DNA of 64,000 nucleotides. Source: Hallerella porci. Lineage in GTDB: Bacteria; Fibrobacterota; Fibrobacteria; Fibrobacterales; Fibrobacteraceae. Position 1 is the stretch's first letter. Each line of letters opens with the position of its first letter. Positions 1-64,000 of the stretch are shown here, piece by piece. Under the pieces are notes generated by a model. The model was given only the letters and a program-made list of their open reading frames with translations, had not been told where the DNA came from and ran no database searches. The stretch spans positions 1-64,000 of the forward strand of contig NZ_QGHD01000006.1 in assembly GCF_003148885.1 (NCBI RefSeq). The letters run 5' to 3'. The position numbers and the translations under genes were made by a program.

Positions 1-353
1 CTGTCCGGTAAAAAACGGCCGAACTTTTCGTAGAGCGACTTGTAGACGGCCTCGAAGAACTTGCAGGGGCGTCTGTTGTTCGCGTCGGAGAAAGTGCTCA
101 TCTTCAGCGATCCCGTGAACCCGGCGTGCCACAGGTGCCTCGCTTCCGTGTTCACTCCCGTAAGGATTTCGCGCAGGGACCTGTAATTTTTGAATACAGC
201 GAACAACAGCACGAGCAGGTGCTGGAACCCGTCGAACTTCTTGACATAGCGTTCCCCGCCAACGCTGCGGGATTGCCTCAGAATTTCGCCTTTAGAGAGG
301 TATTTTGTGATTTGTGCGTATATCGGCTGTCCGGTAAAATTTCTACTTTCCAT
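1..353 (-). CDS. IS4-family transposase, N-terminal part (DUF4372-like)
   Basis: The minus-strand reading frame opens at an ATG whose first base is 353 and stays open to the window edge, giving about 117 residues. It reads as the N-terminal helical domain of IS4 transposases with a DUF4372 domain: near the start FTGQPIYAQI, then KKFDGFQHLLVLLFAVF, then SLREI, HLWHAGF and STFSDANNRR. The DDE catalytic core would lie beyond position 1, so activity cannot be judged. The plus-strand frame covering 126-440 is a shadow of this gene. The family call rests on the motif order; the exact IS group is not resolved. Confidence 0.75.
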   Translation of the reverse strand, partial: MESRNFTGQPIYAQITKYLSKGEILRQSRSVGGERYVKKFDGFQHLLVLLFAVFKNYRSLREILTGVNTEARHLWHAGFTGSLKMSTFSDANNRRPCKFFEAVYKSLYEKFGRFLPD

Positions 354-402
354 GGTGCTTTTGAGCTTGTTTTTGATTGCAAACTGAACAATAGTCAAAA
401 GT

Positions 403-435
403 GGCGACTCCCGGAAACGGAAGTCGCCTTTTTTT
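403..435 (+). terminator. Strong hairpin at the IS end, terminator-like
   Basis: GGCGACT (403-409) pairs with AGTCGCC (422-428). Inside it CCG/CGG closes a GAAA loop (411-420), and a run of seven T follows. On the plus strand this is a good intrinsic terminator; on the minus strand it would lie in the transposase leader. Such structures often shield transposase genes from outside transcription. Confidence 0.6.
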
Positions 436-502
436 GTTAGATTTTAGGTTGAATTAAAAAGTTTTACCGGACACTAATAATTTATTTTAAATTTGCGCCA
501 AC

Positions 503-1606
503 ATGTTTTTGGGAAAGAAAATTTTACTCGGCATTTTTTTGTTTGCAGCGCTTGCGTTTGCCGATGTGAATTTTTATTCTCAAGATACTCTAGCCTTTGA
601 CACGACTTCCCAGAAAAATTTTCAGCGCTATTCGGCGGTTCCGGTTTTGGGATATACCGAAGAAACGCAGATGCAGCTGGGTGCGATGATTCTTTTCTTC
701 TTAAAGCCCGATGAAGTCGGCGGAAAAGTGCCCGAAATCGGCATCACCGCTTACGGTTCTTCGCGCGGACAATTCCAATTTACTTTGGAGCCTTACTTTT
801 ATTTTTATCACGATAAAATCAGCCTTTGGATGGATTTAGAATATCAAGATTGGTTCGCCAGTTATTTTGGACGCGGAAATAATCCCGATATCGATGATTT
901 TGTAAACTATAACCGCAAAAAACTTTACCTCGGGGCGCGGTTAGAATCGCGGGTGGGGCTTCCGTCTTATCTCAAATATGGCATTGAATTGCATATCGAA
1001 TCTTCGGATATTGAATTTAAAGATGGAGATGATGTGCCGCTTCCGGACCCGCATTCGGGAAGTCGCAACGGTATCGGTTATTTATTTGGCTTGGATACGC
1101 GGGATAATACGAACTGGACTTCGCACGGTTTCTTAGTCGAATGGACGCAGATTTATTTTAGTGATCAATTCGGCGACTATACATTCAACTTAGAAAGCTT
1201 GGATATGCGCGGCTATACGACTCTTCCTTTCGGATCGACCGCAGCGATGGGATTTTTGTGGCAGCGGGCAGGTGGCGATGTGCCGTTTGATATGCTCGCA
1301 GGTCCCGATGGCATTAAACGATTCCGCGGTGTCGAAAGCCTTTACTTTGGCGACAATCAAGCGTTGATTTTACAATCCGAAGTGCGCCGCTATTTCGGAT
1401 GGATTTTCGGCGGGCATGTCTTCTTTGAAGGCGGAAAATCCGGCGGTTATTTTAGTGAACTTATGCGGAATAAATGGCACCGTTCTGTGGGATTTGGAGC
1501 GCTTCTTGCCTTAAATCGAAGCGAGAAATTATTTGCCCGCGCCGACGTTTCTTGGGTGGACTTTGACCATGTCGGGCTTTCTTTTTATGTGCGGCAGGCA
1601 TTTTAA
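503..1606 (+). CDS. Omp85-like outer-membrane beta-barrel protein without POTRA domains
   Basis: A 367-residue protein with a signal peptide (about residues 1-20, ending ALAFA) followed directly by beta-barrel sequence and ending in aromatic Phe, as outer-membrane proteins do. The C-terminal half matches the BamA/TamA 'bacterial surface antigen' barrel: KRFRGVESLYFGDNQAL, then SEVRRYF, a hydrophobic strand, and the last strands GFGALLAL and GLSFYVRQAF. BamA and TamA carry POTRA domains in front of the barrel; here none fits in the space, so this is a barrel-only member like those found beside patatin or lipid genes. Eleven bases separate it from the thioesterase gene, so the two are probably cotranscribed. 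A -10-like TATTTT lies at 483-488 and no clear ribosome site is visible. Confidence 0.75.
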   Translation: MFLGKKILLGIFLFAALAFADVNFYSQDTLAFDTTSQKNFQRYSAVPVLGYTEETQMQLGAMILFFLKPDEVGGKVPEIGITAYGSSRGQFQFTLEPYFYFYHDKISLWMDLEYQDWFASYFGRGNNPDIDDFVNYNRKKLYLGARLESRVGLPSYLKYGIELHIESSDIEFKDGDDVPLPDPHSGSRNGIGYLFGLDTRDNTNWTSHGFLVEWTQIYFSDQFGDYTFNLESLDMRGYTTLPFGSTAAMGFLWQRAGGDVPFDMLAGPDGIKRFRGVESLYFGDNQALILQSEVRRYFGWIFGGHVFFEGGKSGGYFSELMRNKWHRSVGFGALLALNRSEKLFARADVSWVDFDHVGLSFYVRQAF

Positions 1607-1617
1607 TTGGATAAAAA

Positions 1618-2028
1618 ATGGAAACTTGTCCTTTTCAATCGACGACAGAAATTGAAGTCCGCTATGCGGAAACCGATCAAATGGGAGTTGTTCATCATTC
1701 TGTGTATGCGGTTTGGTTCGAAAAAGCGCGGACGGATTTTTTTAAGCAAGTCGGTTCTACCTACGCAGAAATTGAAAAATCGGGATTTACATCGCCGGTC
1801 TTAGAATTAAACGTCCGGTATCGGAATCCGACGCGTTACGGTGACTTTGTGCGGATTCATACGACTCTCGAACGCGAAGGCATGTTGCATTTTCGCTTTC
1901 GGTATCGGCTTTTTGTGGGCGAAGTCTTGTGCACGGTCGGTTCAACTCTGCATTGCTTTTTAAAAGAAGGAAAGCCGACCCGCGAATTACCGCCAGAGGT
2001 TTTCCGCCTTTTTCCGCAAACTCCGTAA
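1618..2028 (+). CDS. Acyl-CoA thioesterase, YbgC/FadM hot-dog family
   Basis: A 136-residue hot-dog thioesterase. The signature VRYAETDQMGVVHHSVYAVW at residues 14-33 holds the catalytic Asp of the 4-hydroxybenzoyl-CoA thioesterase/YbgC family (Y-x-D-x-D/Q-x-x-G-x-V-H-x). The start is ATG at 1618; an overlapping reading from 1607 in another frame is noise. It likely hydrolyses an acyl thioester made by the fatty-acid-type genes that follow. A gap of 127 bases, with its own plausible promoter, separates it from the ACP gene, so joint regulation is likely but not shown. Confidence 0.85.
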   Translation: METCPFQSTTEIEVRYAETDQMGVVHHSVYAVWFEKARTDFFKQVGSTYAEIEKSGFTSPVLELNVRYRNPTRYGDFVRIHTTLEREGMLHFRFRYRLFVGEVLCTVGSTLHCFLKEGKPTRELPPEVFRLFPQTP

Positions 2029-2155
2029 GATTTTTCGGAATTTTTCTTGGATTTTATCGCATTTTTGTCGCTAATTATCCACGAAAAGTCCGAAGAGATA
2101 ACAATTCAGTGTAAAATTTTTCTATCCTTGCAAAAATTCTAAAATGAGGTAACCC

Positions 2156-2401
2156 ATGAACCAAGAAGAAGTGAAAAGCAAGCTCAAGTCATTCTTTATG
2201 TCGGATCTCGGCGTCGATGGCGACGTTTTGAACTACGACACTCCGCTCTTTGGCGAAGAAATCGGCTTGGACTCTGTGGATTCGCTGGAAATCATCTCCT
2301 TCGTGGATAGCAACTTCGGCGTCTCGATGACCGGTGCGGGCAAGGAACCGTTCCAGAGCATCGATACCATCGCTGACTTTATTGCCAAGCATCAGGCTTA
2401 A
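2156..2401 (+). CDS. Acyl carrier protein
   Basis: An 81-residue acidic protein with the phosphopantetheine site GLDSVDSLE; the Ser after LD (residue 41) would carry the prosthetic arm. It is an ACP dedicated to the adjoining ketosynthase, reductase and dehydratase genes rather than obviously the housekeeping AcpP: the helix-2 motif is DSVDSLEII instead of the usual DSLDTVEL. A good ribosome site (GAGGTAA) stands seven bases ahead of the ATG. The gap of 23 bases to the next gene indicates one operon through to the FabZ gene and the terminator at about 6040. Confidence 0.88.
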   Translation: MNQEEVKSKLKSFFMSDLGVDGDVLNYDTPLFGEEIGLDSVDSLEIISFVDSNFGVSMTGAGKEPFQSIDTIADFIAKHQA

Positions 2402-2424
2402 TTTTTTCTGTTATCAGGAATATC

Positions 2425-4821
2425 ATGACTTCGAATGATCGCCGCTGTGTCGTCACCGGTTTAGGCGTAATCTGCGCCGTCGGAAACAATGTAGAAGAAA
2501 CGTGGAAGAACGCTCTGAATTCGGTTTCGGGCATTCACAAAACGACATCTGTCGATACCGACAAATGTTATGCGGATTTAGCCGCAGAAGTTCACTGTGA
2601 TACTTTGGATGAAATCGATCATCCGGAGGAAAAGGATCGCGCTTCGAAACTTTGCATCAAGGCGGCAAAAGAAGCCTTGGCCGATGCAAATCTTTCGGAT
2701 TTTGCAGACGACCAACGCGTAAGCGTGATCATTGGAAGTTGTGTCGGCGGCGTGATTAGCGTGGAACATTACAATCGCCACGGTAAAAATGCTTTGGATA
2801 TTCCGAAGATGCCGATTGCATCCATCGCTTCGCAAGTCGCAGAAACTTGCCGCGCCGGCGGTATTGTGACGAACGTGGCGAATGCCTGCGCTGCTGGAAC
2901 GATTTCAATTGCACTTGCTTGTGATTTGATTCGTTCGGGAAAAGCGGATGTCGTTATTGCGGGCGGAGCGGATTCGTTCGCCGCAGTTCCGTATTCGGGA
3001 TTCCTTTCTCTCCATGCGTTAGACGAAAATGGTTGCTCGCCGTTTAATCATTGTAACGGCATTACTCTCGGCGAAGGCGCAGGAATTGTCATCGTCGAAT
3101 CATTTGCTCACGCCGAAAAGCGTAAAGCAAAAACTTATTGCGAAGTGTTGGGCGCAGGCGTTACAAGCGATGCGCATCACATTACCGCTCCGCGTGAAGA
3201 TGCGCTCTGCTTAACCGAAGCGATGAATCGCGCCGTGAAAAATTCGGGCATTCAAAAGAAAGATATCGGTTATGTCAACGCGCACGGAACGGGTACCGGC
3301 AAAAATGATAACGCCGAAATTACCGCGTTTACGAAATTCTTTGGCGAAGAAAATCCGACGGTGAGCGTCAGTTCGACGAAGGTCATGACCGGTCACTGCC
3401 TTGGGGCAGCGGGCGCAATCGAAGCGGTCTTTAGCATTAAAGCGCTTACGACAAATACTGTCCTTCCGACATTGCATTATTCCGCCGAAGATTCCGAAGC
3501 GCTCAAAGCAAAAGTCGGCGCTTTGGATTTTGTGCAGAACGTGCCGCATGAAAAAGAATTGCAGTGCGTGATGAGCAATAACGTCGCCTTTGGCGGCACG
3601 AACGCGAGCATTATCTTCTCGAAGAAAGCGGGAAATGTGCAGGCGCTTTCTGCAAAAGACAAAAAAATCGCAGTCACCGGTCTCGGGATTGTGTGTCCGC
3701 TCGGCAATAGCAAAGACGCTTACATTGCCGCGGTCGAAAAAGATGCAAAGCCCGAAAGCGCATCGATTCATTCGACGATTGCCTTGGACGATTACAAAGA
3801 ACTCGGCATCAAGATGGCTTTCTACCGGAAGCTTGACAATTTAGGTCAGCTGCAAACGGTCTCGGGCATGCGCGCATTGCAAGATGGTAACTTCAAAGTT
3901 TCGGACGAAAATGCAAAAGACATCGGCATTATCGTGGGAACAAGCGAAGGCGGTCTCGGTGCGACATACGATTTTGAAGAACTCATCGCAAAACTCGGCA
4001 ACGCACAAGGTAGCGCATTTAAATTCCCGCATACAGTTTATAATGCAGCGGGCGGTTACCTTTCGATTTGTTCGGGCATTAAAGGCTACGGCGTAACGAT
4101 TACGACGGGTCCGCTCTCGGGTCTCGATAGCATCGGTTATTCGATGAATGTCATTCACGACGGACAAGAACATGCGATGATGGCAACGGGAACCGATGAA
4201 AATCTCCCGATTATTACAGAATTTGCGCAAAAGTTAAATGTAGCTGCCGATCAAGTGGTCGCTCCGTATTCGAATTCGAACGGTTGCGTTGTCGGCGACG
4301 GTAGCGTTTCCATTTTGATGGAAGCGGATGACTTTGCAAAATCTCGCGGCGCAAAAATTTACTGCTATGCGCTCGGTTACGGTAACGGTCGTAAGAATGT
4401 GAATTTCGGACATATCTCGGGTTCGGATTCTGCGCTGGATCTCGCTATCCGCGAAGCTCTCGCCGATGCAAAAATTTCGGTGGACGATATCGACGCGGTC
4501 TGCGGATTTGCCAATGGCTACGCAAAACTCGATGCGATTGAAAAGTCGTCGCTTTCTCGCGTCTTCGGCGATCGTTTAGAAAAGCTCCCGCTCATCGAAG
4601 TGAAGGAACGCGTGGGCGAAGGCCGTGCGGGCTCGGCAGCGCTTGCTGCAGCAGAAGCCGCTTTGCTTTTAAGCGGTGAACTCAAGAGCGAAAACGCTTA
4701 CTTTGTCGGCAAAGACGGTGCGGTGAAAACGCAAAAAATCGATGCAGCCGATTTGAAGAAAGTCCTTGTGATTTCGTTTGCAACGGGCGGTTCTTATAGC
4801 GCAGTCGTTCTCGGAAAGTAA
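2425..4821 (+). CDS. Ketosynthase / chain-length-factor fusion protein
   Basis: A 798-residue protein made of two complete beta-ketoacyl-ACP synthase folds. The first (about 1-410) is catalytically intact, with Cys155 in NACAAGT, His287 in NAHGTGTG and His324 in TGHCLGAAGA. The second (about 420-798, opening with IAVTGLGIVCPLG) has lost the active site: the Cys position is Pro563 (TTGPLSGLDS), and the first His region reads FANGYAKLDAIE, as in chain-length factors. In type II polyketide and aryl-polyene systems KS and CLF are separate subunits of a heterodimer; here they are one chain. Start ATG at 2425, preceded by CAGGAA. The product is unknown; a polyene, an unusual fatty acid or part of ordinary fatty-acid synthesis are all possible. 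Confidence 0.85.
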   Translation: MTSNDRRCVVTGLGVICAVGNNVEETWKNALNSVSGIHKTTSVDTDKCYADLAAEVHCDTLDEIDHPEEKDRASKLCIKAAKEALADANLSDFADDQRVSVIIGSCVGGVISVEHYNRHGKNALDIPKMPIASIASQVAETCRAGGIVTNVANACAAGTISIALACDLIRSGKADVVIAGGADSFAAVPYSGFLSLHALDENGCSPFNHCNGITLGEGAGIVIVESFAHAEKRKAKTYCEVLGAGVTSDAHHITAPREDALCLTEAMNRAVKNSGIQKKDIGYVNAHGTGTGKNDNAEITAFTKFFGEENPTVSVSSTKVMTGHCLGAAGAIEAVFSIKALTTNTVLPTLHYSAEDSEALKAKVGALDFVQNVPHEKELQCVMSNNVAFGGTNASIIFSKKAGNVQALSAKDKKIAVTGLGIVCPLGNSKDAYIAAVEKDAKPESASIHSTIALDDYKELGIKMAFYRKLDNLGQLQTVSGMRALQDGNFKVSDENAKDIGIIVGTSEGGLGATYDFEELIAKLGNAQGSAFKFPHTVYNAAGGYLSICSGIKGYGVTITTGPLSGLDSIGYSMNVIHDGQEHAMMATGTDENLPIITEFAQKLNVAADQVVAPYSNSNGCVVGDGSVSILMEADDFAKSRGAKIYCYALGYGNGRKNVNFGHISGSDSALDLAIREALADAKISVDDIDAVCGFANGYAKLDAIEKSSLSRVFGDRLEKLPLIEVKERVGEGRAGSAALAAAEAALLLSGELKSENAYFVGKDGAVKTQKIDAADLKKVLVISFATGGSYSAVVLGK

Positions 4822-4833
4822 TTGGAGAAAATT

Positions 4834-5565
4834 ATGAAAGTTGCATTGGTTACAGGCGCTTCGAAAGGAATCGGCAAAGCTTGTGCGCTTCGCTTAGCAA
4901 AAGACGGTTATACTGTCGTCGTGAATTATTCAAGTTCCGATGCAGCCGCTCAAGAAACTCTTGCGCAGATTCAGGCCGCGGGCGGCGAAGGCATGGTTTA
5001 CAAAGCCGATGTTTCAAAACTCGATCAGGTGAAGTTAATGGTTCGCGAAGTCTTTAAGGCTTACGGAAGAATTGACGTTCTCGTGAACAATGCAGGAATT
5101 GTCCGCGACGAATATTTGCTCATGATCAATCCCGATACTCTTGACAAATGCATCGACTTGAATGTGAAGGGCTACATTTATTGCGCGCAGCAAGTTGCTC
5201 TCAAAATGTTTAAGCAAAAGTCGGGCGTTATCGTGAATATGTCTTCGGTCAGTTCGAAATTTGCCTTAGCGGGTCAAAGCGTTTACAGCGCAACAAAGGG
5301 CGCAGTCAATTCGCTCACGCAGACTTTGGCAAAAGAACTCGGCGGCTACGGCATTCGCGTCAACGCTGTCGCTCCGGGATTTATTCAAACCGAAATGATC
5401 GATGCGATTCCCGCAGAAAAGCGCGAAGAATATGTGAAGCAAATTCCGCTGAAGCGTTTTGGCACAGCAGACGAAGTGGCAAATCTCGTTTCGGCGATTG
5501 CATCCGATGAATTTGCGTATGTGACAGGTCAAGTGTTCGTCCTCGATGGGGGACTTTCTCTATGA
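4834..5565 (+). CDS. fabG: 3-oxoacyl-ACP reductase, FabG family
   Basis: A short-chain dehydrogenase of 243 residues that reduces 3-oxoacyl-ACP with NADPH. Visible: the Rossmann motif TGASKGIG near the start, NNAG, the catalytic Ser in NMSSVSS, and YSATKG with the catalytic Tyr and Lys. The C-terminus ends [10 protein letters not shown], as in FabG. I chose the ATG at 4834 over a TTG at 4822 because GGAGAA sits just ahead of it. The stop TGA overlaps the next gene's ATG by four bases (ATGA), which implies translational coupling with the dehydratase. It would act on the product of the KS-CLF protein. Confidence 0.9.
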   Translation: MKVALVTGASKGIGKACALRLAKDGYTVVVNYSSSDAAAQETLAQIQAAGGEGMVYKADVSKLDQVKLMVREVFKAYGRIDVLVNNAGIVRDEYLLMINPDTLDKCIDLNVKGYIYCAQQVALKMFKQKSGVIVNMSSVSSKFALAGQSVYSATKGAVNSLTQTLAKELGGYGIRVNAVAPGFIQTEMIDAIPAEKREEYVKQIPLKRFGTADEVANLVSAIASDEFAYVTGQVFVLDGGLSL

Positions 5566-6008
5566 TGAACATTTACGAAATCAGCGAACGTATTGCGCAG
5601 CGTCCGCCGTTTCAAATGGTTGAAAAAGTCTTAGAACTTGTTCCCAATGAATCGGCAACGGGCATTAAAAATGTGAGCGTCAACGAACCGTATTTTATGG
5701 GACATTTTCCGGGTGCGCCGATTATGCCGGGAGTTCTCATCGTCGAAAGTTGCGCGCAGCTTTGTTCGCTCGTCATCGAGAAAAAGCCCGAAGATTTGGA
5801 AAAGAATCTTTATGTGCTGTTAAAAATCGATGGTTTTAAATTTGTAAAACCTGTGATTCCCGGCGATCAGCTCGAAATGACCGTCACAAAGACGAAAGGC
5901 GGCGGTGTTTTAGTCGGCTTTAATTGCGTCGTGAAAGTGAACGGCGTTGTGCACGCCAAAGGCGATTTAACCTTTACAACTGTTCCCAAAGAAAATTTGG
6001 GCAAGTAA
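5562..6008 (+). CDS. 3-hydroxyacyl-ACP dehydratase, FabZ family
   Basis: A 148-residue hot-dog dehydratase with the FabZ signature [17 protein letters not shown]; catalytic His48 and Glu62 are both present. It removes water from 3-hydroxyacyl-ACP. It is the last gene of the ACP/KS-CLF/FabG set and is followed by an intrinsic terminator. The first ATG (5562) overlaps the fabG stop; a second ATG at 5565 is equally possible. A FabZ-like enzyme without any enoyl reductase in the cluster would favour unsaturated (polyene-like) chains, but a reductase elsewhere in the genome could complete ordinary fatty-acid synthesis. Confidence 0.88.
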
Positions 6009-6015
6009 CGAAAAG

Positions 6016-6042
6016 GAGCTGCAAAATTGCGGCTCTTTTTTT
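6016..6042 (+). terminator. Intrinsic terminator after the dehydratase gene
   Basis: GAGCTGC (6016-6022) pairs with GCGGCTC (6029-6035), with one G-U pair, and is followed by seven T. It ends the ACP-KS/CLF-FabG-FabZ operon and implies a separate promoter for the acyltransferase gene. Confidence 0.8.
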
Positions 6043-6112
6043 ATGCGAAATTCGGTAAGAATCCGACGAAATGCGCCGAGAAAGGGGATATTTTTCTACA
6101 TTTTGCCCGCCT

Positions 6113-6787
6113 ATGGCCGATCAAAAAACGGAAAATTCGCTTTACGAACGTTTGATGCGATTCTTTGTCATCGTGGTGATTTACACGGTGCGCTATGTCT
6201 TTTATATCTGGTTCCGCCCGAAGGTGACTTTTACCGATGATTCTGTCCGGTCTACACGACTCAAATCGCCGGCGGTCATTATTGCGAACCACACGAATAT
6301 GCTCGATCCGATTATGATGCTCGCGGTATTTTTTTACCATCGGAGTATCGTCGTCGCCAAAGATCAAATTGAAGACCCGCATTTTAGTTGGGCGCTGAAA
6401 CGCGCCGCTTGCGTGATTCCTTGCGACCGCTTTAACTTGGACACCGAATGGGCGTTAATCGCCAAGCGTGAAATTGAAAAAGGAAATTCGGTGATTATTT
6501 TCCCCGAGGGAAAGTGCCGCGACGATGGTCAGTTAAATGAATTTAAAACGGGATTTGCTTTCCTCGCCCGTTCCACGGGGACTCCGGTGATTTCCGTCGG
6601 GTTGGATGGAATTTACAAATTTGGACATCGGACGCAAGTCGTCATCGGGGCGGCTGAAAAAATTGAACGCGTCAAAGGAATTCCGTCGTCAAAGCATTTA
6701 ACCGAACGCAGCGAATATTTCCAGAAAAAAATTTGGAAATTAAAACAACAGGCTTTGGGCAAAAGTTCTGAAGAGGTTTGTCCATGA
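6113..6787 (+). CDS. 1-acyl-glycerol-3-phosphate acyltransferase-like (PlsC family)
   Basis: A 224-residue membrane-associated acyltransferase. The catalytic NH-x4-D motif is NHTNMLDP (His60, Asp65), and the substrate-binding block is FPEGKCRDDG (about 130-139). A hydrophobic segment lies near residues 16-34. The longer frame from 6071 runs through the promoter; ATG 6113 is preferred because the family's conserved part begins just after it, and a TACATT -10 (6097-6102) lies only ten bases ahead with no ribosome site, so the message may be nearly leaderless. It could place acyl chains from the upstream cluster onto a lipid. Its stop overlaps the patatin start by four bases. Confidence 0.85.
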   Translation: MADQKTENSLYERLMRFFVIVVIYTVRYVFYIWFRPKVTFTDDSVRSTRLKSPAVIIANHTNMLDPIMMLAVFFYHRSIVVAKDQIEDPHFSWALKRAACVIPCDRFNLDTEWALIAKREIEKGNSVIIFPEGKCRDDGQLNEFKTGFAFLARSTGTPVISVGLDGIYKFGHRTQVVIGAAEKIERVKGIPSSKHLTERSEYFQKKIWKLKQQALGKSSEEVCP

Positions 6788-7629
6788 AAGTAGGCCTAGT
6801 TCTCGAAGGCGGTTCGCGTCAGACAATTTTTTCGGCAGGCATTCTCGATGCCATGCTCGATGAAAATATCGTGTATCCGTATATCTGCGGCGTTTCGGCA
6901 GGCGGACATGCGGCGATGAATTACGTCACCCGTCAAAAGGGTCGTCTGCGCCACATTATTATGCCGACGAAATTGCAGCGCGGAAAAAAACACGCCAATC
7001 GCATTTTGGATGGCATTCAAAAAGAATCGCATGCGTTGCATTATCTCGCCGCATACGGTGCGATGCCGTTTGATTTTCAAACATTTTTCAATTCGCCTGT
7101 CGAGTGTGAATTTACTCTCACCACTTGCGAAACGGGACGTCCTGCTTACCTTTCGGAAAAAAACGACGAAAAGAATTTGCTCGATATTATCAATGCGAGC
7201 AGTTCTGTGCCGATGCTTTTCCCGGTAGCGCAAATCGGAATTTGGCATTATGTCGATGGAACCGTTTCGGATCCGATTCCGTTTCATCGCGCTTTTGAAA
7301 AAGGCTGCGATAAAGTTGTCGTCATTTCAACGCATTTCCCCGGCGAATCGGTGACGGATTTCCGCAAATACAGTCCGATTTTAAATCCGATGTTTAAACG
7401 CAAATACCCGAATCTTTTCCGCGTGATGATGGTGCGGTTCCGGCGTTATACGCGGATGTTTGAAGAATTGAAACAGTTAGAAAAAGCGGGTAAAGTCTTT
7501 TTAATGCGCCCCGAATCCGATCTCTGCGATCTTTTCGAAACGGATTTGGATCGGTTGAACGCTTCGTATGCGATGGGCCAAAATTACGCGACCCGCCGTA
7601 TGGCAGAGCTAAAAGAATTTTTGAAATAA
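6784..7629 (+). CDS. Patatin-like phospholipase
   Basis: A 281-residue patatin-family lipid acyl hydrolase. The Ser-Asp dyad is visible: Ser38 in GVSAGG and Asp158 in YVDGT; the oxyanion loop is VLEGGSRQ near the N-terminus. No signal peptide, so it should act in the cytosol or on the inner leaflet. It resembles the YjjU group of bacterial patatins. ATG 6784 overlaps the acyltransferase stop (ATGA), which couples a lipid-building and a lipid-cleaving enzyme in one operon. An alternative TTG at 6778 is less likely. Confidence 0.88.
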   Translation: MKVGLVLEGGSRQTIFSAGILDAMLDENIVYPYICGVSAGGHAAMNYVTRQKGRLRHIIMPTKLQRGKKHANRILDGIQKESHALHYLAAYGAMPFDFQTFFNSPVECEFTLTTCETGRPAYLSEKNDEKNLLDIINASSSVPMLFPVAQIGIWHYVDGTVSDPIPFHRAFEKGCDKVVVISTHFPGESVTDFRKYSPILNPMFKRKYPNLFRVMMVRFRRYTRMFEELKQLEKAGKVFLMRPESDLCDLFETDLDRLNASYAMGQNYATRRMAELKEFLK

Positions 7630-7646
7630 TGAATTTTTAATTGCAT

Positions 7647-7674
7647 AAAAAAAGCGGCAAAGCCGCCTTTTTTA
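7647..7674. terminator. Bidirectional terminator between patatin and DUF1846 genes
   Basis: GCGGC-AAA-GCCGC (7654-7666) is flanked by a run of A on the left and a run of T on the right, so it can stop transcription from both converging genes. Confidence 0.8.
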
Positions 7675-9156
7675 TTCGTGGTAAAGTTTTGCAGTTTGAT
7701 ATTTCGGCGCCGTCGTGAGATTGACGCGGAGTCTTCGGAATAAATCCACATCGACTTGCGCTAAAATCACGCTCGCATGTACTTCGCAATGTTCTAATTC
7801 CGAAAGTTTTTCGAGGGCGATTTTTGCATTGTAATCGGTGAGAGCGCAGACGGAAAGGGCGACGAGAACTTCGTCCATGTGAAGACGCGGATTTTTATGG
7901 CGCAGTTGTTTCGTCTTTAAATTCTGAATGGGCTCGATGACCATCGGCGAAAGTAAACGCACTTCATCCGGAATTTTGGCTAAAGCTTTGAGCGCATTTA
8001 AAAGGGCGCTAGAACACGCTCCGAGAAGCGATGTCGTTTTGCCGGTAACGATTGTTCCGTCTTGCAATTCAATGGCGACTGCGGGAGCATTTGTCTCTTC
8101 GGCTTTTTTCTCGGCGAGGGTAGCGACAGCGCGGTCTTCGGGTTTGATGTGCGCTTGTTCCATCACCAATTTTAATTTGTAAATCTGTTCTTTGTCCGCT
8201 TGGCCTTTGCGCACTTGGCATAATGTATTGTAATAGCGGCGGATGATTTCTTGGTTCGAAGCATCGCACACGGCAGCGTCATCGATAATGCAATTTCCCG
8301 CCATATTGACGCCCATATCTGTCGGCGATTTATACGGCGAAGTGCCGAGAATGTGCGAGAAAATCGTATTCAAAACCGGGAAAATTTCGACGTCGCGGTT
8401 GTAGTTGACAGTCGTCTTTCCGTAGGCTTCGAGATGGAACGGATCGATCATATTCACATCGTTTAAGTCGGCGGTTGCGGCTTCGTATGCGAGATTCACC
8501 GGATGTTTGAGTGGAATATTCCAAATCGGGAAAGTTTCAAATTTTGCGTAGCCCGCTTTAATGCCGCGCTTATTTTCGTGATAAAGTTGCGAAAGGCAAA
8601 CCGCCATTTTTCCACTGCCGGGACCGGGAGCGGTGACGACGACGAGTTCGCGCGAAGTTTCTACAAATTCATTTTTGCCGTAGCCATTATCGCTTACAAT
8701 TAACGGAATATCGGACGGATAACCTTCGATTGGATAATGCCGATAAACTTTGAGCCCTAAATCTTCGAGCTTTTTTTGATAGGCGACTGCACTCGCTTGA
8801 TTGTCAAAACGGGTGAGGACGACGCTGCTCACATAAAGACCATAGCCGCGGAAGGCATCGATTAAACGCAGCACATCCATATCGTATGTAATGCCCAAAT
8901 CGCCGCGGACTTTATTCTTCTCAATATCGTTGGCGTTAATCGCGATGATGACTTCGGCTTTGTCTTTCATCTTCGTGAGCATTCGAATTTTGCTGTCGGG
9001 CGCAAAGCCAGGAAGGACGCGGGATGCGTGAAAATCGTCAAATAATTTTCCGCCAAATTCCAAGTAAAGTTTTCCGCCAAATTGCGCAATGCGTTCTGCA
9101 ATTTTTTCCGATTGCATCTTCAAGTAGGCGTCGTTATCAAATCCGATTTTGTACAT
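7672..9156 (-). CDS. DUF1846 family protein
   Basis: A 494-residue cytosolic protein matching the DUF1846 family in length and sequence (FDNDAYLKMQSEKIAERI at the start, MKDKAEVIIAINANDIE, then GNCIIDDAAV). The family has structural-genomics structures but no established function that I know of. A glycine-rich TAPGPGSGK (residues 175-183) resembles a nucleotide-binding loop, which hints at a nucleotide-dependent reaction; this is inference. It is separated from the upstream CDF gene by a terminator, so it is probably transcribed alone. Confidence 0.85.
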   Translation of the reverse strand: MYKIGFDNDAYLKMQSEKIAERIAQFGGKLYLEFGGKLFDDFHASRVLPGFAPDSKIRMLTKMKDKAEVIIAINANDIEKNKVRGDLGITYDMDVLRLIDAFRGYGLYVSSVVLTRFDNQASAVAYQKKLEDLGLKVYRHYPIEGYPSDIPLIVSDNGYGKNEFVETSRELVVVTAPGPGSGKMAVCLSQLYHENKRGIKAGYAKFETFPIWNIPLKHPVNLAYEAATADLNDVNMIDPFHLEAYGKTTVNYNRDVEIFPVLNTIFSHILGTSPYKSPTDMGVNMAGNCIIDDAAVCDASNQEIIRRYYNTLCQVRKGQADKEQIYKLKLVMEQAHIKPEDRAVATLAEKKAEETNAPAVAIELQDGTIVTGKTTSLLGACSSALLNALKALAKIPDEVRLLSPMVIEPIQNLKTKQLRHKNPRLHMDEVLVALSVCALTDYNAKIALEKLSELEHCEVHASVILAQVDVDLFRRLRVNLTTAPKYQTAKLYHE

Positions 9157-9185
9157 AGAAATTCCTTTTTATTCTGCGCAAAGAT

Positions 9186-9211
9186 AAAAAAACGCACCGC
9201 ATTTGCGGCGC
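9186..9211 (-). terminator. Terminator downstream of the CDF gene
   Basis: On the minus strand GCGCCGC pairs with GCGGTGC (one G-U) around an AAAT loop and is followed by seven T. Confidence 0.7.
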
Positions 9212-9217
9212 TAAAAT

Positions 9218-10189
9218 TTATTCTAAGAATAGTTGCAGAATCAAATTAGGGAAAAGTTTTTGCAATTCTTTTTCGAGAGAATTTCGCGTTTCACGAAAAC
9301 GGAAAATATTCATCTCGGAATCCTGGATGGGTGAAATGGTCACGTCGACTTCGTAGCTTGAACCGATGTGAAAAATCAGCAATTTGCGGAGAGAAAAGGA
9401 AGAATCCAAATGCGATTTGATGACGGCTTCGGTGCGGCGTTTTAAACTTTTATTCTGCGTCGTGCGCCCGATGAGAGAAAAAAATGAATGCGTGACAACG
9501 CGAATAGGCGGCGGTAAAAGAAAAAGCGAAATGATGATGACGATAATGGAATCGCCGATGTAATTCAAAAAAGAAAGACTAGAATCCGCGGGAATAAGCG
9601 CCATTAAAATGAGAGCAATTCCTGTGCCGACTGTGACAAATGTATCCATGTAAGCGGCGACAGTTTCGGATTTGAGAATGGGACTTTCGCCTCCGGTTTT
9701 ATTGGATTGTCTGCGGTAATAAAGCCAAACTCCTGCGCAGGCAAAAACCATCGCAATCGTATAAATCAAAAGCGGAATCAGTTTTAATGGCTCGGCTTCG
9801 GTTCTGTTTCCACGGACAAAGTGCAAAATATTTTCGGCGCCTTGGAAAATCGCATAAACCGTAATCGCGATAAGCAAAATTCCTTGCAGAAGCGCGTAAA
9901 CATTTTCGATGCTGTAAATGCCAAACGGATATTCATCGCTTTTCACATCGCGGTCGCGGGTAATGTAAAGCGCAATGATAAAACTCACTGCAGAAATCAC
10001 GCATAAACTGCCGTCTAACGCAAGCGCATAAGAACTCGCAAAAACATAACCGACCCAACCGCAAATTCCCATTAACACGTTAATCCAAATGCCGACTTTT
10101 AAAGTTTGCATTTCGATTTGTTTATAGTTTTTCGGATCCTGTTTTGGAAGGACCAAACGAGAAAATCGCAATTTTTGTTTCGCAGGCAT
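9218..10189 (-). CDS. Cation diffusion facilitator (CDF) family transporter, divergent metal site
   Basis: A 323-residue inner-membrane protein with six predicted membrane segments (about residues 32-52, 60-80, 101-121, 145-165, 180-200, 210-230) and a cytosolic C-terminal ferredoxin-like domain ending in IQDSEMNIFRFRETR. The layout and the DEYPFGIYSIENVYAL loop fit the CDF family. The metal-binding residues differ from the usual D-x3-D and H-x3-D: the second helix reads ALDGSLCVIS and the fifth AAYMDTF, leaving Asp/Cys and Ala/Asp. The substrate therefore cannot be named. It is divergent from the PadR gene, with 126 bases between them. Confidence 0.78.
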   Translation of the reverse strand: MPAKQKLRFSRLVLPKQDPKNYKQIEMQTLKVGIWINVLMGICGWVGYVFASSYALALDGSLCVISAVSFIIALYITRDRDVKSDEYPFGIYSIENVYALLQGILLIAITVYAIFQGAENILHFVRGNRTEAEPLKLIPLLIYTIAMVFACAGVWLYYRRQSNKTGGESPILKSETVAAYMDTFVTVGTGIALILMALIPADSSLSFLNYIGDSIIVIIISLFLLPPPIRVVTHSFFSLIGRTTQNKSLKRRTEAVIKSHLDSSFSLRKLLIFHIGSSYEVDVTISPIQDSEMNIFRFRETRNSLEKELQKLFPNLILQLFLE

Positions 10190-10280
10190 TTTTGATAAAG
10201 TAGAAATTCATTTTTCATTCGCCTTTTGCAAAGTTTTATTCGGAATGAAAAAATTTTTCCATCTTTTATCACTTTTATTT

Positions 10281-10309
10281 AGTATATTCTAACTTGGAAT
10301 ATCGGAGAG
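10281..10309 (+). promoter_or_regulatory. Promoter, inverted repeat and ribosome site ahead of padR
   Basis: ATATTC-7-GAATAT (10284-10302) is a perfect inverted repeat that overlaps a TATATT -10 element (10283-10288). CGGAGAG at 10303-10309 is the ribosome site for ATG 10316. A repeat lying on the -10 suits repression, possibly autoregulation by PadR. Confidence 0.5.
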
Positions 10310-10315
10310 TATGAA

Positions 10316-10909
10316 ATGAATCGTTATGACCTCGTTTTGCTCGGGCTAATTAAAGAGCGCGAACGAAGCGGCTATGACATTATGACGGAAATTAAAAACC
10401 GTGAATTGGATCGTTGGGCTAAAATCAGCACATCGACGATTTACAATCGTTTAACGCGTTTAGAAAAAAATGGTTCTATCGAAGGCCACGCAGAACGCGA
10501 CGGCAATCGCCCCGAACGCACGGTTTATCGTCTTTTGGAAAAAGGCGAAGAACTTTTGAAAAAAGAAGTATTGCGCCATTTGACGGGTTTTAACGATGAC
10601 CCGCGGACTCTCGGCTACGCATTTTTGTATGCGGTCGATCCGATTGATTCTGTCCGCGTGTTAGAAGTACACGAGAAAAAACTTTTAGAAGAAATCGCTC
10701 GGTTGCAGAAAATGATTGACGAAGAGCCGCGTCCGACTCTTTATCCCGAAGGTCCTTTCCTCAACTGCATGAGCCGCGACCACATTTTGGTGGAATTAAA
10801 ATACACGCGCGCAGCGATTGCCATTTTACGCGATCCTCAGAAGCAGAAAAAGCTCGGCGGCTATTTCTATATTAACTTTGGATCTCGCGATTTTAACAAA
10901 AACGCTTAG
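10316..10909 (+). CDS. PadR-family transcriptional regulator
   Basis: A 197-residue regulator with the PadR winged helix in the first 90 residues: LVLLGLI, SGYDIMTEI, then ISTSTIYNRLTRLEKNGSI and the wing ERTVYRL. The C-terminal half is the helical dimerisation domain (Vir_act_alpha type). PadR proteins repress neighbouring genes and release DNA when a small molecule binds. Candidates for control are its own gene, the divergent CDF transporter and the cellobiose phosphorylase 28 bases downstream. The inverted repeat over its -10 supports autoregulation; the effector is unknown. Confidence 0.88.
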   Translation: MNRYDLVLLGLIKERERSGYDIMTEIKNRELDRWAKISTSTIYNRLTRLEKNGSIEGHAERDGNRPERTVYRLLEKGEELLKKEVLRHLTGFNDDPRTLGYAFLYAVDPIDSVRVLEVHEKKLLEEIARLQKMIDEEPRPTLYPEGPFLNCMSRDHILVELKYTRAAIAILRDPQKQKKLGGYFYINFGSRDFNKNA

Positions 10910-10937
10910 AATTTCATTCACCATACACGGAGATAAA

Positions 10938-13439
10938 ATGAAAGCTACGACAAAGAAAAAGCCGGCTGTAAAGGCAAAAGCCAACAAGTACGGCTACTTT
11001 GATGATGCTGCAAAAGAATACGTTCTCACCACCCCGGCAACGCCGATTAAGTGGTGCAATTACGTCGGAACTCTCGATTTCGGCGGTATCGTCGATACGA
11101 CGGGCGGAACCCTCATCTGCAAAGGTGACCCGGCTCTGAACCGTATCACGAAGTACATCGCACAAATGCCTTGCTCGGATTTCAAGGCGAGCACGGTTTA
11201 TGTTCGCGTTAAAGACGGAAAGAGCTACAAGGTTTTCTCTCCGTTCTATGTCCCGACTCTCACAAAACTCGACAAGTGGGAATGCCACGTTGGTCTTTCT
11301 TATAGCCGTTGGATCGCCGAAGCTTTCGGTCTCCGCGTGCAGGTGACGATTTTCGTTCCGACGAAGTCGAATACTCTTCTTCAAGACATCCAGGTGACGA
11401 ACATCGCCGGCGGTGCAAAAGAAGTCGACATTATCCCGGTTTATGAATTCAGCCATTTCGAAGCCGAAAAGCAGCTCACGAATGCTGACTGGGTTCCGCA
11501 GACCATGACCCTCAAGGCGCATCCGGAAAAGGATGGCCACTTGGTTCTCGAACAATACGCTTATATGAAGCGCGATTACGCGGTAAACTATGTGACCGCA
11601 GATTGCAAGGTCTCTAGCTTTGACGGCGACCGTCGCGTGTTCCTCGGTCAGAACGAAATGGGCTCTTGGCAGCGTCCGCTTTCCTTGGACAACAAGGAAC
11701 TTTCGAATAGCGAATGCGACCGCGGCGACAATATCGCAGCGCTCATGATTCATGCGGGCAAAATCGGTGCGAAGAAAACTTTCCGCACTTGCACTCAGCT
11801 CGGTCAGGAACAATCTTTGAAGGTTGCTGCAAAGGCAATCAAGAAGTATCGCGATTTGAAGAATGTCGATAAGGCATTTGACGAACTCGCCAAGTTCTGG
11901 GAAAATTACCTCTCCACGATTCAGGTGAAGACTCCGGAAGCTTCGTTCAATACGATGGTGAACGTGCACAATCCGCGTCAATGCCACACGACAAAGAACT
12001 GGAGCCGTTATCTTTCCTTGTATCAGTTGGGCTACGGCACAAGCCGCGGCATCGGCTATCGTGACTCGACGCAGGATTTGATGGGCGTCATGAGCCACAT
12101 GCCGGAAGAAGCTCTCGTCCTCACGAAGAATTTGATTTCTGTTCAGCGTCCGGAAGGCAATGCGATGCACCAATATGCGCCGCTCGCTCTTGCCGAAGAC
12201 ACTGGCAGCGAAGCAAATGAAGGCGATTCCCGCGAAAAGGCAAATGCCGTTGACGCAAATGGCAATCACCTTTATGCAGACTGGTACGGCGATGACCATC
12301 TTTGGATCGTTCTCACCGTGGCTAGCTACCTCAAAGAAACCGGTAAAATGGAACTTCTCGACGAAGAAATTCCGTTCTACGAGAAAGGCAAGAAGCGTGC
12401 AGAACGCGAAAAGGGCACGATTCTCGAACACTTGAAGCGTTCGCTTCAATTTACCCGCAATCACTTGGGCAAACACGGTCTTCCGCTCCTCGGCTTCGCC
12501 GACTGGAACGACTGCATGAACCTTCCGCTCGGTGCAGAATCCACTTTCAACACAGCTCTTTATGCAAAGGCTTTGCTCGAAATGATGGATATCGAAGAAC
12601 ACCTCGGCGATACTGCTGCAGTGGAAATGTACAAGGGCTGGTACGAAGATGTCAAGAAGGCATTTAATGACAGCGCTTGGGACGGCAAGTGGTGGATTCG
12701 CTGGTTCGATAAGGACGGCGGTGCTTACGGTACGAATAAAGCGAAGTACGGCAAGATTTACTGCAACGGTCAGTCTTGGCCGGTGATCAGCGGCATCGCA
12801 ACTGGTGAACGCGCAGAAGAAGGCATGGACAGCTTGAATAAACTCCTCAACACCAAGTACGGTGTGAAGAGCTCGACTCCGGGCTATCGCGGATTCGAAC
12901 CGGCTGTCGGAGGCATCTCCACTTATCCTCCAGGAGCCAAGGAAAACGGCGGTATCTTCCTCCACACGAACCCGTGGGTGATGATTGCCGAAACAATCCT
13001 CGGCCGTGGCGATAACGCTTACAATTACTATTGCCAGATTAACCCGGCTGCGAAGAACGATATCCTCGACATCTTCGAATCGGAACCGTACTGCTATCCG
13101 CAGAACATTCTCGGTGACGAACACAAGCAGTTCGGCTTGGGCCGTAACGCATGGCTCTCGGGCACATCGACTTGGACTTATCAAGCTGCAACGCAGTACA
13201 TTCTCGGCATCCGTGCAAGCTACAACGGCCTCGTTGTTGATCCTTGCATTCCGTCGAAGTGGAACGGCTTTGAAGCAACTCGTAAGTTCCGCGGTGCAAC
13301 CTATCAAATCACGGTGAAGAATCCGGATCACGTTTCGAAGGGCGTCGCCAAGATGATTGTTGACGGTCAAGAAGTGGATTCGAATGTCGCGCCGATTTTC
13401 ACGAAGGGCACGCACAAAGTCGAAGTCATCCTCGGCTAA
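10938..13439 (+). CDS. Cellobiose phosphorylase (GH94)
   Basis: An 833-residue cytosolic enzyme that splits cellobiose with phosphate into glucose 1-phosphate and glucose, saving ATP in cellulose breakdown. It follows the clostridial cellobiose phosphorylases nearly end to end: FFDDA-type start (GYFDDAAKEYV), GYRDSTQDLMG, LLGFADWNDCMN with catalytic Asp525, GGISTYPPGAKENGGIF, and the tail VKNPDHVSKGVAKM. There is a short Lys/Ala-rich N-terminal extension (residues 1-16). ATG 10938 follows ACGGAGATAAA; the longer frame from 10818 overlaps padR. Codons such as AAG, CTC and GAA are strongly favoured, which suggests high expression. A related beta-glucan disaccharide phosphorylase is the alternative. 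Confidence 0.92.
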   Translation: MKATTKKKPAVKAKANKYGYFDDAAKEYVLTTPATPIKWCNYVGTLDFGGIVDTTGGTLICKGDPALNRITKYIAQMPCSDFKASTVYVRVKDGKSYKVFSPFYVPTLTKLDKWECHVGLSYSRWIAEAFGLRVQVTIFVPTKSNTLLQDIQVTNIAGGAKEVDIIPVYEFSHFEAEKQLTNADWVPQTMTLKAHPEKDGHLVLEQYAYMKRDYAVNYVTADCKVSSFDGDRRVFLGQNEMGSWQRPLSLDNKELSNSECDRGDNIAALMIHAGKIGAKKTFRTCTQLGQEQSLKVAAKAIKKYRDLKNVDKAFDELAKFWENYLSTIQVKTPEASFNTMVNVHNPRQCHTTKNWSRYLSLYQLGYGTSRGIGYRDSTQDLMGVMSHMPEEALVLTKNLISVQRPEGNAMHQYAPLALAEDTGSEANEGDSREKANAVDANGNHLYADWYGDDHLWIVLTVASYLKETGKMELLDEEIPFYEKGKKRAEREKGTILEHLKRSLQFTRNHLGKHGLPLLGFADWNDCMNLPLGAESTFNTALYAKALLEMMDIEEHLGDTAAVEMYKGWYEDVKKAFNDSAWDGKWWIRWFDKDGGAYGTNKAKYGKIYCNGQSWPVISGIATGERAEEGMDSLNKLLNTKYGVKSSTPGYRGFEPAVGGISTYPPGAKENGGIFLHTNPWVMIAETILGRGDNAYNYYCQINPAAKNDILDIFESEPYCYPQNILGDEHKQFGLGRNAWLSGTSTWTYQAATQYILGIRASYNGLVVDPCIPSKWNGFEATRKFRGATYQITVKNPDHVSKGVAKMIVDGQEVDSNVAPIFTKGTHKVEVILG

Positions 13440-13460
13440 TTTCTGCAGAAATTGCAAAAG

Positions 13461-13488
13461 AGACTCGCTGAAAAGCGGGTCTTTTTTT
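13461..13488 (+). terminator. Terminator after cellobiose phosphorylase
   Basis: AGACTCGC (13461-13468) pairs with GCGGGTCT (13475-13482, one G-U), followed by seven T. It separates the phosphorylase from the VWA operon. Confidence 0.85.
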
Positions 13489-13516
13489 GTATATTTCAAA
13501 AAAATTGAGGATAAAT

Positions 13517-15025
13517 ATGACTGAGGGTGAAGCAAAGACTATTTTGTCTTTGTCTCAAGAAATTATGCTGCTCGCAAATAATACGCTGGTTGTCAATCTG
13601 CGTTTTTTAGATGCTGCCATGAGCCGACTCGTTTTAATGCCGACCGATAAAATGGAAGGGCTTTCAACGGACGGACATTTTCTTTATTACAACCCGCAAG
13701 GAATTTTGAAAAATTATAAAGCGGAAAAAGAATTGGTAGTGCGCAATTATTTGCACAGTTTATTGCATTGCATTTTTCGCCATCACATCATAACGCGTTT
13801 GGTGAATCCGAATGCGTGGAATTTAGCGTGCGATATCGCAGTCGAAGTGATTATCGACGAATTAAAACTTTCGCAATTAAAAGTTTATCGCGAATCGTAT
13901 CAGGAGAGTGTCGTTTCAAATCTTCAGTCCAAAATCAAATATCTCACCGCCGAAAAAATTTACGATTACTTGATTTCCAACGCAACCGAAGAAGATTTTG
14001 CGCAGTGGGCGCGCTATTTTAAAGGCGACGATCATTCGATATGGTATTCGCAGCAAAATGCCGAAAACGTTGATGGCAACGACGATTCCAAAAATTCTGA
14101 ATCGCAATCGAACAAAAAAAGTTCACCGCAAAACGAGAAAAAATCTTCGGAAAAAAAAGGCGAAAATTTATCGGGCGAAAATTCAGAAAAGAAAAATTCA
14201 GAGGATCAAAAATCATCGGGTGAAAATTTAGAACAAGAAAATTCTTCCGACAAAAAATCTTCGGGCAGTTTACAAAGTCTTCAAGAGCAAATGGAAGATT
14301 GGAAAAATATCGCCGAAAAAATGCAAATGGATTTGGAAACATTTTCCAAAGAACGCGGTGATGCTGCGGGCAATTTAATGCAAAATTTAAAAGCGGCGAC
14401 GCGTGAAAAATACGATTACACGGCGTTTTTAAAACGTTTTGCTGTGATGGGCGAAGCGATGAAAATCAATGACGATGAATTTGATTACATTTTTTACACC
14501 TATGGACTTTCGGCTTATAAAAATCGCCCGCTGATTGAACCGCTAGAATATAAAGATGTCAAACGCATTCGAGAATTTGTGATTGCAATCGATACATCGG
14601 GCTCGACTTCTGGCGAATTGGTAGAAACTTTTGTGACGAAAACTTATAACATCTTGAAGCAATCGGAAAGTTTTCATTCGAAAGTGAATATTCACATTAT
14701 TCAGTGTGATGCAGAAATTCAGTGCGACGAAAAAATTACTTCGCAAGAAGAATTCGAACGCTACATAAAGACAATGAAAATTTACGGCGGAGGCGGAACG
14801 GACTTTTGCCCAGTTTTCCGCTATGTGGAAAAATTGCAAAAGGAACGCGAATTTAGCAATTTAAAAGGTCTCATTTATTTGACCGATGGCTGTGGAATTT
14901 TTCCGAAGCAAAAACCGAATTATAATACCGCATTCGTTTTTATCGATGACGAAATGAATAATTATAAAGTTCCCGCGTGGGCGATCAAATTGATTTTAGA
15001 AAAAGAAGATCTCCAGGAGAAATAA
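13517..15025 (+). CDS. VWA-like domain protein (DUF2201 type)
   Basis: A 502-residue cytosolic protein. The N-terminal half (about 1-170) is the putative metallopeptidase-like domain of DUF2201 proteins; its metal site reads LHSLLHCIFRHH, with the Glu of a true HExxH missing. Then comes a Ser/Glu/Lys/Asn-rich low-complexity linker (about 190-255) and a C-terminal VWA-like fold with a MIDAS motif, AIDTSGSTSG. It is the first gene of a three-gene operon; the next gene, a MoxR-type ATPase, starts two bases after its stop. Such VWA/MoxR pairs are thought to work as chaperones that insert metals or assemble complexes; the client here is unknown. ATG 13517 follows a weak GAGGA. Confidence 0.82.
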   Translation: MTEGEAKTILSLSQEIMLLANNTLVVNLRFLDAAMSRLVLMPTDKMEGLSTDGHFLYYNPQGILKNYKAEKELVVRNYLHSLLHCIFRHHIITRLVNPNAWNLACDIAVEVIIDELKLSQLKVYRESYQESVVSNLQSKIKYLTAEKIYDYLISNATEEDFAQWARYFKGDDHSIWYSQQNAENVDGNDDSKNSESQSNKKSSPQNEKKSSEKKGENLSGENSEKKNSEDQKSSGENLEQENSSDKKSSGSLQSLQEQMEDWKNIAEKMQMDLETFSKERGDAAGNLMQNLKAATREKYDYTAFLKRFAVMGEAMKINDDEFDYIFYTYGLSAYKNRPLIEPLEYKDVKRIREFVIAIDTSGSTSGELVETFVTKTYNILKQSESFHSKVNIHIIQCDAEIQCDEKITSQEEFERYIKTMKIYGGGGTDFCPVFRYVEKLQKEREFSNLKGLIYLTDGCGIFPKQKPNYNTAFVFIDDEMNNYKVPAWAIKLILEKEDLQEK

Positions 15026-15027
15026 CG

Positions 15028-16533
15028 ATGAACATTCAAGAAGCCAAAGAACAAATTAAAAATGCGATGACCGCTTATTTTACCAAAGATGATTTGGGAA
15101 ATTACATTGTTCCGATTGAAAAGCAGCGTCCGGTCTTTTTAATGGGGCCTCCGGGAGTTGGTAAAACAGCGATTATGGAACAAGTCGCGCAAGAATTAGG
15201 CGTTGGACTTTTGTCGTATTCGATGACTCATCATACGCGGCAAAGTGCGCTCGGACTTCCGTCGATTGAAGAAAAAACTTTCAACGGAAAAACGTATAAA
15301 GTCTCGGAATACACGATGAGCGAAATTATTTCTGCGGTGTATGAATTGATGGAAAAAACGGGAGTCAAAGAAGGCATTTTATTTTTGGACGAAATCAACT
15401 GCGTTTCGGAAACTTTGGCGCCGATTATGTTACAATTTTTGCAGTATAAAATTTTCGGACGTCACCGCGTTCCCGATGGTTGGATTGTCGTCACCGCAGG
15501 AAACCCGCCCGAATACAATAACTCGGTGCGTGAATTTGACATTGTGACTTGGGATCGTTTAAAACGCATCGACATTGAACCCGATTTTAATGCGTGGAAA
15601 AAATACGCGTATAAAGCAGGAGTGCACGCGTCGATTATTACATACTTAGAAATTCGTCAAGGCGATTTTTACAGCATCGAAAGCACTGTCGAAGGCAAAA
15701 GTTTTGTGACGGCGCGCGGCTGGGAAGATTTGTCGCAGATGATTATTTTGTATGAAAAGAACAATATCCAAGTCGATGTGAAATTGATTTCGCAGTATGT
15801 GCAAAATGCGAAAATCGCCAAATCGTTTGCGGCTTATTATGATTTGTTCAATAAGTACAAGAGCGATTATCAAATCGATTCGATTTTGAGCGGCAAGGCT
15901 TCAAAAGAAATTAAAACGCGTGCGAAAAAAGCAAAATTCGATGAACGTTTATCGCTTCTCGGATTGATTTTGGATGCGATTTCTTCGGAAACAAAAACGG
16001 TGATGAATTTAGATGTGACGATCAAAACGGTAATGGAAGTTTTGTCTAAATTCAAAAAGTCGGTTTTAAACGAAAAAGAAAATCCGACGCAGACATTGCA
16101 AAATTTAATTGAAAAGCAAAAATCAATTCTTGAAAATGGCAGAGATGCGCAGACTTTATCGTTAAACGATCAGCAAATTCAACATCGCGCAATCGCTGTT
16201 CTCGAAAATTTACTTCCGTCGATCAAAAATTTAGATGGGAAAAAAGCATTTGCAAACGTCAAAGCGGACTTTGATTCGCGCGTGAAAAAATTAAAAGAAG
16301 AATCGGAATCGACGAAAAATAAAATGAATCATGCGCTGAGTTTTGCGGGCGAAGTCTTTGAAAAAGGCCAAGAAATTTTGGTGCTAGTAACCGAAATGAC
16401 GGCGAACGCAAACATTGTCCGCTTTATTTCTAAATATGGTTGCGACGAATATTTTAAGTACAATCAAGAATTGATGTTTAGCGATCGCGCCAAAGCGATT
16501 GAACAAAAAATTGACGAATTAAAAATTGTTTAA
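15028..16533 (+). CDS. MoxR-type AAA+ ATPase
   Basis: A 501-residue ATPase. Walker A is MGPPGVGKTA (about residues 36-45), Walker B ILFLDEIN (about 117-124), and sensor I lies in VVTAGNPPEYN. The C-terminal third is long, mostly helical and Lys/Glu-rich, probably coiled coil. The family unfolds or remodels partner proteins together with a VWA protein; the partner is the gene just upstream. The ATG is placed by CCAGGAGA and by the two-base gap after the VWA stop. A longer frame that begins inside the upstream gene is less likely. Confidence 0.87.
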   Translation: MNIQEAKEQIKNAMTAYFTKDDLGNYIVPIEKQRPVFLMGPPGVGKTAIMEQVAQELGVGLLSYSMTHHTRQSALGLPSIEEKTFNGKTYKVSEYTMSEIISAVYELMEKTGVKEGILFLDEINCVSETLAPIMLQFLQYKIFGRHRVPDGWIVVTAGNPPEYNNSVREFDIVTWDRLKRIDIEPDFNAWKKYAYKAGVHASIITYLEIRQGDFYSIESTVEGKSFVTARGWEDLSQMIILYEKNNIQVDVKLISQYVQNAKIAKSFAAYYDLFNKYKSDYQIDSILSGKASKEIKTRAKKAKFDERLSLLGLILDAISSETKTVMNLDVTIKTVMEVLSKFKKSVLNEKENPTQTLQNLIEKQKSILENGRDAQTLSLNDQQIQHRAIAVLENLLPSIKNLDGKKAFANVKADFDSRVKKLKEESESTKNKMNHALSFAGEVFEKGQEILVLVTEMTANANIVRFISKYGCDEYFKYNQELMFSDRAKAIEQKIDELKIV

Positions 16534-16563
16534 ATTGTATCTTATTTGAAAATCGGAGGAAAT

Positions 16564-18018
16564 ATGTTTCAAGTGGATGATGACGGCACATTAACCGCTT
16601 ACTCGGGCGATGAAACGGAAATCGTCATTCCGAGTTCGGTGAAAACGATTGCGCAATCTGCTTTTCACGGCAATGCAAAAATCAAATCGGTAGAAATTCC
16701 CGATTCCGTCGAAGCGATTGAAAATACCGCTTTTGAAAATTGTACAGCGCTTGAATATGTGCATATTCCGAAGTCGATTTGGCGATTAGAATCGTGGACA
16801 TTTCGCGGTTGCACGCACTTGAAAAAAGTCGATTTAGAAGAAAATTTAACTCTCATCGGAATGGAAACTTTTTACGAATGCGAAGCGCTTGAATCCATTC
16901 ATATTCCGAAAACAGTTGAATTGATTTTGCAGTATGCATTTGCAAAATGTCGCTCTTTAAAATCGATTAACATTCCGCATTTGGTGGATACGATTTCGGT
17001 GAGAACTTTTGCATTTTGCTCTCAATTAGAATCGATTACATTTGAACGGGAGAAAGATTCTTTTTTGGACGAAGAAACCTTGGCGTTAGAGTGTATTCAA
17101 GATGATGCGTTTTTAAATTGCTCTGCGTTAAAATCGATTACGATTCCCGAAAACGTCAATGAAATTGGTGAAAACGCTTTCTTCGGTTGCACGAGTTTAG
17201 CTTCGGTTCAGTTGGAAAATCAAAGCGGAGAAATTTCTTGGAGTTCTTTTCAGGGAACGCCTTGGATTAAAAATTTATCCGAAAAGTTTGTGATTTTTGA
17301 AAATGGACTTCTCTGGAAATATCGCGGGAGCGATGAAGAAATCGTTATTCCGCCCGAAGTCAAAAAAATCGGCAAGAATGCATTTGAAAATGCCCGCTAC
17401 TTGGAATCGGTAAAAATTCCCGAAACGGTAGAATGCGTTTGTGCAAATGCGTTTGAAAATTGCGAATCTTTGGAAGTCGTCGAAGTGCAATTTTCTAAAA
17501 CCGATGTGCATCCGCAAGCGTTTTCGGAATGTTACGAATTGAAAAAAATTATCATCCCCGAAAAGCAAGAACCTCTCGACGTTTTATTCGAAAGCGATGC
17601 GTCAGAATTAAAAATTTATAACGGGCGAGAAAGCGTTCCTTTTCCGATTGGATCGCAATATTACGAAGATGTTCAGCAGATTTGTCAAATGTTTAGCACA
17701 AAAAATTTTGCAGCACCGGAATTGGAAGAGGATATTAAATATCCGCTCATTCTCAAATATTTCTGGGAAACGAACGACGCCGATGCCGAAAAATTTATGC
17801 AAGAAAATTTCAGTTCGCTTTGCGGTTATGTCATGGAAAAAGGCGACGAAGAAAATTTCAAAAAGTTGATGGATTGGGGCAAAGGAATTACGCCGCAGAA
17901 TATCGATGAACTGATACAAAAAGCACTCCAAATCGAAAATTTGGAGTACCGTTTGCATTTAATGAATTATCAAAAAGAACATTTCGAAAATTCGAAAGAT
18001 TCGTATCGCTTAAACTAA
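16564..18018 (+). CDS. Leucine-rich repeat protein, BspA type (LRR_5)
   Basis: A 484-residue protein built of BspA-type leucine-rich repeats, with the recurring pattern IPxSVxxIxxxAFxxCxxLxxVxIP from about residue 20 to 345. The C-terminal 120 residues are helical and not recognised. There is no signal peptide, unlike surface BspA proteins, so it probably stays in the cytosol. GGAGG at 16556-16560 decides the start at 16564, thirty bases after the MoxR stop, and makes it the third gene of that operon. It could be the substrate-recognition part of the ATPase system; that is inference. Its last nine bases overlap rph tail to tail, with no terminator between. Confidence 0.85.
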   Translation: MFQVDDDGTLTAYSGDETEIVIPSSVKTIAQSAFHGNAKIKSVEIPDSVEAIENTAFENCTALEYVHIPKSIWRLESWTFRGCTHLKKVDLEENLTLIGMETFYECEALESIHIPKTVELILQYAFAKCRSLKSINIPHLVDTISVRTFAFCSQLESITFEREKDSFLDEETLALECIQDDAFLNCSALKSITIPENVNEIGENAFFGCTSLASVQLENQSGEISWSSFQGTPWIKNLSEKFVIFENGLLWKYRGSDEEIVIPPEVKKIGKNAFENARYLESVKIPETVECVCANAFENCESLEVVEVQFSKTDVHPQAFSECYELKKIIIPEKQEPLDVLFESDASELKIYNGRESVPFPIGSQYYEDVQQICQMFSTKNFAAPELEEDIKYPLILKYFWETNDADAEKFMQENFSSLCGYVMEKGDEENFKKLMDWGKGITPQNIDELIQKALQIENLEYRLHLMNYQKEHFENSKDSYRLN

Positions 18019-18732
18019 TTCACCGCCGATGAGTTGCATTTGCAGCGGATAAATTTCGCGGCAAGCTTTTTCACCGAGGCCGATGAGAGTGTCTAAGGTT
18101 TTGCGGTCAAAGTCGGAATGTTCACCGGTTCCTTGAATTTCGATGAACGATTTGGCGTCGCGCATGACGATATTCATATCAACATCGGCTGCGGAATCTT
18201 CGATATAGCAAAGATCCAAAAGCGGTTCTCCGTGAACAACGCCGACAGAAATTGCGGTTACCGCATGCTTTAAAATGGGCTGTGTAATGCCGAGACGCGC
18301 TTTGATTTTTTTGAGGGCGAGCGCAAGGGCGACAAATCCGCCGATAATGCTTGCGGTTCGCGTGCCACCATCGGCTTGAATGACATCGCAATCGACGACG
18401 ATTGCATTTTCGCCGAGAGCGTTTAAGTCGGCAGCACCGCGGAGAGAACGTCCGATTAAACGTTGAATTTCTTGAGTGCGACCCGATGCGCCTTTGCGTT
18501 CGCGTTCAACGCGTTTGCCTGTGCTTTGCGGGAGGAGAGAATATTCGGCGGTAATCCAACCGCGGCCTTTGCCGGCGAGCCAAGCGGGAACTTCGGGAAG
18601 GAGAGTGGCGTTGCAGATGACGCGCGTATTTCCCATTTCAATTAAGACAGAACCATCTGCCGAAGAGATGAATCCCGGAGTCATTTTCACGGGACGAGTT
18701 TCGTTGAATTGACGACCATCGATGCGTTCCAT
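18010..18732 (-). CDS. rph: Ribonuclease PH
   Basis: A 240-residue exoribonuclease that trims tRNA 3' ends with phosphate. Typical sequence runs throughout: DGRQFNETRPV at the start, GNTRVICNA, GKGRGWITAEYSLLP, RTQEIQRLIGRSLR, DCDVIQADGGTRTASI and LDLCYIEDSAADVDMN. Length is that of the family. It is followed upstream (minus strand) by pheA with one base between, so rph, pheA and the NlpC/P60 gene form an operon. Both tRNA genes in the window lack an encoded CCA; rph with CCA-adding enzyme would finish their ends. Confidence 0.95.
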   Translation of the reverse strand: MERIDGRQFNETRPVKMTPGFISSADGSVLIEMGNTRVICNATLLPEVPAWLAGKGRGWITAEYSLLPQSTGKRVERERKGASGRTQEIQRLIGRSLRGAADLNALGENAIVVDCDVIQADGGTRTASIIGGFVALALALKKIKARLGITQPILKHAVTAISVGVVHGEPLLDLCYIEDSAADVDMNIVMRDAKSFIEIQGTGEHSDFDRKTLDTLIGLGEKACREIYPLQMQLIGGELV

Positions 18733-18733
18733 T

Positions 18734-19594
18734 TTAAGCCTCGTATTTTAAACGTTCTGTTTTGCCGCAGACAAAAGAGCCTAAGCGGTAAGTGAAAGTG
18801 GTAAATTGATTTAATTCGTCCAAAGCTTCGATGACTTTTTCGTCTTTCGGATTCCCGAGAAAGGCGACGTAAAAAATGTAGCCCCACGGTTTATCGGGAT
18901 GCGGACGGCTTTCGATGCGCGTCAAATTGATTCCGCGGCGAGCGAATGCGCCGAGGGCATTGTAAAGCGCTGCGGGCTTGTCATCGTTTGCGAGTTCAAA
19001 GAGAATGACTGTTTTGATATTGTCTTCGCTCGAAACCGCTTTCGGTTCTTTTTGAATCGCATAAAAACGGGTAAAGTTGACGCCTTTGATATTTTCCAAA
19101 TTCGTGCGCAAAATATTTAAGCCGTAAAGTTTTGCTGCATAAGTGCTCGCAATTCCGCCATCGGTTAAATTTTTCCGCTTGGCGACTTCTTCAGCAGAGC
19201 CTGCGGTGTCAAAGAAAATGACTTTTTCAATCGCTGGAAATTCGTTAAAGAAATGGCTGCATTGGGCGAGTGCTTGCGGGTGACTCATCACGCGTTTTAA
19301 ACTTTCGAGAGTCGCTCCCGGATAAGCGCAAAGGCAATGTTCGATTTGCAATTTGACTTCGCCCACAATCGGGTGACGCCATTTGGCGAGCAAATCATAA
19401 TTTTCGTAAATGGATCCTGCGGTAGAATTTTCAATGGGGATTGCACCGCCGTCGGCTTTGCCGGTTTCAATCGCTTGATAAATTTCTTCGAATGTGTTCA
19501 TCGGGAGCACATCGATGTCTTCGCCAAAAAGATAGCGCGCTGCGGATTCGCTGTAAGCGCCACGACGTCCTTGAAATGCGATTTTCTTTTTCAT
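18734..19594 (-). CDS. pheA: Prephenate dehydratase
   Basis: A 286-residue monofunctional prephenate dehydratase that makes phenylpyruvate for phenylalanine synthesis. The catalytic domain (1-180) shows FQGRRGAYSE, GAIPIENS and the NFTRF motif at its end; the ACT regulatory domain (about 195-275) carries the phenylalanine-binding ESRP motif. No chorismate mutase domain is present, so mutase must be encoded elsewhere. Its ATG overlaps the upstream NlpC/P60 stop by four bases. Feedback inhibition by phenylalanine is expected from the ACT domain. Confidence 0.95.
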   Translation of the reverse strand: MKKKIAFQGRRGAYSESAARYLFGEDIDVLPMNTFEEIYQAIETGKADGGAIPIENSTAGSIYENYDLLAKWRHPIVGEVKLQIEHCLCAYPGATLESLKRVMSHPQALAQCSHFFNEFPAIEKVIFFDTAGSAEEVAKRKNLTDGGIASTYAAKLYGLNILRTNLENIKGVNFTRFYAIQKEPKAVSSEDNIKTVILFELANDDKPAALYNALGAFARRGINLTRIESRPHPDKPWGYIFYVAFLGNPKDEKVIEALDELNQFTTFTYRLGSFVCGKTERLKYEA

Positions 19595-20106
19595 TGAATT
19601 CTCCTAGCACCTTTGTAACGCGGTTGCCAATACGGATCGGAAAGCGGACTAATCATCACCCCTTTCGAAGTGCTCGCGTGGGTAAAATTGCCGTCCGAAA
19701 GATAAAGCCCAACGTGATCCACTCCGGATCCACCGCCAAAGAAAACGAGATCGCCGGCTTTGAGTTCATCTTTATCGACTTTCTTTCCCATGTTATACAT
19801 CGACGTGGAACTGTGGGGAAGTGAAACGCCGGTTTTTTCTTTGTAAATATTCATCACATAGCCCGAACAATCGGTTCCGCTTTTTGACGCGGCGCCGTAT
19901 TTGTAGCGCGTTCCAATCCACGGTTTGATAATCGGCATCCAGTCTGCGGCTTCGCCCGTCGAAGATTGCATCACTTGATTGGTATGCGCTTCGCCTTGGG
20001 AAAGTTTATACGAACCCGATTCGCGGTCATAACTCGGCCGAAGAGGCATCGCGCAAGAAGTCAATAAAAATGCAGCAAAAGAAAAAAGAAGAAAAGAAAA
20101 TTTCAT
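19591..20106 (-). CDS. NlpC/P60 cell-wall endopeptidase, lipoprotein
   Basis: A 171-residue lipoprotein with a signal peptide and lipobox LLTSC (Cys about residue 18), then an NlpC/P60 domain from about 55. The catalytic Cys is in DCSGYV, His in DHVGLYL, and the third polar residue in FTHAS. Such enzymes cut peptidoglycan stem peptides (Mepp/Spr type). I chose the ATG at 20106 over an upstream one at 20133, because it gives a clean lipoprotein signal and the longer one starts inside a terminator hairpin. It leads the pheA-rph operon. Confidence 0.88.
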   Translation of the reverse strand: MKFSFLLFSFAAFLLTSCAMPLRPSYDRESGSYKLSQGEAHTNQVMQSSTGEAADWMPIIKPWIGTRYKYGAASKSGTDCSGYVMNIYKEKTGVSLPHSSTSMYNMGKKVDKDELKAGDLVFFGGGSGVDHVGLYLSDGNFTHASTSKGVMISPLSDPYWQPRYKGARRIQ

Positions 20107-20118
20107 CGGAAAAAAAGT

Positions 20119-20141
20119 AGAAAAAAGCGGCAAAGCCGCTT
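20119..20141 (-). terminator. Terminator after the frameshifted FISUMP gene
   Basis: On the minus strand AAGCGGC pairs with GCCGCTT around a three-base loop and is followed by a run of T. The core is the same as in the hairpin at 7654-7666. Confidence 0.7.
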
Positions 20142-20187
20142 ATTCGTGAAAAATTAGGAAGGGAAATCGTCGTTAATTTTTTTTCAC

Positions 20188-21115
20188 TTAATTTTCCACT
20201 AAGACCGCGCGCAGGTTGAGGCCGCGGAAGCGATAATAAAAAGAGCCCGTATTATGTTGCGGTTCTGTAAAGTAAGTGTTGGTGGCGCAAATTTTGCATT
20301 CTGCGTTCGGCGTAATGCTCCAATAACGGCCTTCGGTGCCTTTGTGGATTAAAGTATCGTTGGAATAATAACCGCCGGCGGGGAAGAAAATGGAATTTTT
20401 ATTGTAGCAACGCACAGTGTAGCCCGCAATTTTTTCGCCCGCGCTATTTTCAACTTCTTCCCATCTCCAGTTGCATTTTTCAATTTCGCGCATTTCCTCA
20501 TCGGTTGGAAGGCGCCATTTCTTTCCCCAATTTGCGGTGGCTGCATCGTATTTGGGATTTGCTTTAGCATCGTCTTCGGAAAGGGTGGAGTCGTTACACA
20601 ACAAACAATCTTTCGGAAAATTTTTCTTTCGGAGTAATTTCCCCAAAGGCAAAGTAATCGCCGAAATCCGTGGGCTCGTCAGCGCCGATATTTTTAATCG
20701 CCCATTTTGTTTCGCTCGGAAGATTCAAATCGACCGCTAAATCGGCGGGGAACAAATCTTTAGAACTGCTAGAAATTTCTTCGGAGCTAGAACTTTCTTC
20801 GCTCGAACTCAAAATTTCGCTGGAACTTGAAACTTCTTCGCTTGAACTCGAAATTTCGCTGCTGCTCGATTCGATTTTTTCCGAGGAACTCGAAACGCTT
20901 TCCGACGAAGAAGATTTTGAAATGGAACTCGAAGAAATTGCTGACGAAGAAATCGCCGACGAACTGGAAACTTTTTTTGACGATGAACTTTGTTCTCTGC
21001 TCGAAGAAATTTCTTCGGAACTAGAACTCAAAATTTCTGTAGGCGCGCTGCTCGAATCGTCACAAGCAGAAATAAAAAATGCAAAAGCTGCAATCCAAGG
21101 GATGAAATATTTCAT
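20188..21115 (-). pseudogene. FISUMP-domain lipoprotein gene with a frameshift
   Basis: The first part (21115 to 20594) encodes a lipoprotein signal with lipobox FISAC, a Ser/Glu-rich linker of about 95 residues typical of Fibrobacter surface proteins, and the start of a FISUMP domain (WAIKNIGADEP, GDYFAFGEITPK). The frame then hits a stop, while the domain continues one base over (CLLCNDSTL, WGKKWRLPTDEEM, LNLRAVLVEN) down to 20188. The shift falls at an A5T4 run at about 20618-20626. Joined, the protein would have about 300 residues. A real mutation, a sequencing error or phase-variable slippage could explain it. AGGAG precedes the ATG. Function of the domain is unknown. Confidence 0.75.
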
Positions 21116-21173
21116 GATAAACTCCTGTGGGCGGAAAACATAAAAAAATCGATGAATTATTTCGATGAATGAA

Positions 21174-21212
21174 TTGAAATTTCAAATGAATTTTTGCATA
21201 ATTGTCAATTAT
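21174..21212. promoter_or_regulatory. Two palindromes between FISUMP and ABC transporter genes
   Basis: TTGAAATTTCAA (21174-21185) and ATAATTGTCAATTAT (21198-21212) are both perfect palindromes in the 194-base gap between the divergent genes. They may be operators for the amino-acid transporter; no family can be assigned. Confidence 0.35.
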
Positions 21213-21309
21213 CGCGGGGCTCTGCCTCGGACGCACGCTATTTCTTCAAAAGATTCGTCGGTCTCGTTTAAAAAGTATTCTAGATTTGAATCAAACTAAG
21301 GAGTTGATT

Positions 21310-22083
21310 ATGAAAAAATGGATGCCGCTTTTTGCGATTCTCTTTGCGCTCGTCGCATGCCAAAGTTCGGATACTTCGAAAGAAGATCAGTCTTTGAATA
21401 AGGTGAAAGCAGCGGGCGAATTAGTGCTCGGCTTAGACGATTCCTTCCCGCCGATGGGATTCCGCAATAAGGAAAATGAAATCGTGGGATTTGATATCGA
21501 TTTGGCAAAAGAAGTGGCAATGCGTTTAGGCGTTAAACTCCGCACGCAGCCGATTTCTTGGGATGCGAAAGAACAAGAATTGAGCACCGGAAAAATTGAC
21601 TGCATTTGGAACGGCATGTCCATCGATTCTGCGCGTGCTACAGCGATGAATCTTTCTTCGCCGTATTTGAAAAATCGCATGGTCTTTGTTGTAAAGGATT
21701 CTTCCATTTCGAATCTCGCAGCTTTAGCGGGCAAAAAAATCGCCGTGCAAAATGGTTCCACCGCTCAGAAACTTCTCGAAGCTTCGGACGCTGGCAAAAA
21801 TGCTTCGGCTTTGATTCCGTTTGACGATAACTTGACCGCTTTGATGGATTTGGAACGCGGCGGTGTCGAATCGGTTTTCCTCGACGAAGTCGTTGCAAAG
21901 TATTTGATTACTGCAAACGAAAAACCGTTCATCGTGATGAACGAAGGTCTTAGCGAAGAAGAATACGCCATCGGCTTCCGCAAAAAAGATCAAAAACTCC
22001 GCGATGCTGTGGATAGCGTTTTGAACGCAATGCGCGCAGACGGTGCGTTCTCGATGATTTCGAGCAAGTGGTTTGGCAAATAA
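21310..22083 (+). CDS. Amino-acid ABC transporter, substrate-binding lipoprotein
   Basis: A 257-residue solute-binding protein of the polar amino-acid type (SBP_bac_3). The signal ends in lipobox ALVAC, so it is lipid-anchored. The family pattern is clear: GELVLGLDDSFPPMGF, GFDIDLAKEVA, IDCIWNGMSID, then LAGKKIAVQNGST. It binds an amino acid in the periplasm and delivers it to the permease encoded next. ATG 21310 follows AAGGAG; a longer frame from 21202 would spoil the signal peptide. The specific amino acid cannot be told from sequence by eye; cystine and glutamine binders are similar. Confidence 0.9.
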   Translation: MKKWMPLFAILFALVACQSSDTSKEDQSLNKVKAAGELVLGLDDSFPPMGFRNKENEIVGFDIDLAKEVAMRLGVKLRTQPISWDAKEQELSTGKIDCIWNGMSIDSARATAMNLSSPYLKNRMVFVVKDSSISNLAALAGKKIAVQNGSTAQKLLEASDAGKNASALIPFDDNLTALMDLERGGVESVFLDEVVAKYLITANEKPFIVMNEGLSEEEYAIGFRKKDQKLRDAVDSVLNAMRADGAFSMISSKWFGK

Positions 22084-22101
22084 TTTTCCTCGACGATTCG
22101 C

Positions 22102-22761
22102 ATGGCTGATATGAATTCTCTTCTCCCGATTTTGTGGGGCGGTTTCTGTACCACTCTCGCAATTTTCGGGCTGACCCTTCTCTTCTCGATTCCGCTTGGA
22201 CTTTTGGTTGCGGTTCTGAAAATGAGCCGCTTCCGCATCGTCCGTTATCCCGTTGCCTTTTACATTTCGGTGATGCGCGGAACGCCTCTGCTTTTGCAAA
22301 TCGTCGCCATTTATTTTGGTTCATTTTATCTCTCGGAATATTTGGGAGTACAGTTGACCTTTGATCGATTCCCCGCAGTGATTGTGGCGTTTACCATTAA
22401 CTATGCCGCTTATTTCGCAGAAATTTTCCGCGGTGGCATTCAATCGATTAGCAAAGGGCAATACGAAGCGGCTGCGATGCTTGGACTTTCGCGGACGCAA
22501 ACTTTTTACCGCATTATTCTTCCGCAGGTTGTGAAGCGCGTTGTTCCCGCGAGCGCAAACGAAGTCATCACTTTGGTGAAGGATACTTCTCTTGCGCAAG
22601 TCATTGCGGTGACGGAACTTTTTGCCTTGGCGAAAAAGCAGCAAGCCGCATACGCGAGCATTTATCCGCTTTTTGTCGCGGGCATTTTTTATTACATCGC
22701 GAATTTACTCTTAAGCGTTCTCTTTGCTTTTGTGGAACGTAAATTGAATTATTACAAGTGA
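22102..22761 (+). CDS. Amino-acid ABC transporter permease
   Basis: A 219-residue HisM/GlnP-type permease with about five membrane helices and the EAA loop EAAAMLGLSRTQTFYRIILPQ-like, here at about residues 131-150, which contacts the ATPase. MRGTPLLLQ and NYAAYFAEIFRGG are also typical. Only one permease gene is present, so the channel is probably a homodimer. It follows the binding-protein gene by 18 bases. The TGA stop overlaps a GTG codon that could start the ATPase gene. Confidence 0.92.
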   Translation: MADMNSLLPILWGGFCTTLAIFGLTLLFSIPLGLLVAVLKMSRFRIVRYPVAFYISVMRGTPLLLQIVAIYFGSFYLSEYLGVQLTFDRFPAVIVAFTINYAAYFAEIFRGGIQSISKGQYEAAAMLGLSRTQTFYRIILPQVVKRVVPASANEVITLVKDTSLAQVIAVTELFALAKKQQAAYASIYPLFVAGIFYYIANLLLSVLFAFVERKLNYYK

Positions 22762-22769
22762 GGCGCGAA

Positions 22770-23561
22770 ATGGAAGAATTGAAAAATACAGCGCCGATTT
22801 TACACGTGAGTCATCTCAAAAAATCCTTTGACGATGTCGCCGTTTTAAAAGACATTTCGTTTGATTTGAATGCGGGCGAAGTGCTTTCGATCATCGGCCC
22901 TTCGGGCTCGGGAAAAAGTACACTGCTTCGTTGCTTAACGCAGCTCGAAACTTTTGAAGCGGGCGAAGTTTGCATCGATGGAAAAGATATGGTGATTCCA
23001 GGCGTTAAAACGAAAAATGGCGTAAAATATGCGCCGGCAAAAACGCTGCGGGAAATTCGCCTTTCAACGGGACTTGTTTTTCAGAATTTCAATTTATTCC
23101 CGCATTTAACGGTTCTGCAAAATTTAACGCTTGCGCCGATTCGCGTTTTAGAAAAGAACCGCGAAGAAGCGCGTGACCTCGCACGAGAATTGCTCAAACG
23201 CATGGGACTAGAAAATAAAGAAAAAGCGTATCCGTGTGAACTTTCGGGCGGGCAACAGCAACGCGTTTCGATTGCGCGCGCATTGGCGATGAATCCAAAA
23301 ATTCTTTTCTTCGATGAACCGACAAGCGCTCTCGATCCAGAACTTACCGGCGAAGTTTTGAAAATCATCAAAGGCTTAACAGAATTGCAGATGACGATGG
23401 TCATCGTAACGCATGAAATGGCTTTTGCGCGAGATGTCGCGGATAAAGTTCTTTTTATGGACGGCGGCGTTATCGTCGAGCAAGGAACTCCAGAATATGT
23501 CTTCGGCAAATCGGAAAACGATCGTTTAAACGCATTCCTTTCGCGCTTTGCAAACGATTAA
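22770..23561 (+). CDS. Amino-acid ABC transporter ATP-binding protein
   Basis: A 263-residue ABC ATPase of the GlnQ type. Walker A GPSGSGKST (about residues 46-54), Q-loop VFQNFNLFPH, signature LSGGQQQRVSIARAL, Walker B ILFFDEPTSALDPE and the switch His in VTHEM are all intact, so it should be active. An insertion after VCIDGKDM (about 75-92) is common in this group. I prefer ATG 22770 with GAGG as ribosome site; GTG 22758 overlapping the permease stop is the alternative. It powers the transporter of the two genes upstream. Confidence 0.93.
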   Translation: MEELKNTAPILHVSHLKKSFDDVAVLKDISFDLNAGEVLSIIGPSGSGKSTLLRCLTQLETFEAGEVCIDGKDMVIPGVKTKNGVKYAPAKTLREIRLSTGLVFQNFNLFPHLTVLQNLTLAPIRVLEKNREEARDLARELLKRMGLENKEKAYPCELSGGQQQRVSIARALAMNPKILFFDEPTSALDPELTGEVLKIIKGLTELQMTMVIVTHEMAFARDVADKVLFMDGGVIVEQGTPEYVFGKSENDRLNAFLSRFAND

Positions 23562-23575
23562 CGGGAGAATTGAAA

Positions 23576-24016
23576 ATGCACGCAGCGATGGAAAAAGAAG
23601 AAAATTTTTCGGAATACAAGAAAACTTTCCGCGTCGATGAATCGATGATCGATCGGAATCGTCATTTGAATAATGTAGTCTGCGTAGAATGGATTCAAGA
23701 CATCGCCATCGAACATTCGGATGTCACCGGCGGCACTCAAAAAATGGAAGAACTCGGTGCGGGTTGGATGATTCGGACGCAGCATGTCGAATATAAATCG
23801 CAAGCGTTTCTCGACGACGAAATTGAAGGCACGACATGGGTGGGGGAATATTCCAAAATTTCGACGAATCGCTTTTCAAAATTTGTCCGCAAATCCGACG
23901 GCAAAGAAATTTTTTCGGCGGTGACGACTTGGGTGCTCGTCGATTTAAACCGAGGCCGTCCCATCGCTATTCCCGAAGAATTGAAAAATTATTTTAGAAA
24001 AGCGGATAATTTATAA
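23576..24016 (+). CDS. Acyl-ACP/acyl-CoA thioesterase-like hot-dog protein
   Basis: A 146-residue hot-dog protein. FRVDESMIDRNRHLNNVVCVEW matches acyl-ACP thioesterases and 4HBT proteins, where the Asp-x-N-x-H-x-N-N block builds the active site. It lies 14 bases after the ABC ATPase gene with its own GGGAG, and so is likely cotranscribed, though a link to amino-acid import is not obvious. A function in releasing fatty acids or small acyl-CoAs is expected from the family; the substrate is unknown. Confidence 0.75.
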   Translation: MHAAMEKEENFSEYKKTFRVDESMIDRNRHLNNVVCVEWIQDIAIEHSDVTGGTQKMEELGAGWMIRTQHVEYKSQAFLDDEIEGTTWVGEYSKISTNRFSKFVRKSDGKEIFSAVTTWVLVDLNRGRPIAIPEELKNYFRKADNL

Positions 24017-24090
24017 TTGATAGGGATAGAATTTGCGCGTTTCGTGCGAAAATTTCAAAAAAATTAAAGTTTTAAACTTCATGTTTTAAT

Positions 24091-24120
24091 TTGCGCCGAA
24101 GGCGCCTAATTTTCTATATT
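24091..24120 (+). promoter_or_regulatory. Likely promoter of pgk
   Basis: TTGCGC (24091-24096) and TATATT (24115-24120) are spaced by 18 bases. GCGCC-GAA-GGCGC (24093-24105) can form a small hairpin overlapping the -35, which may also be a weak terminator of the upstream operon. Confidence 0.45.
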
Positions 24121-24158
24121 ATTGCCGTAAAGTTTTCACATTAAAAGAAGGTACAACG

Positions 24159-25415
24159 ATGGCAAAACTTTCCATTGAAGATATCGAACTCAAGGGCAAA
24201 CGCGTTTTCATTCGCGTCGATTTCAACGTTCCGCAGGATAAGGTAACGGGCGAAATCACCAATACCAAACGTATTGAAGCGGCTCTTCCGACCATTCAAT
24301 ATGCACTTGACAAGGGTGCTGCTGTGATTCTCGCTTCTCATCTCGGCCGTCCGAATGGCAAGGTGAACGCAAAGTTCTCTCTCGCTCCGGTTGCAAAGAA
24401 GCTCGAAGAACTCATCAAGAAGCCGGTGAAGTTCCTCTCGGATTGCGTCGGTGCAGAAGTCGAAGCAGAATGCGCAAAGGCTCAGCCGGGCGAAATCATC
24501 CTTCTTGAAAACCTCCGCTTCCACATCGAAGAAGAAGGCAAAGCAAAGATCAAGAACGAAGACGGAACCGAAACCAAGATTAAGGCAGATCCGGCTAAGG
24601 TCGAAGAATTCCGCGCTTCTCTTTCGAAGCTCGCAGACGTTTATGTGAACGATGCATTTGGAACTGCACACCGCGCTCACTCCTCGATGGTCGGCGTCAA
24701 TCTGCCGGTTCGCGCTGCAGGCTTCCTCATGAATAAGGAACTCAAGGCATTTGATAAGGTCTTGAACAATCCTCCGCGTCCGTTCCTCGCAATCCTCGGC
24801 GGTGCTAAGGTTGCAGACAAGATTCAGCTCATCAACAACTTGCTCGACAAGGCGGATGAAATTATCATCGGCGGCGGCATGGCTTTCACTTTCAAGAAGG
24901 TGATTGACAATATCCAGATCGGCGCTTCTCTCTATGACGAAGAAGGCGCAAAGATCGTTCCGGAATTGATGGCAAAGGCAAAGGCAAACGGCAAGAAGAT
25001 TATTCTTCCGGTGGACTACATCGCAGCGGACAAGTTCGCAGCCGATGCAGCGACCAAGGCTTGCACCGATGCAGAAGGCATTCCGGAAGGCTGGATGGGC
25101 TTGGACGTTGGTGCAAAGTCCACAGAACTCTTTGTGAATGCAATCAAGGGCGCAAAGACCATCGTTTGGAATGGTCCTGCTGGCGTGTTTGAATTTGCTG
25201 CATTTGAAAAGGCAACGAAGGCGATGGCAGATGCAATCGTCGAAGCAACTGCTGCAGGTGCAATCACCGTGATCGGTGGTGGTGATACCGCAACGGCTGC
25301 GAAGAAGTATGGCGCCGACAAGAAGGTGACCCACACTTCTACCGGTGGCGGCGCTTCCCTCGAACTCCTCGAAGGTAAAGTGCTTCCGGGTGTTGCTTTC
25401 CTCACCGACAAGTAA
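24159..25415 (+). CDS. pgk: Phosphoglycerate kinase
   Basis: A 418-residue glycolytic kinase that makes ATP from 1,3-bisphosphoglycerate. Characteristic stretches: [13 protein letters not shown] near the start, [40 protein letters not shown] and the nucleotide site at the end, GGGDTATAA plus [13 protein letters not shown]. The length is slightly above the usual 390-400 because of a charged insert after [12 protein letters not shown] (about 125-150). The codon choice (AAG, CTC, GCA) is that of a highly expressed gene. Ribosome site AAGG eight bases ahead of the ATG. It is monocistronic, with its own promoter and strong terminator. Confidence 0.97.
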
Positions 25416-25436
25416 TTTGCTTTAAACGCAAAAAAA

Positions 25437-25462
25437 GCCTCCGCATTGCGGAGGCTTTTTTT
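25437..25462 (+). terminator. Terminator after pgk
   Basis: GCCTCCGC (25437-25444) pairs with GCGGAGGC (25448-25455), with A run before and seven T after. Confidence 0.9.
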
Positions 25463-25513
25463 GTTGCATAAGGAATGATGTGAAATGCGCAAAATCTTTG
25501 TTTGAAGTTTCAA

Positions 25514-25544
25514 TAAAAAAACTTCGCAGGGAATTGCGAAGTTT
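25514..25544 (-). terminator. Terminator of tRNA-Pro
   Basis: On the minus strand AACTTCGCA pairs with TGCGAAGTT (25520-25543), followed by T run; it lies 18 bases after the tRNA 3' end. Confidence 0.75.
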
Positions 25545-25561
25545 TCAGTGCGAAGTTTTTA

Positions 25562-25635
25562 TCGGGGTAGCCAGATTCGAACTGACGACATTCTGCTCCC
25601 AAAGCAGACGCTCTACCAGACTGAGCTACACCCCG
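25562..25635 (-). tRNA. tRNA-Pro (anticodon TGG)
   Basis: The cloverleaf is complete: acceptor CGGGGTG with TACCCCG, D-arm with AGCTCAG and GGTAGAGC, anticodon stem TCTGC/GCAGA with loop TTTGGGA (anticodon TGG, reads CCA and other proline codons), and T-arm with GTTCGAAT. The 5' CGGGG and the A discriminator fit proline tRNA. The 3' CCA is not encoded. Confidence 0.93.
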
Positions 25636-25787
25636 TAGCCGAACCAAATATAGTAAAAAGGAAGAAAATAAGGAAAAATTCTTTGCAATTTTTCATTTCT
25701 AAGCCACCGCGAGAATGAACAAAGTCGTCATAATTTTCCTTTTTCATTCTTCATTCCTAACATCTCATTAAATTGTATATTTTGCCT

Positions 25788-26339
25788 ATGAACGAAGAAC
25801 GCAGAAAACTTCGCGATGAAGTTTATACGCAGATGATGATGGCGCAAGCGCGCCTTTCAAAAGATTTGAATACGCAGATGGGCGCAGTCCTCGTTTCGGG
25901 CGATGGACGCGTGCTCAGTACCGGTTACAATGGAGCGCCAGCGGGCTTTGACGATGCGACGATTCCTTATACCCGCGAAAAGCAAAAACTCGCTTACGAT
26001 TTATTCGACGCAGACACGGGCGAACTCATTTCGCACCATGAATTTGAAGCGAATAAATATCCGTTTATGGTGCACGCCGAAATCAATGCGCTGCATTATG
26101 CCCGCGGGAAAGTGCCACCCAATTCGAAACTTTACGTCATCGGTTTTCCGTGTGAACGCTGCGCTTTGGAAATTGCGCTTTCGGGAGTTGCCGAAGTCTT
26201 TGTGACGAAGGATGATTACGATCCGAATTCAACATTGAACAATAGCCGCGACACCGCTTATTATATGTTTGCGCAAGCGGGAATTTTGGTGACGATTTGC
26301 GGAAAGCGGCTGCGCCCAGTAATTTCAAAAGTCAACTAG
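25788..26339 (+). CDS. Deoxycytidylate (dCMP) deaminase family protein
   Basis: A 183-residue zinc-dependent deaminase that would turn dCMP into dUMP for thymidylate synthesis. The zinc and proton-shuttle motif is HAEINAL (about residue 87) and the second zinc ligand pair is PCERC (about 112). TGYNGAPAGF near residue 47 is typical of the dCMP deaminase/ComEB group. There is an extra loop (TIPYTREKQKLAYDLFD) before the HAE motif. A TATATT -10 ends only six bases before the ATG and no ribosome site is visible, so the transcript may be leaderless. TTG 25773 is a less likely start. Confidence 0.85.
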   Translation: MNEERRKLRDEVYTQMMMAQARLSKDLNTQMGAVLVSGDGRVLSTGYNGAPAGFDDATIPYTREKQKLAYDLFDADTGELISHHEFEANKYPFMVHAEINALHYARGKVPPNSKLYVIGFPCERCALEIALSGVAEVFVTKDDYDPNSTLNNSRDTAYYMFAQAGILVTICGKRLRPVISKVN

Positions 26340-26370
26340 CAGTCGCTGTTAACATTTTAAAAACAAAAAA

Positions 26371-26396
26371 GGTCCGCTGTGCTGCGGACCCTTTTC
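26371..26396. terminator. Bidirectional terminator
   Basis: GGTCCGC (26371-26377) pairs with GCGGACC (26384-26390); A run on the left and T-rich on the right, so it serves the deaminase gene and the converging small gene. Confidence 0.8.
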
Positions 26397-26409
26397 TTTA
26401 CCGAGAAAG

Positions 26410-26688
26410 TTACTTGCCGAACTTTTCGCTTGCGCGTTGAACCGCAGGATCAGACTGAGCGGCCTTAATCTTGCGCTTGATGTCTTCTTCAATGCCGCGT
26501 TTGAGTTTGTTTGCGAGTGCGTCGCCGAAACGATCTGCGAGAGAGTCCGAGAACGGAGCTACTTTCTTTGGAGCTTGGCGGAATTTGTTGTTTCCACCGG
26601 CACGGCGAGGCTTTCTGGCGGGTTTCTTGGATTCGGCTGCGGGAGCGTTCTTCTTTTCAGTGGTTTCTTTTTGTTCGTTTTCTGCCAT
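26410..26688 (-). CDS. Small Lys/Ala-rich basic protein, unknown
   Basis: A 92-residue protein. Residues 1-35 are low-complexity and strongly charged (MAENEQKETTEKK, then KKPARKPRRAGG); residues 45-92 look helical (LADRFGDALANKLKRGIEEDIKRKIKAA). I recognise no family. The basic Lys/Pro/Arg stretch recalls nucleic-acid-binding tails, such as small histone-like proteins, but that is only an impression. GAGG eight bases ahead of the ATG fixes the start; the longer open frame to 26880 crosses the ribosome site. It is a single gene with its own terminator. Confidence 0.7.
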   Translation of the reverse strand: MAENEQKETTEKKNAPAAESKKPARKPRRAGGNNKFRQAPKKVAPFSDSLADRFGDALANKLKRGIEEDIKRKIKAAQSDPAVQRASEKFGK

Positions 26689-26801
26689 AATTGTACCTCG
26701 GAAGATGAATGTTATAAATTTCCGCGACAAATTTAGAAAATTAGGCGGAAATCGGAGGAATGCTCGAGGTAAAATATAGGCGGCGACTGCGTCGCTTTCG
26801 G

Positions 26802-28046
26802 TTAAAAGCCGACGCTTGCTTGCACCATATAGACGCGGCTTTCGTCTTGACCGGTATAATAACCGCGTTCTTCGCCCCAAGTCGCAAATTCGACTTCGAT
26901 AAAGCGGAGCGCTTCGACAGCGACACCTGCCGATGGATAACCGCCGCGGAAACCTCCCGAAAGGCGAAGCTTTAAAAGGCGTAAATTATCGTTGTAACCG
27001 GGGAAGGCGAGAAGCACTTGCTCAATTTCCATGCCGAAATTCACATGGCTGAGAGTTTTGTAATTGCGGGAGTGGGCGATGGCATTTTCATAGTCGATTG
27101 CGAAATTGACTTTGCGTGAGAATGCCGAATTGCGATTTAAGTAACGCGGACTATACGCCATACCGAGTGTTAAATTCGGCATAATGCGTTCGTCGGCGAG
27201 TTCGGTAAAGAAAATGTTATTGCAAGAAGCGCCGAGACGAATTTCGCGGGTAGCTTGATAGAGCATTCCGACATCCATACCGATTCCGAGTTCGCTAAAT
27301 TCTGCGACGTCTGCGGCATCTTTTAAGCGGTCTTCCAAAGTATCTTTCATCGAATTGAAATTCGAAACATCGATGCGGACCATATCGACGCGTTGACGTT
27401 TCGCGACTTTTAATCCTGCGCCGACGGCAAAATTATCGGTAATTCCGTAAGCTCCGCCCATTTGAGCGACTGCGTCCACGTAGAATGTATCCACGCCGAA
27501 GTAAGGAATCACGATGCCACCGTCCACGTAAGGCGCGACATTTCCATCGACCCAAACCGCTGCGCCGAAATTGTGAAATGCGACTTCTAAATCGGCTTTC
27601 GCAATAATGTTTAACAGCATGTGATCGTATTTGTTGATGCGCTTCGTCATCTCGGGATGCTTCGCTAACGAATCGGCGAAGGCGCGTTCTGCGGACATCG
27701 AAGATTTTTTTGCATCGCGTTCCGCGTCATCGTACATGTCATCGAGATCGTCGATCAAATTGTAAATGCGGCGGGCTTCAAAGAAGGGACCTGCAAAGCC
27801 TGCGTTCAAACGCACATCGACGGAATTTGCTGGGTAGTATCCAGTCTCCGGAAATTTTTCGTAATTGCCGAGACGTCCCATTTGATTGAGACCTGCGTAG
27901 TTGTAATAAATCGCTTCTTTATCATCGACGATTGCGACGTGGGCGTTTCCCATAGCGAGTGCGCGGAGAGATTTATGCTTCGGGCCTTGAGCTGCAAAAC
28001 AACAAGCCGCACAGGCGAAAATCAAAAGATGAGATAATGCTTTCAT
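26802..28046 (-). CDS. PorV/TraF-like outer-membrane beta-barrel protein
   Basis: A 414-residue protein with a signal peptide (ends CCFAAQ at about residue 20) and barrel-type sequence to a final Phe. The N-terminal hallmark LRALAMGNAHVAIVDDKEAIYYNYAGL is shared by PorV, FadL-like and UPF0164/TraF-like barrels. A helical insert (about 80-135) interrupts the barrel. PorV-type proteins serve type IX secretion; whether this one does is open, though other genes here have type-IX-like tails. It lies 12 bases after the lipoprotein gene 28059-29288, so the two form a pair that may work together at the outer membrane. Confidence 0.8.
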   Translation of the reverse strand: MKALSHLLIFACAACCFAAQGPKHKSLRALAMGNAHVAIVDDKEAIYYNYAGLNQMGRLGNYEKFPETGYYPANSVDVRLNAGFAGPFFEARRIYNLIDDLDDMYDDAERDAKKSSMSAERAFADSLAKHPEMTKRINKYDHMLLNIIAKADLEVAFHNFGAAVWVDGNVAPYVDGGIVIPYFGVDTFYVDAVAQMGGAYGITDNFAVGAGLKVAKRQRVDMVRIDVSNFNSMKDTLEDRLKDAADVAEFSELGIGMDVGMLYQATREIRLGASCNNIFFTELADERIMPNLTLGMAYSPRYLNRNSAFSRKVNFAIDYENAIAHSRNYKTLSHVNFGMEIEQVLLAFPGYNDNLRLLKLRLSGGFRGGYPSAGVAVEALRFIEVEFATWGEERGYYTGQDESRVYMVQASVGF

Positions 28047-28058
28047 TTTTCCATTCCC

Positions 28059-29288
28059 CTAGCGGTTGCGAAACCAAGCTTTAAATTCTTTTTCGGTGTA
28101 ATTATTCCAGCAGCGTCCGATCAAACGCTGACGTTCTTTCAGCGGATATTTGATTTTCGTCGAATCCGTATCTTCCATGATGGCGCGGAGATTTGCTTGA
28201 TAAGTCGAATCATTACTTTTCTTCGGTTCAAAGTCAACGGCAAAAAGAAGTTTGTTCTTTTCGTTCAAATGCAATTCTAAACTGTCTTCTTTCACGCCAT
28301 TCAAATCGTGATCGAGAGAATCTCTGCCGATTCCAATCCAAGAAACCGTCGAATCCGGAGCGCGTTCTAGCGGTACCAGTCGCAGGTCTTCGTCGATTAA
28401 ACCATCGCCGTCGTTGTCGATGCCGTCGAGAATTTCTTCGTCTACGCAGCCATCGCCATCGTTATCGATGCCGTCGCCGACTTTGTAAAATCCAATCGTC
28501 GCTTTAGCGGTTTGCGAATTGGCTTCGGCGTCTGCACCGAGCAACTGTGAAATCGCGGAACCTTCGCCGTCGAACATTCCCGATTCTTCTAATGCATCCG
28601 AAACTTTCGGAAGCACATTGTCGAGGGTATTTGCTAAATCGCTTTGTAATTGAGAAAGGCTGTTGTTGAATTGATTTAAAACCGCGGTATCGTTTAACGC
28701 ATTTTCATACATCGATTCGACATCGATTGAAAGAGTCTTGTCGTCGTTCAAAGAAATTTTGACGCTCGATCCGACAGAATTGCGGAAACGCAAAATCGTA
28801 TAAGCGAATTCCAAAATGCCGTAGCTCACGGAGAAATTGGAATACGTCACCATGCGATCCGAAAGTTTGATTGCAGGATTTTTCTCGGTCAAGGAATCGC
28901 GGCGGACGAGTTCGCGGAGCGGGAAAAGGGCGAGGCTAATCGCATTAAAATATTCTTCGGCGACTTCTTCGTCCAAATTCATCAGCGGAATTTCATTTTC
29001 ATCGGAATTGATTTCGGCGACGATTCCCAGCGGATTTTTCACATTGGCATAAAGGCGCGCTTTGGCGAGTCCGAACCAAGCCTCGGAGCGCGTCGAGTCG
29101 GCGGCGAGTGCGCTTTCAAAAAAGTTCACAGCACTTTTGTATTCGGCATCGCGGAAACTTTTCTGCCCTTCGTAGATGAGCATCGAAGCGTCATCTTTAT
29201 CAACAGAAACATCATCGGATGGACTAAAAATATTGCAGCTCATGAGCGAGGCTACAAGCAGTCCGAAAAGCAAACGTGAAAATTTCAT
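28059..29288 (-). CDS. TPR lipoprotein with calcium-binding type-3 repeats
   Basis: A 409-residue lipoprotein: signal with lipobox LMSC, then tetratricopeptide-like helices (about 38-75: GQKSFRDAEYKSAVNFFESALAAD-type, read in pieces), a helical middle, and two copies of DGIDNDGDG-x-DE (about 275-305), the calcium-binding repeat found in thrombospondin type 3 and cellulosomal-type proteins. The rest is charged and unrecognised. It is cotranscribed with the PorV-like gene. A calcium-dependent surface role is inference. Confidence 0.78.
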   Translation of the reverse strand: MKFSRLLFGLLVASLMSCNIFSPSDDVSVDKDDASMLIYEGQKSFRDAEYKSAVNFFESALAADSTRSEAWFGLAKARLYANVKNPLGIVAEINSDENEIPLMNLDEEVAEEYFNAISLALFPLRELVRRDSLTEKNPAIKLSDRMVTYSNFSVSYGILEFAYTILRFRNSVGSSVKISLNDDKTLSIDVESMYENALNDTAVLNQFNNSLSQLQSDLANTLDNVLPKVSDALEESGMFDGEGSAISQLLGADAEANSQTAKATIGFYKVGDGIDNDGDGCVDEEILDGIDNDGDGLIDEDLRLVPLERAPDSTVSWIGIGRDSLDHDLNGVKEDSLELHLNEKNKLLFAVDFEPKKSNDSTYQANLRAIMEDTDSTKIKYPLKERQRLIGRCWNNYTEKEFKAWFRNR

Positions 29289-29395
29289 TCCAATTCTCCC
29301 AAAGTCCTAAGACTAGTCGAGTACTAAGTAAAAAATACTTTCATCTTTTGAAAAAATAAGAACAAAAAGAAAATTCACTTCATATATTTGGCATT

Positions 29396-30181
29396 GTGAA
29401 TGATAACTTGGAATATTTCCCATCGCCTGCGTATAAACACGCCGTTCTGCGGATGCGCGGACTTCTCCATGCCGAAAAATCGCGCTTAGAAAATATCGCG
29501 AAAGAAAAGTGTCGTGAACACGCCTTTGCCGAAGATAATTTCGAAGAGGAATTGCCGCAGATTCGAGAATTTAGCGTCGCTTATCACGCCGCATTTATGC
29601 GTTACCTCGCCGCTGTTTTACCGCAACATCCAAACGGAGTCCAGTGCAAAGCGGGCTGCGGAAATTGCTGTCATCATTTTCCGATGTCGGTAGAACCGTT
29701 CGAGTTGGTCGAATTTTACAGCGAAGTGCGCAAACGCTCCGATTTAATTTCGTATTTAGAAGAATGTCATTTTCGGACGCGGGAATATTATGCGCTGCTC
29801 AAAAAGGGCGAAGAACTCGGTGAAGAAGACCCCGAAGATTATGCGCTCATTCAATACTTCAACAAAAGTTTTGCGTGCCCGTTCATCTTAAAAAACGGAA
29901 GCTGCGGCATTTATCCCGAACGGCCTGTCACGTGTCGAATGTATTTCAGCGAAACGCCGGGAACTTTCTGCGTGCCCGAACATTTGCTCACGGAAAAGAA
30001 TAAAAGTTTCATCATTTATTTGCCCGATGACATTGAAGATTTAATCGCAGAAGTTTCCGCGCATTATCAAGAATTATCGCTTCCCGAAGGCCTTTACGAG
30101 GGCGTTCTCGCGATGAATGCTTTTGAGCAGGCATTCGCCAAAGCAGAAAATTCGGCACAGGAAAATCCTCATGTCGGATGA
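29396..30181 (+). CDS. YkgJ-family cysteine-cluster protein
   Basis: A 261-residue cytosolic protein with the CxxCxxCC zinc- or iron-chelating domain: CKAGCGNCCHH at about residues 83-93 and the later cysteines CPFILKNGSCGIYPERPVTCR. The role of the family is not established; rRNA or protein metallation have been suggested. The start is a GTG at 29396. TATATT at 29383-29388 ends seven bases before it and no ribosome site is present, so the message is probably leaderless. The 3' end overlaps the next gene by 11 bases. Confidence 0.83.
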   Translation: MNDNLEYFPSPAYKHAVLRMRGLLHAEKSRLENIAKEKCREHAFAEDNFEEELPQIREFSVAYHAAFMRYLAAVLPQHPNGVQCKAGCGNCCHHFPMSVEPFELVEFYSEVRKRSDLISYLEECHFRTREYYALLKKGEELGEEDPEDYALIQYFNKSFACPFILKNGSCGIYPERPVTCRMYFSETPGTFCVPEHLLTEKNKSFIIYLPDDIEDLIAEVSAHYQELSLPEGLYEGVLAMNAFEQAFAKAENSAQENPHVG

Positions 30182-30950
30182 ATTGCAAATCGATCTTTTC
30201 GGATTTACTCCCGAAATTCCCGAGCCCCTGCCAATCAATAATCGGACGTCAAAAGATGGCAGCGTGCATTTCATCTACGAAGAACGGCTGAAGAAAAGTA
30301 TCCGCTGTCGCAAAAAAAAGTTTGAAGAAATTTATGAACTCAAACTTCCGGGTTATATGCAAAGCGACGAATTTTTCCCGGTGCGCGAAATGGCTGCGCA
30401 GTGGACGCATTTGGCTTTTAAACGGAAAACCGCCGAAACAAAAGCGAAGTGTTCCGAATTGCTTTCGCGGATTTGGGCGGCGACAAATCAAATTTTATCG
30501 GATTTAAATCTCCCGGGAATTCGCTCGGTGCGGCTTCCGCCGATTCGCCCCATCGGAAAACATCACAATTTGGAAAAAGTTTTTCAAGCGGTGAACGAAA
30601 CTTATTTTCACGGCGAACTCAACGCGCGCATTACGTGGAGCGGGCGCGCAGGCGGGCTCAGCTTTCACACGATTCGCAAAGATCCGTTTACCGGCGAAGA
30701 AGTCAATTTGATAAGCATTAGCCGCGGCTATGATTTTGAAAATTGTCCGCTTTATGCGGTTGCGGGAGTCGTTTATCACGAATGTCTGCACATTGTGATT
30801 CCGCCCGAAGTCAAAAATGGTCGCCGCATTGTGCATGGGAAAAATTTTAGAACTTGCGAACGCCGCTACATTTACTACGAAGAATGGATGAAATGGCACA
30901 AAGAAGTGCTCCCGAAAAATGTGCGAAAATTATTAAACGATGAAAAATAA
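30171..30950 (+). CDS. SprT-like zinc metallopeptidase
   Basis: A 259-residue protein. The C-terminal part is SprT-like: FQAVNETYFHGELNARITW (about 142-160), the zinc motif HECLH (about 205-209) in VVYHECLHIV, and a further His downstream in IVHGKNF. The SprT fold in eukaryotic Spartan cuts DNA-protein crosslinks; bacterial members are little studied. The N-terminal 110 residues are Lys/Arg-rich and unrecognised. ATG 30171 lies inside the 3' end of the YkgJ gene, so the two are translationally linked. Confidence 0.8.
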   Translation: MSDELQIDLFGFTPEIPEPLPINNRTSKDGSVHFIYEERLKKSIRCRKKKFEEIYELKLPGYMQSDEFFPVREMAAQWTHLAFKRKTAETKAKCSELLSRIWAATNQILSDLNLPGIRSVRLPPIRPIGKHHNLEKVFQAVNETYFHGELNARITWSGRAGGLSFHTIRKDPFTGEEVNLISISRGYDFENCPLYAVAGVVYHECLHIVIPPEVKNGRRIVHGKNFRTCERRYIYYEEWMKWHKEVLPKNVRKLLNDEK

Positions 30951-30974
30951 AAGCGGACGATTGTCCGTTTTTTT
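30951..30974 (+). terminator. Terminator after the SprT-like gene
   Basis: CGGAC-GATT-GTCCG (30954-30967) followed by seven T. Confidence 0.8.
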
Positions 30975-30988
30975 GTGTGATTCCAATA

Positions 30989-31014
30989 AAAAAGACTCGG
31001 AAAATTCCGAGTCT
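30989..31014 (-). terminator. Terminator of tRNA-Ala
   Basis: AGACTCGG pairs with CCGAGTCT (30993-31014) and on the minus strand a run of T follows; it begins four bases after the tRNA. Confidence 0.75.
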
Positions 31015-31016
31015 TC

Positions 31017-31091
<75 letters not shown>

Positions 31092-31132
31092 ATAGATTTG
31101 CGGGTCAAATATATCTTTTCTTTGAATTTTTG

Positions 31133-31801
31133 TCAAGGTGTCCAGTCAATTTCTGCGATTCCTTTGCTTCGAAGGAAGGCGTTTGCCTGACTAAAGTGGC
31201 GGCAGCCGAAAAATCCGCGGTAAGCAGAAAGGGGACTCGGGTGCGGGGCTTCGAGAATGCAGTGGCCATGGTTCGGTGCGATAAGCGCTTTCTTGCGGAT
31301 GGCGAAGCTTCCCCAAAGGAGAAATACCAAGTTTTCTTTTGTTTCGGAAAGGCGTTGGATAATGGTATCGGTAAATTCTTGCCAGCCGATTTGAGAATGC
31401 GAAGCCGCTTGATGGGCGCGGACAGTTAAACTCGCATTGAGCAAGAGAACTCCTTCGCGGGCCCATTTTTCAAGGTTCCCGCTCTGCGGAATGGGGATGC
31501 CCAAGTCATCGTGAAGTTCTTTAAAAATGTTGACGAGAGAGGGTGGCGGCTGCACGCCGTCGGCGACAGAAAAACAAAGACCGTTGGCTTGACCGGGATT
31601 GTGGTAAGGATCTTGCCCGATGATGACCGCTTTAACTTTGTCCACGGGGCATTCGTCGAGAGCTGCAAAAATTTTTGAACCCGGCGGATAGATGGTAAAT
31701 TTCTTTTTTTCTTCGAGAAGGACTTCTTTGAGATGCAAAAAATAAGGCATTTCAAATTGGTCTTTGAGCATTTCAAGCCAAGAAGGATCGAGTTTAATCA
31801 T
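31133..31801 (-). CDS. ung: Uracil-DNA glycosylase
   Basis: A 222-residue family 1 uracil-DNA glycosylase that removes uracil from DNA. The water-activating motif GQDPYHNPGQANGLCFSV (about 61-78) and the minor-groove loop HPSPLSAYRGFFG (about 186-198) are intact. Start ATG at 31801. No partner in an operon is visible; the converging tRNA lies downstream. Confidence 0.97.
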   Translation of the reverse strand: MIKLDPSWLEMLKDQFEMPYFLHLKEVLLEEKKKFTIYPPGSKIFAALDECPVDKVKAVIIGQDPYHNPGQANGLCFSVADGVQPPPSLVNIFKELHDDLGIPIPQSGNLEKWAREGVLLLNASLTVRAHQAASHSQIGWQEFTDTIIQRLSETKENLVFLLWGSFAIRKKALIAPNHGHCILEAPHPSPLSAYRGFFGCRHFSQANAFLRSKGIAEIDWTP

Positions 31802-31869
31802 GAAAAAAATTTAGAAAATTAGGAATGAGAATTAAATGGCGCGCCGTAGGCGCGCGGGGGACTCAATCC

Positions 31870-32559
31870 CTAATCCCTTACGCAACGAACTGATAGATAT
31901 CCCACACGGTCATCTGCAAACACAGCATGTAAATTCTGTGTTTGAAATTCAACTGCATACCATGTATAGTCAGCCGGAGTGCTAGTCCAAAGCAAAGCAA
32001 TGAAACCATCACGTTTTTTCCCACCGTCACCATTTCCAAGTACACCATTAACCGGAATTGGTTTTACTGCAAAGCCGCACTCATCAGTTCCATTGGATTG
32101 CCAACCTGGATTCAGAGGAACCCAACCTTCCGTAGCTTTTAAATGGTATCCCGCATTCTCAATGCCACCCACACTTGCTAAAAGAACTTGCCATTCTTCG
32201 GCACTTGGCAAATGCCAGCCGGTTGGACAAGCTGTTTGGGCAGTTACTGTTGTATAGATACGACCTTTTTCTATAGTGCAGAGAGTGTCTGCACAGGGGG
32301 ACATTCCATCATCAAAATTTAAATTTTGAGCTATCCAGACTTGATTTCCTATCGTTGTGTATTTGTACACTTGTCCATCGCGCGCGTCTGTAAAAGTGCC
32401 GCGGTTAGGTTCGCCGTAGGCGTTTGTGCCTTCAGTCGGACAGACTTCAGCTGCGTCAAAGGAATTGCCATCGGCAGAGGAGCTGTTATCCGAGCAGGAT
32501 GTAAATATGGAGGCAAAGAATGCCACTGAAAGAATTGTTAAAAGTTTGATTGATTTCAT
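31870..32559 (-). CDS. FISUMP-domain lipoprotein
   Basis: A 229-residue lipoprotein: signal with lipobox FTSC (Cys about 22), a short Ser/Asn linker, then the Fibrobacter major paralogous domain. Its hallmarks are GTFTDARDGQVYKYTTIGNQVW, CPTGWHLPSAEEW and the end SVRCVRD. The function of the domain is not known; it is abundant at the Fibrobacter surface. It is a close paralogue, in inverted orientation, of 44251-45009, and the two flank the giant gene. No clear ribosome site is visible. Confidence 0.9.
   Translation of the reverse strand: MKSIKLLTILSVAFFASIFTSCSDNSSSADGNSFDAAEVCPTEGTNAYGEPNRGTFTDARDGQVYKYTTIGNQVWIAQNLNFDDGMSPCADTLCTIEKGRIYTTVTAQTACPTGWHLPSAEEWQVLLASVGGIENAGYHLKATEGWVPLNPGWQSNGTDECGFAVKPIPVNGVLGNGDGGKKRDGFIALLWTSTPADYTWYAVEFQTQNLHAVFADDRVGYLSVRCVRD
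32331..32424 (-). repeat. Inverted repeat arm 1 (FISUMP paralogues)
   Basis: On the minus strand this segment matches 44386-44479 at most positions, including the codons for GEPNRGTFTDARDGQVYKY. The arms are about 12 kb apart and face each other. Confidence 0.6.
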
Positions 32560-32679
32560 ATTGCGGTCTGGATTTGATTGTAAAATGTTTTTTTTTTGAA
32601 AAAAAATAATAGAAAATATCTTGCGTTTTTGAATAATTTTCTTATCTTTTTTTTATTATTTTTACAATTTGAGTTTAAA

Positions 32680-35193
32680 ATGAAAAATTTCCTTACCGTT
32701 CTGCACCTGCTTGCTGTTTGTTTGTATGCGGCAGTGGCAGAGCCTTCGCAGTCTTCAATGGCGATACTGCTGGATGCGTCGGGCTTGTGCAAGGAAAGTT
32801 CTTCTGAATCTTGGCAGAATTTGGAAGTCAAAAACTTCTTGAAAAATAACGCCTTTTATGGCGATGCAAATGCAATTTATTGTAAATCCTATGATGATGC
32901 ACTGAGTCCTGCCGATGCGGCGAAAATTCTTTTTAGCGGCTCTAATTCTGTTTTCAATGAAGCGATAAAAAAGTGGTCTCAGAATAAACAACGTAATCAA
33001 TCAGAAGATGTACCGAGCCGATTTGTCATCATTGCGGAAGGTGCTGCCGGCTTGGCCGTTCGCGAATACATTCAAAGTAAAAATTACCGAGGCGAAATTG
33101 CAAATGTACTGTTTTTCAACACGCCTCATGAAGGGACTGGTTTTGCTGATCAGGCTTTGCTCAAAAATTCGTCTGCATTGAACAAGTCCAAATCCGCGTC
33201 CGATTACAGCGATATCATTCCGCTTGCGTTAGCGGTTTATCTTGTCGGTGGTAGCGACGCTCTTGAGTCGTTGATGATGTCGCTTCTGAAAGAAGCGGTC
33301 TTTGGAATGGCTCAGAATACGAATAAGGTAAAGGAAAATTTTTCCAGTTTTTTTAGCGATGCAGATAAATCCTACAAGTCGATGTTGTATTTGTCACAAG
33401 ATTTGGATTTGAACGACAAGGTTTATGACGAAGTAAAAACGAAGGCTCGAGAAAAGGGAATTGAATTAAAGGATTATGTTGGCAATACACAGCTTTTGAA
33501 TTCGTATTCCAAACTAGGCACTTTTGAACATCCATTTTACAATAACGTTTATTCCTACGGGCTTCCTACAATCGGAAATGGGCGTAGGACTCTGGCCGAT
33601 TTTGCAGACCAGGCAAAGAACCATGTGAGCAAAGAAAAACTCCGGGAAATGCTCACGGAATCCGTTTCGACAAAGCTTGTAGAAAGTGGCATCAATGCAG
33701 ATGCTGAAAAAATTGGCAACTATTTTTCGAGTGCAGTGTCGGAAGATTTTGCAGCCGAAGCAAAATCGGCTGCTGAAAAAATCGCAGCCGAATATAAAAT
33801 TCCTATATCACAAATCTCGGATTGCGTGCAAAGTATTTCATCATTGAGCAAATTGAAATTCAACAAGGAAAATCTGCCAAGTTCAATTCTGAAAGTCATC
33901 AGCATCGCAAATAAATTCTTACCCGAAAAATACAAGTCGGAACTGTACTCCACCTTTATTGACGAGTACTCCGCAACCCTTTCTGAAATGGACAGAAGTG
34001 CAAAAGAAATCCGGGGTGAATTGAAAAAGGGAACGAAACTGATTTCGAACAACCTGTCCAATTACGCCATCAATTTTTTTGACGAGGGAACATTTGACGT
34101 ACCTGCCGTCAGCGCCATCGGAAAGAATGTAAGAGCCTTCAAGGAATCCGGGGTTACGCAAATAGGGTATTCCTTAGAAGATTACATTAAGGAAAAAGGA
34201 GACGACTATAAAGAATTGAAAAGCTATTTGGAACATGTATCCAAAGCAGGCAAACTGGAAGAAACAAGGGAAAATATTAACCTAGGCTTAAAAATCGGAT
34301 GTTCAGTTATAGAGCATATACATCCAGCAGCGGGAAAAGCATGTCGGGCGGCCCAGTTTACGGCAAATGTGGCATTAATCGCCAATACATCTTCAGCCAT
34401 TGAAAATGCAGTGAAAGAAGTGGCATCGTTGAAAGACGCCAAGTTCATTGCAGTTAAAAAGTCAATGGACAAAAACCAGCATCAAAGTTTCTGGAATGAT
34501 CATAACGGAATCAGGCGAGATATTCAATTTTCCGACATGGAAAAGATGTTGTTTGGAACGCCGGTGGTCTCTTTGCAGACGGTTCACCAGAAAACGGATT
34601 CCTCCGACAATATCATCCCGCTTGCGCTGTACAAAACATTCAATCAAGTAGATAGTTTCGAGGATATTTCGGGAGATTCAACCGTTTACGGTTATGCGTT
34701 CCTGGAAAAAGAGTTTGTTGAAATTCCGCGTCATTCTCTAGCTAACAGCAACTCCGTGATGATGAAGGATATCCGCTATGAAAAGCGGGATGGTTTGCAA
34801 TTCAAATATTCTCGGTATGCAGCGATGGACGCCTTTACCGTCAGGGATTTTATCAAGGAATATCGTTTTGTCATTGACGACTTCCAGCCGGATAAGCTTC
34901 GCCTGATCAAGTTTGACTTTAATGCCCGAATGCAGATTGCTTTTGAACGCGATGGAGATTTCTGGTACATCTATCGTGGAATCAATAATATATGGGAGTC
35001 GCAAGCTATAGATACATTATCAGAAAGCCCGGTTCAAAAGGACGGGCTTTTTGTTTTTCGCCCCAAGGACATTTTCAACCGCGGCGTCAAGGATGCCAAA
35101 GACAGCATTTTTCTCAGCGCAATCCAGGAGGACGGAGCCAACAGCATTAGTATTTATGTTGTCAATAATATCGGCTATGCGAATAACCAATGA
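32680..35193 (+). CDS. Giant secreted protein, part A: degenerate lipase-like domain
   Basis: Encodes 837 residues: a signal peptide (1-20, ending AAVA), then an alpha/beta-hydrolase of the PGAP1/lipase kind (about 27-330), recognisable from FVIIAEGAAGLAVREYI and NVLFFNTPHEGTG. In true lipases the first is GHSMGG; here the nucleophile Ser is replaced (AEGAAG, residues 119-124), so this should not hydrolyse esters by the usual route. A long helical region and a beta region follow. The frame ends in TGA (35191-35193), but the same frame is open directly after it for 6.7 kb and continues the domain, so this is probably the front of one larger gene. The ATG at 32680 is preferred to 32596, which would put a second hydrophobic stretch in front. 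Confidence 0.7.
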   Translation: MKNFLTVLHLLAVCLYAAVAEPSQSSMAILLDASGLCKESSSESWQNLEVKNFLKNNAFYGDANAIYCKSYDDALSPADAAKILFSGSNSVFNEAIKKWSQNKQRNQSEDVPSRFVIIAEGAAGLAVREYIQSKNYRGEIANVLFFNTPHEGTGFADQALLKNSSALNKSKSASDYSDIIPLALAVYLVGGSDALESLMMSLLKEAVFGMAQNTNKVKENFSSFFSDADKSYKSMLYLSQDLDLNDKVYDEVKTKAREKGIELKDYVGNTQLLNSYSKLGTFEHPFYNNVYSYGLPTIGNGRRTLADFADQAKNHVSKEKLREMLTESVSTKLVESGINADAEKIGNYFSSAVSEDFAAEAKSAAEKIAAEYKIPISQISDCVQSISSLSKLKFNKENLPSSILKVISIANKFLPEKYKSELYSTFIDEYSATLSEMDRSAKEIRGELKKGTKLISNNLSNYAINFFDEGTFDVPAVSAIGKNVRAFKESGVTQIGYSLEDYIKEKGDDYKELKSYLEHVSKAGKLEETRENINLGLKIGCSVIEHIHPAAGKACRAAQFTANVALIANTSSAIENAVKEVASLKDAKFIAVKKSMDKNQHQSFWNDHNGIRRDIQFSDMEKMLFGTPVVSLQTVHQKTDSSDNIIPLALYKTFNQVDSFEDISGDSTVYGYAFLEKEFVEIPRHSLANSNSVMMKDIRYEKRDGLQFKYSRYAAMDAFTVRDFIKEYRFVIDDFQPDKLRLIKFDFNARMQIAFERDGDFWYIYRGINNIWESQAIDTLSESPVQKDGLFVFRPKDIFNRGVKDAKDSIFLSAIQEDGANSISIYVVNNIGYANNQ

Positions 35194-35214
35194 ATCAACT
35201 TTCGCTTCCAAGCG

Positions 35215-38200
35215 GTGGATTTTATCGTCGATGAGGGCTGGCCAAAATCGTTTGAGACCGTGTCGAAAATGGATGCTGCAAACATCTATGTCAACGACTG
35301 GGGCTATGGGGCGATTGCAAAAAAATGCAGTCTTGTGGTTTCGTCACCAAGTTTCCAGGATACGGTTGAAGTCCTCGCAGACAGCTTGGAAGGTGTCGGG
35401 AACCGCCTGAAATTCCGGGCTGATTTAACGTCCGTCTGGGAAAAGCATCCGCTTGAAAATGGAACCTACACCCTCAACTGGAAACTCCATTTTATTCTAA
35501 AGACCTTGAAGGCGAACAACTCCATCGAAGAACAGAATATCGATTATACGCCGCAGACAATTGTGTATGGAGACATTTCTGCTCCAGGAATTGCCTTTGA
35601 TACGACTTTCACAAAAAATACAGTTTCTTTCCATAATGACGACGCATTCGCCTATGTGGTAAGCCTGGACACCTTGGAAAACCGCATTCTGCGCGGGCTG
35701 CGCAGTTTTCTGGTGCGCAAGGACTCAAAGGAAACTCTGGATTTGCTCCACAGGGCAAATGTTGGCGAACCGTCTTACGCCATCGGCAGAACAGACACCA
35801 TGCCGTCGTGGAGTGGCTATGCAGAGCTGTATGTGCAGGCGTTTGATTTTGCAAATCCCGACAATATCACGAAGACAAGCCTTATCAACGCAGCAAGGGA
35901 TTCGGCAAAAAACTCGTGGGCACTGGTGATGCAGAACGATACGACTTTCAAAAACGGAATCAACGGAACTTCCATCCATCGCACGATCCTTGTTGATAAC
36001 GAGCCTCCGCAAGTTGCAAACGAACACGTGGAAGTTCTCAGTTTTATAGACAGCTCAATACCTACTTTTGCAAAAAAGCAGAATGGTTCTGAAATTCTTT
36101 TGAACGCCAAAGACACACTGCTCGTGTCATTCGATATAAACGAAAATTTGTTTGGACGCGATTCCGAATCGGTGTCGGTGGAACTTGTTTTCAAGGATTC
36201 TCTCGGCACAGAAAACATCAGGTGGAAACGCTATCTTCAGGATTCGACGATAAAAAAGTCGTCAAGGAATTTTATCTTCAAGGAACCCGACGCAACCAGA
36301 CTTAATGATGGAGTTTATAGCTTGACTGTAATCCTCATCGATGAAGTCGGGAATAAAAGCGAAAAAAGTATCTTGGAAAATTTGCACGTAGATCGCACTG
36401 CACCACAAATCCGTGGTGTGACCTTGGGCGATGTCGCCTACGCAAATGTGGCTGAGCTGAAAAACGGAACTGCCTACTTGAGCGAGGAAATAGATGATTC
36501 AAGAAATCTTTCTGACCTCGACTGCTACGTAAAAGTGAGTGTCAACGATGGCGTGGGAAAATGGGTTGGCCCCGTTGCTGAATCGGGACGCAAAAATTCT
36601 CTAAATTTCAGCTATGAGTTTGATATAATGCATGCCGTCACGGATTTCAGCGATGGAATATGGTATGTCTATTTCGGGTGCTTTGATGATGCCGGAAACT
36701 TCAGAATGAACATGAATTTTATCGGAATGGGTGCTCGCTATCCCGAAATAACTTATCCCAAATCCAGTTCGGAATTTTATACAAATAAAATGCTCGTTAA
36801 AGGCGTTGCGCCCAATCCCGATGTTCATGGAAACAGCAACAAGGGCACGTTCCAAATTTCATGGAAAAAGCTAGAGGATTCAACCTGGTCCGAAAACGGA
36901 ATTGACTACCTTGTATTTGACAAGAGCTTATCTGCTACAGAAAGAGATTTGGCGGTATGGAATATCGCAAAGCTGAACCTTGAAAAGGGCGAATACGCCA
37001 TTAGACTTTCCGTGAGGGAATGTGACACCTGCAAATGGATTTCTAGTGAAACGATTGTTCCTGTAGATGACCTTATTTTGCCCGATTCGGCGAATGCTCC
37101 GAAATTGGTGATCACGCCGCCAGTCGGAAACCAGGTTTCAGGGCATACAAAGGATGCTACTATAGAGTTGAAAAATGTTCCGAGTTCATCGAAATGGATT
37201 GTGAAAGCGTCTATTGAAGCGCCCTCTCCCAAGGATTCCTCCGTTTATATCAGGGCGCTCGAAAAAACATTTGACCCGATGACGATTTCGCCATTCAGGG
37301 TGCCCGCACTTGCATCGGACACGGGGCTGTCCATTTGGCAGGAAAACGATGGCTGCACTTGGCATGTTCGCTATGCAGGGACTGCGCTGGGAATCAAGCT
37401 GAACGATTCTGCAGAAAAAAGAATGGAACCCTCTTTGGCTATTCGATTCATCAAAGAAAACATTGACTGGCTTGATTCTCCTAAAGCGGATTCGACTGAT
37501 GAACTGAGCATCCTCATGGACAGCATTCGTGTCAAAAATGATGACGTCGATTTTTTAATACCGGCATACAACAAAACCAACTATTGGACTGTCGGGAAAG
37601 ACAGCGTTCACTTGACATTTAAGACAACATCTTCGTTTACGGTCGACATTTCTTCTATCGACATTTCCACTATCGACAGCGCCCGGTACAAAAGTTCGCT
37701 TTACCCAGTCGTCTATGTCCATCCAGAAAGTTACAAGGCGCATGTTGCCTGGAACGGCCTGGTAAACGGAACTTATCCCAGCGGAAGTCTTGTCCGGATG
37801 AATGTCGTTGCCTACGAAAAGGGAAACGAGAAAAACATCATCAGCGAAAGTGCGCAGTGGTATCTGGAATACGAAAAAACGGGTATCGAGATTTCGTCCA
37901 ATAACTTGGACAAATACTATGTGAACTTCTTGGGATCCAACTCGGATTCCACTGCGATGGCCGCGGGCGATTACGGATTCCAGTTTAAGCTGACGGGGCG
38001 TTCTGCTTTTGTTTGGGCAGAAATTCTGGATTCAACAAGGAACGTGGTGCACACGCTTTTGGATAGTGCGCTCATTTTGGCGACCGCGACAGACCAGTGG
38101 CAGACGCTTCGCTGGAATGGAGTCAGGGACGATTCGTTTGTTCAGGCTGGTTCATACAGCGTTCATATTCTTGTGAAAAATGACACAGGTGCGGTCGTCA

Positions 38201-41200
38201 TTGATACGCTTTATCCGTTCGAAATGAAGCATGGCGAAAACATCAGGGAAGCTGCAAAAGATTCGAGCGGACGCACGGCTGAATTGACCATGCTAGAGGC
38301 TGCGCTGGATTCAAGCGGAAATTATCGCTATGTCGGAAAGCCAGACTACTTGCTGCGTACAAATGTTACCGCGACGACATTGCCAAAAGAAAGAAGAACC
38401 TTCAATTATGAATGGGATGTATACGGAACGCAGTACCCGATTGAATACATGAAAACCCGCCCGAGCCTTGGAATCAGAAGACACCGGGATGAATTCTGGG
38501 TGACTGTCGTGACGATGGTGATGAGTGAATCAAAAAAATATCAGATTACAGATGGTCCTTGGAATAAAAACCATTGTGTTCAACAAGACGATGTAAAAAA
38601 ATACATGGGATATTGGTATAAATTGTCTGTTGAAAAAGTTCGTTTTTTAAAAGGTGAGAAATACAAAGAAATACCTGTTGACTTGAATGATACAAACGGG
38701 AACAAAACAATGGTTTATGGGTATACGCATAACTCTCATGATTCTGATCCTAATGATACCTTGCACAATTTGGTTGCTATAAAGGTTTTCCCCGCTAGTT
38801 CGTATGAATATATCTTAGGTGATTTGCATGGAAAGTCATATTTTGAGAATGCGGTATCTTCTAGTAAATATCAGTCAGCGGAAGACTTTCCGTGGGATTT
38901 GATCTACCAAAAGGGTTCATATATGGATTCAGATACGTCACGATTGTTGCATTGGTTTAACAACTGGGGCATGGCCTTGTATTATGAAGCAGTTAATACC
39001 GATTTTAAAATTCTTTCAAAATTGGATAGTTTGCAAAATACATTTGGTGATAAGTCATCAACTACGCCAGCCTGCACGCCTGATAGCGGCAATACTCTAA
39101 CTGAGAATGAATCTAAATTTGTATGCGGACCAAAAACCGCAAAGGATGAAATTGATTCAGCTGTAATAGCGCAATTCAATCCACATGCATTCATGATGGA
39201 TGTAAGGTTAGAGCCATTTGATGGTGATTCGATTTTTGTTAAGAAAAATTTCAATAAAGATCATTGCTCTGAAATGGACGGCTCCGGCACTGATATCAAG
39301 GTAAAATTTGTACTTTCAATCGATTCTAATTATTGGGAACCAAGTAATTGGGGTACAAACAATCTCGCCAATCGCTATGTCCGTTTTGATCCGCTGAACA
39401 AAACATTGTATGGCGAAGAAGGGTATGTGAAAAAATTGCATCATTTGGACTGGTTCGATTTTACCAATTTTTATGACGGTTCCAAATGGGTGAAAAATTC
39501 TGCGCTAAATAATGGACCGACCGTATTCGAGGCGCAGCGTTTATGGGTGTGGCCTGTTCCCGAAAATCCACTCATGTTTAATGATGAAATTGACACTTCA
39601 AGATTCCATAACGATCCTTCGGCTCATTACTATCCTTCTGTATATTCCTGGAGATTCTACCGCGGAAGCGACGATTTCACCTTCAAAGCGGAAACTAGAA
39701 AATCAGACGGTGAATTACGCTCCACATTTAGCAGCAATGATCCTGCAGCGACCAGTGGTAAAGACGAGATTATCAAAGAACTACCGATGCCTCATGGAAT
39801 CTACTTCGATGTGGCTCCGATGATGAGCCTTGATACAGCAAAGATCGCCGTCATTATAAAGAATGCTAATACTTCAGTTTCCTATCCTCTTGGCGATAAG
39901 AATTGTAATGTGACTCCATCCGAAGGCTTTCGTTTTTATGGCTGTGACAAGCTGGTGTCGCATGTACATGAGAATAAAGATGATTGGACTGATGACTTGT
40001 GGGAAAATACATTCCTCATAGGCAGAAACGGATATTTCCGCAATCCGCTTACGGATGACAGTGCCACCCTTTATGCATTGACGAGCGTTAAGAATCCCCA
40101 GAAAGAATTTGATTTGAATAAAACATTGACAAAGCATGTTGACTCTGCTGACTGGAATCCGAAAAAATCCGCATGGAGTTTTGTGTTGAAACCGGATACG
40201 TCTTCCAGCGATTTCCTTTTTGGTCAAGCTATCTCGATCGGAGGCTATCGCCTGAAATCGAATCAGGATGATTCTCTTGGCTGGGAAATTGACACTACCA
40301 ATGCTAATCTCAAAAAATTCACGGTTCAAAACAGAGGCAAACTCGATTCTGCGACTTTGGATTTTTACCGTTCCCGCGATTCGATTTTTACAACTCCAAA
40401 GAGTTTGAACAATGTAAATCTTGGCGATACGGTTCCGCTCGCTCGAGTTGTCGCACAGAGCTCTGCAACAAGGGACACAATTCTGTCTTCTATCTGGTCT
40501 AGAAATTTGTCGGCCACATCCGTCAATGTATACAAAAGAAAAATGCAGAACGATTTGAGACCGATTCAGCATCCCTATTTACGGGTTGCATACGATTCTT
40601 CTGCCAAGCAGTTTATCGTGAATCGCAATTCTACGGACATCTATGCAAATCGCGAAGACGAAATCGTCACGCTTCGCGGCAGCGTCCCATTCCCGGTAAT
40701 GGACTGGAAAATTTCCTATGTGCAAAACGGGATGCGTTTCAAGGTTGCCGAAGGAAGGGACGAACCGATCGAAGGTTCCATGAATGTGAACAAACTTCAT
40801 GGGAATACATCGTTCTTCCTGACTTACAAGGGTGTCGACAATTTCACCTATTACCGACAGCTGGATGTCCATATCGGAAACCAGGTCAAGGCGAGAACGA
40901 AGAGTTTGATCCAGTCCATGTATGGCAACGTGTCGGTCGCGTTTGACGAAAACGCCTGGGCAAATGATGCGGATGTCAATGTGCGCACCATGGATCCGAG
41001 CGAATGTTACGACTGCAGCCTGTTCCGAAACATGGCTCCCGTAGGGCCAGTGCTTGAAATGCAGCCATCGCATGTGTTTCCGGCAGGTCATGAACCGATC
41101 GTGACGATAGACATTTCCATGGCGACGCTGAAGGAAGCCAATGTTGATTATCGCAACCTGAAAATCTACAAGCTGGATGCAGTTAACAAAAAAATAATTC

Positions 41201-41931
41201 CGTTGGAACTTGTCGGACTTACAGGGCTTTTCAATTCTAACAAGAGCGAGTGCAAGGCTGCTGATTCGTCTAAGTGCACCTTCGTAAGGCTCTCCGCCAA
41301 AACGCCTACGTTCTCTGAATTTATCGTAATGGATTCGCTGAAGGCAGGAAGCGTTGTCGCCAAGGATTCCGTCGATGGAGTCGAACCGTTCTCCTGCGCG
41401 CAAATGGACGGTCTCTGGAACGATACGCTCTGGATGGGGACAATAAACGGTTGGCTTGAATACCCCTACCTGTGCAATGGAAAAAGCAATTACCTGTTGC
41501 AGCTCAGTTCAGCTGGCTACGTGTCGGCAGAACATCGAGGAGCGTCCTCAGCACCGATTGTGTGGCCTGCCAGAAATCCAGATTTAAACAAGGTTGATTC
41601 CGTATACCAGTCGACAATCGTATTCTATGGCATAGACGGAAATACGGAACAAAAGTTGGGCCCGGTAGTTCGTTTGGATTCTGTCGCACCCATCATTGAA
41701 AATGTGGAAATCGCTGAATCCGAAAGCGAGGACGGCTCGCGCATTATCCATGTCGAAGCAGACATTGACGAAACCGGCAGCGGCCTCGCGAAGACGACCG
41801 CGGAACTTTTCTTTGGCGGAAATCTCCTGCGAAGCGAAACCGCATTGAACAACGATGCTCCTGTATACGACTTCAAGTTGGAAAAAAGGACCTGTACAGC
41901 TGCGTTGGTTGCAAGGCGACAGTCAAGGTGA
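35215..41931 (+). CDS. Giant secreted protein, part B: repeated Ig/FlgD-like domains
   Basis: A frame of about 2,240 residues, in phase with part A and without its own signal peptide, ribosome site or convincing start (GTG 35215 is only the first possible codon). It is mostly beta sandwich: markers of Ig-like repeats, VDNEPPQV (about 35991), VDRTAPQI (about 36388) and LDSVAPII (about 41671), and a FlgD-type Ig domain near 37900-38220 (WNGVRDD, QAGSYSVHILV). Much of the middle (38500-40600) matches nothing I recognise. The frame breaks at GAAAAAAGG (41881-41889): it ends shortly after at 41931, while the Ig domain continues one frame back. Without readthrough or repair, this part cannot be secreted. 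Confidence 0.6.
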   Translation: MDFIVDEGWPKSFETVSKMDAANIYVNDWGYGAIAKKCSLVVSSPSFQDTVEVLADSLEGVGNRLKFRADLTSVWEKHPLENGTYTLNWKLHFILKTLKANNSIEEQNIDYTPQTIVYGDISAPGIAFDTTFTKNTVSFHNDDAFAYVVSLDTLENRILRGLRSFLVRKDSKETLDLLHRANVGEPSYAIGRTDTMPSWSGYAELYVQAFDFANPDNITKTSLINAARDSAKNSWALVMQNDTTFKNGINGTSIHRTILVDNEPPQVANEHVEVLSFIDSSIPTFAKKQNGSEILLNAKDTLLVSFDINENLFGRDSESVSVELVFKDSLGTENIRWKRYLQDSTIKKSSRNFIFKEPDATRLNDGVYSLTVILIDEVGNKSEKSILENLHVDRTAPQIRGVTLGDVAYANVAELKNGTAYLSEEIDDSRNLSDLDCYVKVSVNDGVGKWVGPVAESGRKNSLNFSYEFDIMHAVTDFSDGIWYVYFGCFDDAGNFRMNMNFIGMGARYPEITYPKSSSEFYTNKMLVKGVAPNPDVHGNSNKGTFQISWKKLEDSTWSENGIDYLVFDKSLSATERDLAVWNIAKLNLEKGEYAIRLSVRECDTCKWISSETIVPVDDLILPDSANAPKLVITPPVGNQVSGHTKDATIELKNVPSSSKWIVKASIEAPSPKDSSVYIRALEKTFDPMTISPFRVPALASDTGLSIWQENDGCTWHVRYAGTALGIKLNDSAEKRMEPSLAIRFIKENIDWLDSPKADSTDELSILMDSIRVKNDDVDFLIPAYNKTNYWTVGKDSVHLTFKTTSSFTVDISSIDISTIDSARYKSSLYPVVYVHPESYKAHVAWNGLVNGTYPSGSLVRMNVVAYEKGNEKNIISESAQWYLEYEKTGIEISSNNLDKYYVNFLGSNSDSTAMAAGDYGFQFKLTGRSAFVWAEILDSTRNVVHTLLDSALILATATDQWQTLRWNGVRDDSFVQAGSYSVHILVKNDTGAVVIDTLYPFEMKHGENIREAAKDSSGRTAELTMLEAALDSSGNYRYVGKPDYLLRTNVTATTLPKERRTFNYEWDVYGTQYPIEYMKTRPSLGIRRHRDEFWVTVVTMVMSESKKYQITDGPWNKNHCVQQDDVKKYMGYWYKLSVEKVRFLKGEKYKEIPVDLNDTNGNKTMVYGYTHNSHDSDPNDTLHNLVAIKVFPASSYEYILGDLHGKSYFENAVSSSKYQSAEDFPWDLIYQKGSYMDSDTSRLLHWFNNWGMALYYEAVNTDFKILSKLDSLQNTFGDKSSTTPACTPDSGNTLTENESKFVCGPKTAKDEIDSAVIAQFNPHAFMMDVRLEPFDGDSIFVKKNFNKDHCSEMDGSGTDIKVKFVLSIDSNYWEPSNWGTNNLANRYVRFDPLNKTLYGEEGYVKKLHHLDWFDFTNFYDGSKWVKNSALNNGPTVFEAQRLWVWPVPENPLMFNDEIDTSRFHNDPSAHYYPSVYSWRFYRGSDDFTFKAETRKSDGELRSTFSSNDPAATSGKDEIIKELPMPHGIYFDVAPMMSLDTAKIAVIIKNANTSVSYPLGDKNCNVTPSEGFRFYGCDKLVSHVHENKDDWTDDLWENTFLIGRNGYFRNPLTDDSATLYALTSVKNPQKEFDLNKTLTKHVDSADWNPKKSAWSFVLKPDTSSSDFLFGQAISIGGYRLKSNQDDSLGWEIDTTNANLKKFTVQNRGKLDSATLDFYRSRDSIFTTPKSLNNVNLGDTVPLARVVAQSSATRDTILSSIWSRNLSATSVNVYKRKMQNDLRPIQHPYLRVAYDSSAKQFIVNRNSTDIYANREDEIVTLRGSVPFPVMDWKISYVQNGMRFKVAEGRDEPIEGSMNVNKLHGNTSFFLTYKGVDNFTYYRQLDVHIGNQVKARTKSLIQSMYGNVSVAFDENAWANDADVNVRTMDPSECYDCSLFRNMAPVGPVLEMQPSHVFPAGHEPIVTIDISMATLKEANVDYRNLKIYKLDAVNKKIIPLELVGLTGLFNSNKSECKAADSSKCTFVRLSAKTPTFSEFIVMDSLKAGSVVAKDSVDGVEPFSCAQMDGLWNDTLWMGTINGWLEYPYLCNGKSNYLLQLSSAGYVSAEHRGASSAPIVWPARNPDLNKVDSVYQSTIVFYGIDGNTEQKLGPVVRLDSVAPIIENVEIAESESEDGSRIIHVEADIDETGSGLAKTTAELFFGGNLLRSETALNNDAPVYDFKLEKRTCTAALVARRQSR

Positions 41932-44222
41932 TTGCCGAGGATCTTGGACACAATACAGACAATGTTGTAAAACAGACCGAAAAACTTTACCCGTTCCCGT
42001 CGACACTAGTCCTATGGTATCCGCTGGGCGAAGGCTCCGGAAACATCGGCTATGAGGTAATGACAAAGGACGAACCCAAGCGAATGCACATGGATCTCGC
42101 CTCCATCGCAAATCCATGGCATGCAAGCTATGGTGTGCGCCTGTACAAAGCGGCCGACTCCGCAAGCAGTAGATACAAACTCGCCGCGTTGGATTCGCTT
42201 CGTCCGTTCAGCTTCGAGCTCAATTACACTCCGGGCCATACCCAAAGGGCGGAGTGGTCCATTCTCAGTTTTGTAGGCGATAACGAATGGACATTTGGCC
42301 TAGGCACCTACAATCGTTACTTTATCAAAGTTCACTCAAAAATGTTCTACTTCAACGCCAAGCGAGACCCCGGCATATCGACCCACATCGTCGTTGTCGT
42401 CGATGGAAAAAATGCGAGCCTCTATAAAAATGGAAGCCACGTCGAAACGATAAAACTTGATGACGAACTGTATTATGGCGGAAACGGTAAACTCTCCATT
42501 GGTGCGCGCAACGGCGTAAACAGTGCCGTCGGAAACATTTCCAACTTGCGGCTCTATTCGTCCGCACTCACGGCAGCACAGGTTAAAAGCCTTTTCAGCG
42601 GATTGATTGGCGAAGACAACTTCAACATCAAAACGGTTCGCGCAGTCTCGATAGAAAACAGAAACGGCCTTGCTGTAGACCAGTCCTGCTCGGCACCGGG
42701 CAAAGCTTACCTGCATCAAGACACCTTTGACGACAGCGGGACGATGACATGGAATGTCGATGTAAACGCCGACAACTACGCGCTCTACCTGCTCCACCGA
42801 AATTACATTTCCGAGGAATCGAAGGTGGAAGTCCTTGTAGACGGAACATCCGTCGGCCTCTTCAAATTGACATCGACTGGATTATGGAAAAACGAACGAG
42901 TTCTAGATTTCAACCGCTATCTAACTGCAGGAACGCACGAAGTTACCATTCGACCTTTGGGCAATTTGGGCATAGCCGCATTGTCACTGGTAAGCACGAA
43001 CGCTAATTTGGATGCAAGCCTTGTCAATTATGATGAATCCTCGTGGACAAATCCGGAACCGAAGGCGACAGTGCTCATGAAGTACGAACCCGTAGACGAC
43101 AGAAAATGGGCGCAGGTCCGCTTTGACATCCGCAACATGACGGACAAGGCTTTGGAAAACGCTCGCATCCGCTACTACTACAAGGGCGAGGGCGAAAATG
43201 TGAATGCGGTGTCGTTCTATCCGGGGTCGCCCATGCGCGTGATCAACGACGCAGGTTCCGTGTTCTACGCTGAGCTTTCACTTACCGAGGCGATTGCGGC
43301 TTACAATTCCGCCTATTTCGGACAAGGTCCCTTGATCGGGCTTCACCGTCTGTCGTTGCCCAACAACCACTTCCCCTACTGGGAAATTTCTGACGACCCG
43401 AGCTACCTTGCCGAAGCGAAAACGGATTTTACGAACGCAACGGGAGTCGCCCTGCTGGATTCCGACGGAAACCTGTTGAACGAGTTCAGCTGCTATGACG
43501 AAGATGGCCCTATGCAAAAGGCGAAAGTCAAGGTTCGCGCCATGGCAAAGGACGTCGAACTCGGTTCACAAAGTGCAAGCAATGTGGCCGTGTATGTAGA
43601 AAACGTGGGCTCTACTCCAGTGGATAGCTTCGAAGTGCGCTACTATTTTAGGGATACCGCCGAAACAATCGCGGATATCCACTGGAACGAGTTTGCGGCA
43701 AGCAAAAACGCAAACGCGGGCGGCGATTTAAACTATATATCGTTCGTGTACAATGTTATCTTAAACCCAGGCGAAAAATCCGATTACGGAAACGGGGTGC
43801 AGTTCGCCCTGCATCACCCGGGCTGGACAAATGACTTTGACGCACACGACGACCCGTCCCATCACAACCTGAAAAGTAACGCAATGGCAGAAGCGGACTC
43901 CATCCTGATTCTGGATAAACTAGGAAACCTGCTTTGGGGAGGCGCCCCAGAGCCTTGCTTCAGCACCGGCTACGTAACCCATGAAACCTATGAAGAACTT
44001 GTCCACCGAGAAGGTGACGTCGTCTGTGTGAACATCGAAAAGAGCGACTACTACATTCTTGAAACGGTAAACGCCATCGGCATTCCACAAAAGACCCTGT
44101 ACAAGGGAACTTGGGATGCCGGGGAACACTCGGTGACAGTCAACATGCACAGTATTCAGCCCTCCAGCTTTATAGTGCTGCGCAAGGGCTCGGAAATTCT
44201 CTCATGGAAACTTCTAAACTAA
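41928..44222 (+). CDS. Giant secreted protein, part C: LamG, CBM and sorting tail
   Basis: About 764 residues in the frame that continues part B after the A6 tract; the GTG at 41928 overlaps the TGA of part B (GTGA). The true coding sequence probably reaches back to 41883, because KATVKVIAEDLGHN completes the last Ig domain. Domains in order: LamG/concanavalin-like (about 42160-42600, ending SNLRLYSSALTAAQV), a CBM6/35-like sandwich (42640-43010), two tandem modules resembling CBM3 (RYYYKGEGE and VRYYFRD; about 43040-43930), and a C-terminal stretch (KGTWDAGEHSV, SSFIVLRKG) like a type IX secretion sorting signal. It would bind carbohydrate at the cell surface. CBM assignments are by eye. Confidence 0.6.
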   Translation: MIAEDLGHNTDNVVKQTEKLYPFPSTLVLWYPLGEGSGNIGYEVMTKDEPKRMHMDLASIANPWHASYGVRLYKAADSASSRYKLAALDSLRPFSFELNYTPGHTQRAEWSILSFVGDNEWTFGLGTYNRYFIKVHSKMFYFNAKRDPGISTHIVVVVDGKNASLYKNGSHVETIKLDDELYYGGNGKLSIGARNGVNSAVGNISNLRLYSSALTAAQVKSLFSGLIGEDNFNIKTVRAVSIENRNGLAVDQSCSAPGKAYLHQDTFDDSGTMTWNVDVNADNYALYLLHRNYISEESKVEVLVDGTSVGLFKLTSTGLWKNERVLDFNRYLTAGTHEVTIRPLGNLGIAALSLVSTNANLDASLVNYDESSWTNPEPKATVLMKYEPVDDRKWAQVRFDIRNMTDKALENARIRYYYKGEGENVNAVSFYPGSPMRVINDAGSVFYAELSLTEAIAAYNSAYFGQGPLIGLHRLSLPNNHFPYWEISDDPSYLAEAKTDFTNATGVALLDSDGNLLNEFSCYDEDGPMQKAKVKVRAMAKDVELGSQSASNVAVYVENVGSTPVDSFEVRYYFRDTAETIADIHWNEFAASKNANAGGDLNYISFVYNVILNPGEKSDYGNGVQFALHHPGWTNDFDAHDDPSHHNLKSNAMAEADSILILDKLGNLLWGGAPEPCFSTGYVTHETYEELVHREGDVVCVNIEKSDYYILETVNAIGIPQKTLYKGTWDAGEHSVTVNMHSIQPSSFIVLRKGSEILSWKLLN

Positions 44223-44250
44223 AAAATCACAAACAACAATGGATAACAAA

Positions 44251-45009
44251 ATGAAATCCTTCAAATTTTTAACAATTCTTTCAGCGGCATTCATTGACTC
44301 TGTATTCACATCCTGCTCGGATAACAGTTCCTCCGCCGAGGGCGATTCCTTTGACGCTTCCGTCGTCTGCCCGGCCGATGGCCTGAATGCTTACGGCGAA
44401 CCCAACCGTGGCACTTTTACAGATGCTCGCGATGGGCAAGTGTATAAATACACCACGATTGGAAATCAAGTCTGGATGGCGGAAAACTTGAAATTCGATG
44501 CGCCGTATAGCGTGTGCTATGAAAAGATTGAAGGATTCTGTGATACATTTGGCAAGTATTATTCGCTTCATGAAAATGGTGAAATTTTAGGATCCTTTGA
44601 CCAGCAGCTTCTAGATACAATTTGTCCTGCGGGTTGGCATGTTCCTTCTGTCGATGAATGGACTGTGTTGAAGCAAACTCTCGGTGAAGGGGAAAAAACT
44701 GCTCTTAGATTGATATCTTCAATGAAAATAGATGAATTGTATGCTGGGGATACCACTTATCTTAATGAACGTTTAGGGTATTCAGTTGGAAGTTTTTTCA
44801 CTCCCGGCACAGATGATTGCTCTTTTAACTCAATATTAGCAGGATCCCTTAATTCATATGGCGATATTGATGCTGGATTTGTAACGTCAAGATATTGGAC
44901 TTCCTCGGCAAGAGATTTTTCGTCTTCTTATGGATTTTCTTTCAATAAATCGGGATTTTATTTACCTATGAATTTGGATAAAATGAGTATCCGTTGCATA
45001 AAGAATTAA
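44251..45009 (+). CDS. FISUMP-domain lipoprotein (paralogue)
   Basis: A 252-residue lipoprotein with lipobox FTSC and a FISUMP domain (TFTDARDGQVYKYTTIGNQVW, ICPAGWHVPSVDEW, end SIRCIKN). The first 80 residues are almost the same as those of the inverted gene 31870-32559, and the C-terminal two thirds differ. That pattern, a fixed front and variable rear, suggests recombination between paralogues. I chose ATG 44251 to match the paralogue; 44239 is possible. It lies 28 bases after the giant gene and two bases before the LolA-like gene. Confidence 0.88.
   Translation: MKSFKFLTILSAAFIDSVFTSCSDNSSSAEGDSFDASVVCPADGLNAYGEPNRGTFTDARDGQVYKYTTIGNQVWMAENLKFDAPYSVCYEKIEGFCDTFGKYYSLHENGEILGSFDQQLLDTICPAGWHVPSVDEWTVLKQTLGEGEKTALRLISSMKIDELYAGDTTYLNERLGYSVGSFFTPGTDDCSFNSILAGSLNSYGDIDAGFVTSRYWTSSARDFSSSYGFSFNKSGFYLPMNLDKMSIRCIKN
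44386..44479 (+). repeat. Inverted repeat arm 2 (FISUMP paralogues)
   Basis: Matches 32331-32424 on the opposite strand at most bases; see that entry. Confidence 0.6.
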
Positions 45010-45010
45010 C

Positions 45011-45649
45011 ATGAAAAAGATTTTTTTATTCGCAATAGCTTTTTTTACCCAGTTCACTTTTGCCCTGTCGTTAGACCAGGTAAGAGCAGATTTGAAAAAG
45101 AGTTGCCTTCCGCAAGATTCGATTGAAATGAATTTACGCGTTACGGTGAATGCTGCAGGTATTCACCAGCAAACAGAGATGTATATCGTAAATAAGGGTG
45201 CGAACAAAAGTTATACAGAAATCAAAAGTACTTTCTTGAATCAGCGCAGCATTGCAAACGGCAAAAAGATGAAAGTTGTCAATCTGAATACGAACAAAAG
45301 TCAAATTCTAGACTACGACGGAGAATCCTTGCGTTCCAATACCTACGCTAATTTCAACCCGTTCGATTCTGGAACATGGGACGCTCCGCAGTTCTATTCA
45401 GGAAACATTTACAAAATTCAAGGAACGCTTGGTACCATTTATTACAACAACAAGGCGAAACGCATTGAAAAAATCGAATCCGAAAAAGATGGCAAAAATA
45501 CATTGACCACGTTTACCTACGATGCAAACAACCATTTAAAGAAAATGGTTGTATCCGTCATGGTAAATGGAGTTGAAAGCGTTGTGACATCAGAATTCTT
45601 GCGCTTGCAAAAATCGGATAAAGTGCCGGATTCTCTGTTTGACTTTTAA
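45011..45649 (+). CDS. LolA-like periplasmic/outer-membrane lipoprotein-sorting protein
   Basis: A 212-residue protein with a signal peptide (1-18, ending TFA). The mature part, with alternating strands such as EMNLRVTVNAAGIHQQTEMYI and KIESEKDGKNTLTTFTYD, has the look of the LolA/LolB-like fold of 'outer membrane lipoprotein-sorting proteins'. Sequence similarity is weak, so the call is tentative. It begins one base after the FISUMP stop (TAACATG), so a lipoprotein and a possible lipoprotein carrier are made together. Confidence 0.5.
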   Translation: MKKIFLFAIAFFTQFTFALSLDQVRADLKKSCLPQDSIEMNLRVTVNAAGIHQQTEMYIVNKGANKSYTEIKSTFLNQRSIANGKKMKVVNLNTNKSQILDYDGESLRSNTYANFNPFDSGTWDAPQFYSGNIYKIQGTLGTIYYNNKAKRIEKIESEKDGKNTLTTFTYDANNHLKKMVVSVMVNGVESVVTSEFLRLQKSDKVPDSLFDF

Positions 45650-46797
45650 TATTTCATAGTTAGAATCGCAGATTTTTCGCCAGCAATTCGAGTGTAAAAT
45701 AAAATCGCTTCGTTTTTGCCTTTGGGGGAGAGGCGTTTGATTTCGGCTTCGGGGACGATTTCTACACCGCGTTTTTTGAGTGTGATTTTTCCGATATCAA
45801 ATTCTTTGAGCAGTTTTTTGACTTTGCCGGTAGAAAGCGGAACGCTTCCTAGAACGCGGTAATTGTGAAAGGCGCTTGCGTCGAAAGGGGAATTACTTGT
45901 GACGTATGCGATGCCGTTTGAAATGAGATGTGCATCTGCGTTTTCTTTTTGGGCGATTTCCGCGAAGAGATGACTCCGGACGAGAACGGAAACGGGTTCG
46001 GCAAGAAATTGCGAAAGCGGTCCGATCGTAAGTTCTTTAGAGGAAGTTCCGACCCAACTTTTGGGGACGCTATTTTCGATGTAAACGGCTCGAGTTTTCC
46101 CCGGATTTTTTGTGAGTTCGCCGAAGAGAATCAAACATTCGCGACAATCATTTTTTGCACCGAGGTAAATAATTTCGCAGTCTGTGGGAAATTCGTTGGC
46201 GGGGTAACCGGGCGGAAGCTTTGCCATGCCGCCTTTGTAATCGCGGGCGATTTGAATGACTTCGGATAATGTCGGCGTTAACTCCGAAAAGTTGCGCTGA
46301 TTATCGCCGTCTTTTTGCCTACGAGCGGGATCGATGGTGAAAAATTCTCCGCGGGATTTTAACTCACGAATATCTTCGCAGAGCGCTTCGCGCGGGCTTC
46401 CGAGTGCGCGAGTGTTGAAACGATACATTTGAACGCGTTCTTCGGACAAATCAATTCCGCGGACAGAAAGATTCTTCGGTAAGAAAAAACTATCTCCGCC
46501 CATACCGCAGCAAAGATCGTCTACACTCGTTGCTTTTTCAAAAAGTTCTGCTTTGTAGCGTCCGATATCGGCAGCCGTCGATTGTTCTAATGCGAGTTTA
46601 TCGCAGGCGAGAATTGCATCGGTTTCAAATTTTTTTCGGTATTTCGGAACGAGTGCAATGTAATCCAAAATGGATCCGCGCAAATTTGCCCACGGACTTT
46701 TGGAAAGCATTTCGGCGAGTTTTAACACTTCGGTTTTCTTTTGAACCGCTTCGTTTACAAAGCGAATAAATTCCGCATCGTCAAACGGGAGAAACAT
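45646..46797 (-). CDS. Class I SAM-dependent methyltransferase with THUMP-like domain
   Basis: A 383-residue cytosolic protein. The SAM-binding motif is DDLCCGMGGDSFFLP (about 100-114) and motif II is RGIDLSEERVQMYRFN. FFTIDPARRQKDG, with a conserved DPARR, is typical of this rRNA/tRNA-methyltransferase-like family with a THUMP-like C-terminal domain. The nucleic-acid target is not known. The ATG at 46797 shares its A with the stop of the upstream rlmB gene, so the longer frame to 46902 is rejected. It is the last gene of the rnd-tat operon; four bases overlap the LolA-like gene tail to tail. Confidence 0.78.
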   Translation of the reverse strand: MFLPFDDAEFIRFVNEAVQKKTEVLKLAEMLSKSPWANLRGSILDYIALVPKYRKKFETDAILACDKLALEQSTAADIGRYKAELFEKATSVDDLCCGMGGDSFFLPKNLSVRGIDLSEERVQMYRFNTRALGSPREALCEDIRELKSRGEFFTIDPARRQKDGDNQRNFSELTPTLSEVIQIARDYKGGMAKLPPGYPANEFPTDCEIIYLGAKNDCRECLILFGELTKNPGKTRAVYIENSVPKSWVGTSSKELTIGPLSQFLAEPVSVLVRSHLFAEIAQKENADAHLISNGIAYVTSNSPFDASAFHNYRVLGSVPLSTGKVKKLLKEFDIGKITLKKRGVEIVPEAEIKRLSPKGKNEAILFYTRIAGEKSAILTMKY

Positions 46798-47771
46798 TAA
46801 AGTTTTTTCCGCGCGATTTCGTAAAGGCCGAGGGAAAGGGCGACAGATGCGTTGTAAGACTGCGCTTCTGCGTTCATCGGAATGCGGAGAACGTCGGTGC
46901 ATTGCTTCCGAATAAACGGCGGAAGGCCGACATCTTCTCCGCCGACGGCGAGGACGATTTGACTTCCGAACGCATAGTCCACGAGAGAAACATTTGTGTC
47001 GGCATCGAGCCCTAAAATTTGATAGCCGGCTTGTTTGAGTTCGCCGATGGTCTGCTCTAAATTATTCGGACGGCAAATGCGGAGTTTGTCAACGGCTCCG
47101 GTAGAAGCCCGCGTGACCGTTGGCGTAAGCCCGCACATTCCTTTCGACGGCATAAGAAAAATATCGGCACCGAGTCCGAGTGAAGAACGAATGCATGCGC
47201 CGAGATTTCTCGGGTCTTCAATGTTTGTTGCGATGACGACGAGCTTTGGCAAATTCTTTTCTTTTGCCGTGTAAAATTCTTCTTTGACATCGTCCCATTG
47301 CAGCAATTCTTTTTCGTTGCAAAGAGCGACGACGCCTTGATTCGGCACGGCGTAAGAATCCAAAATTCGCGCTTCAACTTGTTGCACGTGAATGCGATTT
47401 TTCTTGGCGATTTTTTGCAGCGCATACAGTTTTGGATTTCCCGAATTGTGACGGAAAAGAACGCGGTGCACTTTCATCGGCGAATTGTTCAAAAGTTCTG
47501 CGACTTCGCGGATGCCGCCGACAGCTGTCTGCGGGGCGCTTTCTTCGTCGCCCATCGCGATGTTAACTTGCGACGGACGTGGACGCGCTTCAAATTCGTT
47601 GTCACGGTCATCGCGGAAAGCGGGTCTTGTATCGCGGCTTTGACGGAATCCGCGGTCTTTACCGAAACGAGGAGAGCGACCGTAGCCAAAAGATTCCCGC
47701 GGCTTTTCAGAAAATGACGGTTCGTCATTTTGCGTTTCGCGGTTTGCATTAAACGGTTGCTTTTTCCACAT
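46797..47771 (-). CDS. 23S rRNA 2'-O-ribose methyltransferase-like (SpoU/TrmH family)
   Basis: A 324-residue SPOUT methyltransferase resembling RlmB. The first 65 residues are an Arg/Phe/Gly-rich disordered tail (SPRFGKDRGFRQSRD), likely RNA binding. VGGIREVAELL begins the substrate-binding domain; the SPOUT motifs are NIEDPRNLGACIRSS, VTRASTGAVDKL and NASVALSLGLYE at the end. The target nucleotide could be G2251 of 23S rRNA as in RlmB, or another; the N-tail is not in E. coli RlmB. It overlaps the upstream fusion gene by 23 bases. Confidence 0.85.
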   Translation of the reverse strand: MWKKQPFNANRETQNDEPSFSEKPRESFGYGRSPRFGKDRGFRQSRDTRPAFRDDRDNEFEARPRPSQVNIAMGDEESAPQTAVGGIREVAELLNNSPMKVHRVLFRHNSGNPKLYALQKIAKKNRIHVQQVEARILDSYAVPNQGVVALCNEKELLQWDDVKEEFYTAKEKNLPKLVVIATNIEDPRNLGACIRSSLGLGADIFLMPSKGMCGLTPTVTRASTGAVDKLRICRPNNLEQTIGELKQAGYQILGLDADTNVSLVDYAFGSQIVLAVGGEDVGLPPFIRKQCTDVLRIPMNAEAQSYNASVALSLGLYEIARKKL

Positions 47772-48453
47772 GAGGAGTCTCCTTTTCCGGATCGTTTTTG
47801 ACGGCTACAATATAGTTCATTGGAATGTCGTGTGGCATTAAAGGAATCGGATTTGTAGACACTTGAGCGCTGAAAGCGATTCCGCATTTTAATGTCTCGG
47901 GATGACGCGCAAGAAATCGGTCGTAGTAACCTTTGCCGTGTCCGTGACGTCCACCGTCCCAAGAAAATTGAACACCGGGAACGAGAGCAAAAGGAATTTT
48001 TCCCGAGTAAGCGGCGAGATTTTTTGCGGGCTCGTACACGTGAAAACGACCTTCCAAAAGTTCTGTTTTTAGATTGTGAATTTCGACAAATTCCATTTCG
48101 CCATCGGCAAATGTCCGCGGAAGAAGTAAGCGTCCTTCGCTTGCGAGCTCTTCTAAAAGCGGTAAAATATCGGGCTCATTTTGGAGCGGATAAAAGGCGG
48201 CAACTTTTTTCGCGGATTGATAAGGCGGAAAATTTTTCACCGCTTGCACAATCCAAGCGCTTTCTTTTTCGCGCATTTTTTCGGGAGAATTTTCTTCTAA
48301 AATCGCATCTTCCAAATCGAATTTCATCTTGAATAATTTTCCTTTGTAATGCTTGAATTTGGCGAAGGCTTTCCCCAAATTTTCGGGAGAAAAAAGGAGA
48401 AGCGCAAGCAAAAAAAGAAACGCATATTCGGCAAATCCAATTTCGGCGTTCAT
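47749..48453 (-). CDS. TatB-like / 5-formyltetrahydrofolate cyclo-ligase fusion
   Basis: One 234-residue frame. Residues 1-45 look like TatA/TatB: GFAEY, a hydrophobic helix (AFLFLLALLLF), then PENLGKAFAKFK as the amphipathic helix. From about 45, 5-formyltetrahydrofolate cyclo-ligase follows, ending with its signature PGVQFSWDGGRHGHGKGYYDRF (catalytic and ATP-binding loop; shown to about 165). The start at 48453 is well supported: it overlaps the tatC stop (ATGA) and follows CTGGAG. An internal ATG (Met43) could give a free cyclo-ligase. The enzyme makes 5,10-methenyl-THF; a membrane anchor on it, or a TatB supplied by it, is unusual. Confidence 0.8.
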   Translation of the reverse strand: MNAEIGFAEYAFLFLLALLLFSPENLGKAFAKFKHYKGKLFKMKFDLEDAILEENSPEKMREKESAWIVQAVKNFPPYQSAKKVAAFYPLQNEPDILPLLEELASEGRLLLPRTFADGEMEFVEIHNLKTELLEGRFHVYEPAKNLAAYSGKIPFALVPGVQFSWDGGRHGHGKGYYDRFLARHPETLKCGIAFSAQVSTNPIPLMPHDIPMNYIVAVKNDPEKETPHVEKATV

Positions 48454-49166
48454 CGTTTTCTCCAGGCGAGATGATAGGTGAGAAGGCTCAATAAATATAA
48501 AAGGGAAAGGGGAATTGCCATCCAAAAAAGCGAGAGCAAATCCGGCGGCGTAAAGAAAGCCGAAAGAAATGCGATGAGAAATAAAATCAATCGAAAATGC
48601 CGCAGAAGAAAACGGCGATCCGCGATTCCGGTTTGCGCAAAAAACGCTGCGGCGACAGGCAGTTGAAAAAGAATGGCGAAGAGAATTTCAAAACGGAAAA
48701 GGAAAGAAACGTAAGAAGTCTGCGACCAAAGTTGCGTAATCGATTCCGAATAATTTGCGAGGAAATGAAAGAGAAGAGGAATGGCAAAAAAATAGGCGAA
48801 CGCTCCGCCCGCAAAAAAAAGAATGCATGCGGCGAAAAATGCGAAAAGAAAAATGCGCCGATTATTTTGAACTGCGGGCGCACAGAACGCATAAAGATGA
48901 TAAAGAAAAATCGGCGAAGTCAAAAGAATTGCGATTAAACTCGCGACGAGAAGACTCACCGAAATTCCTTCGGCGGGAGAAAGATTGACGAGATTAACAG
49001 CCGAAGAATTTTTTAATGGCAGTAAAATAAATGGCCAAAAAAAATCAAATGCATAAAAAGCAAAAACGGCGACAATCGCAAAAGAAATCGTGCAAATGAA
49101 AAGGCGAGTGCGAAGTTCCTGAAGATGTTCAGAAATCGTCATCTCGCTTTTTTCAATTTTTTTCAT
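48450..49166 (-). CDS. tatC: Sec-independent protein translocase TatC
   Basis: A 238-residue inner-membrane protein with six helices, the receptor for twin-arginine signal peptides. The N-terminal ISEHLQELRTRL and the loop before helix 3 (LTSPIFLYHLYAFCAPAV, TatC's conserved P-x-x-x-x-x-x-F-x-x-P block) are clear, as is FRFEILFAILFQLPV. The ATG at 49166 lies inside the end of tatA, and a second ATG at 49142 is possible. The stop overlaps the TatB-like fusion gene by four bases. Confidence 0.92.
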   Translation of the reverse strand: MKKIEKSEMTISEHLQELRTRLFICTISFAIVAVFAFYAFDFFWPFILLPLKNSSAVNLVNLSPAEGISVSLLVASLIAILLTSPIFLYHLYAFCAPAVQNNRRIFLFAFFAACILFFAGGAFAYFFAIPLLFHFLANYSESITQLWSQTSYVSFLFRFEILFAILFQLPVAAAFFAQTGIADRRFLLRHFRLILFLIAFLSAFFTPPDLLSLFWMAIPLSLLYLLSLLTYHLAWRKR

Positions 49167-49386
49167 CGGAATTTTTCGCAGAAGAATCGCTTAAATTTTC
49201 TGCATTTTTGTTTGCCGAGTTTTCCGCTTTTTCGGAATCGAAAGAAGTCTTTTCGCCTTTTTCCGCTTTGCGAAATTCGCGGAGAGCTTTGCCGAGTGCC
49301 GCTCCGAGTTCGGGAATGCGACGTGCTCCGAGAAGAATGACGGCGAGTAAAATAAGCAATAAAATTTCGGGAATGCCAATTCTCAT
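49153..49386 (-). CDS. tatA: Sec-independent protein translocase TatA/E
   Basis: A 77-residue Tat component: a short N-terminus, one membrane helix (IPEILLLILLAVILLG), a hinge (ARRIPELG), the amphipathic helix (AALGKALREFRKAEKG) and a charged tail. It forms the pore or channel with TatC. Its ATG overlaps the rnd stop by four bases (ATGA), and tatC overlaps its end. The Tat operon here lies between an RNase and rRNA-modifying genes. Confidence 0.92.
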   Translation of the reverse strand: MRIGIPEILLLILLAVILLGARRIPELGAALGKALREFRKAEKGEKTSFDSEKAENSANKNAENLSDSSAKNSDEKN

Positions 49387-50528
49387 AAAATTTCCTCGGT
49401 AGCGGTTAATTTGGTATGAAGAATGCCGTTCCAAATCGAACGTTGCCAATGTAAAAAGTGAGCGGCTTCGTAGCGGTCATCCCAAGTGGAGCCTATCGGA
49501 GAAGCGAGTGCGATGAGCTGGGCGCGATTTGCGAGCATCGATTCGTCGAGATTCAATTCGGCTGCGCGTTCGTTGCGCCAAATTTTTAATGTGTCGATGA
49601 GTTCGCCATCGGGACTTGTGAGCGGAGGCGGTGCTTTGTGCTGCATTTCGGGCCATTCCGATTCGGGGATTTGCATCGCATTTTGAAGCATTTGCAAAAA
49701 GTCGCTGCGGCGTTCGCCCGTAAAATTCCGCGGTAATTTCGGGAGCGAATTTTCGCAGAGTTTTGGGAAAGAATAACTCGCCGAACGGACGATGGCAAGC
49801 ATTAACTCGGTACCAAAAACTTTATACGGCGGACGATCTAATTTTTCCGCTTCATTTTCGCGCCACAGCCAAACTTGTTTGAGAATATTCAACGCTTTCG
49901 GCGGAAGACGGAACGAACCCGAAACGCGCCATGGATCCACTTCTTCTTTGACTTGTGTTGCGCGGAGAATTAAATCGTTGCACGATTCAATCATCCATTG
50001 AAATTTTCCTTGCGCTTGCAGTTGCTCGCCGAGACGCGCGCACAGTTCGTGCAAAAAGAATGTATCGTGAATGGCGTATTCGCACATGTCCGGCGGAAGC
50101 GGCCGTGTTGTCCAATCGGATTTTTGATTGTCTTTGGGAAGCTCTACGCCGAAATATTTTTTGACAAGACTTGCGTAACCGAGACCTTCTTCGCCGAGAA
50201 ATTTTGCGGCGATCATCGTATCGAAAATGTGCTTCGGCGAAAATCGAAATGTGTGCCAAAGCATGCGCAAATCGTAATCCGCACCGTGGAAAATTAAAGT
50301 GTTCATCGCCTTCGTTTGAAAAATCGGGCGAATATCAATCGGTGCAAATGGATCGACAATGTAATGGTGTTCGCCGATTGTAATCTGAACTAAGCAGAGA
50401 CGCACATTGTAATGATACATCGAATCGGCTTCGGTATCGACCGCTGCCATTTCATAGTGCGAAAGATCCTCCAGCAGAGCGCTCAAGGTTTCTTCGTCTT
50501 CTACGAGAATATACGGATCGTTTACCAT
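49383..50528 (-). CDS. rnd: Ribonuclease D-like 3'-5' exonuclease
   Basis: A 381-residue protein with a DEDDy exonuclease domain (1-185): VDTEAD holds the first Asp and Glu, FHGADYDLRML the second Asp, and YAIHDTFFLHEL the Tyr-x3-Asp of the last motif. The HRDC domain (about 195-280) binds RNA. Typical RNase D has about 375 residues. It trims tRNA 3' ends and leads the operon of overlapping genes through tatA, tatC, the fusion gene, rlmB and the methyltransferase. Symbol is by family. Confidence 0.9.
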   Translation of the reverse strand: MVNDPYILVEDEETLSALLEDLSHYEMAAVDTEADSMYHYNVRLCLVQITIGEHHYIVDPFAPIDIRPIFQTKAMNTLIFHGADYDLRMLWHTFRFSPKHIFDTMIAAKFLGEEGLGYASLVKKYFGVELPKDNQKSDWTTRPLPPDMCEYAIHDTFFLHELCARLGEQLQAQGKFQWMIESCNDLILRATQVKEEVDPWRVSGSFRLPPKALNILKQVWLWRENEAEKLDRPPYKVFGTELMLAIVRSASYSFPKLCENSLPKLPRNFTGERRSDFLQMLQNAMQIPESEWPEMQHKAPPPLTSPDGELIDTLKIWRNERAAELNLDESMLANRAQLIALASPIGSTWDDRYEAAHFLHWQRSIWNGILHTKLTATEEIL

Positions 50529-50719
50529 TTGCCTTGTAATATAAATACTTCTGCGCAGAAAATTTTCCGCTTTTTATTTTTTATCCCGATTTTATGTTCA
50601 CGGTGAGCGGTATCAACTTTGTTTTTTGGGGAAACTAAATGCGACGAAATTCTTTTTTCGTGGCGATAGCGTTCAAAAAATCTATATTGCAAGAATAATT
50701 TTTTCGGGTAAATTTGCCG

Positions 50720-51445
50720 ATGAAAAGAAAAATGCAAAAGAATTCCATTCTTTCGAAAGCGGCTTGGAAAGCGTTCTGCTTCGCCGTGATTTTGGCATTT
50801 TTCGGTTGCCGCTCTTTAGAAACTTTGGGAAATGAAGCGTTAAATGTCGGCGATTACGACCGCGCAATTGCCGCATTTTCCAAAGCGTTAGACGAATTTC
50901 CAGCGGATAGAGATGCGCGTTATGGCATGGCGCTTGCGCGATTTGGCAAAGCGGAAGCCGGTGAAAAAATCGGCGAACATTCCGTGGAACTTTGGACGAA
51001 AACGGTTGCCGAATTTCGCATTTTAGAAAAAATCGATTCGTCGGCAGCAAAAGAAATGCATTCGTCTGCGCTCTTCTATTTAGCGCGCGCAAAAATTTCG
51101 GAAAATGAAAAAGCAAAAGTTCTCGGCATTTTGAATGAATCGTTAAAGCTCGATAGCGCAAACGATTTCAGCTGGAATTTAAAAGCGTTAGCGCTCCAAG
51201 GGGCGGGCGATAGAGAAAGCGCACAGAAAATTTTTACAGAAATTTTGAAAAGAAATGCGGCGTTTGCTCCGGCGTATTCGAATCTCGGAAGCCTTTATTG
51301 GGAAGACGGAAAAGTCGAAGATGCGTGGGACATTTGGTCGATGGGCGCAAAGCGTTTTCCGAAAAATCATGCGCTGCAATTTTGGACAAAAGTCGCCGAA
51401 GATAGTTTGAAATCTGCGGTGCTTTCGGGGAATTCTCATGAATGA
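50720..51445 (+). CDS. TPR-repeat lipoprotein
   Basis: A 241-residue protein: a Lys-rich start, hydrophobic segment and lipobox AFFGC (about residue 32), then tetratricopeptide repeats (ALNVGDYDRAIAAFSKALDEFP at about 41-62; AAFAPAYSNLGSLYWEDGK near 185). TPR proteins serve as scaffolds. Its end overlaps the kinase gene by eight bases, which suggests the two act together. A TATATT -10 lies at about 50681; the 5' leader is short and without a clear ribosome site. Confidence 0.8.
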   Translation: MKRKMQKNSILSKAAWKAFCFAVILAFFGCRSLETLGNEALNVGDYDRAIAAFSKALDEFPADRDARYGMALARFGKAEAGEKIGEHSVELWTKTVAEFRILEKIDSSAAKEMHSSALFYLARAKISENEKAKVLGILNESLKLDSANDFSWNLKALALQGAGDRESAQKIFTEILKRNAAFAPAYSNLGSLYWEDGKVEDAWDIWSMGAKRFPKNHALQFWTKVAEDSLKSAVLSGNSHE

Positions 51446-52601
51446 AAATTTTGAAAATCGACTTTCGCATTTTCAAAAAGTGGGCGCGGGCAGTGAAGCG
51501 GTCGTTTACCGCGCACTTCTCGACGAAAAAATTCCTGTCGCATTTCGTTGGAATTTAGAAAGCGTTTCGGCGAAAAATGAAAGCGCAAAAATAGACGATG
51601 GCGAAGTGAAAAAGTTCGCGGGAATGGCGACGATTTTAGGCAAAGGAATTTTGAAAAATCGTCCGTTTTCTCTTGCGGAATATATCGTCGGAATTTCAAG
51701 TGCCGAAGCTTCGCCGATGCCGCCGAAAATCGCGGTGAAAATGCTTCGCAAACTTTGCGGAAATCTTTCGGTGATGGCGGATGCCGAAATTTTTCACGGG
51801 GATTTAAGCCCCGAAAATGTGCTCATCGATGAAAAAGAAAATCCAGTTCTTATCGACTTCGGTTCGTCTTGCGTCGGAACGCCGCGCTTCATTTCTCCCG
51901 AATGTTTGGAAGGAAATGCAGCGACAGAAAAAAGTGAAATTTTTAGTTTGGGCGCGCTGTTATATTTTTGGATTTCGGGTGAACCGCTTTTTGGTGGAGA
52001 CAGTTTAAACGCGATTGAAAATTCCATTTTCCAAGTGGATGATTACGACGAAACTTTGTGCTTGCGCAGCCTCGGAAAATTGCCGATTGAAATTATCCAA
52101 AAATTAGAACCGCTTTGGAAAGGAACTCTCCGCCGCGATGCAAACGATCGCTTTGAAGATTTAGATGAATTAGACGAATGTTTAGAAATCGCCGAAAGCG
52201 AACTTTCTCTCGACGATTCGCCTTTGAGCGCTCAGCAAGAATTGATTTGGAAAAATCATCTTGCGCTTTCGATTCGGGAACACGAAACGGGAGTTCGTCA
52301 TGCGCCCGAAGAATTTCTTTTTGCTGAAACACAAAAATCGGGAACTTTTATTCCGAAGTTTTTCAAAAAGTGCTTTTCAAATGGGAACTTTTTTCCCATT
52401 CTCGGTATTTTTCTCTTTATTTTTATTCTTCTCAGTTTTATATTCTTCTTGAAGACAAATTCTCCGGATGTGGAAACCGTCGGAAAATCCATGCTCAAAA
52501 AAACGCGTTCGCTCGAAAGTGAAGAAAGCGTGGAAAATGATTCGGCAGTTTCTGTCCGCGGAATGATGACGGATGCAGATTCTAATTCTGCAGACGAATA
52601 A
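51438..52601 (+). CDS. Atypical Ser/Thr kinase-like membrane protein
   Basis: A 387-residue protein with an N-terminal kinase fold (about 8-255) and one membrane helix near 322-342, followed by a short acidic tail. The catalytic loop HGDLSPEN (Asp122, Asn127) and DFG (140-142) are present, and the glycine loop is VGAGSEAV. The ATP-anchoring Lys is not evident: the expected VAxK reads VAFR (Arg37). It may be a pseudokinase or use another Lys. It lies between the TPR lipoprotein and a sigma-54 activator, so a signalling chain from envelope to transcription is a fair inference. Confidence 0.75.
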   Translation: MNENFENRLSHFQKVGAGSEAVVYRALLDEKIPVAFRWNLESVSAKNESAKIDDGEVKKFAGMATILGKGILKNRPFSLAEYIVGISSAEASPMPPKIAVKMLRKLCGNLSVMADAEIFHGDLSPENVLIDEKENPVLIDFGSSCVGTPRFISPECLEGNAATEKSEIFSLGALLYFWISGEPLFGGDSLNAIENSIFQVDDYDETLCLRSLGKLPIEIIQKLEPLWKGTLRRDANDRFEDLDELDECLEIAESELSLDDSPLSAQQELIWKNHLALSIREHETGVRHAPEEFLFAETQKSGTFIPKFFKKCFSNGNFFPILGIFLFIFILLSFIFFLKTNSPDVETVGKSMLKKTRSLESEESVENDSAVSVRGMMTDADSNSADE

Positions 52602-52610
52602 AGGAGAATT

Positions 52611-54086
52611 ATGAATCAAGAATCGATGCAAGCGTCGGCAGAATTGCTCGACATGTTGATGCAACTTTTGGATGAATCGACTCCGCAAGAATTGCTTCCG
52701 CGCATTGCGAAAGTTGCGTGTCAAGTTTTGCATGCGGATTCTGCGGTTTTAGAAATTCCCGCGGAACTTGCGGATGAACCGTTTCGTTTTGCGTATCCGG
52801 CATCGGTTGCGATTTCATCGAGTGCGGTGCGCCGCGCCCGCGAAGAAAAAACAGCGGTGCTTTGGAATCAAGCGGATGGCGATGTGGATATTTCAAAATC
52901 CATCGTCAAAAATAAACTTACAAGTATTATGGTCGCTCCGTTTCGGACGCCTTCGGCCAATGTCGTTTCGGGATTTTTGTATTTGCAACGCGAAGCCCGC
53001 AAAGAACCGTTTACGGAAATGGAGAAAAAACTTTTTGATCAATTCGTTCACGTTTCCGAAAAAATTGCATTCTCCGCTTATAATCGTCAAAGCGATAGGG
53101 AATCGTTAGATGCGCTTCGCGGCATTACCCGCAAAGGCGCAATTGTTTATTCGTCCGAATCGATGGCGAAGATGATTGCGAAAGCCGAAAAATTTTTAGC
53201 GTTGCCTGCGCCGATTATTATCCGCGGCGAAACGGGAACGGGAAAAGAAGTGCTCGCCCGTTGGATTCACAGCCAAAGTCCGCGGGCAGAAAAACCGTTT
53301 GTCGCCATTAACTGCGGAGCGATTCCGGAAAATTTAATGGAATCGATTTTGTTTGGGCATGTGAAAGGCTCGTTTACGGGAGCTATCGATACGCGAAAAG
53401 GCGTTTTCGAAGAAGCCGAAGGCGGGACGCTTTTTCTCGATGAAATCGGCGAACTTCCGCTGACGATGCAAGTGAAACTTCTCCGCGTTTTGCAAGAGCA
53501 TCACATTACACGTGTCGGCGATAACCGTGAAATTCCGGTGAATGTGCGAATCATTTCGGCAACTCATGTGAATTTGGAAAAAGCGATTGAAGAACATCGC
53601 TTCCGCGAAGATTTGTATTATCGCATTCAAGTGATGTCCCTTGATTTGCCACCGCTTCGAGAACGCGGACAAGATGTGCTTTTGCTCGCCGAAGATTTTG
53701 CAAAACATTATGCGCAAGAATATGGCCTTGGACGTTTTCATTTTTCACGCGCCGCCGAAAAAGCGCTGCTCGCGTATTCGTTCCCCGGCAATGTACGCGA
53801 ACTCGAAAATAAAGTGCAAAAGGCTTTGGTCCAGGCCGAAAAATGCATTATCCAGCCGAAGGATTTAGAGCTCGATGTGCTCCGCGAAAAAGTGAAAGAA
53901 TCTCCGCGAACTCTCAAAGAATCCCGCGAAATTTCGGACCGAGCTGTCATCGATTCTGCGCTTCGTGATGCCAATGGCAACTTAACTTTAGCCGCAACGA
54001 TTTTAGGAGTCGATCGCAAAGTCCTCCGCGAAATCATGGAAAGGCTGAATATGAAAAAAGAAGAATACAAGAAAATGAGAAATTAG
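52611..54086 (+). CDS. Sigma-54-dependent activator with GAF domain
   Basis: A 491-residue enhancer-binding protein: GAF-type sensor (about 15-160), AAA+ domain (about 175-400) and a C-terminal Fis-type helix-turn-helix (NLTLAATILGVDRKVLRE, about 460-478). Walker A is GETGTGKE (206-213), Walker B GGTLFLDEIGE (271-281). The sigma-54-contacting loop is GSFTGA (253-258) instead of the usual GAFTGA, a variant that is found in some activators. No receiver domain, so control should come from the GAF ligand or from the kinase-like protein encoded upstream. AAAGGAG precedes the ATG by seven bases. Target genes are unknown; GH43 lies 247 bases downstream. Confidence 0.92.
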   Translation: MNQESMQASAELLDMLMQLLDESTPQELLPRIAKVACQVLHADSAVLEIPAELADEPFRFAYPASVAISSSAVRRAREEKTAVLWNQADGDVDISKSIVKNKLTSIMVAPFRTPSANVVSGFLYLQREARKEPFTEMEKKLFDQFVHVSEKIAFSAYNRQSDRESLDALRGITRKGAIVYSSESMAKMIAKAEKFLALPAPIIIRGETGTGKEVLARWIHSQSPRAEKPFVAINCGAIPENLMESILFGHVKGSFTGAIDTRKGVFEEAEGGTLFLDEIGELPLTMQVKLLRVLQEHHITRVGDNREIPVNVRIISATHVNLEKAIEEHRFREDLYYRIQVMSLDLPPLRERGQDVLLLAEDFAKHYAQEYGLGRFHFSRAAEKALLAYSFPGNVRELENKVQKALVQAEKCIIQPKDLELDVLREKVKESPRTLKESREISDRAVIDSALRDANGNLTLAATILGVDRKVLREIMERLNMKKEEYKKMRN

Positions 54087-54230
54087 GAATGTAGATGATG
54101 GCGACGAAAATTGTAGTGAATTGAAATTCTTCAACGATAAATTGGGTTGCAAAATACTATATGGCAAAAACAAAGAAAATGTGAGAGAAAAGAAAAATGA
54201 TTTGGAAAAATTTTAGTTGTTAATAGACTT

Positions 54231-54241
54231 GATAATTTATC
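54231..54241 (+). promoter_or_regulatory. Palindrome GATAATTTATC upstream of GH43
   Basis: A perfect palindrome with one central base, 97 bases ahead of the GH43 ATG, followed by CCATAAAAC. The same motif in a longer form stands upstream of the GH10 gene (59784-59796). The rest of the gap from 54087 holds nothing I can name. Confidence 0.5.
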
Positions 54242-54332
54242 CATAAAACATTTTCCCGTGGCGGCCTTCTTCTTTGGAATCGAACTTACTTTTAGTTTGT
54301 ATAAGCGGTGGTGCGCTTATGAAGGAGTCAAA

Positions 54333-56636
54333 ATGGGATGGTTTAAAAGTTTGGGAATTTCCCTGGCTTGTTTTTGTGTTGCAAATGCGGCGACGGTTTC
54401 AAATCCGATTATTTGGGCAGATGTTCCCGATGTATCGACGACGCGCGTGGACGATACTTATTACATGGTTTCGACGACGATGCATTTTGCGCCCGGCGTC
54501 CCAGTGATGAAATCGACGGATTTAGCGAATTGGCGCACGGTCGGCTATGCGTATCAGACTTTAACGAATAACGATAATCAGAATTTAGAGAACGGAAAAG
54601 ACGCCTACGGAAAAGGTTCGTGGGCTTCGAGCATTCGGTATCACAAGGGATTTTTTTATGTTCTCACGCCATCTTATACGACAGGGAAAACGCACCTTTA
54701 TAAAACCGATGACGTCGAAAGCGGTAACTGGAGCGAAGTGCAACTTCCGTTTTATCACGATCCATCGCTTTTTTTTGATGATGACGGCTCTGTCTTTGTG
54801 ATTTATGGCGGCGGAGAAATTAGCTATGTTGAATTAAATTCCGATGCATCGGGAGTGAAACAAGGCGGAAGAAGCGGAAAATTAAACGGCGTCAATGCCG
54901 AAACGGCGGCGGGCACGAGCAATTTTATCGTCAAGCAAGAAGGTTCGCAAATGTTCAAAGTGAACGGCGAATATTACTTGTTTACGATTTCTTGGCCGAG
55001 CGGAAAATGCAGAACCGAATTGGTGTATCGTTCGAAAACTTTGCTCGGCGAATACACGGGAAAAATTTTCCTGCAAAATAATGGAGTGGCTCAAGGCGGC
55101 ATTTTTGATACTCCCGAAGGAAACTGGTATGCGATGCTTTTCCGCGATTCGGGACCTGTCGGACGCATTCCATATTTGGTGCCGATGAAATGGGAAAATG
55201 GTTGGCCCGTTGCCGAGAATGGAAGCGCTCCTGAAACGTTGAATTTGCCAAACGAAACGGCTGTCGGTTATAACTTAGTCACGTCGGATGATTTTACTTC
55301 GGATGCTTTGGCTTTAGAATGGCAATGGAATCACAATCCCGATAATAAAAATTGGTCGTTAAAAGCAAATCCGGGAAATTTACGCATTACGACGAGCCGC
55401 GTCGATTCTCGCATTGTGACGGCAAAAAATACTCTCACGCAGCGCACCTTTGGCCCGAAATGTTCGGGGCGAATTTTACTCGATGGAGCGCACATGAAAG
55501 ACGGCGATATTGCAGGGCTTGTGGCGCTTCAAGATAAGAAAGGATTTGTCGGACTCACGAAAGAAAATGGAAATTATAAAGTCGTGATGTTTGAAGGCGA
55601 TAAAGATTCGGAATCGCAGAAAGCGTCTGCACCATTTGCAAGTTCAAAAATTTATTTGCGAATCGATTTTGATTTGCCGCGCGATAAAGGAACGGCTTCA
55701 TTTTATTACAGCGAAAATGGAAATTCTTGGACGAAAATCGGTTCGGATGTATCGCTCGAATATTCGCTTGGAATGTTTGTCGGTTACCGCTTTGGGCTTT
55801 TCAATTATGCGACGAAAACGGCGGGCGGTTACGTCGATTTTGATTGGTTTAAAATCGGGCGCAATGTAAGTGAAGAAATTTATCTCGATGATGAAGAACC
55901 GATTCCGCAGACAGCGCATAATGCGACTCAGACTCCGTGGGCAATTCCGGGGAAAATTGAAATGGAAGACTTTGACGATCCGGGCAAAGGAAAGGACGCG
56001 CAGTCTTACAGCGAAAGCGACGCAGAAAACCATGGCGATAGCGATTACCGCGAAGGCACAGGCGTCGACCTTTACAAAAAGGCGACGGGCATTATCGTGG
56101 GTTACAACGCCGAAGGCGAATGGCTCGAATACACAGTGAATGTGAAAAAGGCGGGCGACTATACGCTCTTTGTGGCGGTTGCTGCGGCGGGCTCCACTTC
56201 GAGTTTCAAATTTTCTCTCGACAGCGATGATATTACCGAAGAAATTGCGGTTCCCGCTGCGAAAGAAGGCGAAGAAAATTACGATGAGTACAACAAAGTC
56301 AAAGCGAATGTGACTCTCCCCGAAGGAATTCATATTTTGCGTTTTACGGTGATGGGCGCGTGGCTTGATATTGACTACATCACATTCGTCTCGGGAAAGG
56401 ATGCGGTAGATCCAGAACCGATTGAAAAACCTTCTGCGATTGCAAAAATTCACATGCAAGCAACTGGCGTGCAAAAATATCGCGTGTTCAGCCTGAATGG
56501 AAACTTGTTAGGAACGATTTTCAGCGATGGCGTAAACCTTGTGCAGTCGACTCGCAATCTTGTAGGTGAACGTGGCGTTTACATTGTCAAGCCTTCGCGC
56601 GGAGGCATGTTGCAGAGGATTACCATTTCAAAATAA
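54333..56636 (+). CDS. GH43 glycoside hydrolase with CBM6 and type-IX-like tail
   Basis: A 767-residue secreted enzyme. Signal peptide 1-19 (ending VANA). GH43 five-blade propeller from about 22: NPIIWADVPDVSTTRVDDTYYMVS carries the catalytic base Asp, and YHDPSLFFDDDG the second block. A concanavalin-like GH43 C-terminal sandwich follows (about 325-530), then CBM6 (about 555-690: IPGKIEMEDFD, GEWLEYTVNV, WLDIDYITF) and a tail ending VYIVKPSRGGML like a type IX sorting signal. It likely acts as beta-xylosidase or arabinofuranosidase on xylan. GAAGGAG decides ATG 54333. Confidence 0.9.
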   Translation: MGWFKSLGISLACFCVANAATVSNPIIWADVPDVSTTRVDDTYYMVSTTMHFAPGVPVMKSTDLANWRTVGYAYQTLTNNDNQNLENGKDAYGKGSWASSIRYHKGFFYVLTPSYTTGKTHLYKTDDVESGNWSEVQLPFYHDPSLFFDDDGSVFVIYGGGEISYVELNSDASGVKQGGRSGKLNGVNAETAAGTSNFIVKQEGSQMFKVNGEYYLFTISWPSGKCRTELVYRSKTLLGEYTGKIFLQNNGVAQGGIFDTPEGNWYAMLFRDSGPVGRIPYLVPMKWENGWPVAENGSAPETLNLPNETAVGYNLVTSDDFTSDALALEWQWNHNPDNKNWSLKANPGNLRITTSRVDSRIVTAKNTLTQRTFGPKCSGRILLDGAHMKDGDIAGLVALQDKKGFVGLTKENGNYKVVMFEGDKDSESQKASAPFASSKIYLRIDFDLPRDKGTASFYYSENGNSWTKIGSDVSLEYSLGMFVGYRFGLFNYATKTAGGYVDFDWFKIGRNVSEEIYLDDEEPIPQTAHNATQTPWAIPGKIEMEDFDDPGKGKDAQSYSESDAENHGDSDYREGTGVDLYKKATGIIVGYNAEGEWLEYTVNVKKAGDYTLFVAVAAAGSTSSFKFSLDSDDITEEIAVPAAKEGEENYDEYNKVKANVTLPEGIHILRFTVMGAWLDIDYITFVSGKDAVDPEPIEKPSAIAKIHMQATGVQKYRVFSLNGNLLGTIFSDGVNLVQSTRNLVGERGVYIVKPSRGGMLQRITISK

Positions 56637-56665
56637 TGGGTTGTTTTGAAAGGCGAGGTTTCTCG

Positions 56666-56983
56666 ATGAAAAGAAAATTTGTACAAAATAAATGGAATTG
56701 GACCAGTGCGATTCTATTGTCGTTAGGGATAACTGCAGAGACAAATGCAAATCCCGATAGTCTCGTGCTGACGCCGCCGATGGGTTGGAACAGCTGGAAT
56801 ATTTTTCACGAAAACATCAACGAAAATCAGATTAAGGAAATCGCCGATGCGATGGTTTCTTCGGGTATGCGCGATGCGGGATACATTTATATAAATCTCG
56901 ACGATAACTGGATGGATACCAAGCGCGATGCAAACGGTGCGCTCACGCACAATCCGAAAACGTTTCCGAGTGGCATGAAATGA
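56666..56983 (+). pseudogene. Truncated GH27 alpha-galactosidase
   Basis: The frame opens with a signal-like N-terminus and the GH27 hallmark LTPPMGWNSWNIF, followed by INENQIKEIADAMV, GYIYINLDDNWMD and FPSGMK, where a full enzyme goes on for about 300 more residues. Here it stops right after FPSGMK (TGA 56981-56983); the catalytic Asp residues are gone. So only about 105 residues remain. GAGG precedes the ATG; a start at 56636 overlapping the GH43 stop is also possible. The break point adjoins a small hairpin, CACCGC-TTC-GCGGTG, which may mark the deletion. Confidence 0.85.
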
Positions 56984-57027
56984 GTGTGCACCGCTTCGCG
57001 GTGTTCCGCCTTTGTGAAAAAAGCGCG

Positions 57028-57135
57028 ATGGCAAAAAAGAAAACCGCAGAAAAACCATCTGCGGAATTGAAAGAAGCCGAAGAAATCGGACGAAAATTAG
57101 CAAGAGCAATAAAAGGAGAAGTATTTGGCGTGTAA
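57028..57135 (+). CDS. Short 35-residue frame, doubtful
   Basis: An open frame beginning MAKKKTAEKPSAELKEA and ending GEVFGV, rich in Lys and Glu, probably helical. It has no clear ribosome site. It may be a small gene or the remains of what followed the deletion in the GH27 gene. I do not recognise it. Confidence 0.3.
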   Translation: MAKKKTAEKPSAELKEAEEIGRKLARAIKGEVFGV

Positions 57136-57180
57136 AAAGATTATTCAAACCAAAATAAAAAGCAGCAAAAATGCTGCGAT

Positions 57181-57447
57181 TTATTTTTTATAAAAGAAGT
57201 CTTTTAAAGTTTGCTTAGAATCAAATTCTTTCTTTTTTCTCTCTTTACGAATTTTAACCGAGGACGTTCTCCAAGCGTGAATAATCATACCAATAAACAC
57301 AATCCAAATCGCCATAAAAAACGGACTACCGCTAAACGGTGCTCCAAAAAGGAAAGCAATAATAAAAAAGACGAAAATCACGCCTAAAACAAGATTAACC
57401 CCGGAAAGAATTCCGCCAAATAGCATGTCTAGAAAAGGAAATTTCAT
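57181..57447 (-). CDS. Small membrane protein, unknown
   Basis: An 88-residue protein with two hydrophobic segments (about 10-33 and 42-60) and a Lys-rich cytosolic tail (KIRKERKKKEFDSKQ). No family is recognised. CGGAGG seven bases ahead of the ATG supports it as a real gene. It stands alone, between the GH27 remnant and the endonuclease-like gene. Confidence 0.65.
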   Translation of the reverse strand: MKFPFLDMLFGGILSGVNLVLGVIFVFFIIAFLFGAPFSGSPFFMAIWIVFIGMIIHAWRTSSVKIRKERKKKEFDSKQTLKDFFYKK

Positions 57448-57512
57448 AATCTAGCCTCCGAGTTCATGATTTTACATTATCAAAATAAATTAAAATTTGA
57501 ACAAAAATGTTA

Positions 57513-57923
57513 CTAAAAATCAGGAAGATTTTCAATTCTGTGGTAGCTTTTTTTGTCGGCGTTTAGGGCTAGGAAAATGGCGGATTCGCCGAGGGCGAGC
57601 ATGATGAATTTCGGCGTGAGAATGCGCAGATATTTGTTGATTTGCACTTGCAATAAAGCGGGCGAATCGACTCCGGGGCGTTTGCATTCGACGAGAAGCC
57701 AAGGCTCTTGAACGGATGCGCCGGCGCGGAAATTGTGCACTAAAATATCGACGCGGTCTGCGTTATTCGGGACGATATTGCGCAACGCAAATTCGGTCTC
57801 GAGAAGATGCGCGGGAACTTTTTTTTCGCGGAGAAGCCAATCGACGACTTTTTGCCGAATCGCTTCTTCGGGAGTCGCTTTGATTTCTTTTTTGCGGGAA
57901 ATGTCGAAGAAAGAATCGCTCAC
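57513..57923 (-). CDS. Type I restriction enzyme R N-terminal-like domain protein
   Basis: A 136-residue protein corresponding to the HSDR_N_2 domain: VVDWLLREKKVPAHLL, then ADRVDILVHN and LLVECKRPG, the D-x-x-Q/E-C-K nuclease core. It is a stand-alone version without the helicase of a true HsdR, and no methylase or specificity gene is near. Such single-domain proteins are common in Fibrobacterota and Bacteroidota; their job is unknown. It lies 15 bases from pgpA. Confidence 0.8.
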   Translation of the reverse strand: MSDSFFDISRKKEIKATPEEAIRQKVVDWLLREKKVPAHLLETEFALRNIVPNNADRVDILVHNFRAGASVQEPWLLVECKRPGVDSPALLQVQINKYLRILTPKFIMLALGESAIFLALNADKKSYHRIENLPDF

Positions 57924-57938
57924 AGAATCTTGTAAAAA

Positions 57939-58415
57939 TTAGAGGAAAAAATGTGCGATAAGGAAAAGGCAAATGCCCGAATAAATGCCGCCGAGAATGT
58001 CGTCGGCCATCACTCCCCAAGCCCGCGGCAATTTTTCGAGTTGATGAATGCCGAGCGGTTTTAAAATATCGAAGAATCGGAAAAATCCAAACCCGAGAGC
58101 GATCATCCACGGATTTGCGGTGAGCGCTTCGGGCGGAAGAAATGCGAACGCCGTAAAAATTCCTGCGGCTTCATCGATGACAATCCAGCCCGGATCTTCG
58201 GTTTGCGTATCTTTCATCGCTTTATTCACAAAGGGAATGGCGACGAAAAATGTGATCGCTGCGAGAAGCGCAAAGCATCCCGAAAAGCTGACTTGTAAAA
58301 GCGGCCAAGAAAGAATGGCGGCAAGTAAACTGCCAAAAGTTCCAGGCGCTTTTTTCGCAAGACCTGAGCCGAAAAAGGTGACGACGAGCAGAGTGAATTT
58401 ATCGGTTTTATGCAT
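57939..58415 (-). CDS. pgpA: Phosphatidylglycerophosphatase A
   Basis: A 158-residue membrane phosphatase making phosphatidylglycerol. Family marks: FFGSGLAKKAPGTFGSL at the start, DPGWIVIDEAAGIF with the catalytic acidic cluster, FRFFDILKPLGI and MADDILGGIYSG. About four membrane helices. Its ATG shares one base with the alr stop, so alr and pgpA are cotranscribed. Confidence 0.92.
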   Translation of the reverse strand: MHKTDKFTLLVVTFFGSGLAKKAPGTFGSLLAAILSWPLLQVSFSGCFALLAAITFFVAIPFVNKAMKDTQTEDPGWIVIDEAAGIFTAFAFLPPEALTANPWMIALGFGFFRFFDILKPLGIHQLEKLPRAWGVMADDILGGIYSGICLFLIAHFFL

Positions 58416-59665
58416 TATTTTTCACGGAGCGGATACGATGTGAACGGCGGAATATGGAATTCTTCTTTCAAATCGTCCCAGCGGATTAAACGATTTTTCC
58501 AAATGTATTTGCGGTAAAGTCGGCGGGCAACGCGGCTTGTGATTTCGTAAGGAATCGTGTGATGCGCTTCGGCGACTGCTTCCATCGAAATGCGGGCATC
58601 GGCTGCTCCATCGACGACTTCGACGGTTTCGCCAATTTGCACATCGGGAATGCGGCTTACATCGACCATCGTCGCATCCATGCAGACGCGGCCGAGAATG
58701 GGGCAAAGTTGATTGCGGATGAGAACGTAACCGTTGTTGTATTCGCCGCGGAGATAACCGTCGCCGTAACCGATTGCGATTGTCGCGACTTTCGTCGGCT
58801 GTTGCGCAACCCAATATTGTCCATAAGAAACGCCTTCGCCGGTGGGCACTTCGTGAATGTTTCGAATCGTCGATTTAATCGTCATGACCGGCTTTAATTC
58901 CGGATATTCAAATCCTTCGGGCGGCGTTGCTCCCATCGGATTGTACCCGTAGAGAACAAGTCCCGGACGCACCATATCAAAATGGCTTTCGGGGTGACGT
59001 AATGTGCCTGCGGAACTTGAGCAGTGGCAAATCTGCGGACGAATGCCTTCGTTGGCGAGAAGTTCGACGAGATTTGAGAAACGGTCAATTTGACGCTGCG
59101 TGCTGATGTTGGAATTTTTATCGAGCATATCGGCGGTCGCAAGATGCGTAAACATACCGTCCACATGCAAATGCTTCAAAGTCAAAATTTGGCGAATCGT
59201 ATCGAAATCGTCAAAGCGGATACCGAAGCGGTGCATGCCCGTGTTAATGGCGAGATGCGCATTGCAGGAAAGTCCGTTTTCTTCTAAGTATTTGTCAAAG
59301 GCGAGCGCGGTTTTTAAATCCGAGAGCGCAGACGTAAGTTGAAATTCGACGAGGTACGGAAAATCGGCGGGAATGCAAGGACCGAGAACAAGAATCGGTA
59401 GGTCCATGCCATATTGGCGTAAAAGCATCCCTTCGGAAAGGTGAGCGACTCCTAAAAAGTCGGCGCCGGCGAATTTTGCAGCATAAGCACAAGCGAGAGA
59501 GCCGTGGCCGTAACTATCGGCTTTGACCGGCAGTAAAATTTTTGTGCTCTTGGGAATGGATTTGCGGACAAATTGAATGTTGCTCGCGAGGGCGTCCAAA
59601 TTGATTTCAATCCAGTTCGGGCGTGTAATAAGATTCAAATCGGGAGGAAGCTTAGATAAATTCAT
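58415..59665 (-). CDS. alr: Alanine racemase
   Basis: A 416-residue PLP enzyme making D-alanine for peptidoglycan. The PLP lysine lies in VKADSYGHG (usually KADAYGHG) at about residue 48. The barrel end shows FDMVRPGLVLYG, and the C-terminal domain IGYGDGYLRG, CPILGRVCMDATMVD with the second catalytic Tyr region. Slightly longer than usual because of an N-terminal stretch (1-15) and a C-terminal tail. No partner MurF domain is fused to it. Confidence 0.95.
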   Translation of the reverse strand: MNLSKLPPDLNLITRPNWIEINLDALASNIQFVRKSIPKSTKILLPVKADSYGHGSLACAYAAKFAGADFLGVAHLSEGMLLRQYGMDLPILVLGPCIPADFPYLVEFQLTSALSDLKTALAFDKYLEENGLSCNAHLAINTGMHRFGIRFDDFDTIRQILTLKHLHVDGMFTHLATADMLDKNSNISTQRQIDRFSNLVELLANEGIRPQICHCSSSAGTLRHPESHFDMVRPGLVLYGYNPMGATPPEGFEYPELKPVMTIKSTIRNIHEVPTGEGVSYGQYWVAQQPTKVATIAIGYGDGYLRGEYNNGYVLIRNQLCPILGRVCMDATMVDVSRIPDVQIGETVEVVDGAADARISMEAVAEAHHTIPYEITSRVARRLYRKYIWKNRLIRWDDLKEEFHIPPFTSYPLREK

Positions 59666-59783
59666 GGTTTAAATATAGCATCGCATTATCAAAATGGCTG
59701 AAGAAAAATGCGGTAATTTGTTGAAAATCAAAGACTTATAAATTCTAGGTCTGAAAATCTCTAGCCGATGAAAAATTGAGCTT

Positions 59784-59796
59784 GGATAAATTATCC
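59784..59796 (+). promoter_or_regulatory. Palindrome GGATAAATTATCC upstream of GH10
   Basis: A perfect palindrome around one central A, 78 bases before the xylanase ATG, followed by ATAGAAG. Palindrome and following bases resemble those upstream of GH43 (54231-54241 and after). It is a plausible operator for one xylan-responsive regulator. The rest of 59666-59867 shows nothing I recognise. Confidence 0.5.
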
Positions 59797-59867
59797 ATAG
59801 AAGTTTTTGTTCTGCGGGCATTTCTTCCTTTGCGAGAAATAAATTCCATAGAAAAAGGATTGGACGT

Positions 59868-61640
59868 ATGAAAAAAATTTTCGCATTAGCAGTTCTTGCA
59901 GCATTTGTAACGCCGACTTTGGCGGCTTTTGCCGATGGCGGGGCAAAATTTGTCGGAAATATTACGACGAACGGTCAAATCCGTGAGGATATGGGCACAT
60001 ATTGGAATCAAATTACTCCTGAAAACGGATGCAAATGGGGCTCAATTCATTCGCTTTCGAACGGAAATTCGGGTACGAGTAAATTCGCTTGGGATAATTA
60101 CGACAAATGCGAAAGTGCGTATAATTGGGCAAAAGAAAAACCGGGCGAACGCCATTTCAAATTTCACGCTCTCGTTTGGGGTTCGCAATATCCGAACTTT
60201 TTGTGCAAAAAGAAAAATCCGAGCATCACCGTGGAACTCACTAAAAAATACATCACCGAATGGTTTGATGCCGTCGCCGAAAAATTTCCCGATTTGGAAT
60301 ATATCGACGTCGTAAACGAAGCGATTTGGGCGGGCGATAATTATCACTCAGGCTACGGAAAGCCTGCTGCAGGCGCAAACGGCATTAGCACGGACGATAC
60401 CGAATGCGGTGGCTCTTATATTATCGAAGCTTTGGGCGGCGATTCCATCGTCAACGGAAAGCACCAATATAATTTCATCACGAACGCATTTAAAATGGCG
60501 CGCGAACGTTGGCCAAAAGCGGTTTTAATTTACAACGATTACAACACATTGACTTGGCAAAAGAAAGAAGGCATTGAACTTGTTCAAACGATTGTGAAAA
60601 ACGGCGCACCTGTCGATGCTTACGGTCAACAATCGCACGATTGCAAAGGCATGAGCAAAGCGGACTTCGAAAAAAATCTGACGGAAATTCACCAACAGAC
60701 GGGTCTTCCGTTAATTATTTCGGAATACGATATCGGCGAAGAGGATGACCAAAAACAGAAAGAAGATTTCGCCAATCAAATTCCTTTCATGTGGGAAACG
60801 GAATGGATTGCGGGCATTACTTTGTGGGGTTACATCGACGGCGCAACTTGGGCAAATAATACGGGAATTATTAAAGATGGCAAAGATCGCGCATCGATGA
60901 CTTGGCTCAAAGAATATTTTGCAAAAAATGTGAGCAAAGGAAAAAATACAACGGGATTAGGTGCGGGCGCCGCTGTGGAACCCGAACCGCAGACGCCGTT
61001 TAAAGGCACTGCATTTAAGATTCCCGGAAAAATTGAAGCTGAAGATTTTGATATTCCGGGCGTTGGAACGGGTAACGATTCGTACAGCGATGATTCGGAA
61101 AATCACGGCGATTCCGATTACCGGAAAGAAACGACGGTGGATTTATACAAAAAGGCAACCGGTGTCGTTGTCGGCTATAACTCCGAAGGCAACTGGCTTG
61201 AATATTCCGTCGATGTAGAAGAAGCGGGCGATTACACATTCTTTGCGGCAGTGGCTGCGGCAAATGACGGCCCGAGTTTCCAAATGGCATTAGACGGAAA
61301 AGCGTTAACCAATACGATTCAAGTTCCCAAGGCGACTGCGGGCGAAGAAAATTACGAAGACTACAACAAAGTTTCTGCGAATGTGACATTGCCCGCGGGC
61401 AAGCATATTTTACGGCTCAGCGTCATCAGTCCTTGGTTTGACATCGATTACTTTACATTTGTCAAAGGAAAAGATGCGACGGATCCAGAACCGATTCAAA
61501 AGGATACGACGGAAACGAAGAAAGATTCGACGACTGCAATTTTCCGCCGCGGCAGTGTGACGAAATCCGGCGCAATTCATTTGTACAGAATTCAAAAATT
61601 GTACGATTTGAAAGGTCGCGTCGTCCGTAGCAAACGCTAA
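59868..61640 (+). CDS. GH10 endo-1,4-beta-xylanase with CBM6
   Basis: A 590-residue secreted xylanase. Signal peptide 1-20 (ALAVLAAFVTPTLAA). GH10 barrel about 25-355: catalytic acid Glu151 in DVVNEA and nucleophile Glu286 in LIISEYD; HFKFHALVWGSQYP gives the strand-3 signature. A linker leads to CBM6 (about 380-515: IPGKIEAEDFD, GNWLEYSVDV, WFDIDYFTF), very similar to the CBM6 of the GH43 enzyme. The C-terminal Thr/Lys linker and final RVVRSKR look like a short or trimmed type IX tail. It breaks the xylan backbone; the GH43 enzyme would finish side chains or oligosaccharides. Confidence 0.95.
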   Translation: MKKIFALAVLAAFVTPTLAAFADGGAKFVGNITTNGQIREDMGTYWNQITPENGCKWGSIHSLSNGNSGTSKFAWDNYDKCESAYNWAKEKPGERHFKFHALVWGSQYPNFLCKKKNPSITVELTKKYITEWFDAVAEKFPDLEYIDVVNEAIWAGDNYHSGYGKPAAGANGISTDDTECGGSYIIEALGGDSIVNGKHQYNFITNAFKMARERWPKAVLIYNDYNTLTWQKKEGIELVQTIVKNGAPVDAYGQQSHDCKGMSKADFEKNLTEIHQQTGLPLIISEYDIGEEDDQKQKEDFANQIPFMWETEWIAGITLWGYIDGATWANNTGIIKDGKDRASMTWLKEYFAKNVSKGKNTTGLGAGAAVEPEPQTPFKGTAFKIPGKIEAEDFDIPGVGTGNDSYSDDSENHGDSDYRKETTVDLYKKATGVVVGYNSEGNWLEYSVDVEEAGDYTFFAAVAAANDGPSFQMALDGKALTNTIQVPKATAGEENYEDYNKVSANVTLPAGKHILRLSVISPWFDIDYFTFVKGKDATDPEPIQKDTTETKKDSTTAIFRRGSVTKSGAIHLYRIQKLYDLKGRVVRSKR

Positions 61641-61678
61641 ATTTCTCTCTTAACAAAACTCCAATCTCATTACTCACA

Positions 61679-61712
61679 CAAAAACTTCGCGGCGAATGCG
61701 GCGGAGTTTTTC
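61679..61712 (+). terminator. Likely terminator after the xylanase gene
   Basis: AAAACTTCGC pairs imperfectly with GCGGAGTTTT (about 61681-61710), followed by T. Confidence 0.6.
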
Positions 61713-61796
61713 TCATTTTCGTATTTCGGGCTTTTGCGTTTTGCGCGTCGCCGGTAAATTTTTTATTTTTACAGCGGAATTTTAAAAGGACAAATC

Positions 61797-64000
61797 ATGA
61801 AAGTTTCTTTGAATTGGCTTCGCCGTCACGTGGATCTTCCGGAAAGTGCAGAAGATGTTGCAAAAGCATTAACTTCGATTGGTCTTGAAGTCGAAGGAAT
61901 GGAAGAACCTGCGAAGCAATATGAAAAACTCGTCGTCGCAAAAGTTCTCACTTGTGAAGCGCATCCCGATAGCGATCATTTGCACATTACTACGGTGAAC
62001 GATGGCAAGGAAACGTTGCAAGTTGTCTGCGGAGCGCCGAATGTTGCCGCGGGACAAACGGTGGTTTTGGCGCCGATCGGTGCAGAACTTCCTCTCCCCG
62101 ATGGCAAGTCGCTCAAGATGAAAAAATCGAAAATCCGTGGCGTCGAAAGCTTCGGGATGATTTGCGCCGAAGATGAAATTGGACTTTCGGACGATCATGG
62201 TGGCATCATGGTCTTAGACGATTCAATTCCTGCGGGAACGCCGTTTATTTCTCTCGGACTTTACGATGCGACTTTTGAATTGAATGTTACGCCGAACCGT
62301 CCCGATGCACTTTCGCATCGCGGAGTTGCGCGTGAACTCGCTGCAAAATTTAACCGCCCGTTAAAGCCTCTCGCTTTTGAATTGAAAGAAGATAATTCCG
62401 CAGAAGCTTCGTCAAAAATCAAACTCACCGTAGAACCGGGCGCAGGTTGTTCGCGTTACGTCGGCCGCGTCATCGAAGATGTTCAGGTTGGACCTTCGCC
62501 GAGTTGGCTCGCACGCCTTCTCAAATCGGTGGGATTAAACAGCGTCAACAATGTCGTCGATGTGACGAATTTTGTGCTGATGGATGTGGGACAACCGCTC
62601 CATAGTTTTGATATGGCGAAACTTTCGGGCGCAGAAGTTGTCGTGCGCAAAGCAAGAGCTGGCGAAAAAATTGAAACCCTCGATCACAAAGAACATGAAC
62701 TGACGACGGCGGATCTCGTGATTTGCGATGGCGATAAACCTTCTTGCGTTGCCGGTGTGATGGGCGGCGTCGAAAGTGAAATCACCGAAACGACGACGAA
62801 AGTTTTCCTCGAAAGCGCTTGGTTTAATCCGACTGTCGTGCGCAAACAAGCGCATCGCCTTTGCACTTCGACCGATTCCAGTTACCGCTTTGAACGCGGC
62901 ATTGATTATTCGATGCAGCGCGAAGCTGACGATTACGCTTGCGCTTTAATTCAGCAAGTGGCCGGCGGTAAAGTGTTAAAAGGAACAGTGGAATATACCG
63001 GCGACGATCACCAGAAAAAGCCGTGGGTAGTAAGCCTCCGCGCTTCTCGTGTGACGAAAGTTTTGGGAATTACTCTCCCCGAAGAAGATATCATCCGTTA
63101 CTTGACGGGCATCGGGCTCAAGCATCTCGGTGAAATGAATTTTGAAATTCCGCCGTTCCGTCCGGATCTCGAACGCGAAGTGGATTTGATTGAAGATGTC
63201 GCACGCCTTGTCGGCTTTGACAATATTCCTTACGATGTTCCGTCGTTCAAAATTAAGCCGAACGATCTCCCGGCCGAAGAAATTCTCGGACGTAAAATTC
63301 GTTATGCGCTTTCGGCTCTTGGTTTGCACGAATGCATTTCGCTTCGTTTTACGAGCGCTGCAAATACCGCAAAAGTTTTTGGCGAACCGGGCGATGATCC
63401 GCGCAGCAAGCCGGCAAAACTTTTGAACGCTCTTTCCGAAGAACTCGGCTGCGTTCCGACTTCTCTCATTCCGATTCTTCTCAAATCGGTGGCTGACAAT
63501 GAAAAAAATCGCCCCGGTTCTGTGCGCCTTTTTGAAAACGGCAAAGCGCAATTTAAGAACGCCACTCGCCAAGATGACCGCGATCCGGGCTTTACCGAAA
63601 AGCCTGTTTTGTGCGCAGTCATCGCGGGCCATTACAAGATGGAAGCGCTCGATGATAAACCGCGCGAAGTCGAATTTGCAGACATTAAAGGTCTTGCCAT
63701 TTCGCTCTTTAAGCGTCTCGGTTTGACGGTAGAAATTCGCGCAGCCGAAAAGCCCGAAGTCTTCTTGCACCCGGGAAAGCAAGCGGTAATCGTCTGCGGC
63801 AATTCCGTTCTCGGAAGCATCGGCGTTTTACATCCGGCGGTGCAGAAAGCGTTTGACATTAGCTACGCGACTGCGCTCTTCGAAGTCGATTTGGAAAAAG
63901 TTTTGAAGGCGACCGAAAAGAAGGTCATCTTTACGCCGTTCAGCCGCCAAGGATTTATGACCCGCGACATTTCGATGATGGTCGCAGAACGCATGACGAA
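61797..64000 (+). CDS. pheT: Phenylalanine-tRNA ligase beta subunit, N-terminal 734 residues
   Basis: Open from ATG 61797 to the window edge. Order of domains: N-terminal VSLNWLRRHVDLP, the tRNA-binding EMAP-like domain (about 38-150: LVVAKVLTCEAHPDSDHLHI, VCGAPNV), B3/B4 editing core with NVTPNRPDALSHRGVAREL and NVVDVTNFVLMDVGQPLHSFD, B5 domain (PPFRPDLEREVDLIEDVARL) and the aminoacylation-fold part; the FDX-ACB domain starts before the edge (FTPFSRQGFMTRDIS). pheS is not adjacent on this side. AAAAGGAC precedes the ATG. The right edge cuts the last 60 or so residues. Confidence 0.95.
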   Translation, partial: MKVSLNWLRRHVDLPESAEDVAKALTSIGLEVEGMEEPAKQYEKLVVAKVLTCEAHPDSDHLHITTVNDGKETLQVVCGAPNVAAGQTVVLAPIGAELPLPDGKSLKMKKSKIRGVESFGMICAEDEIGLSDDHGGIMVLDDSIPAGTPFISLGLYDATFELNVTPNRPDALSHRGVARELAAKFNRPLKPLAFELKEDNSAEASSKIKLTVEPGAGCSRYVGRVIEDVQVGPSPSWLARLLKSVGLNSVNNVVDVTNFVLMDVGQPLHSFDMAKLSGAEVVVRKARAGEKIETLDHKEHELTTADLVICDGDKPSCVAGVMGGVESEITETTTKVFLESAWFNPTVVRKQAHRLCTSTDSSYRFERGIDYSMQREADDYACALIQQVAGGKVLKGTVEYTGDDHQKKPWVVSLRASRVTKVLGITLPEEDIIRYLTGIGLKHLGEMNFEIPPFRPDLEREVDLIEDVARLVGFDNIPYDVPSFKIKPNDLPAEEILGRKIRYALSALGLHECISLRFTSAANTAKVFGEPGDDPRSKPAKLLNALSEELGCVPTSLIPILLKSVADNEKNRPGSVRLFENGKAQFKNATRQDDRDPGFTEKPVLCAVIAGHYKMEALDDKPREVEFADIKGLAISLFKRLGLTVEIRAAEKPEVFLHPGKQAVIVCGNSVLGSIGVLHPAVQKAFDISYATALFEVDLEKVLKATEKKVIFTPFSRQGFMTRDISMMVAERMT

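Follow-up and report, generated by a model that had tools for sequence, protein, structure and literature searches.

In the 64,000-nucleotide window of the Hallerella porci genome analysed here (contig NZ_QGHD01000006.1, positions 1 to 64,000), a single uninterrupted minus-strand frame of 234 residues joins a TatB-type membrane segment to 5-formyltetrahydrofolate cyclo-ligase (MTHFS; Table 1). The gene order is rnd–tatA–tatC–fusion–spoU. The ATG of the fusion, at position 48453, overlaps the tatC stop codon as ATGA and is preceded, about 10 bases upstream, by a GGAG stretch that is conserved in the genus; at the other end, where the stop codon ends at 47749, the gene overlaps that of a SpoU-type methylase. 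An earlier note on this DNA had reported the single frame and the overlap of its start with the tatC stop, and both were found again directly in the sequence; its coordinates are correct, and the strand, which it did not give, is the minus strand. Pfam agrees with its naming of the neighbours as tatA and tatC, so that the TatB half is genetically linked to both, and the order rnd-tatA-tatC-tatB::MTHFS-spoU is readable in family f1. The author of the note knew of no description of such a fusion. The open-access literature likewise yields nothing on a TatB-MTHFS fusion, on Tat in Fibrobacter or on natural TatB fusions, an absence that is weak evidence, and two publications on the Fibrobacter envelope leave Tat and MTHFS unmentioned in the main text.

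Table 1 Features of the tat locus and of the fusion protein (window coordinates)
Feature	Position	Strand	Basis or remark
rnd-like 3'-5' exonuclease with HRDC, first in the conserved cluster	49383..50528	minus	Pfam; conserved order
tatA, 77 aa, ATG start	49153..49386	minus	PF02416 E 2.5e-15; TatA-type by profile
tatC, 238 aa	48450..49166	minus	Pfam TatC E 2e-48
tatB::MTHFS fusion gene	47749..48453	minus	234 aa from ATG; coordinates include the stop codon
TatB-type transmembrane helix, residues 7-20	48394..48435	minus	AlphaFold2 model helix; profile alignment covers residues 3-32 of solved E. coli TatB
Glu9, counterpart of Glu8 in E. coli TatB (polar cluster formed with TatC)	48427..48429	minus	Invariant; aligned to TatB Glu8
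Amphipathic helix, residues 23-53; second half predicted to double as first MTHFS-fold helix	48295..48387	minus	AlphaFold2 model
Met43, internal start proposed in the earlier note	48325..48327	minus	Not conserved
MTHFS (5-formyltetrahydrofolate cyclo-ligase) fold, residues 35-234	47752..48351	minus	VIA-align; PF01812, TIGR02727
GHGKGYYDRF motif, residues 171-180	47914..47943	minus	Aligned to human MTHFS 147-156; glycines and Asp invariant
SpoU-type RNA 2'-O-methyltransferase, overlapping fusion 3' end	46797..47771	minus	Pfam; conserved order

The TatB-type front half and its TatC partner

Residues 1-54 comprise a TatB-type helix and, behind it, an amphipathic helix; the AlphaFold2 model places one of each there, at moderate local confidence (pLDDT about 68-86 per block). 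The N-terminus of the window protein itself has no Pfam match, and its NCBIfam scores are weak and under the cut-off (for the front 60 residues alone, TatA is best at 5e-4 and tatB follows at 0.02), so relatives are needed to assign the front half. Compared with solved structures, a profile of fusions from the whole phylum (A2) matched TatB chains with E values from 4.6e-9 (2mi2) to 5.4e-8 and TatA chains with values from 1e-5 to 6e-3. The profile of the window clade alone (A6, 10 N-termini) had TatB in all three top positions (E 9.6e-5 to 1.3e-3) and TatA only at 0.15, and it aligned the GFSE of the fusion with the GFSE of TatB. In the reverse control, the profile of tatA from the same operons ranked TatA first (E 6.7e-17). 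In addition, TIGR01410 (tatB) is matched by 13 of 15 fusion members, and the Pfam TatA_B_E cut-off is passed inside the MTHFS frame in four genomes of distant families (G052, 29.2 bits; G054, 25.6; G056, 22.7; G039, 21.9). Comparison of the front residues with TatA/B profiles, the check proposed in the earlier note, thus gives TatB with the clade and the phylum profiles, the window sequence alone staying under the cut-off.

Glu9 is invariant in the phylum-wide alignments (14 and 15 rows) and, in alignment A1, is the sole invariant residue of the front half. Its E. coli counterpart, Glu8, ties TatB to TatC (PMC5201420), and nearly all TatB proteins have it (PMC5777986). The Pfam TatA_B_E model, run over the genome, finds no separate TatB, only two tatA. 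The preference of the profiles for TatB over TatA, the invariant glutamate and the lack of a separate TatB by Pfam all support the suggestion of the earlier note that the fusion is the source of TatB. TatA and TatB have been found to function with the anchor, the amphipathic helix and just a few residues beyond them, their tail being dispensable (PMC13186574), from which we infer that an added C-terminal domain is plausible. The front half resembles TatB (PF02416, TIGR01410) in its short N-terminal transmembrane helix, GFSE-type motif, conserved glutamate, hinge proline, amphipathic helix and location in a tatA/tatC operon. Unlike TatB, it stands in an operon of the order tatA-tatC-tatB, carries a folded folate enzyme where TatB has a free hydrophilic tail and, in the window, scores under the family cut-offs.

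Of the two TatC residues of the polar cluster, T208 and Q215 in E. coli numbering, the TatC of the window keeps the equivalent of the first and has Leu at that of the second. The Gln215 position is occupied by Leu or Met in all 11 operons of the window clade (fused family f1, L003-L013) but by Gln in all 31 others read, and the clade that lost this glutamine is the one that lost the linker between the two halves of the fusion (see below). Close relatives offer few recognisable Tat signals, a point against the reading preferred below: twin-arginine signals (TIGR01409, at E 0.1) were not found in G001-G004. Nor were they found in G009 and G018, and this Tat operon is present in all of these genomes. 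A second Tat locus, with tatA and tatC both of a different type and no TatB seen, lies at positions 73500-81000 of contig C10 of G000 (L175); it includes two genes with twin-arginine signals (a DUF362 protein and an aldo/keto reductase), with a multi-4Fe-4S protein nearby. A locus of this type is also present in G005, and it represents the usual Tat type in the genus coded g2.

The enzyme half and a predicted shared helix

Residues 55-216 match TIGR02727 (MTHFS_bact) with an E value of 5e-33 (114.5 bits against a cut-off of 84.9), and the Pfam family 5-FTHF_cyc-lig (PF01812) is matched with 1.7e-29 (103.5 bits, cut-off 27). Comparison of the AlphaFold2 model of the fusion (mean pLDDT 87) by VIA-align yields Z 22.7-24.3 with human and B. 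anthracis MTHFS (22.8 with human 3hy3 and 24.3 with 2jcb), followed by unrelated structures, all below 10. Glu93 (the human substrate residue Glu61) and residues 171-178 (GxGKGYYD) align with human MTHFS, and the key positions are invariant across the fusions. The protein thus shares with MTHFS (TIGR02727, PF01812; 1sou, 2jcb, 3hy3) the whole fold and the GxGKGYYD motif, with scores above the family cut-offs; it differs in being anchored to the membrane by TatB, in a first helix that seems to be shared in this clade and in a Glu at the Arg14 position.

The first residue of human MTHFS falls on residue 64 in the model of L119, a fusion from family f10, and on residue 35 in the window model. This offset of 29 residues fits a gap in alignment A1, which together suggest that a linker was deleted in the window clade and that a helix is shared: the clade is predicted, from models and alignment, to have lost about 29 residues, such that the TatB amphipathic helix runs on as the first MTHFS helix. 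In alignment A1, however, the shared-helix stretch lines up with the TatB part of fusions from other families, such as that of G051. Where the earlier note spoke of a complete cyclo-ligase, family and fold hold and completeness does not quite, the usual first helix being either shorter or continuous with the amphipathic helix of TatB. The structural offset puts Lys44 at the position of human Lys10 and Glu48 at that of human Arg14, an assignment that comes from an alignment-guided model and for which the window model is not independent because alignment A4 already placed both sites together. In human MTHFS, Lys10 and Arg14 take part in ATP binding. Lys44 and Glu48 are invariant within the window clade; the Arg (Arg77 of L119; human Arg14 by position) is invariant among the remaining MTHFS of alignment A5, fused and free alike.

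The replacement of this arginine by Glu48, along with the shortened first helix, is what would be expected if the TatB half worked and the MTHFS half of the window clade were no longer an enzyme but a folate- or nucleotide-binding regulatory domain. We consider this quite unlikely given that the window protein retains Lys44, Glu93, Arg169 and the GxGKGYYD motif, that the domain is under purifying selection and that the genome has no other MTHFS, a search for a second one having returned the single match only. Among six species, pN/pS amounts to 0.02-0.33 for residues 2-54 and 0.09-0.34 for residues 65-220, values used only for comparison between the halves because synonymous sites are near saturation in the wider pairs; by this measure, the two halves are under similar purifying selection.

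The earlier note also considered a free enzyme produced by translation from Met43. An AAAGGA stretch does precede this codon in the window, but among 11 close relatives the codon is ATG only in G000 and G005, with Leu or Phe in the rest, and a start there would remove part of a helix that belongs to the MTHFS fold in the model. The internal start is therefore unsupported, and two products, the TatB-MTHFS fusion plus free MTHFS made from Met43 or released by proteolysis, are very improbable.

Distribution and history of the join

Each of the six species of the genus has a full-length homologue, as have two further genera (g5 and g10); the five other species and both genera all have the fused form, which disposes of the concern, raised in the earlier note, that close relatives might carry separate genes. 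Searching 168 genomes of the phylum with the 14-row profile A1, supplemented by the search for full-length homologues, as the note had proposed for Fibrobacterota, showed at least 45 genomes in which the frame runs uninterrupted across the join; they belong to 25 of 41 genera and to 11 of 14 families. The named carriers include Chitinispirillaceae, Chitinivibrionales and Candidatus Raymondbacteria; these names, along with the Fibrobacter-labelled metagenome-assembled genomes and the bog and fen Fibrobacteres among the named loci, identify the phylum as Fibrobacterota. The TatB-MTHFS join is a genuine observation, far beyond chance, because the same in-frame join recurs phylum-wide. Such conservation rules out a lost stop or an artefact, and with the start and overlap conserved and the join recurring in 11 families, an assembly error or any other local accident is next to impossible.

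A search with profile A2 covered 432 genomes from two other phyla, 296 from the phylum reached via a Flavobacterium locus and 136 from that reached via a Hydrogenothermaceae locus, and no fused frame was found among the matches listed. The outgroup MTHFS matches among those listed mostly start near the MTHFS boundary. Several that start early were rejected as fusions: four (G179, G278, G366 and G598) run through stop codons, and one (G299) starts past the transmembrane helix. A scan of genome contigs limited to two peptide patterns gave MTHFS matches spanning the N-terminus solely in Fibrobacterota, and among viral contigs, no match extends to the TatB part. In one genome (G047, contig C54, 24650-25432), the fusion frame is broken by a single TAG just behind the MTHFS GKGKGF motif, either through a sequencing error or in a pseudogene.

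Several lineages have a different arrangement. The 80 genomes of genus g2, taken to be Fibrobacter proper, contain rnd-MTHFS-spoU at the same spot, and tatA and tatC are absent there. In these genomes, MTHFS (L151-L170, L014, L022) has a hydrophobic N-terminal helix and a basic stretch, without the TatB Glu; the 19-residue hydropathy of this anchor is 1.9-2.7 in every species read. TatC was found elsewhere in the genome in 52 of the 80 and was not found in near-complete genomes that include G033, G133, G135, G100, G103, G097, G156 and G158, representing eight species, all of which still have the MTHFS anchor. The Tat-less genera g3, g4 and g8 encode MTHFS without an anchor at the same locus. 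In genus g6, an rnd-like exonuclease with HRDC is joined to MTHFS in one protein of about 585 residues (L027, 229-1983; L029; L030; L031); an rnd-MTHFS join, a second and different fusion of MTHFS at the same locus, was also seen in g9 (L189). Candidate split tatB genes, with frames of 64-146 aa and weak TatB matches, are located behind tatC in some genomes of g6 and in part of family f10. Their operon position is like that of the fusion, but MTHFS in these lineages is separate elsewhere or, in g6, joined to the rnd-like exonuclease. In G037 of family f2, MTHFS makes up the N-terminus of a frame of 790-815 aa (L184, 3-1430, minus strand), the rest of which, as far as read, matches nothing in Pfam.

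In a tree of the MTHFS core, fused forms are distributed throughout the phylum and unfused forms fall in separate places, with seven changes between fused and unfused states, a count obtained by a quick method on a tree with many weak branches. One early fusion followed by several losses is the simplest reading, although not proof, and the fused form is probably the ancestral state, as far as the sequences indicate.

The anchors of Fibrobacter also bear on whether the TatB half might be a mere membrane anchor, the selected trait being membrane-bound MTHFS, with Tat docking incidental or lost in the window clade. The hydrophobic helix kept without the TatB Glu, even in the eight species in which TatC was not found, and the loss of TatC Gln215 in the window clade would fit such a history. 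Outside Fibrobacter, however, the fusions have an invariant Glu and stay directly behind tatC, and the anchor-free enzyme of the Tat-less genera g3, g4 and g8 indicates that anchoring is not needed everywhere. On this evidence, a mere anchor is unlikely.

A probable TatB with an enzyme for a tail

We conclude that the fusion is probably a bifunctional TatB that carries MTHFS as its cytoplasmic tail. Residues 1-54 would be a working TatB: a single short transmembrane helix, oriented N-out/C-in, would bear the Glu9 that docks on TatC and would lead into the amphipathic helix. The dispensable cytoplasmic tail of TatB would be replaced by the MTHFS domain at the inner membrane face, where it would convert 5-formyl-THF to 5,10-methenyl-THF. 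The join may have arisen once, in frame, in the ancestor of Fibrobacterota, from a tatA-tatC-tatB-MTHFS gene run, and would then have been passed on by descent and dismantled on several occasions as tat genes were lost or moved. We infer that the intact fusion functions within the TatBC receptor, with an active enzyme and no cleavage of the product; either half could be altered in the window clade, considering the loss of TatC Gln215 and the Glu48 at the Arg14 position.

The cause of the persistence of the fusion is less certain. It might reflect a ratchet, in which neither half can be spared and splitting them would call for a new start and ribosome site, or else a genuine coupling. That Fibrobacter without Tat kept the anchor speaks for some benefit of placement at the membrane, and the anchor-free MTHFS elsewhere argues against a general need for anchoring. 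Functional coupling is a tentative possibility: a folate enzyme at the Tat receptor might tune or sense export, or export sites might place one-carbon metabolism at the membrane, in which case the anchoring of Fibrobacter MTHFS would have outlived its Tat function.

The role of TatB is known from a few model systems, in which the tail is a disposable charged stretch. In much of the phylum, every TatB of the Tat receptor appears to bear a folded enzyme, and an enzyme-bearing TatB limits models of TatBC packing at the cytoplasmic face. The fusion links protein export and folate metabolism, two processes without a known connection. With its fused, split, anchor-only, enzyme-only and re-fused lineages, the phylum offers natural comparisons, and since Fibrobacter is a culturable rumen cellulose degrader, membrane-anchored MTHFS is directly testable.
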